DNA of 37,988 bases from Candidatus Saccharimonadota bacterium (lineage in GTDB: Bacteria > Patescibacteriota > Saccharimonadia > Saccharimonadales > Saccharimonadaceae). A program made the translations under genes and the position numbers. Position 1 is the first letter of the stretch, and each line of letters starts with the position of its first letter. The notes beneath the pieces were generated by a model that worked only from the letters and a program-made list of their open reading frames with translations, did not search any database and was not told where the DNA came from. The DNA lies in NCBI GenBank assembly GCA_017404515.1, contig JAFRCG010000026.1, positions 1 to 37,988 on the forward strand, read 5' to 3'. Shown here one piece after another: positions 1 to 37,988 of this stretch.

Positions 1-114
1 CAGTGATAGTAACGCGTATCTCTTGTACATGGATAGTAACTCTCTCCTCCCCCAGCATAATGTTAATAAAGCCCTCGGGTTTGCTCTCCACTGTGTCTCC
101 TACTCCACCAAATA
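1..114 (+). other. FISUMP-like C-terminal cassette C0 (cut by the window edge)
   Basis: This is the last part of a variable surface-domain cassette. Frame 2 reads SDSNAYLLYMDSNSLLPQ and then a tail with GFALHCVSYSTK, matching the end of the other cassettes (AYxL..., NPQ..., GFSLRCVS). It runs into the next 26-bp repeat in the exit frame (YPSVSAFVC) and stops 15 bp beyond that repeat. There is no promoter, start codon or ribosome-binding site. It is a partial cassette because the window begins inside it. The FISUMP assignment is by motif recall. Confidence 0.7.
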
Positions 115-140
115 CCCGTCGGTATCCGCTTTCGTATGTA
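115..140 (+). repeat. 26-bp cassette repeat, copy 1
   Basis: The sequence begins CCCGTCGGTATCC and ends CGTATGTA. It is identical or nearly identical at nine places in this window (115, 498 inverted, 36533, 36746, 36972, 37179, 37396, 37616, 37848). It marks the start of every cassette and encodes RRYPLSYV in the entry frame. All three forward frames are open through it. Confidence 0.92.
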
Positions 141-320
141 TTTGCTGGGCAGTATAGTTGGGCCGCTAGTAAGCTAGGCAATCAGAATGAATATGGATTC
201 TCATGGAGTAATACAGCAGTAAACCAAAACGATGCCCGCAGGCTTTATATCAATGGCGGCTCTGGCTTAGTTGATAGCGATATTACTAAAGCTGGCGGTT
301 TTCCTCTCCGTTTCATCTTA
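115..320 (+). other. FISUMP-like C-terminal cassette C1
   Basis: The cassette starts with the shared 26-bp repeat (115-140). In the entry frame it reads TRRYPLSYV, then FAGQYSWAASKLGNQNEYGF, a WSNTAVNQNDARRLYI stretch, and ends GGFPLRFIL. The pattern SG/AG-x-Y-x-W, WSxTA and GFxLR fits the other cassettes. It ends abruptly near 320, where a cassette of opposite orientation begins. There is no start codon or promoter of its own, so it is probably silent where it lies. Confidence 0.7.
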
Positions 321-523
321 GCGGAGAGACTGCCCATTGGTCTTGCCGGTGCTATATTGAGGATCAAGAAAGCTAGCATATGTATATAAGAAGTATGCCT
401 CACCAGCATTGTTGGCTGTGATGGACCACCAATACCCACGGGAATTCTGACCATCTACTAAACCATAGCCATTTAGCCAGTAGTAGACACCTGAGAATAC
501 ATACGAAAGCGGATACCGACGGG
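321..523 (-). other. FISUMP-like C-terminal cassette C2 (inverted)
   Basis: Read on the minus strand from the inverted repeat at 498-523: ARRYPLSYVFSGVYYW, then LNGYGLVDGQNSRGYWWS, an ITANNAGEAYFLY stretch, DPQ, and GQSLR followed at once by TAA. It is a good match to the cassette consensus (SGxYxW, GYWWS, AYxL, GxSLR). The stop falls where the tail is joined to the tail of C1. It lies downstream of the HdeD-like gene and the palindromic element on the same strand, so read-through transcription from there is conceivable. Confidence 0.72.
498..523 (-). repeat. 26-bp cassette repeat, inverted copy
   Basis: This is the reverse complement of the repeat at 115-140 and 36533-36558. Together with the adjoining palindromic element it forms one long unit (about 498-684) that reappears in inverted orientation at 36374-36558. 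Confidence 0.92.
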
Positions 524-543
524 CACCGGTGAAATAGGAGGAG

Positions 544-684
544 GGGGGCCGATAAAACAGGGCTACTAGAGTTTGTAATGAGATTTAGACCAGATTTTGG
601 ATTTGTGATTTTTACAACTATCGTTGTAAAAATGAGCAAATCCAAAGTCCCAAACTCTAGTAGCCTGTTTTATGCAAGGCCCCC
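544..684 (-). repeat. Palindromic array-boundary element, left copy
   Basis: This is a ~141-bp imperfect palindrome. The outer arms are about 32 bp and run inward from the terminal GGGGGCC through ataaaacag to gctactagagtttg, with only small indels between arms. Inside lie a second pair of arms (TTTGGATTTG / CAAATCCAAA) and a central perfect dyad of ATTTTTACAAC, a 4-nt spacer and GTTGTAAAAAT (608-633). It is nearly identical to 36374-36513 but inverted. It lies directly downstream of the HdeD-like gene and directly upstream of cassette C2. It could be a recombination site, a MITE-like insertion or a strong RNA hairpin; the sequence alone does not decide. Confidence 0.85.
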
Positions 685-705
685 GCTGTACATACTTGAA
701 ATTCG

Positions 706-1323
706 TTATTTACGCTTGCGTTTTAGGCTGAATTTTTGCATCAAGCGACGGCGCTCGGCTTTTTCCTCAATCTGTTCTTTGAGCTCGTTTTTGTTATGGA
801 TGCCGTAGATGAGATTGGTAATGCCATAAATCATCATGTAGGTGCCAAAGAATTTGACAAAGGTGGTGCTATCTACAAAGCTGCCGGAGTTTAGGATGAC
901 TACGCCGATGACGCTGCCACAAATACCACAAACAATCCACATAAATTTATCAGTTTTATCAGTAACAGAGGTAAAGGCCAAGATAATTTCCAAAACGCCA
1001 CGCCCCATGGTATAAACAGCAATCAAGACTAATTGCCAAACTAGGTTTTGATTTAGAGAGAAGAAAAGCAACATGGCGATAGCTACTTCTGAGACAGCCA
1101 TTAATAGACTAACGATAAGTGAGCCGCCAAAGTGTTTGCGGTGGAGAAGGTTAAATACCTCTATAATGCCAAGACAGAGCAAGGTGGAAGCTACAATAGA
1201 GACAAGCGAAAAAATATCTTGGTTGCCAGTAAACATCACATACCAGCCAAATAGTAGGCTCACCACACCCTGAAAAGCATAGACTAGCCAGTGGCTTTCA
1301 ATATATTTTCGCTTAGTTACCAT
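706..1323 (-). CDS. HdeD/DUF308-like integral membrane protein
   Basis: This is a 205-residue polytopic membrane protein with six hydrophobic segments near residues 12-31, 38-60, 66-88, 93-115, 126-147 and 151-175, and a strongly basic cytoplasmic tail (ERRRLMQKFSLKRKRK). Length, six-helix layout and the repeated G-x-x-E-I/V pattern (LGIIEVFNLL, GRGVLEIILAF) fit the HdeD/DUF308 family, whose founding member is an acid-resistance membrane protein of E. coli. No enzymatic motif is visible. The start is supported by AGGAG about 9 nt upstream. It has its own extended -10 box (TGCTATAAT) just after the preceding operon ends, so it is probably a separate transcript. The palindromic element and cassette C2 follow directly downstream on the same strand. 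Confidence 0.75.
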   Translation of the reverse strand: MVTKRKYIESHWLVYAFQGVVSLLFGWYVMFTGNQDIFSLVSIVASTLLCLGIIEVFNLLHRKHFGGSLIVSLLMAVSEVAIAMLLFFSLNQNLVWQLVLIAVYTMGRGVLEIILAFTSVTDKTDKFMWIVCGICGSVIGVVILNSGSFVDSTTFVKFFGTYMMIYGITNLIYGIHNKNELKEQIEEKAERRRLMQKFSLKRKRK

Positions 1324-1355
1324 AAAATAGACTCCTAGATATTATCCTTATGCTT

Positions 1356-1361
1356 ATTATA
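1356..1361 (-). promoter_or_regulatory. Extended -10 promoter for the HdeD-like gene
   Basis: On the minus strand TGTGC precedes TATAAT, an extended -10 (TGn) box, about 33 bp before the ATG at 1323. It sits in the short gap after the FemABX gene that ends at 1372, so the HdeD-like gene can be expressed independently of the envelope operon. Confidence 0.6.
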
Positions 1362-1371
1362 GCACAAGGAG

Positions 1372-2391
1372 CTAGATATGGCGAATTTTGCGACGGACAG
1401 TCTCAATACCTTTGGTCTTGAGATATTTGACTGGGCTAATGATGAGGTCGTGTGCTGGCAAATATTTTAGCTCGTCGCCGCCAAAGCCACGCTTAAAGAA
1501 TGACACACCATAAAAACGGTGGTTTTTCTCATTTTCGCCAACGATACCCCAGAGGTTGTAACGATAAATTCCGCGTGCCCGAGCGTCTTTCATGGCCTCC
1601 ACATGCAGAATAGGCGAGCCAGACATTTTGGTGCCAAGTTCTGTAGAGACAGCATAGTGATAAGAAGCCTCGTTGCCGTAGAAAATCATGAAATTTTGCG
1701 CCAAAATTTGACCTTCATATTTGGCGGTATAGAGCACAGCTTCGTTGTTTTTAGCAAAAGCCGCAAATTGCTTGGTTAGAAAATCTTCGGAAAAAGCTAC
1801 AAATTCTTGACGCTTAGCGGTCTGTAATTCTATCTGATAGAATTCGTGAATGTCTTTAGGGTCGGTGGATTTTTCAATGGCAAAACCTTTGTTTCTGGCA
1901 TTATTGACGGCATAACGGATACGGCGATGCATGTTTTTGATGATTTCTTCTTCGGATTTATGCAGATCCAAGATTGCAGCATATTCTACCGAAAGAAAAG
2001 TAGGGGCTTTTTTGAGACCTAATTCCCGAAATAGCTTAAAAGCCGCCTCAGATTCTTCTAACTGTGGTCGGACACGCACAAAAACACAGTGATATTTTTT
2101 TCCTTGCTCTTTCATGTCGGCAAAAAGTGCTTTTACTATCTGTTTCTTTTTCCAATCTAGGATTGGCCCACCGGCAATAGCCAGATGACGGCCACGCTTG
2201 GCGTGTTCTACTACGCCAGCGTAGGCACCTAGAATATTACCCTTATCATCTACCGCAGCTCTGCGAACTACTTCATTGCCTCTACTCTTGTGAAATTCGT
2301 AAAAGTCCCAGGATTGTAGAAAATTAGCCTCTTTATGCGATGTGATAAACTTGTCCCACTTGGATCTAGATTCAATTTCCAAAATTTTCAT
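1372..2391 (-). CDS. FemABX-family aminoacyltransferase (second paralog)
   Basis: This 339-residue protein belongs by recall to the FemABX (FemA/FemX/MurM) family of double-GNAT enzymes. These transfer amino acids from aminoacyl-tRNA onto the stem peptide of lipid-linked peptidoglycan precursors at the cytoplasmic face of the membrane. Visible family features are an N-terminal QSWDFYEFHKSRG segment, an AGGPILDW segment, a FVRVRPQ strand, the NMHRRIRYAVNNARNKG basic helix, and a C-terminal GIYRYNLWGIVG...FKRGFGGDE block typical of the second GNAT domain. It shares this layout with the gene immediately upstream (2391-3380), from which it probably arose by duplication. Its start overlaps the upstream stop by one base, implying translational coupling. 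It is the last gene of the six-gene envelope operon. Which amino acid it transfers cannot be told. Confidence 0.85.
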   Translation of the reverse strand: MKILEIESRSKWDKFITSHKEANFLQSWDFYEFHKSRGNEVVRRAAVDDKGNILGAYAGVVEHAKRGRHLAIAGGPILDWKKKQIVKALFADMKEQGKKYHCVFVRVRPQLEESEAAFKLFRELGLKKAPTFLSVEYAAILDLHKSEEEIIKNMHRRIRYAVNNARNKGFAIEKSTDPKDIHEFYQIELQTAKRQEFVAFSEDFLTKQFAAFAKNNEAVLYTAKYEGQILAQNFMIFYGNEASYHYAVSTELGTKMSGSPILHVEAMKDARARGIYRYNLWGIVGENEKNHRFYGVSFFKRGFGGDELKYLPAHDLIISPVKYLKTKGIETVRRKIRHI

Positions 2392-3380
2392 TATAGATGC
2401 CTCCGCTTCTTACGAATCCTTTCAATCAGATAATCCGGGGCGTATTTTAATTTGCTTATAATAATGTCGTGGGCAGGAATATAGGCTACGACATCGCCGC
2501 CAAAACCTTTTTTGAAAGTAGTAACGCCAGCAAAGCGGTGATTAGGCTGATTTGGCGGAGCGATGCCCCAGAGGTTATAATACTTTACTCCCTGTTTTTT
2601 GAGATCGCGAATGATTTTCCACTGCAGAGCGTAGGCGCCAGGCAATTTACGGTTGAGATCGGTAGAGGCAGCCTCGTAATATTCAGCTTCATCGCCATCA
2701 ACCAAAATTAGACCATAGGCAATCGGCTCGCCCTCGGCAGTTTTAGCCACATAGATGTTGGCATTTTTGCCAAAGGCTTCCCTTTCTGCCAACAAAGTTT
2801 TTAGATCTGGCGGGATAAAATGTTGCCTGGCAGCAGTTTCTGCTTGCACGGCGTGGAACTCCTTAAATAATTTTTCACTATTTCCGCGTTCCACCTTAAT
2901 GCCTAATTTGTCAGCACGGCGGACTTCATAGCGAGTTTGTCTACGCATATTGCTGAGGAGCTGTTCTTCTGACTGAGAAAGGTCAATAATCACTGTATGT
3001 TCGGCAGCTAAATACCACGGAGCAAGTTTGGCGCCAATGCTTTTCATAATTTCAAGATTTTCTGGGGTTTCTAAGAGTTGTGGACGCAAACGAATGAAAG
3101 CGCAGCGCTCCTCTTTAGCGGTGCTGACTACTTCGGTTATAGCTTCTTTGATGGCAGATTTTTTATGCCAATCAATCACCGGGCCACAAGGGATTTCCAT
3201 AAAACGACCGCGCTTGGCGTTTTTGATAATCATCACTACATAGCCGCCACTCTTAAATTTCTTGGAAATAACTTTGTGACCTAGGGCAGCATTTACCTTG
3301 GCCCAAGCTTCTGACTGTGGAAAATTAGGAGCCTCATATTTCTTGAGTTTGGCGATATCTACGGTGTTTTCTTCTGTCAT
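2391..3380 (-). CDS. FemABX-family aminoacyltransferase (first paralog)
   Basis: This 329-residue FemABX-type double-GNAT protein is paralogous to the next gene. Conserved pieces are QSEAWAKV near the N terminus, GPVIDWHKKS, FIRLRPQL, NMRRQTRYEVRRADKLG (the basic helix that in FemABX enzymes contacts tRNA or substrate), and the C-terminal KYYNLWGIAPPNQPNHRF...FKKGFGGD block. The family adds amino acids to peptidoglycan precursors and makes interpeptide bridges. Two paralogs side by side fit a bridge built in two steps, as in FemA/FemB or MurM/MurN, but the specificity is inference. The ATG overlaps the upstream stop in ATGA (3377-3380). The N terminus carries a short acidic extension (MTEENTVDIAKL) that the paralog lacks. 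Confidence 0.85.
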   Translation of the reverse strand: MTEENTVDIAKLKKYEAPNFPQSEAWAKVNAALGHKVISKKFKSGGYVVMIIKNAKRGRFMEIPCGPVIDWHKKSAIKEAITEVVSTAKEERCAFIRLRPQLLETPENLEIMKSIGAKLAPWYLAAEHTVIIDLSQSEEQLLSNMRRQTRYEVRRADKLGIKVERGNSEKLFKEFHAVQAETAARQHFIPPDLKTLLAEREAFGKNANIYVAKTAEGEPIAYGLILVDGDEAEYYEAASTDLNRKLPGAYALQWKIIRDLKKQGVKYYNLWGIAPPNQPNHRFAGVTTFKKGFGGDVVAYIPAHDIIISKLKYAPDYLIERIRKKRRHL

Positions 3381-4486
3381 TTTTGGTTCTCCTTTATAAT
3401 TTTGAGGGCTGGGGCCAGAGCGGATTTTTGATAATAATTTGGTAAATTGATGATTTCTTTGGATACGGCGGTGGCTACTGGGAATTCCTTTTCAGGAAAG
3501 TGGACTTTTTTGTAATACCTCACAGGAGAGATAGGCACATCGTACCAGATTTCTCGGAAATTGAAGCCGTTTTGGTCTAATTTTTCAATCAATTGAGCCC
3601 GATTTTTGACAAATAAGTGCGTGCGGATAGGGGTAGCGCCAGAAGGCGGAATACTTTCAAGCTGGCGCAAAACTAGTTTGTCTTGCCAGTAGGTAGGGCG
3701 CCTACGGCAATCTAATTTGGCATCAACGGCACGCTCAATAAAATGGATCTTGATTAGTGGCCCATACCAGTATTTTTCTAGATGCACTCGGGAAAGGCCA
3801 CGCCCAATAGCCGCAAATAGCGGATACCATCTGGCACGCAAAGAATCTGATAGCTTAGGGTGTTTGTCCCCAAGTTTTGGAAGAATCGCGTTTTGCTCTC
3901 TCAAAATTAATGCACCGCCCGTAATAGCATCCAGAGATTTACCCTTACCAAAAGAGAGTGCGGCGGCGGCACCTACTGAGCCAATCTCCCTACCATCTGC
4001 GTATTTGATGCCGGTAGCGTGAGCTAGATCTTCAATAATTACGAGTTGGTGTTCTTTGGCAAATTTTTCCAAAGCCACAATATCCATAGGAATACCTAAG
4101 GTGTTTTGGAGCACTATGGCTCTGGCATGAGGATGTTTTTTGAGGCAAGTAGCCAGGGTCTTGGTGCCAAAACTTAGCGTTTTTCTGTCAATATCAGCAT
4201 ACACTGCCTTACATTCAGCATATTCTACAGCCTGCAGAACAGCATAACAGGTAAAGGCGTTGATGATTACTTCGGAATTTTTGGGAACCAACATCTTTAA
4301 CGCAGCGGCAAGGGCTGAGCGACCATTATTCATCAAATGTACTTGAGAATCTGGGACATCATAGCGCTCAGCTAGTTCAGACTTAAGCATATTAGACCAT
4401 TTACTTGACGCTATGGCAAATGTATGTCTTACCACATCTTTAGCGCGGTAATTAGAGGCCTGACCCAAAAACAATCTAGAAGACAC
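3377..4486 (-). CDS. DegT/DnrJ/EryC1/StrS-type PLP-dependent enzyme (short paralog)
   Basis: This 369-residue fold-type I PLP protein belongs to the DegT/DnrJ/EryC1/StrS group, usually aminotransferases acting on nucleotide-linked keto sugars. Visible features: NNGRSAL (about 53-59), which binds the phosphate region; ADIDRKTLSFG (97-107); the EDLAHA motif with Asp153, which should pair with the PLP pyridine nitrogen; and SFGKGKSLDAITGG (178-191). Lys183 lies seven residues before the GG, the spacing expected for the Schiff-base lysine. It is about 370 residues long, normal for the family. It overlaps the upstream paralog by 11 bp and the downstream FemABX gene by 4 bp. The substrate is unknown; the neighbours suggest a cell-wall amino sugar or amino acid. 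Confidence 0.82.
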   Translation of the reverse strand: MSSRLFLGQASNYRAKDVVRHTFAIASSKWSNMLKSELAERYDVPDSQVHLMNNGRSALAAALKMLVPKNSEVIINAFTCYAVLQAVEYAECKAVYADIDRKTLSFGTKTLATCLKKHPHARAIVLQNTLGIPMDIVALEKFAKEHQLVIIEDLAHATGIKYADGREIGSVGAAAALSFGKGKSLDAITGGALILREQNAILPKLGDKHPKLSDSLRARWYPLFAAIGRGLSRVHLEKYWYGPLIKIHFIERAVDAKLDCRRRPTYWQDKLVLRQLESIPPSGATPIRTHLFVKNRAQLIEKLDQNGFNFREIWYDVPISPVRYYKKVHFPEKEFPVATAVSKEIINLPNYYQKSALAPALKIIKENQK

Positions 4487-6281
4487 TTGGGTTACCCTTC
4501 TTTCCCTGTTCTAGCTCGGCTTTTAACTTTTCTCTGTCGGATAGTTTTTCTGGTGCAACCTTCATACCAGGCATAGAGCCAGATTTGGTAATGACATGGG
4601 CTTTTTCTCTATCTTCATCCTCTGGAGCCAGACGATGGCCAGGAGCCTTGATTGAACGCTCGGGCTCAGCGGACTTAGATGAGGCCAGCTTGATAGATTC
4701 GGTAGGCTTAGCGGGCTCCGTAGATTCTGCGCGAGGTTTTCTAGTTTTGGTATCCTCATCAATAATTTCTTCGTCAAAAGCCTCGATGCGAGACTTCTTG
4801 CTGTTCTTGGATTTTTTGGATTTTGCAGCAGCCTTGTCGGCTTTTTTGTGCCTTTCTGGCTCTGGCACAGCAGAGAGAATGTCGGATTTTTGCTCTAATT
4901 CTGACAAATCTTCTTGATTTTTGGAGCCCGGAACTTTCTCTAAGACCTGGGAGAATTTGTCTTTGACGCTTTTCTTTTTGGATTTTGAGCTGCGTCTTTC
5001 CTCTACATCTAGATCATCCTCTTGCTGGTCTTTTTTGGGCTGATTCTTTTTGCGACCACGATTATTCTTGTAGAAGCCAACTAATTTAGGTGCTTTTTTG
5101 GATTTTTTGTCCTCTTTAGCTTCTTCTGGAGCTTCTACTGGCTTTTCTTCTGCCGGAATCTCAATTTCGCCTTCTATCAGGTGCGCCTTGATGATTCTTT
5201 TGGCGCCAATGAGGCTTGATTTAGGGTACCAAGTTGGGAGATTAACAATCTCAGTGGCGACCTCGGCAGCTACCGGGCAAGCATCCGGATGAAAATCAGC
5301 CTTGTGGAAGTAACGCTCTGGAGCCACTGGCGTATCATACCAGATATCACGGAAGAAATACCCCTGTTTTTCTAGTTCTTCCAAAACCGAATCTCTGTCG
5401 TCTACCAGATAGAATTCTCTTAGCGGCTTGCGTCCATGGCGAGGTATGCTCTGAAGCTGAGACAAAGCCAGGCGACATTGCCAAAATGTGAGCCTAGTAT
5501 CTGGGGAGACTCTGCCGTCGGCTGAGCGCTTGATGGCGTGAATTTTGGTAAATAGCGCCGTAAATCCACGCCCAACTTTTTTGTGTACGCGATATCCAGT
5601 CCGGATAATGGCGCAGAGCAATGGATAGATTCTAGCGCGGAAATTGTCTTTGAATTTTGGTGGTTCTAATGGCTGTTTAACTGGAGAGTCTAGCTGATCG
5701 GTAAGCACTACGGCTCCACCGGTAACCGCATCAATAGATTTGCCTTTGCCAAAAGAAAGTACTGTAACTCGGCCCACGGTGCCGGCTTCGCGGCCATCTG
5801 GATATCTAACTCCGGCGCAATGTGCTAGGTCCTCAATAATGGACAGCTTATGGCGCTTGGCCACTTCTTCTATAGCCTCAATATCTACCGGTATGCCCAA
5901 GTTATTTTGGACAATTACGGCCTGAACATCTTTTTCTCCCTCAATAGCTTCTTCTAGCTCTTTGGCACCAAAATGCAAAGTTTTCTTGTCGATATCGGCA
6001 AAAACCGGCACACAACCTGCAGTTTTGATAGCCTGAATTACAGCATAGCAAGTCATACTGGTAATCACTACCTTGCTGCCACGCCTAGCAACAGTCTTGA
6101 TGGCGATATTTAACGCAGTGCGACCATTAGCATAAACTGCAACATGGTCATAAGTGGCGCCATAGTGGGCTGCCAAAAAAGCGCGCAGTTCAGATAAATT
6201 GTGCTCAGCGCCGGTAGCAAAAGTATGTCTCAAGGTGTCTTTGGCACTAAAGGTAGAAGAAAGGCCTAGAAAATATTTCAT
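4476..6281 (-). CDS. DegT-type PLP-dependent enzyme with a long charged C-terminal tail
   Basis: Residues 1-~380 are a full DegT/DnrJ/EryC1/StrS-type catalytic module closely related to the next gene: YANGRTAL (50-57), ADIDKKTLHFG, IEDLAHCAG (Asp151) and SFGKGKSIDAVTGG with Lys181 at the Schiff-base position. Residues ~385-601 form an extra tail of about 215 residues, very rich in Lys, Glu, Ser and Pro (for example KSKKSKNSKKSR and EPAKPTESIKLASSKSAEPE), with no recognisable domain and almost certainly disordered. Such a tail is not part of the usual family, so the protein is an unusual fusion or extension. It sits between the alpha/beta hydrolase (ATGA overlap) and the short paralog (11-bp overlap). 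The tail may be a scaffold for the operon's enzymes, but that is speculation. Confidence 0.8.
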   Translation of the reverse strand: MKYFLGLSSTFSAKDTLRHTFATGAEHNLSELRAFLAAHYGATYDHVAVYANGRTALNIAIKTVARRGSKVVITSMTCYAVIQAIKTAGCVPVFADIDKKTLHFGAKELEEAIEGEKDVQAVIVQNNLGIPVDIEAIEEVAKRHKLSIIEDLAHCAGVRYPDGREAGTVGRVTVLSFGKGKSIDAVTGGAVVLTDQLDSPVKQPLEPPKFKDNFRARIYPLLCAIIRTGYRVHKKVGRGFTALFTKIHAIKRSADGRVSPDTRLTFWQCRLALSQLQSIPRHGRKPLREFYLVDDRDSVLEELEKQGYFFRDIWYDTPVAPERYFHKADFHPDACPVAAEVATEIVNLPTWYPKSSLIGAKRIIKAHLIEGEIEIPAEEKPVEAPEEAKEDKKSKKAPKLVGFYKNNRGRKKNQPKKDQQEDDLDVEERRSSKSKKKSVKDKFSQVLEKVPGSKNQEDLSELEQKSDILSAVPEPERHKKADKAAAKSKKSKNSKKSRIEAFDEEIIDEDTKTRKPRAESTEPAKPTESIKLASSKSAEPERSIKAPGHRLAPEDEDREKAHVITKSGSMPGMKVAPEKLSDREKLKAELEQGKKGNPSVF

Positions 6282-6955
6282 GACTGCTCCTTCAAGACGC
6301 GGTAAATCGCCTTAGCTAAGCCCTCTGGATCGGAAATATATGGGGCGTGATTCCAGTCTTGATAAAGCCTCAGGGTACTGTTTTTGAGGCGGCGGTGCAT
6401 TTCGTCGGCCTGGTGAGGTGGAGTAACATTGTCTAGCTTACCCCAAAGGATAGTGGTAGGCGTAGTAATAGGAGTAAAATCTAAGGCTTTATCACTATCA
6501 AGCATATTGGCTAAAGTCTTTTTCATGTTTTCTGGGGCGTGGTCATAGTCCGAAGCACCCAGCAATTTGTGGTATACCTTGCGCAGAGGCTTAATCTTCT
6601 TGAGGGGAGAAAGAGCTTTGGAAATTTTCTTGGCAACATTACGCTTAGTTGATTCTTCGTAAATCCCAGCGGCATCTAGCAAGATCAAGTGTTTTAGCTT
6701 TTCTGGCTTTTTGCTGGATAAATTCAGCAAGATACGGCCGCCATTACTATGCCCCAAGGCAATGGCGCCATCAGGGATGTTTTGATCAGCCCATCTTACA
6801 TACTCGTCAATGGTCCAGACTTTATTAGACGGAGCGGTGAGGCCAGGCACATGGAGCATCTCCACGCTAATTCCCTGGCGTTTTAAGATTTGAATAGTGG
6901 TCTCCCAAGGAGCGACTGTATAAGTCCAACCGTGGATAATGTATAATTTTTTCAT
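6278..6955 (-). CDS. Alpha/beta-hydrolase fold protein
   Basis: This 225-residue alpha/beta-hydrolase has the expected elements in order: HGW near residues 8-10 (oxyanion region), the nucleophile elbow GHSNGG with Ser70, the acid in WGKLDNVTPP (Asp175), and the catalytic His203 in WNHAPY. The length fits a small single-domain esterase- or lipase-like hydrolase. It has no signal peptide or membrane segment, so it is probably cytoplasmic. The start codon shares one base with the Mur ligase stop (TAATG), and its 3' end overlaps the next gene in ATGA. It could be an esterase, amidase or deacylase acting on an envelope precursor; the substrate cannot be read from the sequence. Confidence 0.82.
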   Translation of the reverse strand: MKKLYIIHGWTYTVAPWETTIQILKRQGISVEMLHVPGLTAPSNKVWTIDEYVRWADQNIPDGAIALGHSNGGRILLNLSSKKPEKLKHLILLDAAGIYEESTKRNVAKKISKALSPLKKIKPLRKVYHKLLGASDYDHAPENMKKTLANMLDSDKALDFTPITTPTTILWGKLDNVTPPHQADEMHRRLKNSTLRLYQDWNHAPYISDPEGLAKAIYRVLKEQS

Positions 6956-8244
6956 TAGTATAGCCCTCTTTTCTCGCGTCTTTTAATATAAACTGTCTCT
7001 CTACGAGGAAGATTCTTGGCGTTAGCAGGATCGTCTAGCAATTTCTCTACCAACCACTCTAGATACTGGCTTCCCTTAAACACAATTACTTCCTCTCCGG
7101 TAGTATGTTCCTTAATAAACTTTAGGGCTTGTTTAACATCGTCAAGTGCTACAACATTTATCTTCTTTTTGTCAAGAATAGGTTTAGTGTATTTTTTGGT
7201 CCTTCGGCCAACTAGTACCACCTGTTCTGGCTTGGTGGCAATAATCGCTTCTGCCAGTTTGGCGTGCTCTTCGCCCTCAATTTTGCCTTGTTCTATCATG
7301 TCGCCCAAAACTAGCCACAGGTGACGACTTTTCATCTGGGCGGCCATTTCCAGAATAGACTCTACGCTGATAAGATGCGCATTGTAGCTACTATCAATCA
7401 GCGTGAGGCCATTTTTCCCCTTAAAATAAGAGCTGCGGCCAGGTGGTAGTGGCATTTTGGAAAAGTCTGGATTAACCTTGACTTTCAAATATTCACATAA
7501 TTTTTCCAGCATGGTTAGCTGAATCGCCAAATCTCTAGGCTGCGGAGAGGCAAAATGGAAGGTGGTTTTGCCGATAATGTAATCGGTAGAAGTAGGGGTA
7601 ATAACATAGCCTTTCAAATCAGACTTGTGGCACTCTATCACCTCAGCCTTGATATTGTGATGTTTTTTGATTTTTTCCAGGGCTTTAGTCATGAGATAGA
7701 TGTCGCCGTCGATGTAAATCTTCTTCTTGGTGTATTGAGGTAGCATGGCAAATTCGTGTGTGATAGCACGGTCTATATCTCTGAATTCTCCGTTTTCTAC
7801 CTGATTTTCATACTGAATAGCATGAGAGCGGCCAAGAGAAATCCACAGTGTAGCCTCCGGACGAAGCCATTTAGCCAAAAATTCGGTCTCGTGCGGGCGC
7901 TCGCCGTCAATCTCTACCACATAAAACTCCCCCTTTCTAGTGTAAAATAGAGATTTTATAGGAACTAGGATGACTAGCCAGAGCCAACGCAGCTTACTGC
8001 CAGTAACACCATGAGTGCCAACAAGGTCGAAGGCAATACCAAAAGCAGAGTTGGCATCGTGAGAATAGTGGGCTTTTTCTCCTAATTGATATTCCATCAT
8101 GTGCAGCATGGTGGTCTTACCTACAGAGCCAGTAATGGCTATCACCCGAGGGTGCCAGCGTTTAAAAGAGAGGTTTGCAAAGAATCGGAAATACCCCGCA
8201 GCAACAAAATAGAATTTTTTCTTCATCCGAGCCACAAAACTCAT
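6955..8244 (-). CDS. Mur ligase family protein (MurF-like, lacks the N-terminal domain)
   Basis: This 429-residue ATP-dependent Mur ligase has its P-loop GSVGKTT at residues 39-45, followed by an HDANSAFGIAFDL stretch typical of MurF-type enzymes. A C-terminal ligase domain follows, with GDMIEQG, VVLVGRRTKKY and EEVIVFKGSQYLEWLVEKLL. MurF adds D-Ala-D-Ala to the UDP-MurNAc tripeptide. Here the P-loop is only ~39 residues from the start, so the usual N-terminal UDP-sugar-binding domain (about 80-100 residues) is missing. A short basic and hydrophobic segment (RMKKKFYFVAAGYFRFFANL) takes its place. It may act on a different, possibly membrane-bound, substrate. It is the first gene of the envelope operon, with a -10 box only 6 nt before the ATG, so its mRNA is probably leaderless. 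Confidence 0.78.
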   Translation of the reverse strand: MSFVARMKKKFYFVAAGYFRFFANLSFKRWHPRVIAITGSVGKTTMLHMMEYQLGEKAHYSHDANSAFGIAFDLVGTHGVTGSKLRWLWLVILVPIKSLFYTRKGEFYVVEIDGERPHETEFLAKWLRPEATLWISLGRSHAIQYENQVENGEFRDIDRAITHEFAMLPQYTKKKIYIDGDIYLMTKALEKIKKHHNIKAEVIECHKSDLKGYVITPTSTDYIIGKTTFHFASPQPRDLAIQLTMLEKLCEYLKVKVNPDFSKMPLPPGRSSYFKGKNGLTLIDSSYNAHLISVESILEMAAQMKSRHLWLVLGDMIEQGKIEGEEHAKLAEAIIATKPEQVVLVGRRTKKYTKPILDKKKINVVALDDVKQALKFIKEHTTGEEVIVFKGSQYLEWLVEKLLDDPANAKNLPRRETVYIKRREKRGLY

Positions 8245-8250
8245 AGATTA

Positions 8251-8256
8251 ATTATA
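8251..8256 (-). promoter_or_regulatory. -10 box 6 nt before the Mur ligase ATG (leaderless)
   Basis: The minus strand reads TGTTATAAT, then TAATCT, then ATG. The extended -10 (TGn-TATAAT) places the transcription start at or within a base or two of the start codon. A TTGTCT 18 bp upstream could be the -35. No ribosome-binding site fits. Confidence 0.65.
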
Positions 8257-8321
8257 ACACGAAACTAGAAACGGAGACAAAATAGACTGCTAGACTTTTA
8301 CTAGATTGATACTGGTTATAC

Positions 8322-8350
8322 TTGACTTTTTTAGAGATGTGTGGTATAAT
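8322..8350 (+). promoter_or_regulatory. Sigma70-type promoter of the 8436 orphan gene
   Basis: TTGACT (8322-8327), 17-bp spacer, TATAAT (8345-8350), with TGTGG just before the -10 (extended -10). The start would be near 8357, leaving an ~80-nt leader that contains a CTTATCA/TGATAAG hairpin. Confidence 0.8.
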
Positions 8351-8435
8351 GTAAGCATAGTCGGTATCTTATCAATCTGATAAGAGAAAACTAGAAAGTT
8401 GAACTAGTAAACTTATAGATCATAGGAGGTGGGAA

Positions 8436-8777
8436 ATGATCGAAATAAAGGCATACGAAGTCGAAGGACTCAAAGAAAGATGTGTAGCTAGTTTAGCGGG
8501 CATTTATAATTTAAGCAAATTGGTGGAGCAGCTTAAGTTCCACGGATATCAGGTCCCAACGGATGTCGAAGAGTATTTCGACTGGGACCGTTTTATTGAT
8601 GAAGCCGACATTAACGAAGCACACTTCATGGTAGAAGGTGCCGATGCGGTAATCGACGGGATCAATAAAAAAGTGGAACTTTTGACCAAGCATGCAAAAG
8701 CAGCACTTTTTATGTGCTCTCAGGCAGAAAAACAGATGCTTGCTCATAGTTTCTCTACTGTCAAAAAATTTGCTTAA
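8436..8777 (+). CDS. Unrecognised small protein (113 aa), free-standing orphan gene
   Basis: I do not recognise this protein. It is 113 residues, soluble and mixed alpha-helical, with an acidic middle (VEEYFDWDRFIDEADINEAHF) and a Lys-rich C-terminal third. There is no signal peptide, membrane segment or obvious catalytic motif. It is convincingly expressed on paper: consensus promoter at 8322-8350, the near-perfect ribosome-binding site TAGGAGGTG 6 nt before the ATG, and a strong terminator right after the stop. It lies opposite to the housekeeping genes, between the divergent envelope operon and the convergent rpsJ. It is one of eight genes here with this self-contained architecture. Confidence 0.8.
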   Translation: MIEIKAYEVEGLKERCVASLAGIYNLSKLVEQLKFHGYQVPTDVEEYFDWDRFIDEADINEAHFMVEGADAVIDGINKKVELLTKHAKAALFMCSQAEKQMLAHSFSTVKKFA

Positions 8778-8779
8778 CA

Positions 8780-8815
8780 AAAATCCCCCTGGCACTAAGC
8801 TAGGGGGTATTTTTA
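8780..8815. terminator. Bidirectional terminator between the 8436 gene and rpsJ
   Basis: CCCCCTGGC and GCTAGGGGG form a stem, with A-rich sequence on one side and TATTTTTAT on the other. It serves the plus-strand orphan and, read backwards, rpsJ. Confidence 0.8.
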
Positions 8816-8820
8816 TGCGA

Positions 8821-9171
8821 TTACATCTTGATTTCTGCGTCTACGCCAGCTGGCAAAGAGAGATTTTGCAAGCTATCGATAGTCTTTGGGGTGGCACCCA
8901 AGATGTCGATAAGACGCTTGTGGACTTTCATTTCAAAAGCCTCACCACCGGTCTTGTAGACATGTGGGGATTTGACCACGGTGAAAGTGCTACGCTTGGT
9001 AGGAAGTGGCACTGGCCCAGATACGCTAGCACCGGTGCGGATAGCAGTATCTACGATCTGCTTGGCACTCTGATCAATCACGCGGTGATCATAAGCTTTT
9101 AGTCTGATACGAATTTTGAGGCCTTCGTTTTTATTAGCCTTGGTGGTTTTGGCGGATTTTGCTTCTGCCAT
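8821..9171 (-). CDS. rpsJ: 30S ribosomal protein S10
   Basis: From the ATG at 9171 the protein has 116 residues. Recognisable S10 features are [49 protein letters not shown] and the C-terminal [13 protein letters not shown]10 is a small-subunit protein and also partners NusB in antitermination. A longer reading frame extends upstream to 9207, but the start at 9171 is preferred: it has AAAGGA 5 nt upstream and gives the normal length with a typical short Ala/Lys-rich N terminus. In many bacteria rpsJ follows tuf. Here the order is kept but it is separated from tuf by three unrecognised minus-strand genes and a plus-strand one. Confidence 0.95.
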
Positions 9172-9275
9172 ATTATCCTTTCTTGCCTTGCGGCTTGCTA
9201 GCTCCATAACCTCAGATTGCGTCTAGACGCGCCTTCGATGAGTTTTTGGGGCTCATGTTTAATAACTGTAACTTT

Positions 9276-9304
9276 ATATTACACCATTTTAGCTAATTTG
9301 TCAA
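9276..9304 (-). promoter_or_regulatory. rpsJ promoter
   Basis: On the minus strand: TTGACA (9304-9299), 17-bp spacer ending TGGTG, TAATAT (9281-9276). The ~100-nt leader that follows contains a perfect 12-bp palindrome, GCGTCTAGACGC (9217-9228). Confidence 0.72.
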
Positions 9305-9336
9305 AACAAAAATCCCAGAGTATAAACTCTGGGATT
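9305..9336 (-). terminator. Terminator of the 9345 orphan gene
   Basis: An 11-bp perfect stem AATCCCAGAGT / ACTCTGGGATT with a 4-nt loop is followed on the minus strand by TTTGTTTT. It sits next to the rpsJ -35 box, so transcript end and start abut. Confidence 0.82.
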
Positions 9337-9344
9337 AGTGCAAT

Positions 9345-9605
9345 TCAGTCGCCATAAAGAGCGTTGAAATCATAGGTGCTCTTGATGTAATTTGCGTGCT
9401 GTCTGGTAGCAGCAATAGCCTGTTCTATGATTTCTGCTGACACATTCTCTGGTATTTCCGCAAACTCATAGGTTTTAACCCAGATTTTGCCCAGATCTTG
9501 GCCGTTCCTAAAAAGATGCCAGTGCGGCATCTCCGCAGTACAGTCAGTCTTTTTGTGATCCACTGCCAGATAAAAGCCATCTTTCAATATTTTGTTGAAT
9601 CTCAA
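9345..9605 (-). CDS. Unrecognised small protein (86 aa), TTG start
   Basis: I do not recognise this protein. It is 86 residues and soluble, with an aromatic- and His-rich first half (FYLAVDHKK, AEMPHWHLFRNGQ) followed by GKIWVKTYEFAEIPENVSAE and a helical end. The start is a TTG behind the strong ribosome-binding site AAAGGGGGTGGAG, almost the same string as in the gene upstream at 10104. The two form a small bicistronic unit: the upstream gene ends 22 bp before, and a terminator follows. No catalytic motif, membrane segment or signal peptide is visible. Confidence 0.68.
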   Translation of the reverse strand: MRFNKILKDGFYLAVDHKKTDCTAEMPHWHLFRNGQDLGKIWVKTYEFAEIPENVSAEIIEQAIAATRQHANYIKSTYDFNALYGD

Positions 9606-9627
9606 TTCTCCACCCCCTTTGCGAGAA

Positions 9628-10104
9628 TTAGAAACGCTTTGCGCCTGGTCCCTGGAATTGGCGCTGGGCTCCTTTTAACAGCATCCTTGAAATAGCGTCA
9701 TACCAGTCACAGTCATCTGAGCTGCTCCTTGAGGCCTGAGGATATTTGGTCCGCATCTCGTCCAGCGACAGAGGTGTCTGACCGTCCAAACCCAGGTAGT
9801 CCCTAAGGAAAGAATAGCCATAGCATCTGGACTGGCGCTCTTTGCTGATGGTGGAATCATAGGAATTGGCTGTCACGATAACCTTACGCATGGGCTTTCT
9901 GGTGTCGTCAGGCGGAATAACGGTCATGTAGTAGCCTTCCTCGATTGAAAACCGGAAGTTCTCCAGCTTGTGGATAGCATCTTCCATCTGTTCGCAGACA
10001 CCATCACGATTCATAATTCCCGGCCCAAAGATGCCTTCCATCAGCGCACGGTATTTTTGCTCCTGTGGAGCATTTCTGATTTGTTGAATTGCATTAAGGT
10101 CCAT
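9628..10104 (-). CDS. Unrecognised protein (158 aa)
   Basis: I do not recognise this protein. It is 158 residues, soluble and moderately charged, and Ser- and Asp-rich near the end (SRSSSDDCDWYDAISRML). The middle holds VIPPDDTRKPMRKVIVTANSYD, which could be a beta hairpin. There is no membrane segment or known motif. The ATG follows AAAGGGGGTG 5 nt upstream, and an extended -10 box (TGGTATAAT) lies about 42 bp upstream. It is probably co-transcribed with the 86-residue gene downstream. Two Cys and several Trp/Tyr residues are present but not in a recognised metal site. Confidence 0.7.
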   Translation of the reverse strand: MDLNAIQQIRNAPQEQKYRALMEGIFGPGIMNRDGVCEQMEDAIHKLENFRFSIEEGYYMTVIPPDDTRKPMRKVIVTANSYDSTISKERQSRCYGYSFLRDYLGLDGQTPLSLDEMRTKYPQASRSSSDDCDWYDAISRMLLKGAQRQFQGPGAKRF

Positions 10105-10145
10105 TGCAACACCCCCTTTGAAAAAATATTTACAACAACTTTTCG

Positions 10146-10151
10146 ATTATA
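10146..10151 (-). promoter_or_regulatory. Extended -10 box for the 10104/9605 gene pair
   Basis: TATGG precedes TATAAT on the minus strand, an extended -10 with a poor -35. It lies back to back with the plus-strand promoter at 10194-10221. Confidence 0.65.
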
Positions 10152-10193
10152 CCATAATTCCAGGAAAAATGGAAGAGTGGAAACTGATTATTC

Positions 10194-10221
10194 TTGATTT
10201 TTAGTGTAAGTATGATATAAT
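10194..10221 (+). promoter_or_regulatory. Promoter of the 10266 orphan gene
   Basis: TTGATT (10194-10199), 16-bp spacer, TATAAT (10216-10221) with TGA before it (extended -10). Confidence 0.72.
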
Positions 10222-10265
10222 AAGGGATGTAACTGTAGTAGTTTCGTACTTTAGGAGGGAAGATA

Positions 10266-10868
10266 ATGACAATAGACGAAATCTACGCTGCAAAAGGGCC
10301 GATCCCGGCCAAAAGCCTGAAAGTCACTGCAATGGCGGATTTTCCGCAACAATTAATGGCAAAAGTAGAGGGAGATTATCCTCTGCCGGAAGCACTGATG
10401 CAATTGAGGGCGATTGTGCCGAAAAATTTTCAACCGGACGAATTGCCCGAGTTGATCATAATTGGGTATGATGATGTGGGACGGAGTTGGATCGAGAACA
10501 ACCCATTCCCTGACACCGTGCTGGATGTCGCTGATAGCACAAAAGTAGAAGAAGCCATCAGCGATTCAAGACGCCCGCACGGTGAAGCAGTAAGACTGGA
10601 GATAATCGACCCCTGGGTCGACAAATCACCGGTAATAGCCGTTTTTGAAAGAGTCCGCGATGGCGATGTGCCCACAGAGGATTGGGCGCTCAAATTCATC
10701 CAGGCCCGCTCAGATGAGTATATGGCTATATTGGGTGAGCTGAGAGAGAACGGAGACCTTGACCTGTTGCCAGAAGCAGACACTGCGGAAAGAATAGAGT
10801 TCTTGGAAGGATTTATAGGGCTCACTATTCGCAGAATCCCGATAAGACACACAGTGTTCCTCACATAA
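10266..10868 (+). CDS. Unrecognised acidic protein (200 aa), free-standing orphan gene
   Basis: I do not recognise this protein. It is 200 residues, acidic and soluble, with Pro-rich turns (PIPAKSLKVTAMADFP, NPFPDTVLDVAD) and a helical C-terminal half (YMAILGELRENGDLDLLPEAD). No membrane segment, signal or catalytic motif is seen. It has its own promoter, the strong ribosome-binding site TAGGAGGG 7 nt before the ATG, and a strong terminator directly after the stop. It is transcribed against the surrounding minus-strand genes. Base and codon use look different from the translation genes nearby (more CTG, GAC and CCG), suggesting a foreign origin, though no count was done. Confidence 0.75.
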   Translation: MTIDEIYAAKGPIPAKSLKVTAMADFPQQLMAKVEGDYPLPEALMQLRAIVPKNFQPDELPELIIIGYDDVGRSWIENNPFPDTVLDVADSTKVEEAISDSRRPHGEAVRLEIIDPWVDKSPVIAVFERVRDGDVPTEDWALKFIQARSDEYMAILGELRENGDLDLLPEADTAERIEFLEGFIGLTIRRIPIRHTVFLT

Positions 10869-10869
10869 C

Positions 10870-10904
10870 AAAAAAGCCTCTTGGATATTCCAAGGGGCTT
10901 TTTC
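10870..10904. terminator. Bidirectional terminator between two convergent orphan genes
   Basis: AAGCCTCTTGG and CCAAGGGGCTT form the stem, with runs of A on the left and T on the right. It can end both the 10266 gene and the minus-strand gene ending at 10918. Confidence 0.8.
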
Positions 10905-10917
10905 TTGGTGCGTTATA

Positions 10918-11970
10918 TTATCTATTATTAGATTCGGCAATAATTTTATCTTTTGTTTGATGACGCTCTATTCGATATGCTTCTTCGTACTCTTCCCGTG
11001 TCATTTGACGAATGCGATTGCCTTCAACTTTTGTGTATTTGTATTTATCATGCATTATACCGTCATCAATTTCTTCAATCAAATCCCATCCTTCGCGCGC
11101 ATTCCCAGCAAGTTCCATAATGTTGCTAGTCAAAAGATTGAGGTATTGACGCGACTCTTCGGGCATAGATTCTAATTTGGAATAATAAATTTTGTCTGCG
11201 TCCTCTCCGTATTTTTCGCGAAATGTCTTCCTCAAATATTTTCTCTGATTAGCCTTTCCATCTCCATCATATGTCATGAAATTGATAATTTTTACGCCAT
11301 TTCCATAGTCTTCCGGAAATAAATCCGCTCCAGTTTTTTCGTCGACCACACCATCTAAGATGTTTTGGTCAACGCGTGCTTCAAACCATTGCTCCGCTGA
11401 GTCTGTAAACATCTTGTAATGTATTCCTGGATGGTCTGTGTTGAACTCATCGGTCGCATAACGCGCCATTTGGATCGTTGTCACAATCGCAGAACGAATA
11501 TTTTCATCGAGTTTTTCCCTTTTTTCTTTCAAGTCTTCTGGATATTTAAGAAATTTTATGGCATCATCATGGCTTGCTTCTTTTGCCTCATCTCCAAACA
11601 AGATTTCGTAATCCTCAACTTCACCATCCTCGTCAAGAAATTCTTTCATGTAGGCATTGCGAAAATCTCCACTAGCAATACTCTTTTTGAACTCATCTAT
11701 CTGCGAAGTTGTGTCAACATTAAGATATTTGGCTCTTTTTTCGTAGTCACGAATCATTCTATCTGCCCACTGTTTTATTTTTGAATTAAGAAAACTATAT
11801 TCAGTTACATATTCGGCATCAAGTTCCTTCGATTTTTCAGTTTCCGAATTTTCCGCTAATTCTTCGGCTTTATTTGCGGCATCTGCGAGTTCCGAGACAA
11901 CATCCCATCCGTTATTTATTTTATTTCCATCATTGTGTTGCGCTTCACCGTTATTCGAGTAATCTTCCAT
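10918..11970 (-). CDS. Unrecognised acidic protein (350 aa) under a poly-G promoter
   Basis: I do not recognise this protein. It is 350 residues, highly charged and mostly helical. An N-terminal low-complexity acidic stretch (SELADAANKAEELAENSE) is followed by long helical segments such as KQWADRMIRDYEKRAKYLN and TREEYEEAYRIERHQTKDK. A more globular middle contains PGIHYKMFTDSAEQWFEARV and GNGVKIINFMTYDGDG. There is no signal peptide or membrane segment. It is more AT-rich than its neighbours. The ATG at 11970 has AAGGA about 10 nt upstream. The remarkable part is the promoter: nine G residues lie between the -35 and -10 boxes (12002-12031), the layout of a slipped-strand phase-variable promoter. 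This hints at a product whose amount is varied within the population. Confidence 0.78.
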   Translation of the reverse strand: MEDYSNNGEAQHNDGNKINNGWDVVSELADAANKAEELAENSETEKSKELDAEYVTEYSFLNSKIKQWADRMIRDYEKRAKYLNVDTTSQIDEFKKSIASGDFRNAYMKEFLDEDGEVEDYEILFGDEAKEASHDDAIKFLKYPEDLKEKREKLDENIRSAIVTTIQMARYATDEFNTDHPGIHYKMFTDSAEQWFEARVDQNILDGVVDEKTGADLFPEDYGNGVKIINFMTYDGDGKANQRKYLRKTFREKYGEDADKIYYSKLESMPEESRQYLNLLTSNIMELAGNAREGWDLIEEIDDGIMHDKYKYTKVEGNRIRQMTREEYEEAYRIERHQTKDKIIAESNNR

Positions 11971-12001
11971 CTTTATATTTTCCTTATGTTTTGTTCTTTT
12001 A

Positions 12002-12031
12002 ATGATACCCCCCCCCGGGCATTTTTGTCAA
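12002..12031 (-). promoter_or_regulatory. Poly-G spacer promoter (probable phase-variable switch)
   Basis: On the minus strand: TTGACA (12031-12026), an 18-nt spacer made of AAAATGCCC plus G9, then TATCAT (12007-12002). The tract is C9 at 12008-12016 on the plus strand. Losing one G would give the optimal 17-bp spacing. Homopolymer tracts at this exact place control phase variation of surface proteins in Neisseria and others. It drives the unrecognised 350-residue protein. Confidence 0.78.
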
Positions 12032-12044
12032 GAAAGACCACCAC

Positions 12045-12072
12045 AAAAAATCGCCCCGAAGGGCGATTTTTT
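12045..12072. terminator. Bidirectional terminator downstream of tuf
   Basis: AAAAAATCGCCC / GGGCGATTTTTT with a CGAA loop, A-run on one side and T-run on the other. It ends tuf on the minus strand. Confidence 0.85.
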
Positions 12073-12103
12073 GGAATTGGAAAGATAGAACTTTCTACTT
12101 CGA

Positions 12104-13288
12104 TTATTTGATGATCTTGGTGATAACACCAGAACCAACGGTCTTGCCACCTTCGCGGATAGCAAAGCGGTCGTTGTTGTTCATAGCGATAGGAGCCAAG
12201 AGTTTGACCTTGAAGGTAACAGTATCGCCAGGCATGACAATTTCCTTGTCAGCTGGAAGCTCTACCTCACCAGTAACATCGGTGGTGCGGAAGTAGAACT
12301 GTGGCTTGTAACCCTTGGAGAATGGAGTGTGGCGGCCGCCTTCCTCTTTCTTCAAGATGTAAACTTCACCTTCAAACTCGGTATGTGGGGTGATGGTGCC
12401 TGGTTTGGCAATCACCTGGCCACGCTCGATCTGCTCGCGCTCAATACCGCGGAGAAGAAGACCAGCGTTATCGCCAGCTTGGCCCTGATCAAGAGTCTTG
12501 TGGAAGGCTTCGATACCGGTAACAACAGATTTCTGAGTATCTCTGAGACCGACGATTTCTACTTCGTCGTTCAATTTGACAACACCTTGCTCGATACGAC
12601 CAGTAGCAACAGTACCACGGCCTTTGATGGAGAAGACATCCTCAATAGGCATGAGGAATGGCTTGTCTAGATCGTGCTCTGGAATGTCAAAGTATTCATC
12701 CATAGCTTTGACAAGATCCATGATAGCTTGTTCGTTCTCTGGATCACCCTCAAGAGCCTTAGTAGCAGAACCCTTGATGATTGGAGCGTTGTCGCCATCA
12801 AAGCCATATTTGTTAAGAAGTTCGCGAACATCCATCTCTACTAGTTCAACTAGTTCTGGATCAGCGAGGTCCATCTTGTTCAAAAATACGATGATTTTTG
12901 GAACATTCACCTGGTGAGCAAGAAGGACATGCTCGCGGGTCTGTGGAAGTGGACCATCATTAGCGGCGACTACTAGAATAGCACCATCGATCTGGGCAGC
13001 ACCGGTAATCATGTTCTTGATGTAATCGGCGTGGCCTGGCATATCGACGTGAGCGTAGTGACGCTTTTCGGACTCATACTCCTGGTGAGAGGTAGCGATG
13101 GTGATACCACGAGCTTTCTCTTCTGGAGCGTTGTCGATTTGGTCGTAAGCGACTGGTTTGTTAACTTCGGAAGGAAGTTTCTTTGCTAGGACTGCAGTGA
13201 TAGCTGCAGTAAGAGTGGTCTTACCATGGTCAACATGGCCCATGGTGCCAACATTAATGTGAGGTTTGGAACGGTCAAAATCTGCCAT
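12104..13288 (-). CDS. tuf: Elongation factor Tu
   Basis: The 394-residue GTPase delivers aminoacyl-tRNA to the ribosome. All G motifs are present: [10 protein letters not shown] (P-loop, about residues 17-26), the switch region with [21 protein letters not shown] and the GSATKAL region. Domains 2 and 3 are complete, with [29 protein letters not shown] and the C-terminal [18 protein letters not shown]. Length is normal. The start has AAGGAG 8 nt upstream. It lies downstream of fusA as in a classical str operon, but a plus-strand orphan gene (13552-14157) is wedged between them, so tuf must have its own promoter in 13289-13400. Confidence 0.98.
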
Positions 13289-13551
13289 TCTTATTATCTC
13301 CTTTTGTTATTAATTGTCGGGAGCACTAATAAAAACCAGCTCCAGACACTTGAAATTATTTTATATTATTTTGAGAACTTTGTAAAGTGTTTTTAGCTGG
13401 TTTTTCTAAAAAGCTTAACTTATAAAAATAACCAGCCAAAATGTTGAGCACTGCAAATTTTCCGCACTGATGAGGCTCGTTTGCGATTTGCAATCTTCCA
13501 TGCTAAAATTTACACAGAAAACATTTTGTTTCGTCCTTTAGGAGGTGTGTT
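13289..13551. promoter_or_regulatory. tuf leader and divergent orphan promoter region
   Basis: The minus strand carries AT-rich tuf promoter candidates around 13355-13385 (TTTACA ... TATAAA) and a leader in which AACCAGCT and AGCTGGTT can pair. On the plus strand a promoter for the 13552 gene reads TTGCGA (13481-13486), 17-bp spacer, TAAAAT (13504-13509) with TGC before it. The ribosome-binding site TTAGGAGGTG precedes the ATG. Confidence 0.55.
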
Positions 13552-14157
13552 ATGAGTGTAAATTTACAGGAATCTCCGGTGGGAACCAGCGTGATTAAAT
13601 TAGATGGCTTTGCTCACTTTTCTGATAGTAATTTTGACAAGGAGCAGCTTGCAATTGCGGTTTTACGCTGCGAAAATCACTGGCAAGACGGGCGGGAATG
13701 CCTGGCATTCCAAGAAAGAGCCACCTTTACGCTAAGGTGTCCGGAAAATTCTGACATCAGGTCTGTTTCCGAGCTCAAAAGTCGCATGGGTAGAGATTTT
13801 GCCAAATATCTTGGTTGCACCAGAAACGATATTCCGTCAAGTTTCTATCCGGAGTTAACTGGTAGCACGCGGATGTACAGAGAGCATGAGATGTTTTGCT
13901 GGTTGGATAATGTTACGGATGATCACACTTACAAACTGAAGGCTTTAGTGATCGAATTCCTCTGTGGCGAGATCGAACTTCTGCCGGAGGTGTCACTACT
14001 AAAAGTCCCAAATAGTAGCGTGACGGAGGAATACACTTTGTATTTCCGGCCTTTACTCAATCGGCTATTTGCCATCAGCTTGACATTTTCTAAGACCAAG
14101 CCGCATGTCAGGCTCGCTGGAGACACGGGAAAATATTTTATAGCTTTTCCGACATAA
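13552..14157 (+). CDS. Unrecognised protein (201 aa), orphan gene between fusA and tuf
   Basis: I do not recognise this protein. It is 201 residues, mixed alpha/beta and soluble, with five Cys residues (RCENHW, GRECLAF, LRCPEN, LGCTRN, EFLCGE) that are not spaced like a known zinc site. The C-terminal half looks beta-rich (EEYTLYFRPLLNRLFAISLTFS). No signal peptide or transmembrane segment is seen. It has a promoter at 13481-13509, the ribosome-binding site TAGGAGGTG 5 nt before the ATG, and a perfect-stem terminator after the stop. It is transcribed head-to-head with tuf and tail-to-tail with fusA, so it interrupts what is normally an uninterrupted fusA-tuf pair. Confidence 0.78.
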   Translation: MSVNLQESPVGTSVIKLDGFAHFSDSNFDKEQLAIAVLRCENHWQDGRECLAFQERATFTLRCPENSDIRSVSELKSRMGRDFAKYLGCTRNDIPSSFYPELTGSTRMYREHEMFCWLDNVTDDHTYKLKALVIEFLCGEIELLPEVSLLKVPNSSVTEEYTLYFRPLLNRLFAISLTFSKTKPHVRLAGDTGKYFIAFPT

Positions 14158-14165
14158 CCCCACCA

Positions 14166-14193
14166 AAAACACCCCTATTATAGGGGTGTTTTT
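14166..14193. terminator. Bidirectional terminator between fusA and the 13552 gene
   Basis: AAACACCCCTA / TAGGGGTGTTT perfect stem with a TTA loop and T-runs in both directions. Confidence 0.88.
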
Positions 14194-14206
14194 CATGTTG
14201 GGAAGA

Positions 14207-16306
14207 TTATTTGGTGGATCTTTCCTCAATAATCTGTTGAGCTACATTTGGTGGTACTTCTTCATAGTCAAAGAGCTCCATAGAGGAAGCAGCACGGCCT
14301 TGGCTCATAGAGCGAAGATCGCCGGTATAGCCAAAGAGGTTGGCAAGTGGGCAGAAGGCTTTGATAAGCTTGGCGCCACCGTTCATGTCTTCCATCTCGT
14401 CGATGCGACCACGGCGAGCATTGATATCGCCGATAACATCGCCCATGAATTCCTCTGGGGTAGTGATTTCTAGTTTCATCACTGGCTCAAGCAAGACTGG
14501 AGAAGCTTTCTTGATACCTTCGCGAGTAGCGATAGACCCGGCAAGTTTGAAGGCCAGCTCAGAGGAGTCAACATCGTGGTAGGAACCATCATAGAGTGTA
14601 GCTTTGACATCTACTACTGGGTAGCCGGCAATCACGCCGCCATTCAAAGTTTCTTCTACACCTTGCTGAACTGGTTTTCTGTATTCCTGTGGCACAACAC
14701 CACCTTTGATTTGGTCGATAAATTCAAAGCCTTTGCCAGCTTCGTTTGGCTCAAACTTGATCCAGACATCACCATACTGACCACGACCACCAGACTGCTT
14801 GATGTGCTTACCCTGAGCTTCGGCAGTGCCACGGATAGTCTCACGATAAGCTACTTGTGGAGCACCAGTATTAGCTTCTACACCATGTTCCTTGTTGAGA
14901 CGGTCAATAATGATTTCTAGGTGAAGCTCACCCATACCAGAGATAATGGTCTGGCCGGTTTCTTCATCGGTGTGAACACGGAAAGTTGGGTCTTCCTCGG
15001 CAAGCTTGGAAAGGCCGAGTGCCATTTTTTCTTGGTCACTCTTGGTCTTAGGCTCAACGGCAATAGATACTGGTGGTTCTGGGAATTCGATAGACTCCAA
15101 ATGAATAGGGTGGGCCGGATCACAAATAGTAGTACCAGTAGTGGTATCTTTGAGACCAACCACAGCAGCGATATCACCAGCGGTAATCTCTTGGATTTCC
15201 TCACGCTTGTCAGCAAACATACGGACGATACGACCAACGCGCTCTTTGTTGCCAGTAGTAGCATTTAGGATGTAAGAGCCAGATTGGAGCTTACCAGAAT
15301 AAACACGGATAAAGATGAGCTTGCCTACAAACGGATCGGTCGCAATCTTGAAGGCAAGGGCAGCTAGAGGCTCGCTATCATCGGCTTTTCTGATAACCTC
15401 ATCACCGGTCTTTGGATCGGTACCAACGGTTTGACCTTGGTCACGATCTAGTGGGCTTGGGAGATAGTCGGCCATAAGATCTAGGACTTTTTCGACAATC
15501 ACACCGCGGCCATCACCACCAGTAACAAGGAAGAAGTCACCATCTAGGACGCGTTTTCTGAGGGCAGCTTTGAGCTCTGCCTCGGTAATGGCATCTTCAC
15601 CTTCGTTGAAATACTTGTCCATCAATTTTTCGTCGGCCTGGACAGCTTCCTCTACTAGCATAGAACGAGCATTTTTGGCTTTTTCAACCATGTCAGCAGG
15701 AATTTCGCCAACGGTGAGCTCATGATCGGCATAATCTTTGTAGGTGTAAGCCTTCATGTCGACAAGATCTACTACACCGCAAATATCTTTCTCAAAGCCA
15801 ATTGGTAAGTGAATAGCAATGGCGTTTTTAGAAAGGCGCTTGTGGATAGAGTCTAGGGACTTGTAGAAATCGCCACCAGTCTGATTAATTTTGTTGACAA
15901 AACAGATACGAGGAATACCGTATTTGGTAGCCTGGCGCCAAACTGTTTCAGACTGGGCTTCTACACCCATCTTGCCATCAAAGACCACTACTGCGCCGTC
16001 TAGCACACGAAGAGAACGCTCTACCTCAGCGGTAAAATCAATGTGGCCCGGGGTGTCGATAATGTTAATCTGGTGGCCCTTCCAGTGGGCAGTAACTGCG
16101 GCGGAAGTAATTGTAATACCACGGTCTTTTTCCTGCTCCATCCAGTCGGTAGTAGCACCGCCGGTGTCGCCTTTTACTAGGTCGATCTTGTGTTTGAGGC
16201 CAGTGCGATAAAGAATAGCCTCAGAAGTAGTAGTCTTGCCAGCGTCAATATGGGCAATGATACCAATATTTCTTAATTTTGATAAATCTTTTGACTCAGT
16301 AGCCAT
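14207..16306 (-). CDS. fusA: Elongation factor G
   Basis: From the ATG at 16306 the product is 699 residues, the normal size for EF-G, the GTPase that drives ribosomal translocation. Motifs: AHIDAGKTTTSEA (P-loop), DRGITITSAA (switch I), DTPGHIDFTAEVERSLRVLDGA (switch II region), NKINQTGGDF (NKxD-type, with N in place of M), and the later domains with GMGELHLEIIIDRL, GSYHDVDSSELAFKLA and VMKLEITTPEEFMGDVIGD. A longer frame begins at 16366, but the internal ATG is right: it has AAGGAG 4 nt upstream and gives the canonical N terminus. It is separated from rpsG by about 12 kb, unlike the usual rpsL-rpsG-fusA-tuf operon. Confidence 0.97.
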   Translation of the reverse strand: MATESKDLSKLRNIGIIAHIDAGKTTTSEAILYRTGLKHKIDLVKGDTGGATTDWMEQEKDRGITITSAAVTAHWKGHQINIIDTPGHIDFTAEVERSLRVLDGAVVVFDGKMGVEAQSETVWRQATKYGIPRICFVNKINQTGGDFYKSLDSIHKRLSKNAIAIHLPIGFEKDICGVVDLVDMKAYTYKDYADHELTVGEIPADMVEKAKNARSMLVEEAVQADEKLMDKYFNEGEDAITEAELKAALRKRVLDGDFFLVTGGDGRGVIVEKVLDLMADYLPSPLDRDQGQTVGTDPKTGDEVIRKADDSEPLAALAFKIATDPFVGKLIFIRVYSGKLQSGSYILNATTGNKERVGRIVRMFADKREEIQEITAGDIAAVVGLKDTTTGTTICDPAHPIHLESIEFPEPPVSIAVEPKTKSDQEKMALGLSKLAEEDPTFRVHTDEETGQTIISGMGELHLEIIIDRLNKEHGVEANTGAPQVAYRETIRGTAEAQGKHIKQSGGRGQYGDVWIKFEPNEAGKGFEFIDQIKGGVVPQEYRKPVQQGVEETLNGGVIAGYPVVDVKATLYDGSYHDVDSSELAFKLAGSIATREGIKKASPVLLEPVMKLEITTPEEFMGDVIGDINARRGRIDEMEDMNGGAKLIKAFCPLANLFGYTGDLRSMSQGRAASSMELFDYEEVPPNVAQQIIEERSTK

Positions 16307-16384
16307 ATGCTCCTTAAATTTTATTATTTTGACATTAAAAATTAGTCTTTCGTAGTATTTTAGCATAAAATATACAGTTTTGGC

Positions 16385-16415
16385 AAGAATAAAGGCCCAA
16401 CATTTCGTTGGGCCT
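16385..16415 (-). terminator. Terminator of the 16449 orphan gene
   Basis: AGGCCCAAC / GTTGGGCCT stem followed on the minus strand by TTATTCTT. It also shields the fusA start region from read-through. Confidence 0.75.
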
Positions 16416-16448
16416 CATGAGAGGACAAATAGGGATAATAAATGATGG

Positions 16449-16883
16449 TTACAACCAAGTGTCGTAATTATCATCAAAATCTGGATATTCTCCTTCCGCG
16501 TCATCCGGAATCCGGATGAATCTGGGTTTAATGTTTCTTTCGACAAAAATCGGTATTATCCGAGTTCTGACACCACTGCAGCGGATGAACGAGTAGACAT
16601 CTTCACCATTGCCGCTTTTGCCTTGATATTCAGCCATAGCAAAGAGTGGTAAATCCAGGTTTTTCCCGTGCTGCCTGATCTTAGTGGTGATAATCTTTTT
16701 GATATTATCATCCACGATGCAGGCGGCGGTAGTGTGATAATCACCGCTTTGCAATCGATCTATTATCTCCATACGATTTTTTTCTGGCTTGTAATCTACC
16801 AGATTGCCCATTTCGTCATAGGCTTTGACCGTATTGGGAGTCAGATTTACTATTTCTCTTCTCATTTCTAGTCTTTTAGACAC
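16449..16883 (-). CDS. Unrecognised protein (144 aa), orphan gene upstream of fusA
   Basis: I do not recognise this protein. It is 144 residues and soluble. The N-terminal part is basic (MSKRLEMRREIVNLTPNTVKAYDEMG), the middle has DDNIKKIITTKIRQHGKNLDLP and a beta-rich YSFIRCSGVRTRIIPIFVERN, and the last 20 residues are acidic and aromatic. There is no membrane segment. The GTG start is preferred because GAGG lies 4 nt upstream within AAAGGGGTGAGG; an internal ATG (residue 7) has no such site. It has a consensus promoter (16933-16961) and a terminator of its own, standing alone between gatB and fusA. The Val-Asn-Leu-Thr-Pro-Asn start is reminiscent of small phage-like proteins, but that is weak. 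Confidence 0.72.
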   Translation of the reverse strand: MSKRLEMRREIVNLTPNTVKAYDEMGNLVDYKPEKNRMEIIDRLQSGDYHTTAACIVDDNIKKIITTKIRQHGKNLDLPLFAMAEYQGKSGNGEDVYSFIRCSGVRTRIIPIFVERNIKPRFIRIPDDAEGEYPDFDDNYDTWL

Positions 16884-16932
16884 TTCGCCTCACCCCTTTC
16901 TGTGTCTAACTGTTATTAAGGTGCATTTTTCT

Positions 16933-16961
16933 ATTATAGCACACTACACCTAAAAAGTCAA
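16933..16961 (-). promoter_or_regulatory. Promoter of the 16449 orphan gene
   Basis: On the minus strand: TTGACT (16961-16956), 17-bp spacer ending TGTGC, TATAAT (16938-16933), an extended -10 promoter. Confidence 0.8.
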
Positions 16962-16972
16962 TACACTTACGG

Positions 16973-18430
16973 CTAAGCTAGCTTCTGCTTGAGGATTTGT
17001 TGAGCAGTACCAGGGTTGGCTTTCCCCTTGCTGGCTTTCATGACTTGGCCCACCAAGAATCCCAAGACTTTTTCGGAGCCGGCCTGGTAATCGGCTACGG
17101 CTTTGGCGCAGGCTGGATCAGCAATAACTTGATCCACAATCGCCTCTAGAGCGCCAGTATCGTTCTCTTGGATGACATTTAGCTCTTTAGCAATGGTGCG
17201 GGTATCTTTTTTGGTCATTTGCGGGTCAAAGAATTTCATAAAGACTTCTTTGGCGCCGGTGGAAGATAACTCTTGTTTTTCTGCCATTTCGGAAAGGTCG
17301 GTGAGCTGCTTAGCAGAAGGCAAGTGGTCTAGCATCTCGGCAGACTTTTCCTCAGCCAGTAGTACCGAGGCAAAAAGGTTGGCAACCCGCTTGATGATCT
17401 TTTTGACGCTGTCAGATAGATCTTCCTTGGATTCCCCATCAGAGATGATTTCAGAAAGTTTGTGCATTAGCTGCGGATAGTCCAGCAAGACTTCCAAGGT
17501 GTCTACTGGCAAAACACCAGAGAATTTTTGGCGATAATCCTGAGGAAGAAGTGGAACTTTGGCGAGCTCTGCATCGATAAATTCCTGAGACAATTTGATT
17601 GGTGGAATATCTGGCTCTGGCATGTAACGGTAATCTTGTGCCTCCTCTTTACTACGCTGGAAAGTGGTTTTGCCGGTAGCGTCATTCCAGCCACGAGTCT
17701 CTTGGCGGACAGGCTCGCCCTTGTCTAAGAGCTTGCTTTGACGCTCGTATTCGTATTCTACGGCACGCTCTACGCTACGAAAACTATTGAGATTTTTGAT
17801 TTCGGCACGCTTGCCAAGCTCTTTGGCCCCAGGTAGAGCTAAGGAGATATTAACATCAAAGCGCATATTGCCATTATAAAGATCGCCAATGGTGACTCCG
17901 GCAAAGGTCATAGCGCGCCAGAGTTCCTTGCAATAGTCATGCGCCTGCTTGGCGGAATGGATATCTGGCATAGAGACAATTTCTATCAGTGGGGTGCCAG
18001 CACGGTTTAGATCCACCAGAGAATAAGTATCGTAGTGGTTGAGCTTGCCGGCATCTTCCTCCATGTGGGCGTGCTCAATACGCACCTTGGAGCCATCTGG
18101 AAGATCAATGTGTCCAGCACCAATAATTGGATGGTAAAACTGGGAAATCTGATAGCCCTTAGGAAGATCTGGATAATAGTAATGTTTGCGGTCAAAGCGA
18201 GAATAGGCATTAATCTCTGCGTTCATGGCGCGGCCAGCGCGGACAGCTAACTTGACAGCCTCTTGGTTTAGGCGTGGCAACATACCAGGGAGCGCATAAT
18301 CTACTGGGGAGACGCAAGTATTAGGGTCTTTTCCGCGAGCATCATTGTCTACCTCAGAGAAAAGCTTAGTCTTGGTGGCTAGCTGGACATGACATTCTAT
18401 GCCGATGGTGATTTCGTATTTTTTACCCAT
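16973..18430 (-). CDS. gatB: Aspartyl/glutamyl-tRNA amidotransferase subunit B
   Basis: This 485-residue GatB is the kinase-like subunit of the GatCAB complex, which phosphorylates and then amidates Glu-tRNA(Gln) and Asp-tRNA(Asn). Signatures: EITIGIECHVQLATKTKLFS at the N terminus, the NTCVSPVDYALPGMLPRLN segment, DRKHYYYPDLPKGYQISQ, DLNRAGTPLIEIVS and KNLNSFRSVERAVEYE. The C-terminal YqeY-like tail domain (about residues 340-485) ends in KGKANPGTAQQILKQKL. Length is normal. Its ATG overlaps the stop of the membrane-anchored gene upstream by one base. It closes the gatC - small ORF - gatA - HEPN-like - gatB operon. Many CPR bacteria lack GlnRS and AsnRS and so need this complex. Confidence 0.97.
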   Translation of the reverse strand: MGKKYEITIGIECHVQLATKTKLFSEVDNDARGKDPNTCVSPVDYALPGMLPRLNQEAVKLAVRAGRAMNAEINAYSRFDRKHYYYPDLPKGYQISQFYHPIIGAGHIDLPDGSKVRIEHAHMEEDAGKLNHYDTYSLVDLNRAGTPLIEIVSMPDIHSAKQAHDYCKELWRAMTFAGVTIGDLYNGNMRFDVNISLALPGAKELGKRAEIKNLNSFRSVERAVEYEYERQSKLLDKGEPVRQETRGWNDATGKTTFQRSKEEAQDYRYMPEPDIPPIKLSQEFIDAELAKVPLLPQDYRQKFSGVLPVDTLEVLLDYPQLMHKLSEIISDGESKEDLSDSVKKIIKRVANLFASVLLAEEKSAEMLDHLPSAKQLTDLSEMAEKQELSSTGAKEVFMKFFDPQMTKKDTRTIAKELNVIQENDTGALEAIVDQVIADPACAKAVADYQAGSEKVLGFLVGQVMKASKGKANPGTAQQILKQKLA

Positions 18431-18849
18431 TAGATAGCCCCCAAATCTTTTAGTGCTTGTTTGTAGCTAGCCAGGGCATGCTTGGCCTGATTATAGTCTA
18501 CAGAAAAGCCGTGTTCGTGAGCAATTTGATTGCGCATTTTGTGGGCATACCAGACGGAATTGAGCTGGGAAAAATAGCTGCTGCTTCTCTTCATGCGCTC
18601 ACCCATAGTTTTGCCAGGGATGCCCATTTCATTAAGTGCTTTGTCTAAGAGCTTGTCGGCATCAATGACGGCGGCATTATAGGATTGCTTGTTGTCTTTG
18701 GCCAGGCTATTTTCAATTTTGAGCCAATCTACCTGGTAGTCTTCTTTGTCAAAAGAATAGCGGCGCTTAGAAGTAATAGAAACCGCAATAAACACCAAAA
18801 CGCCTACAATAACAATGGCGATTAGTAGAAAAATTAGTGATGGATTCAT
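18430..18849 (-). CDS. Membrane-anchored HEPN-like protein inside the gat operon
   Basis: This 139-residue protein has one N-terminal transmembrane segment (about residues 4-26, FLLIAIVIVGVLVFIAVSI) and a basic stop (KRRY). A cytoplasmic helical domain follows. It holds VWYAHKMRNQIAHEHGF (about 99-115), in which R-N-x-x-x-H matches the R(phi)xxxxH core of HEPN domains, seen in many RNases and in the tRNA-cleaving or nucleotidyltransferase-partner proteins of conflict systems. The rest (QAKHALASYKQALKDLG) fits a terminal HEPN helix. It overlaps gatA by 4 bp (ATGA) and gatB by 1 bp, so it is firmly in the operon. The link to tRNA amidation is inference. It may instead be a degenerate HEPN fold with a structural role. 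Confidence 0.6.
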   Translation of the reverse strand: MNPSLIFLLIAIVIVGVLVFIAVSITSKRRYSFDKEDYQVDWLKIENSLAKDNKQSYNAAVIDADKLLDKALNEMGIPGKTMGERMKRSSSYFSQLNSVWYAHKMRNQIAHEHGFSVDYNQAKHALASYKQALKDLGAI

Positions 18850-20378
18850 GATTTTTGCTCCTTTTTGTCAGAGAGATTAGCGTTGTCCCCTAGAGTGGCC
18901 GCAAATGAAAGTAACTCCTTGTCACTGCGCCTTGAGCCAATTAGTTGCAAACCAATAGATAGACCGGACTTAGTCTCGCCAACTGGGAAGGATAACCCTG
19001 GCAAACCAGCAAGGTTAATAGGCACGCTCATGACATCTTCTAGATACATGGAGATTGGATCATTAATTTTCTCACCTATCTTGAAAGCTGGGTTTGGAGA
19101 AACTGGAGTCAACAGAAAATCGCATTTTGAGAAAGCCTTTTCGTATTCCTTAATAATCAGGGTACGAGCCTGCTGTGCCTTGAGATAATAAGCATCATAG
19201 AAGCCGCTGGACAAAACAAAATTTCCTATCATGATACGGCGTTTGTTTTCTGGCATAAAACCATCACTCCTGGATTGGCCGTAGATTTCTTCTAGGTTCT
19301 TAGCAGATTGGTTACGATAACCATAGCGAATACCATCGTGGCGTGAAAGGTTGGAGGAAATCTCGGCTGGGACCACAATGTAATACACTGCTAAGGCGTA
19401 TTTTAGGGTAGGCATATCTAGCTCTATAACCTTGTGGCCAGCGGATTTTAGCTCTTTGATTTTGTTTTCTAGAGCGGATTTGATCTCTGGATGGAGAGCG
19501 TCAGTGTTGAAGTCTTTGATGATACCGATAGTCTTATGCTGAGGAGTGTTCAACAGCTCTTCTTCGGGCCGCTCCAGGGCGCTCGCCCAAGTCTTAGGCC
19601 CTTCAGAAGAGTGTTGAACACTCCTCTCATCAAGAGACACGGTCTTAGAAACAGCTGAGCAACGATTCTCGTTATAATAATCTGGCAAGGTGGTCATGTC
19701 TTTAGGGTCTTGACCAGAGGTGATTGACATCAAGAGATCTATATCTTCAGCGGATTTAGCAAAGAAGCCAATACAGTCTGTGCTAGAGGCCATGGCTACC
19801 ACGCCGTATCTGGAAATAGTACCATAGGTAGGCTTAAAGCCATAGACGCCATTAAATGAAGCTGGCTGACGGATAGAACCGCCGGTATCTGTGCCAGTGG
19901 CAAATGGGACAATATCTAGAGCAACAGCCACGGCAGAGCCGCCAGAAGAGCCACCGGCTACGCGCGCCTTGTCATGGGAGTTTAGAGTGGGGCCAAAATA
20001 AGAGTTTTCTGTAGAAGAGCCGTGGGCAAAAGAGTCTAGATTGGTGCGGCCAATCAAAATTGCGCCCTCATCTTCTAGTTTTTTGACAGAAGTGGCAGTG
20101 ATAGGGCTTTTGAGAGGCTCTAGAATTTTGGAGGCAGCCGTAGTGTTTCCGACTGGCGCCAGAAAATTATCCTTGATTGCAAATGGTACGCCAGCGAGGC
20201 GACCAACATCTTCACCATCTTTTAACTTTTTGTCAATAGCCTTGGCTTTTTTAATAGCACCGTCCTCGTCTAAAGAGATGAAAATGTTATAATCAACATA
20301 TTTTTTGGCTTTGTCAAGGGCAGCCCGGACTAGGCTTTCGGCAGTAATCTCTTTAGTCGCTATCTGCATTTTTGTCAT
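18846..20378 (-). CDS. gatA: Aspartyl/glutamyl-tRNA amidotransferase subunit A (with in-frame palindromic insertion)
   Basis: This 510-residue amidase supplies ammonia from glutamine to the GatB site. The Ser-cisSer-Lys triad is present: FAIKDNF (Lys about 69), VAGGSSGGSAVA, and TGTDTGGSIRQPAS with the nucleophile Ser. The C terminus is typical (DVMSVPINLAGLPGLSFPVG, IGLQLIGSRRSDKELL). Oddity: between TTLPDYYNENR and HKTIGIIKDF there are some 40 extra residues, of which about 251-280 (DERSVQHSSEGPK...) are encoded by a nested palindrome at 19541-19626. The region normally is a short surface loop. The start may be the ATG at 20378 or the one at 20369; GAGGAG is 1 nt or 10 nt upstream, and the second looks better spaced. 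Confidence 0.95.
   Translation of the reverse strand: MTKMQIATKEITAESLVRAALDKAKKYVDYNIFISLDEDGAIKKAKAIDKKLKDGEDVGRLAGVPFAIKDNFLAPVGNTTAASKILEPLKSPITATSVKKLEDEGAILIGRTNLDSFAHGSSTENSYFGPTLNSHDKARVAGGSSGGSAVAVALDIVPFATGTDTGGSIRQPASFNGVYGFKPTYGTISRYGVVAMASSTDCIGFFAKSAEDIDLLMSITSGQDPKDMTTLPDYYNENRCSAVSKTVSLDERSVQHSSEGPKTWASALERPEEELLNTPQHKTIGIIKDFNTDALHPEIKSALENKIKELKSAGHKVIELDMPTLKYALAVYYIVVPAEISSNLSRHDGIRYGYRNQSAKNLEEIYGQSRSDGFMPENKRRIMIGNFVLSSGFYDAYYLKAQQARTLIIKEYEKAFSKCDFLLTPVSPNPAFKIGEKINDPISMYLEDVMSVPINLAGLPGLSFPVGETKSGLSIGLQLIGSRRSDKELLSFAATLGDNANLSDKKEQKS
19541..19626 (-). repeat. Palindromic insertion element within gatA
   Basis: The ends form a perfect 15-bp inverted repeat (GAGGAGTGTTCAACA / TGTTGAACACTCCTC) that extends to about 22 bp with one extra base. 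Inside lies a second pairing (GGGCC...GGCCC) and a perfect hairpin GGGCG-AG-CGCCC. The whole 86-bp unit is translated in frame as part of GatA. The layout resembles Rickettsia palindromic elements, which insert in frame in housekeeping genes. No second copy was noticed in the window. Confidence 0.8.
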
Positions 20379-20475
20379 TCTCCTCGATAGATATATCGGC
20401 TTCTTTTGCTATTTTCTTTAATGTTTCTAATACTTCCTGGAATTCCTTAGTATCTTTGAGACATGGTGACATCAT
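20353..20475 (-). CDS. Small ORF (40 aa) overlapping gatC and gatA
   Basis: This 40-codon frame begins MMSPCLKDTKEFQEVLETL and ends DISIEENDKNADSD. It is predicted to be one amphipathic helix with an acidic tail. Its ATG overlaps the gatC stop as ATGA (20472-20475), and its last ~26 nt overlap the start of gatA in another frame. The spacing between gatC and gatA is thus fully used, exactly as among the other coupled genes of this operon, which argues that it is translated. I do not recognise it. An alternative is that it only acts as a coupling leader for gatA. Confidence 0.55.
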   Translation of the reverse strand: MMSPCLKDTKEFQEVLETLKKIAKEADISIEENDKNADSD

Positions 20476-20759
20476 AACACCTTTGGAACTTTTATCTGGT
20501 AATCCTGAGAGTCTGGGGCCAACGCCAGCAGAGCCTCACGGTCTGCATCCTGCTCCAAAATCTCGTCGTCACGCCAGACATTTTTCATCTCAAAAACCTG
20601 GTAGGTAGGCTCTACACCACTGGTATCTAGCTCGTCTAGCTGAGAGATGTAGCCAATGATATTTTGTAGATCCTGGCCCAGACTGTCTTTTTCCGCATCA
20701 GAAAGCGAAAAATTTGACAGTTCTGCAAGATGATCAATTTCCTCGCGTGTTATTTTCAT
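20472..20759 (-). CDS. gatC: Aspartyl/glutamyl-tRNA amidotransferase subunit C
   Basis: From the ATG at 20759 the product is 95 residues, normal for GatC, the small belt-like subunit that stabilises the GatA-GatB complex. Signatures: MKITREEIDHLAELSNFSLSD at the start, the LGQDLQNIIGYISQLDELDTSGVEPTY block and WRDDE near the end. A longer frame reaches 21002, but that part overlaps a structured RNA region and is not GatC-like. The chosen ATG lies only 7 nt after a TATAAT box (20772-20767), so the message is probably leaderless. It opens the gat operon. Confidence 0.95.
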   Translation of the reverse strand: MKITREEIDHLAELSNFSLSDAEKDSLGQDLQNIIGYISQLDELDTSGVEPTYQVFEMKNVWRDDEILEQDADREALLALAPDSQDYQIKVPKVL

Positions 20760-20766
20760 CTGTTCT

Positions 20767-20795
20767 ATTATACGACTTTTTCTAATTATCGACAA
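20767..20795 (-). promoter_or_regulatory. gatC promoter, leaderless
   Basis: Minus strand: TTGTCG (20795-20790), 17-bp spacer, TATAAT (20772-20767), then AGAACAG and the ATG. The expected start of transcription falls on or one base from the start codon, and no ribosome-binding site is present. Confidence 0.72.
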
Positions 20796-20808
20796 GAGTA
20801 AACCTGAC

Positions 20809-20836
20809 TTGATTTTTATGCATTTTGTGATAGAAT
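20809..20836 (+). promoter_or_regulatory. Promoter of the unidentified ncRNA
   Basis: TTGATT (20809-20814), 16-bp spacer, TAGAAT (20831-20836) with TGA immediately before the -10 (extended -10). The start of transcription would be near 20843. Confidence 0.68.
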
Positions 20837-20842
20837 GATACT

Positions 20843-21238
20843 TGGTCCTTCTAATGGGGCCCTGCCTTTCGTTTCTGAGGTAAACCATAGAGCGCAAACT
20901 ATGGCTCCTCGTAACCCCAAGCGCGGGTAGCACTTTAAAACTCACGCTGCCAGACAATTTCATATTGGCACAAATCACCCAACCAAATTCTGTTTTGTTC
21001 AAATAATAAATTCTCTTAAAAACTATGGTGATTTGTGATGGCGCTGGGCAAGCGTAAACCTTAATGGGGAAGAAATATTAGTCCTTCTTTTGCCTCTATG
21101 CCTACAATAGGGACTCGGGATTTCTGTTGGATCAGACGCGACGCGCAGGGCGTCAGATATTCAACAAAAAAAGACGACTAAAAAATCATTCTCCTAAGCA
21201 CCAACCTGGGCGCAACGAAATGTTGCGCCCTTTTTCTT
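20843..21238 (+). ncRNA. Unidentified structured ncRNA (~396 nt)
   Basis: The ~480 bp between gatC and uvrB holds no convincing protein gene but has a promoter and, ~400 bp on, a strong terminator on the plus strand. Visible pairings: UUGGU at the 5' end with ACCAA at 21200; GGGG/CCCC and GAGG/CCUC enclosing the hairpin CCAUAG-AGCGCAAA-CUAUGG (~20885-20904); CACAAAUCACC (20970) with GGUGAUUUGUG (21027), 11 bp perfect, extended by ACGCU/AGCGU and CCAG/CUGG; and a late hairpin GACGC...GCGUC. Size and autonomy resemble tmRNA or RNase P RNA. I cannot find their hallmarks: no UUCRA T-loop arm or tag ending, no GAGGAAAGUC, no ACAGAA block, no SRP GGAA/AGCAG loop. It may be a divergent version of one of these or new. 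Confidence 0.65.
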
Positions 21239-21239
21239 T
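21208..21239 (+). terminator. Terminator of the unidentified ncRNA
   Basis: GGGCGCAAC / GTTGCGCCC 9-bp perfect stem with a GAAAT loop, followed by TTTTTCTTT on the plus strand. On the minus strand no T-run follows, so it is directional. Confidence 0.88.
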
Positions 21240-21240
21240 G

Positions 21241-23292
21241 TTATTTCTTTGCGGTTTTGCCGGATTTAATATCGTCAATCAAGTCACGCAGTGATGCAGC
21301 ACGCTCAAATTCCAGATTGGCGGCGGCAAGTTTCATTTCCGATTCTAGCTGCTTGATTAGCTTTGGAATTTCCTCTGGTGGTACTTTCTTTAGATCTAGT
21401 TTATTCTGCTGCTCTTTTTCTGGAATAATCGCACGAAGGCCCTTTCCGACCTCTTTTTTGATTCCCTGTGGCGTAATATGATGCTTTTCGTTATACTCCT
21501 GCTGGATTTCCCGACGACGGTTGGTTTCAGAAATCGCGCGTTCCATACTATCGGTGATATTATCGGCGTACATAATCACTTTACCCTCCACATGACGGGC
21601 GGCACGACCAATAGTCTGAATCAGCGCAGATTCGCTTCGCAAAAAACCTTCCTTGTCGGCGTCTAAAATAGCCACCAAAGAAACTTCCGGCAGATCCAAG
21701 CCCTCACGCAAGAGGTTAATTCCTACTAAGACATCATATACGCCATTACGCAAATCTCTCAGAATGTCACCGCGCTCCAAAGTGTCAATATCGGAGTGGA
21801 TGTAGGCAGTCTTGACACCACGCTCCTTGAGGTGGTCAGAGAGGTCTTCGGCCATACGCTTAGTCAAAGTTGTCGCCAGTACCCGCTGGTTTTTGGCAAT
21901 ACGGCGATCAATTTCCTCCATCAGATTATCAATCTGGCCATCAGTAGCACGCACCTCTATTTCCGGATCTAGTAATCCGGTAGGCCTAATCACCTGCTCT
22001 ACTGGCTCTGGCGAATGCTGAAGCTCGTATTCTCCAGGAGTAGCAGAAACATAAATGGCCTGATGAATATGGCGTTCAAATTCGTCAAAAGTCAGTGGGC
22101 GGTTATCCAGTGCACTAGGCAAGCGGAAGCCATATTCCACCAAAGTTTCCTTCCTGGCATGGTCGCCGTTGTACATACCTCTCACCTGGGGCAAGGTCAT
22201 GTGTGATTCATCAACTAGAAGCAAGAAATCTTTTGGGAAAAAGTCAAGTAGAGTAGCCGGCGGCTCGCCCGCCCTTCTGCCATCAAGATGACGAGAGTAG
22301 TTTTCTATACCCTTAACAAAGCCAGTTTCTTTTAGCATTTCCAGATCGTATTTAGTGCGCTGAGAAAGCCGCTGAGCCTCTAGCAACTTACCATTTTGCT
22401 CAAAGAAATGCATGCGCGAGTCAAACTCAGCCTGAATAGATTCTAGTGCCCGCTCTAACTGGCCTTTTGGCGTAGCGTAATGAGTATTTGGAAAGATAAA
22501 GAGCTGGTCTGGTTTTTCCAAAATCTGGCCGGTCAGAGGATCAATAATTTTAACATCTTCCAAAATGTCAAAATCAAAGATAAAACGATAGGCAATTTCA
22601 CCAGAGGCCGGGAAAAGATCTACCGTGTCGCCCATTACTCGGAAATTACCACGCTCAAAGGCAATGTCGTTTCGGTGGTATTGCATAGCGACAAGGTAGG
22701 TCAGGAAGTTGGATTGAGTTAAAGAGGAGATATCAGATACACTCTCCTCCCTCAAATGCAAATTCGTGCCATACCAATTATCAAAAGCAGCCCACTTGCC
22801 ACCTATCTTTCTAAGCGCCAGGGACATTTCTGTGTAGTGATCTGGCGAGCCGATGCCATAGATGCAAGAAACAGAAGCTATAATAATCGTATCTGGGCGG
22901 GTTAATAGGGATACCGTAGCAGCGTGGCGGAGACGGTCAATTTCGTCATTGATAGCGGAATCTTTCTCGATATAAGTGTCAGAGCTAGCAATGTAGGCCT
23001 CTGGCTGGTAATAGTCAAAGTATGACACAAAATAGTGTACCTCGTTCTCTGGGAAAAACTCGCGAAATTCCGAATAGAGCTGGGCAGCCAAAGTCTTGTT
23101 GTGCGCCAAAATCAGGGCAGGTTTCTGATAATGCTGGATAATATTAGCCATGGTAAAAGTCTTGCCAGAGCCGGTTACGCCAAGCAAAGTTTGCTCGCGC
23201 AATCCCTTGTCTAGGCCATCACAAAGCTCCGCAATGGCTTGCGGCTGGTCGCCAGTAGGCTGATATTTACTCTGTAATTTGAATTTTGGCAT
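21241..23292 (-). CDS. uvrB: Excinuclease ABC subunit B
   Basis: This 683-residue nucleotide excision repair helicase subunit loads at damage with UvrA and recruits UvrC. Features: [13 protein letters not shown] (Walker A, about residues 39-51), the beta-hairpin region [25 protein letters not shown] (Walker B/DEAD-like), VSATPGEYE, the helicase block [19 protein letters not shown], and a C-terminal UVR motif ([20 protein letters not shown]...RAASLRDLI). Length is normal. The ATG lies 8 nt after TATAAT, so its message is probably leaderless or nearly so. It stands alone, with its end adjacent to the terminator of the convergent ncRNA. Confidence 0.98.
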
Positions 23293-23300
23293 ATACTAAT

Positions 23301-23342
23301 ATTATAGCAAAAATTGACATTTTATACAATCCGTGGTATAAT
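23301..23342. promoter_or_regulatory. Interlocked opposite-strand promoters (uvrB minus; antisense plus)
   Basis: Minus strand, for uvrB: TTGTAT (23329-23324), 17 bp, TATAAT (23306-23301), then 8 nt to the ATG. Plus strand: TTGACA (23314-23319), 17 bp, TATAAT (23337-23342), a perfect sigma70 consensus with an extended -10 (TGG). The two overlap, so only one polymerase can occupy the site. The plus promoter points into the 3' end of the LOG gene in antisense direction. Confidence 0.72.
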
Positions 23343-23349
23343 AAGAGTA

Positions 23350-24123
23350 TTAGTATTTGATCTCGCCAGTGAGATTCTTGTAATTATCGTAAAGGTTTTC
23401 ATCTACCCGAGGGTGGCCAACTTTGTTGGCAGCACGGACGATTTCGTCTAGATTGTCAGTGATTTTATAGATATGGGTATCAGAAATTTTGATCATTCTT
23501 TCCTTGGCAAATTTGTTTCTAAAATAACGATCAAGCGGACGCCAATAGGATTTACCAAAGAGAAAGACTGGCATGCGAGGCATCTTATTCTCTTGCATCA
23601 AGCACAAAATCTCAGTCAACTCATCCATGGTGCCAAAGCCACCTGGAAAATAAACATAGGTCTTGCTAGCCATGGAAAGCATTACTTTTCTAGCAAAAAA
23701 GTAGCGAAATTCCATCACATCAGTCAGATATTGGTTGGCAAATTGCTCGTGCTCCAGAGTGATATTTAGCCCCACGGAACGACCACCATATTCAAAAGCC
23801 CCACGGTTGGCAGCCTCCATAATGCCTGGACCACCACCGGTAACGACAGCGTGGCCGTTAATGGCTAGTTTGCCGCCGAGCTCGCGGGCCTTATCGTAAT
23901 ACCTATCGCCCTCTCTTACCCTAGCGGAGCCAAAGATAGTTACGCCCTGAGGGATAGTGCGTAAGAGACTGAGGCCTTGACCTAAGTCGCGACCATAAGC
24001 AATGGCGCGCCCTACATCCTCTGGCGCTAGGTGACTGATTAGAGTCTTAATCCGCTTTTCTAGGACCTTTTTGTCGGTAATTTCTGATTTGGTGAGTGGT
24101 TTTTCTGGGACTATGCTTTCCAT
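23350..24123 (-). CDS. LOG family nucleotide-binding protein (TIGR00730-like)
   Basis: This 257-residue Rossmann-fold protein belongs to the LOG/YgdH family, whose characterised members are nucleoside 5'-monophosphate phosphoribohydrolases (cytokinin-activating enzymes in plants, nucleotidases in bacteria). The two hallmark motifs are present: GGGPGIMEAANRGA and PGGFGTMDELTEILCLMQ, together with FGSARV near the N terminus. A ~40-residue N-terminal extension (VLEKRIKTLISHLAPEDV) precedes the fold, as in the longer bacterial subgroup. It follows the pfkB-like gene by 21 bp and is probably the last gene of the gap operon. Its substrate is not known. Confidence 0.88.
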   Translation of the reverse strand: MESIVPEKPLTKSEITDKKVLEKRIKTLISHLAPEDVGRAIAYGRDLGQGLSLLRTIPQGVTIFGSARVREGDRYYDKARELGGKLAINGHAVVTGGGPGIMEAANRGAFEYGGRSVGLNITLEHEQFANQYLTDVMEFRYFFARKVMLSMASKTYVYFPGGFGTMDELTEILCLMQENKMPRMPVFLFGKSYWRPLDRYFRNKFAKERMIKISDTHIYKITDNLDEIVRAANKVGHPRVDENLYDNYKNLTGEIKY

Positions 24124-24144
24124 GAAATTTTTGTCTCCGTAATT

Positions 24145-25131
24145 TTACAATTTTATCTCTTGAATTGGCATCTGGTGCAGGTGTTCTTTGCCAGTCAAAA
24201 TACCTTTTTTGGCGCCAAGTTTGGTGACAACAGAGGTAGAATTAGCAGAGGCAAAGACTAAGCTATCGTAGAAAGATTTACCGGCAGCAAAATGCGCCAA
24301 AAAGCCAGAGCCAAAGGCATCGCCAGCGCCAGTAGTATCTTTGACGGGCAAATCTTCGTAGAGACCAAAACGATAGAATTCTTGGTGATCAGAGGCAATG
24401 GCGCCCATACTACCATCGGTGATAATGGCGGTTTTGACATAATTTAGTAATCTAGCAAGTAACTCTGTCAAGATAGTGCCGGGGACAATTTGGGAAGCCT
24501 CAACCTTGTTGACCAACAAAATATCTACATATTCTAGGAGTGAAATTAGTTTTTTGCTCTGTTCTAGCTCTAGTTTGCCGGGATTAAACATGATTTTGGC
24601 ACCCATGGACTTTGCTTTCTTGAAAAACCGCCTCAAGGTGTCAATGTCGCCCCGAAAAGAGGTAACATAGAGCCAATCTGGACTGATAGTATCTAAATCA
24701 TTTTCTGAGAGATTGTCAAATTTAGCAGAGGCACCACGATGCGTCAAAATAGTGCGTTCACCAGAAATGGTATCTAGCAAAATCACCGAACAGCCAGTGG
24801 ATTTTTTGGGGACAAAAGACACATAAGAACTATCAATTCCTTCTTTGTCAAGGCAGGCCAAAATCGCATCGCCAGCGGTATCATGTCCAATATTACCGAT
24901 AAAAATTGACTCGTGGCCGTGGCGAGCAAAAGTAGTAGCAGCATTGGTGCCACCGCCGCCAACTTCGTAAGCCAAGCGGTCAATATCTACCTTGGTACCA
25001 ATTTTTAGCTCACCAAAAAGAGATTCGCGAGCCATGGCAGTAGTGCTATAAACATCGGTAGCAGCAAAATCATCATGGTCAATCAAATAGAGATCTTGGA
25101 GGGCAGAGCCCAAGGAGACAATCCGTGCCAT
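24145..25131 (-). CDS. PfkB/ribokinase-family sugar kinase
   Basis: This 328-residue kinase of the PfkB family uses ATP to phosphorylate a sugar or nucleoside. Diagnostic features are the N-terminal GGGGTNAATTFARHGHESIFIGNIG block and the C-terminal DTTGAGDAFGSGFLAHFAAG, whose Asp in GAGD is the catalytic base. The anion-hole region and the length fit ribokinase-like members. Substrate choice (ribose, fructose, adenosine and others) cannot be fixed from sequence. The surrounding genes are ribose-phosphate isomerase and ribulose-phosphate epimerase, which suggests a pentose. The ATG overlaps the rpe stop by one base. Confidence 0.88.
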   Translation of the reverse strand: MARIVSLGSALQDLYLIDHDDFAATDVYSTTAMARESLFGELKIGTKVDIDRLAYEVGGGGTNAATTFARHGHESIFIGNIGHDTAGDAILACLDKEGIDSSYVSFVPKKSTGCSVILLDTISGERTILTHRGASAKFDNLSENDLDTISPDWLYVTSFRGDIDTLRRFFKKAKSMGAKIMFNPGKLELEQSKKLISLLEYVDILLVNKVEASQIVPGTILTELLARLLNYVKTAIITDGSMGAIASDHQEFYRFGLYEDLPVKDTTGAGDAFGSGFLAHFAAGKSFYDSLVFASANSTSVVTKLGAKKGILTGKEHLHQMPIQEIKL

Positions 25132-25784
25132 TAGAGCACCACTCCCCTTTTGTCAAATTCGGCAGTAAGCGCATCAAACATAGCCTTAGGATCTTCGGCA
25201 TTGGTGATGGCCGAGCCCACATTGATAACATCGGCGCCAGCGCGAGCAATGGCGCGCACAGTCTTGAGATTAGCACCGCCATCCCAACCAATTTCTACAT
25301 TAGGATTGATATCCTTGATTAGTTGAATTTTCTCGGTTTGGAGCAAATCTGCCTGGCTTCCCTGTTTGCCGATTTCGCCAGCAAAGACTAGAACATGGTC
25401 GGCTTTTTCGATAAAAGGACGAAAACTGCCCGGGAACGATGGCTTCATCAGGGCTACACCAGCTCTAATACCGGCAGCCTGGAGCTGATCAAACATTGGG
25501 AGCAAATCTTCCCCGGTTTCTGCGTGGAAAATACAGAGTGAAGGCTTGAGTTGCAAAATAATTGGCAAGTGATCAGATGGCTTTACTACCATCATATGGA
25601 GATCAATCTCCCACCCCTGAGGCCACCAGACATTATTAGCCGGAATAGTAACCGCCGGAGCAAAAGTCCCATCACAAATATCTACCTGCACGCGCTTAGC
25701 AAAAGGCTGAAATTTGGCAATGAGTTGCTTATACTGCTCTAAGTCATTAGTGAGAATAGTAGGAACAATTTGGGTAGAATTCAT
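25131..25784 (-). CDS. rpe: Ribulose-phosphate 3-epimerase
   Basis: This 217-residue TIM-barrel enzyme interconverts ribulose-5-phosphate and xylulose-5-phosphate. Seen: IVPTILTNDLEQY, VQVDICDGTFAP (usual VDxMDGxFVP, so Met is replaced by Cys), DLHMMV (usual VHLMV), GWDGGANLKTV with the second catalytic Asp, and ADVINVGSAIT in the phosphate site. Length is typical. These are conservative differences, but enough that a related epimerase (allulose-phosphate type) is possible. It overlaps rpiB by 4 bp (ATGA) and the kinase gene by 1 bp, forming a tightly coupled pentose-phosphate unit. Confidence 0.85.
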   Translation of the reverse strand: MNSTQIVPTILTNDLEQYKQLIAKFQPFAKRVQVDICDGTFAPAVTIPANNVWWPQGWEIDLHMMVVKPSDHLPIILQLKPSLCIFHAETGEDLLPMFDQLQAAGIRAGVALMKPSFPGSFRPFIEKADHVLVFAGEIGKQGSQADLLQTEKIQLIKDINPNVEIGWDGGANLKTVRAIARAGADVINVGSAITNAEDPKAMFDALTAEFDKRGVVL

Positions 25785-26272
25785 GCTTGGCTCTCCTGAT
25801 TAGGTGATAATAAAGTATCAAGACGGCGATTGCGGCGAATATGGCGTTCTTCGCCAGAAAACTGGGTTGTGAGAAAATCTTTAGCAATCTGTTTGATAGT
25901 GTCAAAATCTTGGATAAAATCGGCGGACAAACAGAGAATATTGGCATCATTATGCTCCCGGCCAATCTTGGCGAGCTCTGGCGTGTAGGCGGCAATAGCG
26001 CGGATTCCAGGAAAACGATTAGCCTGGATGGCGATGCCGTGAGCAGAGCCACAAATCAAGATGCCAAAGGAGCCAGCGTGCTCTTTGACGGCCTGAGCCA
26101 CTAAGATAGCGGCGTCATTATAATCATCAGCCGGATCTAGCTTGAATGGGCCAAGATCAGATACGGAATAACTTTCGTCAGAATCTTCAGCGGCGCCAGA
26201 AAGGTAGGCTACGAGCTGGTTTTTGAGCTCAAAACCACGGTGATCAGAGCCGATGAAAATCTCTGGTAGCAT
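25781..26272 (-). CDS. rpiB: Ribose-5-phosphate isomerase B
   Basis: This 163-residue RpiB/LacAB-type isomerase interconverts ribose-5-phosphate and ribulose-5-phosphate. It has GSDHRGFELK at the start, the active-site Cys in ICGSAHGIAIQANRFPGIRA and the catalytic His in REHNDANILCLSADF. The usual CGTGIG motif reads CGSAHG here: the Cys is kept and Thr becomes Ser, but Gly-Ile becomes Ala-His. The start ATG follows directly after the gap stop codon (TGAATG). It is the second gene of the gap operon. Confidence 0.88.
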   Translation of the reverse strand: MLPEIFIGSDHRGFELKNQLVAYLSGAAEDSDESYSVSDLGPFKLDPADDYNDAAILVAQAVKEHAGSFGILICGSAHGIAIQANRFPGIRAIAAYTPELAKIGREHNDANILCLSADFIQDFDTIKQIAKDFLTTQFSGEERHIRRNRRLDTLLSPNQESQA

Positions 26273-27382
<1,110 letters not shown>

Positions 27383-27390
27383 TTATGTTA

Positions 27391-27432
27391 ATTGTAGCAT
27401 ATATTGATTTTTTTAGCAAAGTGTGGTATAAT
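27391..27432. promoter_or_regulatory. Interlocked divergent promoters (gap minus; orphan gene plus)
   Basis: Minus: TTGCTA (27419-27414), 17 bp, TACAAT (27396-27391), with TGC before the -10. Plus: TTGATT (27404-27409), 17 bp, TATAAT (27427-27432), with TGG before the -10. Each -35 lies in the other's spacer, so initiation should be mutually exclusive. Confidence 0.7.
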
Positions 27433-27507
27433 TAGAAGATAGGCCAGAGGTAGCCCATGACGGGTGTACAAAAGGTCGCTTTATCACCAAGGGGAGGTGA
27501 GTGTACA

Positions 27508-28248
27508 TTGAAAAGCAATTTTGATGAAACTGTAAAAGAGATAGTCCAGGATATTACTGGATTATCTGGAAATGCACTGGACTGCGTCACAGGCGCGGCC
27601 ATGGCAACCGTCTTCCTGGGAAAAGTCCCGGTCAAGACAGATTTGGCGGCATACCTTGGTACTGGCAAGAAAACTTTGTGTCAGGTACTGAGAGCGGCGG
27701 CAGAATACGGATACTCTAGTGATCATCCGCAATTTCGCGAATGGCTGGGGCCGTATGAGCCACTGAACAAAATCAAGCCGACGGCAATGATCTACGCTAT
27801 CTCAGCGGAACTCGTAATGCGTGGGCTGATCTTCGACCGAGAAGAAACGAAGGAGCGCCAGCAGGCAAGAGAGTTTTTGAGCTTGCTCTTTGCACCGCAG
27901 GCTATCCAATCTGCTGCCCAGTTTACCGGCATGAATATCGTGCTGGAATTTCTGGAAAGCAAACTGATGGGCACGGTTGGAGAGACTATCGAAAACTTTA
28001 CCAGTATCTGGTTTTCAACAGAGAGAAAACCGCTGGATAAAGTCCAGGCATTCTGTGATCTGATCTGCGAGTACAATCCGCATATAGCGGAAAAGGCTCA
28101 CGGAGAAGATTACTCAAATGTTATCAGGCGATTGGATCTGGACCTCAGAGCAGCTAAGCGCGTTACAATCAAAAAGCGCTCTGCTGTAACGGCAGTAGCC
28201 AGAACCAAAAATCTGATTGTGCTGGATAAGTCTGGCACTAACGGATAA
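27508..28248 (+). CDS. Unrecognised protein (246 aa), orphan gene between gap and rpsG
   Basis: I do not recognise this protein. It is 246 residues (263 if the upstream ATG at 27457 is used), mostly helical and soluble. It contains TGLSGNALDCVTGAAMATVFLGK and GTGKKTLCQVLRAAAEYG, the latter superficially P-loop-like but lacking a proper GxxxxGK[ST] context. The C terminus is basic (RAAKRVTIKKRSAVTAVARTK). The TTG start at 27508 is preferred because GGGGAGGTG lies 8-9 nt upstream; AGAGGT before the ATG at 27457 is a weaker alternative. It has its own promoter and a very strong terminator, and it faces the ribosomal genes. Leu is largely CTG, unlike the translation genes nearby. Confidence 0.75.
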   Translation: MKSNFDETVKEIVQDITGLSGNALDCVTGAAMATVFLGKVPVKTDLAAYLGTGKKTLCQVLRAAAEYGYSSDHPQFREWLGPYEPLNKIKPTAMIYAISAELVMRGLIFDREETKERQQAREFLSLLFAPQAIQSAAQFTGMNIVLEFLESKLMGTVGETIENFTSIWFSTERKPLDKVQAFCDLICEYNPHIAEKAHGEDYSNVIRRLDLDLRAAKRVTIKKRSAVTAVARTKNLIVLDKSGTNG

Positions 28249-28260
28249 AAAGTTTCATCA

Positions 28261-28297
28261 AAAAATCCCCCAAGCAAGTGGCTTGGGGGATTTTTGT
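28261..28297. terminator. Bidirectional terminator between an orphan gene and rpsG
   Basis: ATCCCCCAAGC / GCTTGGGGGAT 11-bp perfect stem with A-run and T-run flanks. It ends the 27508 gene and, on the other strand, rpsL-rpsG. Confidence 0.9.
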
Positions 28298-28308
28298 AAG
28301 CTAACAAC

Positions 28309-28788
28309 CTAAGCTCTAGCAAAGTGTGCAAAAGCACGGTTGGCTTCGGCCATACGGTGACAGTCTTCCTTCTTCTTGAAGGCAGCACCGGTTTCGTTGT
28401 AGGCATCGACAATTTCTGCCTCTAGACGCTTGGCATAAGGCATGCCAGAGCGAGCACGGGCGGCTTGAACTAGCCAAGAGAAAGCAAAATGTTGCTGACG
28501 GTGACCAGAGATAGGAAATGGAATTTGGTAGTTGGCACCACCAACACGACGAGATTTTACCTCAAAATCTGGAGAAATATTAGCAAGAGCCTTCTCAAAG
28601 ACTGCTACTGGATCTTCGCTTCCTAGCTTTTTGGCAGCGCCCTCAAGGGCGGCGTAGACGGCACGCTCAGCGGCTTGTTTTTTGCCATCAAGCATGGATT
28701 TATTGATAAGACGCTGTACCAAAATAGACTGATACTTGCGATCTGGACTAACTTTTCTAGTTAGAGATGCGGTAACTTTGCGTGGCAT
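28309..28788 (-). CDS. rpsG: 30S ribosomal protein S7
   Basis: This 159-residue S7 is the primary 16S rRNA-binding protein of the small-subunit head. Recognisable stretches: YQSILVQRLINKSMLDGKKQ, AERAVYAALE, FEKALANISPDFEVKSRRVGGANYQIP and the C-terminal KKEDCHRMAEANRAFAHFA. Length is normal. It follows rpsL by 2 bp as in most bacteria. In E. coli S7 represses its own str operon; no such site is claimed here. Transcription ends at the terminator directly downstream, so fusA is not in the same transcript. Confidence 0.97.
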   Translation of the reverse strand: MPRKVTASLTRKVSPDRKYQSILVQRLINKSMLDGKKQAAERAVYAALEGAAKKLGSEDPVAVFEKALANISPDFEVKSRRVGGANYQIPFPISGHRQQHFAFSWLVQAARARSGMPYAKRLEAEIVDAYNETGAAFKKKEDCHRMAEANRAFAHFARA

Positions 28789-28790
28789 AA

Positions 28791-29204
28791 TTACTTACCC
28801 TCCTTCTTAGCACCGTATTTGGAACGGCCTTGTTTGCGACCATCAACACCTTGCAAATCTAGGGTGCCGCGGACAATGTGATAACGCACACCTGGAAGAT
28901 CTGGCACACGACCACCACGGACAAGCACAACAGCGTGCTCCTGGAGGTTGTGACCCTCACCACCGATGTAAGCCCAGACTTCCTGGCCATTAGTAAGGCG
29001 CACACGGGCAACCTTTCTAAGCGCGGAGTTTGGTTTCTTTGGGGTCTTGGTAGTAACCTTGACACAGACACCACGCTTGAGTGGTGCTGGCTGATTGTAA
29101 TAGCGAGTCTTCAAGGTATTAACGATAGATCCTAGAGCTGGAGCCTTAGACTTCTTGGCGGCTTTCTTTCTAGGTTTTCTAATCAACTGATTAATAGTTG
29201 GCAT
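28791..29204 (-). CDS. rpsL: 30S ribosomal protein S12
   Basis: This 137-residue S12 sits at the decoding centre. Signatures: [35 protein letters not shown] (with the Lys linked to streptomycin response), [38 protein letters not shown] (with the Asp normally beta-methylthiolated), and a basic C terminus. The start has AGAGGA 7 nt upstream. It heads a two-gene rpsL-rpsG transcript with its own promoter and a structured ~130-nt leader. Confidence 0.98.
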
Positions 29205-29336
29205 TAAAATTTCCTCTTTAATTAACTAACAATTGCTAAGCGCCCAGATATGACGCTTGGCCTGTTTGGAGAGCGGTAACTTCTCCTGGCGCTAGTTTTT
29301 TACAGCAATAAAACTAGCAAGAAACTCTTATCCCTA
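29205..29336 (-). promoter_or_regulatory. Structured rpsL leader
   Basis: The ~130-nt 5' leader can form GCTAGTTTT/AAAAACTAGC, GGAGA/TCTCC and AAGCG/CGCTT hairpins in succession before the ribosome-binding site. This could be an autoregulatory ribosomal-protein leader; the identity of any binding protein is inference. Confidence 0.45.
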
Positions 29337-29376
29337 ATTTTAGCACAGAAAGCCCCCAAGGTCAAGCCTTGGGGGA
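29337..29376 (-). promoter_or_regulatory. rpsL promoter nested in a terminator hairpin
   Basis: Minus strand: TTGACC (29365-29360), 17 bp ending TGTGC, TAAAAT (29342-29337). The -35 lies in the loop of the hairpin CCCCCAAGGC / CCTTGGGGG (29353-29375) that ends the upstream orphan gene, so the two elements share the same bases. Confidence 0.7.
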
Positions 29377-29382
29377 ATGTGA

Positions 29383-30024
29383 TCAATCGTCCTCGCGCAA
29401 ACTGCAAAGATCCGCCAGCAGCTGTTTCAAAATCTCAAGTTCTACATCGGAATCAGTAAATTCCTTTTCGGCTGTATCCCGATTGAACATCGCTGTCTCG
29501 ATCTGAAAAAAGAGTTTGAGCTTGCTTGCGGCGTAAACTATATCCTCAAGAGATGCGCTGATGTCGTCCAAGCAGTTATCCAGCTCGTCCTGATATATGG
29601 GTCCAGCACCCTTGAAATAAGCATAGTAAGCGATGTCCGCTTCAAATGTTGCGAGGGTCTCAATGAGAGATCTGCGATATTCGTTGGTATTCCACTCTGC
29701 GTGTTCAAGTCGAGCAGTAAGAGAACCCTGATCATACGGAAGTGAGACTTTCGGAGAGTGAACGAATGTATCAAGAGTATCAAGCGCCCAAATTTCTTCG
29801 TCGGTTGCCATGTCAAGGATCTCCTGACGAGCAGTCTCAAAATCATTGGTCGCCTCGATTGAATCTCCGTTGTCTTCGTCAGCTTCGGCGTACATAATCT
29901 CCTCAATAAGTTTGCGGGGAACTTTTACTTCAAAAGCCACAGGTTTTTGCTGGGTCGAAAGCAAGTTTCCAAAAAGCAAATCCAGCACATCTTCAAACGA
30001 TCTTACTTCAGTACCTTTGCTCAT
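29383..30024 (-). CDS. Unrecognised acidic protein (213 aa), orphan gene upstream of rpsL
   Basis: I do not recognise this protein. It is 213 residues from the ATG at 30024, strongly acidic and helical: YAEADEDNGDSIEATNDFETARQEILDMATDEEIWALD, then AYYAYFKGAGPIYQDELDNCLDDISASLEDIV and a final EFTDSDVELEILKQLLADLCSLREDD. There is no signal peptide or membrane segment. The start at 30024 has GGAGG 8 nt upstream; an ATG six bases earlier has the same site too close, and a longer frame reaches 30090 without a good site. An extended -10 box (TGTGGTATAAT, 30114-30109) lies ~85 bp upstream. It ends in the hairpin that also contains the rpsL -35. Confidence 0.73.
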   Translation of the reverse strand: MSKGTEVRSFEDVLDLLFGNLLSTQQKPVAFEVKVPRKLIEEIMYAEADEDNGDSIEATNDFETARQEILDMATDEEIWALDTLDTFVHSPKVSLPYDQGSLTARLEHAEWNTNEYRRSLIETLATFEADIAYYAYFKGAGPIYQDELDNCLDDISASLEDIVYAASKLKLFFQIETAMFNRDTAEKEFTDSDVELEILKQLLADLCSLREDD

Positions 30025-30108
30025 AGGCATTCCCTCCTTTATCTGAAGTTTAGTGCAGCAATCAATCACAATTAAAAGAGCTTGCACCATCTAACATGCA
30101 ACGAATCT

Positions 30109-30114
30109 ATTATA
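30109..30114 (-). promoter_or_regulatory. Extended -10 box of the 29383 orphan gene
   Basis: TGTGGTATAAT on the minus strand. The same eleven bases precede the orphan genes at 8436 and 27508, pointing to a shared promoter type with an extended -10. Confidence 0.65.
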
Positions 30115-30121
30115 CCACAAT

Positions 30122-30155
30122 AAAAATAAGCAAGACTTTCGCCTTGCTTATTTTT
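30122..30155 (-). terminator. Terminator of the DUF5684-like gene
   Basis: AAAATAAGCAAG / CTTGCTTATTTT stem with T-rich flanks in both directions. Confidence 0.75.
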
Positions 30156-30167
30156 GCTACTCTTAGA

Positions 30168-30683
30168 TTAGTCTTTGAGGACAGCTTTTTTGTCGTATTT
30201 GGCAGAGCCAAAGGCAAGGATCATCTCAAAGATAAAGGATAGGAAGAATAGACCGACTGCAAAACCGGCACCCTTCTTGAAGGCCTTAGCTAGGCGTGCA
30301 CAGATGAGGATGTACATGACAAGAGATAGGATACCAGAAGCAACGGCGCAAACCCAACCAAATGGATTCATGTTGTAGGTAAGAATATTGCCAGCTGCAT
30401 CGGTAGTCATGACAAGGCCGCCAAAGAGGCTTTGGCAGAGGCTTAGAGCAAGTGAAGCAATAAACCAGTACCAGAAGTGCATGCCAATAATCTTGAAGAG
30501 GATGTAGGCATTGTAGATTGGAATAAGAATTTTCCAACCTTTTTCTCCGGCTTTTGTAAAGATTCGCCAGCCAGCAATGATAGAAATCACGCCGATGGCA
30601 AGACCAATAATAGCGAAAATAGCAAGCGATGCGCCAAGTACGCTACCAGCTAGAACTGTCTCTTTTGTTGTTAGTGTGTCCAT
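30168..30683 (-). CDS. DUF5684-like membrane protein
   Basis: This 171-residue protein has four to five transmembrane segments (about residues 17-38, 65-92, 108-130 and 139-158) and the characteristic cytoplasmic loop WRIFTKAGEKGWKILIPIYNAYILFKI. A later segment reads ARLAKAFKKGAGFAVGLFFLSFIFEMILAFGSAKYD. This pattern matches the DUF5684 family as I recall it, common in small-genome and Gram-positive bacteria and of unknown function. The ATG has AAGGAG 6 nt upstream. A promoter TTGACA, 17 bp, TAAAAT lies upstream. It stands alone between two terminators. Confidence 0.72.
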   Translation of the reverse strand: MDTLTTKETVLAGSVLGASLAIFAIIGLAIGVISIIAGWRIFTKAGEKGWKILIPIYNAYILFKIIGMHFWYWFIASLALSLCQSLFGGLVMTTDAAGNILTYNMNPFGWVCAVASGILSLVMYILICARLAKAFKKGAGFAVGLFFLSFIFEMILAFGSAKYDKKAVLKD

Positions 30684-30747
30684 TAGTTACTCCTTATGGA
30701 TTAATTATAATTTTATTTTAACTTAACCAATATCTAGTGTCAAGAGA

Positions 30748-30772
30748 AAAACACCCCAAATGGGGTGCTTTT
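30748..30772 (-). terminator. Terminator of the 30792 membrane-protein gene
   Basis: AAGCACCCC / GGGGTGTTTT stem with an ATTT loop and T-run on the minus strand. Confidence 0.78.
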
Positions 30773-30791
30773 CTTGAATTAGTCTTAAAAC

Positions 30792-31079
30792 TTATTTCTT
30801 AGACTTTGCAGATTTCTCTGTAGTCGCGCTTTTGTCGGCTTCTTTTTTGCTAATCAAAGCTTCGATGACAAGCTTGACAAGGCTCCAAGCTACAATGTTC
30901 ATGAGGCCGGCAATCAAGGCCACTAGTGGCACAATGAGAATGCTGACACCAAGAGACTGGTTAAACAAAGCGACAACTCCAGCAATAGCAAAGGAGAGAA
31001 TTGACAATGCAAAATAGGTAATCTCAAGCAAGGTCAACTCGCGACGATCTTTGTATAATTTAATCAAATCTTTAATCAT
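30792..31079 (-). CDS. Small two-helix membrane protein (95 aa)
   Basis: This 95-residue protein starts with a basic amphipathic stretch (MIKDLIKLYKDRRELT). Two hydrophobic segments follow (about 18-40, TYFALSILSFAIAGVVALFN, and 46-70, SILIVPLVALIAGLMNIVAWSLV). It ends in a highly charged cytoplasmic tail (SKKEADKSATTEKSAKSKK). I do not recognise a family. The ATG has TTGGAG 7 nt upstream, and the promoter TTGACT, 17 bp, TATAAT (31148-31120) with TGA before the -10 is close to consensus. It is monocistronic with its own terminator. Confidence 0.7.
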   Translation of the reverse strand: MIKDLIKLYKDRRELTLLEITYFALSILSFAIAGVVALFNQSLGVSILIVPLVALIAGLMNIVAWSLVKLVIEALISKKEADKSATTEKSAKSKK

Positions 31080-31119
31080 TTTGACTCCAATTATATAACT
31101 TTAATGATATATTACACTT

Positions 31120-31148
31120 ATTATATCATACTTGTTATGTAAAGTCAA
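31120..31148 (-). promoter_or_regulatory. Promoter of the 30792 membrane-protein gene
   Basis: Minus strand TTGACT (31148-31143), 17-bp spacer, TATAAT (31125-31120), extended -10 (TGA). Confidence 0.8.
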
Positions 31149-31157
31149 TAGTTATGC

Positions 31158-32438
31158 TTATTTGGAGTTCTGTTTAACGAGAAATTCCAAAGTTTTCTCA
31201 ATAGTCATGCGATTTTTGATATCTTGGCGAACACGAGGATCCTTGAGGTTTTTGAGAGCCTCTGGAGACTTCTTGTAGACATCGCGGAGTTCTGCCACCT
31301 TAGCAGAGACATCTTCGTCTTTGACGGTGATTTTTTGATCGCGAGCAAGAATCTGGAGTACCAAAGAGGATTTGACTCTGGCCTCAGCAATTTTCCTGGC
31401 TTCTTTTTCCCAATCTTCCTCTGTTTGACCAACCTGTTTGAGGTAATCTTCAAAGGTAAGACCTTGGGCAGCGGCATTTCTACTAATGTCATCTTTGATG
31501 TAATTAAGCTGGTCTTTGATGAGGATTTCTGGGGCGGAAACTTTGGACTTAGCAACGAGAGCAGCAACGAGGTCGTCTTTGTATTTATCCTCAACTTTGT
31601 GCTCGTTTTGGGCGGTAAGATTCTTTTTGATGTCAGCCTTGAGCTCGTCTAACTTCTTGAATGGGCCACATTTTTTGGCTAGATCATCGTCGATTTTAGG
31701 GGTAGTAACTTCATTAACTTGTTTTAGTAGAACCTCAAAAACGACTTTCTGGCCGGCCATTTCTTTGGCATGGTAATCTTTAGGGAAAGTTAGAGGGATT
31801 TCAAATTTATCACCGGGCTCGTGGCCAACAATTCCCTCTTCGAAACCAGGGATAAACTGGTGAGAGCCTAGCCCCAAAGTGAAATCGTGAGCGGAGCCAC
31901 CTTCAAAGGCTTTGCCGTCTTTTTTGCCAGTAAAATCAATAATTACATCATCACCCATCTTGGCGGCGCGTTTGACCGTCTTTTTCTCGGCGTAGGATTT
32001 GGCGATGTTTTCCAAAATATCTTTGATGTCTTTTTCGGAAATCTTGAGTTCGGCTTTTTTGACGCCTAGATTCTTAAAATCACCAATCTTGACATCTGGT
32101 AAAATGTCGGCGGTAGCAGTAAACTCTGCGGATTCATCTGGGACAAATTTAGTAACATTTACCTCTGGGATGACCAAAGGGTTTTGCTTGTTATCCATAA
32201 AAGCCTGTGGCACAGCGATGCGAACAGCAATATCTAGAGCTGTCTGAGCAATATCATTAGGATTGAGCTGTTTTTCTGCTAATTCCACTGGGGCTTTACC
32301 CTTGCGAAAACCAGGAAGCTTGACCTCGTTTGCGAGTCTAGCAACGGCTTTTTTGCGGGCGGCGGCAAGTTCGGCCTTTTCCAAAATAACCTTAATTTCC
32401 ACCCTTGTATCTGATAAGTTTTTCACAGTTGTCTTCAT
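31158..32438 (-). CDS. tig: Trigger factor
   Basis: From the ATG at 32438 the product is 426 residues, normal for trigger factor, the ribosome-bound chaperone and prolyl isomerase. Visible: the ribosome-docking loop GFRKGKAPVE (about residues 44-53), the FKBP-type PPIase domain with DDVIIDFTGKKDGKAFEGG and FIPGFEEGIVGHEPGDKFEIPLTFP, and the helical C-terminal chaperone arms. A longer frame to 32510 is rejected because it would translate through a TATAAT box and adds a non-homologous 24-residue head. The ATG lies only 7 nt from that -10 box, so the transcript is probably leaderless. Confidence 0.95.
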   Translation of the reverse strand: MKTTVKNLSDTRVEIKVILEKAELAAARKKAVARLANEVKLPGFRKGKAPVELAEKQLNPNDIAQTALDIAVRIAVPQAFMDNKQNPLVIPEVNVTKFVPDESAEFTATADILPDVKIGDFKNLGVKKAELKISEKDIKDILENIAKSYAEKKTVKRAAKMGDDVIIDFTGKKDGKAFEGGSAHDFTLGLGSHQFIPGFEEGIVGHEPGDKFEIPLTFPKDYHAKEMAGQKVVFEVLLKQVNEVTTPKIDDDLAKKCGPFKKLDELKADIKKNLTAQNEHKVEDKYKDDLVAALVAKSKVSAPEILIKDQLNYIKDDISRNAAAQGLTFEDYLKQVGQTEEDWEKEARKIAEARVKSSLVLQILARDQKITVKDEDVSAKVAELRDVYKKSPEALKNLKDPRVRQDIKNRMTIEKTLEFLVKQNSK

Positions 32439-32445
32439 GTCAGAT

Positions 32446-32451
32446 ATTATA
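32446..32451 (-). promoter_or_regulatory. tig -10 box, 7 nt before the ATG (leaderless)
   Basis: The minus strand reads TGTTATAAT, ATCTGAC, ATG. An extended -10 (TGn) box exactly 7 nt from the start codon with no ribosome-binding site; the -35 is poor. Confidence 0.65.
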
Positions 32452-32509
32452 ACACATTTATCCGAGATAGGGAGCATAAAACAGTGGGCTTTGAGACACC
32501 TCAACTGCA

Positions 32510-34105
32510 CTAATTTATAATATCGTTGTTATAAGATGTCCTGATATGACGAACAGTAGCATTAGGGGTAGCACCAAGTTTGATGTCTGGGTTGAAAATT
32601 TGGTTAGGATCAAAGATAGTTTTGATCTTGTCATACAAATCTTGCTCTTCGTCAGTAAATTCTGGGTTAGTAACCGAGGCTTTGACGCGACCCTCTGGGG
32701 AACCACCAGTGATAGAGCCATCGTGTTCCTGCAGCAAAGCGTTGAAAGTTTTGAGGAATTTAACCACAAATTGGCGGCCAGAGACGGAGTTTAGCTGAAT
32801 ATCTGGGCGGATATTGTAATTACTGGTAGAAAATGAGCCGAAAATTGGCAATTCTTGATTTTCACTCTTTTCTAGATCTTTTAGATCGGTCAAGAAATTA
32901 GCAAGTTTCTCTGGTGGAACATAGAAATCATCTACCAGCGGTACGCGCTCACCCCTGACATCGTCATTTAAATAGCTAACAATGGCGGAATTTAGGCGCT
33001 GGAAATCTGTGGTATTGTCATCAGTCTCCATCACGGCAGCAGCATTATCTGGCAAAAGCTTGAGACATTTTTGGAGCTTTTTGTTGGTTTTTCTAGGCTT
33101 GTCATCAAAGGCAGCCCAAACCATGTAACCCTTGTTAAACTTTGGCGCAAAGAGGGCCGGATCCTTGCCGTTGCTAGCTGCAGATTTGAAAATACGAGCA
33201 TCATAGATGTTTAGCTCTTCTGGATAGAGCGGAGCGATTTCTTGAATATAAGATAGCGCTGCATTGACAGATTCAAAGGCGGCCACAAAATGACGGATGC
33301 GCGGCTGGTAGACCTCGCAATGCAAAATAGCCTCGGTAATGACGCCTAATGTACCCTGAGCGGCATAGAATAGTGGCAAGAGGTCAAAGCTCTTGCTATT
33401 ATCTCGCACCACCTGCGTAATCATCTGATAGCCGGCAGCATCAATAGTACTCTTGTTGTCTAAATCTTCAACCAGTTCGGCATGAGTATCAATCAATTTA
33501 TCAATTTCGCGATAAAGTGTACCCTCAAAAGAGGTGAGTGAAGTCTTGTGCTTCAAATGGTGACGAGAATAGCGCGTAGTCTGGATAGCGTCCCCAGTAG
33601 AGGTAATCGCCTCCAGACAATCAACATAGTAGTAAATACCATTATATTTGCCAGCAGCAGAATCGGTAATAAAATTAGAGATCAGAGAGCCGATAGTTTC
33701 TCTTGGATCGGCCAAAATTGGCACCTGCAGGCCGTAGAGCGCCAGTGCGGAATTGAGTTGCCCCAAAGTGACGCCAGCCTGAACGCGAACTAGGCGGGTA
33801 TGATCGTCAATTTCTAAGATTTGATTAAGATGCTCGGTGGAGAGGACGATGCCACTACCGAGGTCGGCACCAGTTTTATCTAGGCCACTGCCCCTAACAG
33901 TGATAGGGATATGGACACTTTTGGAGGCGAGTTGATTGACAAAACGCACTACCCGGCGAACATCATTGACATTCTCTGGAATAACCACCATGCGCGGAGT
34001 GATTTTGAGGACGGAGCGATCCGTAGAATATTTTTCCAAGATTGGAGCGGAATCAAAAACATTACCGATAAGCTGTTGATTCAGATATTTGGCAATTTTG
34101 TTCAA
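32510..34105 (-). CDS. FAD-linked oxidase / GlcD-like dehydrogenase
   Basis: This 531-residue flavoprotein of the FAD_binding_4 (VAO/PCMH) type is related to glycolate oxidase GlcD and D-lactate dehydrogenases. The FAD-binding part includes PRMVVIPENVNDVRRVVRFVNQ, ITVRGSGLDKTGADLGSGIVLS (pyrophosphate loop) and GVTLGQLNSALALYGLQVP. The TIGSLISNFITDSAAGKYNG block and a QGTLGVITEAIL strand fit the family. The C terminus carries a FAD-oxidase C domain (FDPNQIFNPDIKLG). No Fe-S Cys motif follows, so it lacks the D-LDH electron-transfer tail. The start is TTG with GAGGGTGG 5 nt upstream, and a TGCTAAAAT box lies ~35 bp further up. Its substrate cannot be told; lactate is a reasonable guess. Confidence 0.85.
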   Translation of the reverse strand: MNKIAKYLNQQLIGNVFDSAPILEKYSTDRSVLKITPRMVVIPENVNDVRRVVRFVNQLASKSVHIPITVRGSGLDKTGADLGSGIVLSTEHLNQILEIDDHTRLVRVQAGVTLGQLNSALALYGLQVPILADPRETIGSLISNFITDSAAGKYNGIYYYVDCLEAITSTGDAIQTTRYSRHHLKHKTSLTSFEGTLYREIDKLIDTHAELVEDLDNKSTIDAAGYQMITQVVRDNSKSFDLLPLFYAAQGTLGVITEAILHCEVYQPRIRHFVAAFESVNAALSYIQEIAPLYPEELNIYDARIFKSAASNGKDPALFAPKFNKGYMVWAAFDDKPRKTNKKLQKCLKLLPDNAAAVMETDDNTTDFQRLNSAIVSYLNDDVRGERVPLVDDFYVPPEKLANFLTDLKDLEKSENQELPIFGSFSTSNYNIRPDIQLNSVSGRQFVVKFLKTFNALLQEHDGSITGGSPEGRVKASVTNPEFTDEEQDLYDKIKTIFDPNQIFNPDIKLGATPNATVRHIRTSYNNDIIN

Positions 34106-34275
34106 TTTACCACCCTCATTAAAAACATACCTTGGATCTATTTTAGCACTAACTTTTTGAAAATGGTAGAGGTTTTCTTAAAATTCTTTAAACTTAGGGG
34201 GGAAACCGCCAATTTTGGATTTGGGGTAGATTTTTGTATAATTGAGTTAAAAGAAACAGCATTCAAAGGAGTTTT

Positions 34276-35457
34276 ATGGAAGAAATTAAATGTCCTAATT
34301 GCGGAAAAACTTTCAAGGTGGATGAGACTAGCTACGCAGCGATTTTGACACAGGTTAGAACCAAGGAATTTGACGCGGAGATGCATGAGCGCCTAGAGCT
34401 GGCCGAAAAAGAATACCGTAGTAACCTGAAATTAGCTGAGGAAAAGGCTAAAAATATGGTTTCTACAGAGGTAAATGCCAAAAATGAAGAAATCGCCAAG
34501 CTAAAATCTGAGCTTAAAAACGCCGATGCAGAGAAAAAACTTGCCCTGGCAGAAGCGATTTCACCGATGGAGCGTAAGTTAGATAAGGCCGAAGCGGAGC
34601 TAAAAAACCTGGAAAATAGTAGCAAATTCCGTGAACAGTCATTAAAAGAGCAATATGAAGGAGCTCTACAGCTCAAAAACGAAGAAATCGAGCGTCTAAA
34701 AGATTTGAAAGCCAGACTAAGCACCAAAATGGTGGGCGAAACCTTGGAACAGCACTGCGAAATAGAGTTTAATAAGCTGCGCGCCACCGGATTTCAGAAT
34801 GCTTACTTTGAAAAAGACAACGAAGTCTCTAGCACCGGAAGCAAGGGTGATTATATCTTCCGAGAAACAGATGAAAACGGTGTGGAAATCGTCTCTATTA
34901 TGTTTGAAATGAAAAACGAAAACGAAACCACGGCTACCAAGCACAAAAACGAAGATTTTTTGAAAGAGTTAGATAAAGACCGCAAGGAGAAAAAGTGCGA
35001 GTATGCAGTGCTAGTTTCCCTATTAGAGGCAGATAACGAGCTTTACAACACCGGGATTGTAGATATGTCACACAAATACCCTAAAATGTATGTGATTCGT
35101 CCACAATTTTTCATTCCAATGATTACCTTACTAAGGAATGCTGCGCTAAATTCCCTATCATACAAAAATGAATTAGCTCTGATGCGGGAGCAAAATATCG
35201 ATATTGCAAATTTTGAAGAGAAAATTGAGGCGTTCAAGGAGGGATTTGCCAGAAATTATGAACTAGCCAGCCGAAAATTCTCTGCTGCAATTGAAGAAAT
35301 CGACAAAACCATTGCACATCTTCAGAAAACTAAAGAAGCATTGCTTTCATCAGAAAACAATCTCAGACTAGCAAATGACAAGGCGGAAGATCTGACCATC
35401 AAAAAGTTAACACGGGGCAACGAGACAATGCGAAAGAAATTTGAAGATTTGAAATAA
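34276..35457 (+). CDS. DUF2130-family coiled-coil protein
   Basis: This 393-residue protein opens with a CPNCGKTF zinc-ribbon half (residues 5-12). A long coiled coil follows (about 30-150, rich in Glu, Lys and Leu), then the conserved DUF2130 core: [70 protein letters not shown] and [20 protein letters not shown]. The D-x-E-x-K-like run in the core resembles restriction-endonuclease-fold (PD-(D/E)xK) nucleases, as noted for DUF2130/RmuC-type families; that link is inference. The ATG has AAAGGAG 6 nt upstream. A TATAAT box (34235-34240) serves as promoter. It is the only long plus-strand gene with a recognisable family. Confidence 0.82.
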
Positions 35458-35482
35458 AAAAGCCCCCATTTACAGGGGTGGA
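35456..35482 (-). terminator. Terminator near the DUF2130 gene end
   Basis: The minus strand reads CCACCCC / GGGGGC with a short loop, then TTTTTTATT. It can end transcripts coming from the tRNA-Leu side. Confidence 0.6.
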
Positions 35483-35486
35483 TTCT

Positions 35487-35504
35487 TGGTGCCCGAGACT
35501 GGAC
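35487..35504 (-). repeat. Duplicated 3' end of tRNA-Leu (18 nt, att-like)
   Basis: The 18 bases from the CCA end inward (TGGTGCCCGAGACTGGAC on the plus strand) are identical to 35666-35683, the 3' end of tRNA-Leu. The intervening 161 bp contain two hairpins and another T-arm-like string (TCGAACC, CTGGTTC). A duplicated tRNA 3' end is the usual footprint of an integrative element; here the element would have been lost or reduced. Confidence 0.65.
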
Positions 35505-35543
35505 GGCGCCTTGCTCTGCAAGGCTTCTCGCCGGCGTCGGCTC

Positions 35544-35573
35544 AAAAAAGCGAAAGTAAACTTTCGCTTTTTA
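35544..35573. terminator. Hairpin terminator between the tRNA-Leu end repeats
   Basis: AAAAAGCGAAAG / CTTTCGCTTTTT perfect stem, loop TAAA, usable on both strands. Confidence 0.75.
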
Positions 35574-35637
35574 TTCGCACTCCTTGGCGAATCGAACCTC
35601 TGGTTCTCGTCCAGTTTCTCCTGAAATCTAGATAATA

Positions 35638-35662
35638 AAATAAGCCCTAAAGGGCTTTTATT
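35638..35662 (-). terminator. Terminator just downstream of tRNA-Leu
   Basis: The minus strand forms AAAAGCCC / GGGCTTATTTT with a TTTA loop, directly after the tRNA 3' end. Confidence 0.7.
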
Positions 35663-35665
35663 ATC

Positions 35666-35749
35666 TGGTGCCCGAGACTGGACTCGAACCAGCACGCACA
35701 AGGCATATGCTCCTAAGGCATACGTGTATACCAATTTCACCACTCGGGC
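35666..35749 (-). tRNA. tRNA-Leu (anticodon UAG)
   Basis: This 84-nt class II tRNA includes an encoded CCA. The acceptor stem GCCCGAG pairs with CTCGGGC; the D stem is GTG/CAC; the anticodon stem TATGC/GCATA encloses the loop CTTAGGA with anticodon TAG at 35715-35713. A long variable arm follows, and the T arm is CTGG-TTCGAGT-CCAG. A TATAAT box (35771-35766) lies 16 nt upstream. The reading frame that begins inside the tRNA is not a gene. Confidence 0.95.
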
Positions 35750-35773
35750 ATTTGTGGATATACCAATTATAAC

Positions 35774-35808
35774 ACAAAAAGATGGCTAAATCTAGCCATC
35801 TTTTTATT
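35774..35808. terminator. Bidirectional terminator downstream of the sortase-signal protein gene
   Basis: AAAAAGATGGCTA / TAGCCATCTTTTT perfect stem with T-runs both ways, between the surface-protein gene and the tRNA promoter. Confidence 0.85.
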
Positions 35809-35827
35809 TTTGTCTTCTCTTGAGAGT

Positions 35828-36235
35828 TTAAGCAATATTTTTAGCTCTTGCTAGTCTCTTGGAGGCTACAAAAGCGGTAGCAAGTCCACAAACTAGGGCA
35901 AGTGGCAAAAGTTCTTCTGGACCAGTTTCTGGTACTGTACTCTGTGGCTTAGCAGTATTTTGAGTAGTAGCTGGTTTAGCAGGCTCCTCTGTAGTTTTGC
36001 TAACACCTTCGGTAACAGGGGCAGGTTGTTCCTCTGCGGCCTTTTCACGAGAGGTGGCATCATCTAGTGCAACCTGAGTAGTGCTATCATTTGCCTCAGT
36101 CTCGGTACGGCTACCAACAATGGCAATAATAGCCCAAGCAGCAATACCGAGCACGATTACGGCAATAGCCGTAGTGATAATAATTGTTCTCATACGCTGC
36201 TGCTTATCTTCAGCGTTATTATATTCGTATTCCAC
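35828..36235 (-). CDS. Surface protein with N-terminal membrane helix and C-terminal LPXTG-like sorting signal
   Basis: This 135-residue protein starts at the GTG at 36235 (GGGAG 8 nt upstream); a TTG 15 bp earlier is a weaker choice. Residues ~17-41 (RTIIITTAIAVIVLGIAAWAII) form a transmembrane helix. The middle is a Thr/Ala/Glu/Pro-rich disordered stalk (EEQPAPVTEGVSKTTEEPAKPA). The C terminus has VPETG, a hydrophobic stretch (LLPLALVCGLATAFVA) and a positive end (SKRLARAK): the three parts of a sortase signal, here VPXTG rather than LPXTG. It has no other domain, so it may be a stalk or spacer protein. It has a consensus promoter and its own terminator. It is the nearest gene to the right cassette array and reads away from it. 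Confidence 0.78.
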   Translation of the reverse strand: MEYEYNNAEDKQQRMRTIIITTAIAVIVLGIAAWAIIAIVGSRTETEANDSTTQVALDDATSREKAAEEQPAPVTEGVSKTTEEPAKPATTQNTAKPQSTVPETGPEELLPLALVCGLATAFVASKRLARAKNIA

Positions 36236-36250
36236 GATAAAAACTCCCAA

Positions 36251-36373
36251 AAATTAATAAATTTGAATAGATAATTTCATTATAGCATTGTTTTATTAAA
36301 AAGTCAATGGTTTGATTGTAATTCTCGTAAAATGCAAGTTATGAAGGTATGAAGCAGGTCCTGGCATGAGTAC
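36251..36373. other. Intergenic stretch before the right array
   Basis: AT-rich leader and promoter of the divergent surface-protein gene, then ~65 bp in which I see no ORF, plus-strand promoter or hairpin apart from the beginning of the palindromic element. Confidence 0.5.
36279..36307 (-). promoter_or_regulatory. Promoter of the sortase-signal protein gene
   Basis: Minus strand TTGACT (36307-36302), 17 bp ending TGC, TATAAT (36284-36279). It points away from the array; no good plus-strand promoter was found between here and the palindromic element. Confidence 0.8.
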
Positions 36374-36513
36374 GGGGGCCTGTATAAAACAGGCTACTAG
36401 AGTTTGGGACTTTGGATTTGCTCATTTTTACAACGATAGTTGTAAAAATCACAAATCCAAAATCTGGTCTAAATCTCATTGCAAACTCTAGTAGCCCTGT
36501 TTTATCGGCCCCC
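36374..36513 (+). repeat. Palindromic array-boundary element, right copy
   Basis: This is a 140-bp nested palindrome, inverted relative to 544-684 and almost identical to it. Outer arms of ~32 bp begin and end in GGGGGCC/GGCCCCC. The central dyad is ATTTTTACAAC, 4 nt, GTTGTAAAAAT (36424-36449). Between it and the first repeat the two copies differ by a C5 tract here versus C6 on the left (G6 at 543-548), which shifts the reading frame into the first cassette. It precedes cassette R1 directly. Confidence 0.85.
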
Positions 36514-36532
36514 TCCTTCTATTCCACCGGTG

Positions 36533-36745
36533 CCCGTCGGTATCCGCTTTCGTATGTAATATCTGGGAGATATTTTTGGAATGAAGGTAGGCTTTATGGA
36601 CAAGGTAATGACGGTGATGTTCAATTTATGTCTAGCACATCTATTTCTGATACTTAAGGTTCATTTCTGGTCATATATGGCAGTGTTTTGGATACTCAGA
36701 GAAGCTCTAACAAACTTCATGGCATTAATCTCCGCTCCACAATAG
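36533..36745 (+). other. FISUMP-like C-terminal cassette R1 (interrupted by a stop)
   Basis: Begins with the repeat (36533-36558): ARRYPLSYVISGRYFW, then NEGRLYGQG and a divergent core with a TAA at 36655. The end INLRSTI continues in frame into the next repeat. Unit length is 213 bp (3n). The internal stop and the lost GYWWS motif suggest a decayed cassette. Confidence 0.68.
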
Positions 36746-36971
36746 CCCGTCGGTATCCGCTTTCGTATGTAATTGCTGGATTTTATCGATGGCATGAGGG
36801 TAGTTTGGGGGGAATACAGGATGGTTATTCATACTGGTGGGCCTCTACGACTCTTGACGCTAGTGCTGCGAAAGCCCTATACATAGTAATTTACAGTACA
36901 CTTGCTCCCCAGAACGGTGGCAGCAAACTCCTCGGATTTCCTCTCTGCTGCGTCTCCCACTCCATGCTATA
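36746..36971 (+). other. FISUMP-like C-terminal cassette R2
   Basis: Repeat at 36746-36771. Reads ARRYPLSYVIAGFYRW, HEGSLGGIQDGYSYWWAST, KALYIVIYSTLAPQ, then GFPLCCVS. Unit length 226 bp (3n+1). It leaves in the exit frame (YPSVSAFVC) and stops in the next cassette. Confidence 0.72.
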
Positions 36972-37178
36972 CCCGTCGGTATCCGCTTTCGTATGTATAC
37001 TCAGGTCTCTACCGCTGGAGTTCTGGTGAGGTGTCCTATCAAGAGACCGCCGGCTGGTGGCCGTCTACTACAGCCAATAGTAATAGCAATATATACGACT
37101 TGTCCATGGGTAGCAGCTATCTCAACCCTCAGTCCAATGGCGTAAAAGATGATGGATTTTCTCTCCGCTTCATCTTTT
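36972..37178 (+). other. FISUMP-like C-terminal cassette R3
   Basis: Repeat at 36972-36997. Reads TRRYPLSYVYSGLYRW, SSGEVSYQETAGWWPSTTAN, NIYDLSMGSSYLNPQ, DDGFSLRFIF. Unit length 207 bp (3n). It continues in frame into R4, so two domains would be fused if expressed. Confidence 0.72.
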
Positions 37179-37395
37179 CCCGTCGGTATCCGCTTTCGTA
37201 TGTGTATTCTGGCAATTATGGCTGGTATGGAAGTCTGTATGGTCAAGGCTCTATTGGATACTGGAACTCTACTACAGCTAATGGTGCTAGTAATACATAT
37301 CACTTTAGCATAGATAATGGCAGTGCTGATCCCAGGGATACCCATAACAAAATTTACGGCTGGACTCTCCGCTGCGTCTCCCTCTTCACCAAATA
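37179..37395 (+). other. FISUMP-like C-terminal cassette R4
   Basis: Repeat at 37179-37204. Reads SRRYPLSYVYSGNYGW, YGSLYGQGSIGYWNSTTANG, NTYHFSIDNGSADPR, then WTLRCVSLFTK. Unit length 217 bp (3n+1), exit frame, stop 35-40 nt into R5. Confidence 0.72.
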
Positions 37396-37615
37396 CCCGT
37401 CGGTATCCGCTTTCGTATGCATTCTCAGGCACCTACGTCTGGGGCTATGGTAGTCTGCTCTACCAGGACTCCCGCGGGTACTGGTGGTCTACCGCAGCCT
37501 ACAATGATAGTGAAGCGTACAACCTGTACATGAATAGTAGCAGTCTCAACCCCCAGAGTTACTATGGTAAGGTCGGCGGGTTTTCTCTCCGCTGCGTCTC
37601 CTACTCCACCAAATA
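37396..37615 (+). other. FISUMP-like C-terminal cassette R5 (closest to the consensus)
   Basis: Repeat at 37396-37421 with one change (TATGCATT). Reads TRRYPLSYAFSGTYVW, GYGSLLYQDSRGYWWSTAAY, EAYNLYMNSSSLNPQ, GGFSLRCVSYSTK. Unit length 220 bp (3n+1), exit frame, then a stop. It best shows the FISUMP signature GYWWSTxA...AYxLxxxxxxxNPQ...GFSLRCV. Confidence 0.75.
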
Positions 37616-37847
37616 CCCGTCGGTATCCGCTTTCGTATGTATTGTCAGGGTTCTTCTATTGGGGTAACAATTATGGCCTAGCTGGCCTGGGCGATCAGGG
37701 AACGGGTGGTCACCTACATTCTGCAACACCGGATAGCGGCGTCAGTGATAATATGTACTATCTATACATAACTGGTTCTAATGTTATACCTCAAGGAAAC
37801 AATAACAAAACTTTTGGTTTCGCTCTCCTGCTCCATTTTCACCTTTT
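37616..37847 (+). other. FISUMP-like C-terminal cassette R6
   Basis: Repeat at 37616-37641. Reads TRRYPLSYVLSGFFYW, GNNYGLAGLGDQGTGGHLHS, YYLYITGSNVIPQ, then GFALLLHFHLF. The most divergent core (GYWWS lost). Unit length 232 bp (3n+1), exit frame. Confidence 0.68.
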
Positions 37848-37988
37848 CCCGTCGGTATCCGCTTTCGTATGTGTATTCAGGCTACTACTACTGGGGCAAT
37901 GGTAACCTGAATGGCCAGGACTCCCTCGGGTACTGGTGGTCTACCGCAGCCTACAGTGATAGTCGCGCGTACAGCCTGGCCATGAGTA
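37848..37988 (+). other. FISUMP-like C-terminal cassette R7 (cut by the window edge)
   Basis: Repeat at 37848-37873. Reads SRRYPLSYVYSGYYYW, GNGNLNGQDSLGYWWSTAAY, RAYSLAMS and then the window ends. It breaks at nearly the same cassette position at which the window's first base lies. Confidence 0.7.

Follow-up and report, generated by a model that had tools for sequence, protein, structure and literature searches.

Promoterless FISUMP domain ends as a probable DGR-fed silent archive in a Candidatus Saccharimonadota genome

A draft genome of a Candidatus Saccharimonadota bacterium (G000; 763 kb in 29 contigs, 98.2% complete) holds arrays of promoterless FISUMP-type domain ends joined by an exact repeat, and these units are very probably orphan variable repeats (VRs) of a diversity-generating retroelement (DGR). 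We consider it likely (at roughly 60%) that the arrays are a DGR-fed silent archive that takes part in recombination with an expressed gene. The window (i.e., the whole stretch of DNA analyzed, 37,988 bp) is contig C21 of this genome.

Cassette arrays in the window

Seven exact copies of CCCGTCGGTATCCGCTTTCGTATG were found on the forward strand (starts at 36533, 36746, 36972, 37179, 37396, 37616, and 37848), spaced by 213, 226, 207, 217, 220, and 232 bp; shuffled controls contained none. The array of seven units reported in an initial annotation, made from the window's sequence, is thus real (spacing, 207 to 232 bp), and its "identical 26-bp repeat" is exact over 24 bp, base 25 being T or C. 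Each unit has its own version of the peptide pattern RRYPLSY[VA]..SGxYxW..GYWWST..AYxL..NPQ..GFxLRC, in line with the earlier description of the units as different versions of one domain end.

The array is immediately preceded by F1, a dispersed hairpin repeat (36361 to 36532, +). Cassette 1 (36533 to 36745, +) consists of the repeat and a putative orphan VR with an in-frame stop at residue 41, and it differs from the template repeat described below at 55 of 117 non-adenine sites. Cassettes 2, 3, and 4 (36746 to 36971, 36972 to 37178, and 37179 to 37395, all +) are likewise divergent putative orphan VRs. Cassette 5 (37396 to 37615, +) derives from that template, with changes at 9 of 118 non-A and 22 of 55 A sites, and cassette 6 (37616 to 37847, +) has a near-identical copy at C12:13458(-). 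Six of the seven units are complete; cassette 7 (37848 to 37988, +), also template-derived, is cut at the contig end. Because these final 141 bp are identical to C7:1-141, the array continues on C7, with repeats at 221, 446, and 870 (+) and at 1256 (-), and terminates there at an inverted F1 element.

A second array occupies the opposite end of the window (1 to 523; repeats at 115(+) and 500(-)). It comprises a spacer with the 3' end of a further cassette, cut at the contig start (1 to 114, +), a cassette ending in the palindromic center CTCTCCG...CGGAGAG at about 304 to 328 (115 to 328, +), and a convergent cassette with its repeat at 500 to 523 (329 to 523, -). An inverted F1 copy (524 to 685, -) forms the outer end of this array. 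Seven copies of F1 (the one before the seven-unit array and those at the outer ends of six other arrays) have a cassette joined to their right end; elsewhere, F1 occurs as one full-length copy without a cassette (C25:30237-30402) and as several partial copies. The window also encodes a small membrane protein (35828 to 36250, -) that has a helix at its N terminus and, at its C terminus, a VPETG-hydrophobic-basic tail resembling a sortase signal.

A genome-wide store of domain ends

Across the 763-kb genome, the repeat occurs 86 times (79 exact copies and 7 with one mismatch) at about 25 places and in both orientations, counts that are minima, with some joints uncertain, because many contigs of these draft metagenome assemblies end in arrays. 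A reversed control pattern gave no matches in the same genome. The stretches compared were those around arrays, the DGR loci, and the contig ends. Cassettes make up about 2.5% of this reduced genome. The initial annotation missed the second array and these 86 copies. Local tandem duplication was ruled out as the origin of the arrays, given that the units are 40 to 50% different and the repeat is exact and genome-wide.

The clusters are convergent, with tandem units on either side. Within a cluster, every forward unit precedes every reverse unit, so that the repeats lie outermost and the 3' ends meet. The cluster centers are palindromes of the form CTCTCCGC(N2-11)GCGGAGAG, which occur at ten cassette convergences and nowhere else; no empty palindromic target sites were found. 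The outer flanks consist of a few dispersed repeats, including F1, or of single-copy intergenic sequence adjoining tRNA-like sequence, terminator-like hairpins, or gene ends. An upstream gene frame is absent in nearly all units, and tandem units are often in differing frames. Only 3 in-frame stops were detected among 84 cassettes, very divergent ones included. By its anatomy, the 86-copy store is one of promoterless domain ends that are intergenic and devoid of expression signals, which supports the earlier proposal of promoterless alternative C termini for a FISUMP protein. A comparison with viral contigs gave no match. In all arrays, a motif CTCCnnCTnCA followed by 5 to 7 variable bases was seen 5' of nearly every repeat; the leader is constant in the sister species G120.

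A DGR locus with an AAC-rich template and a FISUMP target gene

A FISUMP family search of this genome revealed two full-length genes, on C13 and C15, the former with a neighboring reverse transcriptase (RT). We take FISUMP to be a C-type-lectin-like domain. A second RT, on C29, adjoins a cassette-like sequence without the repeat (C29:14061-14269) that has Asn (AAC or AAT) at nearly all variable positions; as read from its sequence, this is an AAC-rich DGR template repeat. DGR-type RTs carry the motif [I/V/L]GxxxSQ. The C29 enzyme has KGIVIGNLSSQ and YVDD (RVT_1 match, 3.3e-10), and that of G120 has IGIVIGNLSSQ and YVDD (best PDB match, 8ub7; 2.7e-28). Each RT is preceded by an accessory gene of 265 to 334 amino acids that had no Pfam or NCBIfam match among the families scanned and was not recognizable as Avd, the accessory protein of DGRs.

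Upstream of the accessory gene and RT on C29, the unit at 16875(-) has the sequence ...VSTGNKSFATLMNAYSLGNNSSGSTGARRYPLSYVFSG...GFALRCVSL* and is truncated by the contig end. The target FISUMP gene ends in this unit and carries the repeat in frame, frame integrity being visible for the last 96 codons only. At the start of C29, this end of the gene recurs in a longer copy (...NSVCPKGWRLPSGAGVSTGNKSF...). The target end differs from the C29 template at 3 of 118 non-A sites and 24 of 55 A sites, and the three non-A differences are at sites common with the cassettes. No further templates with the same 5' block were found, all matches of TATCCGCTTTCGTATG being cassettes or the single template.

In G120, the locus is contained in one contig, in the order FISUMP target gene, accessory gene, RT, and template. 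The target gene is an open frame of 698 amino acids that has the repeat in frame and ends in the VR (TIGR02145 [FISUMP] match of 46 bits; cutoff, 41.65). Its VR differs from the template at none of 118 non-A sites and at 24% of A sites. A gene elsewhere with the repeat in frame, on which the initial annotation had made its reservoir reading depend, is therefore present at full length in G120 and, truncated by the contig end, in this genome.

Two further RT loci were observed. C13:942-4815 is a second DGR with its own 608-amino-acid FISUMP target gene, accessory gene, and RT; its VR is without the repeat, and no template was located for it. The third RT (C26:38876-39403) is without the DGR motif (QGSVLMD and YRDD), adjoins a Fic-like gene, and may be a defense-type RT.

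Adenine-specific changes in the cassettes

Compared with the C29 template, 28 cassettes are changed at 25 to 50% of adenine sites and at 2 to 9% of other sites. About 55 other cassettes are changed at 20 to 51% of non-A sites as well, and one unit is intermediate at 14%. These adenine-specific differences from the template show, at the sequence level, DGR-type mutagenesis. The TATCCGCTTTCGTATG 5' block and the CTCTCCGC 3' block of the template are present in every cassette; in the divergent ones, the repeat and the 3' end are exact and the remainder is 40 to 50% different. Since no known template fits 55 of the 84 cassettes, most of them being just 50 to 60% identical to one another, we have to assume former or lost templates. 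Among the 28 template-derived cassettes, many non-A differences are shared, and sites 43, 90, and 180 resemble adenines that an earlier template had and the current one has lost, which indicates that templates change. Similarly, a remote VR of Treponema denticola SP32 has been described as left over from an earlier type of template (PMC4891356). The DGR origin, with its RT, AAC-rich template, and adenine-specific changes, had escaped the initial annotation, as had the genome-wide, convergent layout in four or more species of the genus; its reading of promoterless alternative C termini, a crossover point, and a full-length gene with the repeat in frame was supported.

Within the 28 template-derived cassettes, mutated adenines are unevenly distributed among codons. 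None of the 28 is mutated at TAC codons 10 and 38 or at CAG codons 20 and 50, and 0 to 1 is mutated at AGT codons 33, 35, and 44; 15 of 28 are mutated at the variable AGT codon 14, and most AAC codons are mutated in >50%. NAC contexts are strongly mutated by the BPP-1 enzyme (PMC12875486), and the intact TAC codons therefore point to selection at the protein level. They could also reflect another context preference of this RT, and context bias could mimic part of a protein-level filter. The rare non-A changes (n = 67) include no stops, against about 9% expected (probability, about 0.002). With conserved-residue adenines unmutated and no stops, the template-derived cassettes look like former expressed tails. 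Cassettes carry the leader of the target gene (CCCGTCGG in this genome and CTCCACCGGCTCCACCAAAGCCCGCCGG in G120) and not that of the template. We infer that the template-derived cassettes are archived former tails that passed a protein-level filter.

About 60% of the differences in the divergent group are at third codon positions, compared with 20 to 40%, and stops are rare. This third-position excess and the near absence of stops indicate that the divergent cassettes also evolved under coding constraint, and they rule out, for this group, the decay of old copies of one sequence.

Recombination at the repeat

Contig C12 has cassettes X-Y, and the window together with C7 has X, two other cassettes, and Y. 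Between C12 and the window/C7, X and Y are 98% and 99% identical, respectively; the switch point is located inside CACCTTTTCCCGTCGGTATCCGCTTTCGTATGT, and the indel is bounded by the repeat, in agreement with the crossover role given to the repeat at the outset. In a four-gamete test of two-state non-adenine site pairs, all four combinations were found in 7 of 10 and 9 of 10. At the contig ends C1/C9 and C23/C28, each of two flanks (about 115 bp) leads, immediately beyond the repeat, into two different cassettes; these joints fit alternative arrangements in the population and could also be duplicated flanks. Judged from such comparisons, the arrays recombine at the 24-bp repeat and the cassettes are mosaic. 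The expressed VRs of G000 and G120 look as if they were written straight from the template (3 and 0 non-A differences, respectively) and not from a divergent cassette; hence, no recall event was seen.

Proposed origin and function of the cassettes

In our model, the DGR RT would copy the AAC-rich template repeat (C29:14061-14269) with mutation of its adenines, and the mutated copy would be written into the C-terminal FISUMP domain of the neighboring surface-protein gene. Copies of the variable end, together with the 5' leader of the gene itself, would then be put into intergenic sites, giving rise to tandem and convergent arrays. Deposition may proceed by gene-end copying or by retro-insertion at the 3' motif CTCTCCGC. 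The landing site may be a hairpin or the CTCTCCGC end, which occupies the place of the DGR initiation motif. The store would act as a silent reservoir from which recombination via the repeat and the common 3' end could bring old tails back or mix them anew, as in Borrelia vls. More tentatively, at slightly less than even odds, the system may learn in two stages: the DGR would invent tails, working ones would be archived as silent cassettes, and recombination at the species-specific repeat would recall or re-mix them.

The cassettes may instead be dead ends of misdirected mutagenic retrohoming, comparable to processed pseudogenes and without donor function, i.e., ectopic VR copies inserted beside hairpins and CTCTCCGC sites. 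Their intergenic positions beside hairpins, terminators, tRNAs, and gene ends are consistent with such an origin, as is the absence of any recall event among our observations; convergent pairs around CTCTCCGC..GCGGAGAG palindromes fit priming at a palindromic target, and 5'-extended copies with differing break points occur at the C29 start, on C12, and at C16:10443. We nevertheless consider this unlikely in view of the protein-level filter with no stops in the 67 rare non-A changes, the scarcity of stops (3 in 84 cassettes) even in very divergent units, the exact repeat and 3' end of cassettes that are otherwise 40 to 50% different, the share of a reduced genome taken up (about 2.5%), and a leader that belongs to the gene and not to the template.

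Less probable still is that the arrays are themselves the live target, all cassettes being overwritten in place by the DGR as remote VRs and expressed as short peptides or by read-through. All cassettes do share the TATCCGCTTTCGTATG and CTCTCCGC end blocks, template-derived cassettes sit between ordinary spacers within divergent arrays, and remote DGR targets are known (PMC10907252 and PMC4891356), but nearly all units are without an upstream gene frame and the frames often differ among tandem units. Movement by a site-specific recombinase recognizing the repeat, as in integrons, is highly improbable: unrelated cassette content, exact ends, and the variable 5 to 7 nucleotides between the CTCCnnCTnCA motif and the repeat (resembling a recombinase overlap) would fit, but the only tyrosine recombinases found are two of 301 to 314 amino acids, Xer-like by eye, and the cassettes are truncated gene ends with varying 5' break points and with overlaps that differ within an array.

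Relation to known diversity systems

The proposed archive shares with DGRs of the BPP-1 type and with the cellular DGRs of Patescibacteria, which have their own DGR clade (clade 2 in PMC8144416), the RT, accessory gene, and AAC-rich template, the adenine-specific changes, and a C-terminal variable domain that ends the target gene. It differs from them in its dozens of gene-less extra VRs, genome-wide arrays, and central palindromes, and in an accessory protein that matched no Pfam or NCBIfam family among those scanned. Some DGRs are known to have several target genes (PMC10907252). Remote or left-over targets in Treponema denticola SP32 (PMC4891356) and Thiohalocapsa (PMC10907252) likewise have a VR away from the template, including one remaining from a previous template; however, each of those VRs belongs to a complete target gene, of which a genome has one or a few, and the units described here are promoterless domain ends in arrays.

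As in Borrelia vls (PMC2780311), promoterless cassettes adjoin one another and are homologous to one part of an expressed surface-protein gene, with short direct repeats at the cassette ends and recombination. Unlike vls, the cassettes would be fed by a mutagenic RT and are spread over many loci in both orientations, and transfer to the gene is inferred. Integron arrays also consist of exchangeable modules with constant ends; here, the modules are the ends of one protein domain, and no integron integrase was recognized. Our searches of open-access papers turned up no account of silent VR cassette arrays or of such a combination of two known diversity systems (a DGR and shared-repeat shuffling).

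DGRs have been described as overwriting one target, so that the next round erases any successful variant; in the present arrays, dozens of variants that had apparently been functional are retained. If recall occurs, one system would combine the two main routes by which bacteria diversify their surfaces, targeted hypermutation and silent-cassette recombination, and would do so in small bacteria with a poorly understood partner recognition. Two-stage learning would provide a heritable repertoire of tested binding tails beyond the reach of the current template. As a fossil record of past templates, the cassettes make template evolution and the direction of transfer open to long-read testing.

Arrays in the sister species and the genus

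G120 has about 50 cassettes with its own exact repeat and the same gradient from template-like to divergent units as in this genome. Two other species, G008 and G030, have 23 and at least 25 cassettes, respectively, with repeats that encode a similar peptide in different codons. Arrays with the species' own repeat are thus present in at least four species of the genus; as the repeat of each is nearly or fully exact, it is homogeneous within species and different between them. Of 174 genomes of the genus, 166 had matches in a profile search, with >70 first-look candidates in eight of them; full-length genes are part of these counts, and not every candidate is a confirmed cassette.

One contig of the goat duodenum MAG RGIG2326 (G120:C31) is 99.8% identical to C6 over 3.2 kb, and its three cassettes match those of C6. 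Because the remainder of this MAG is about 67 to 75% identical to our genome, we read the contig as a stray one of the window's species; exchange between species was accordingly rejected, this being the sole exact match elsewhere. The identity of the C6 array in the stray contig indicates that not every array changes fast. In G008, long inverted repeats (CTTCCGAATC...GATGTTCGGAAG) unlike the palindromic centers described above lie between cassettes (C32:9067-9230).
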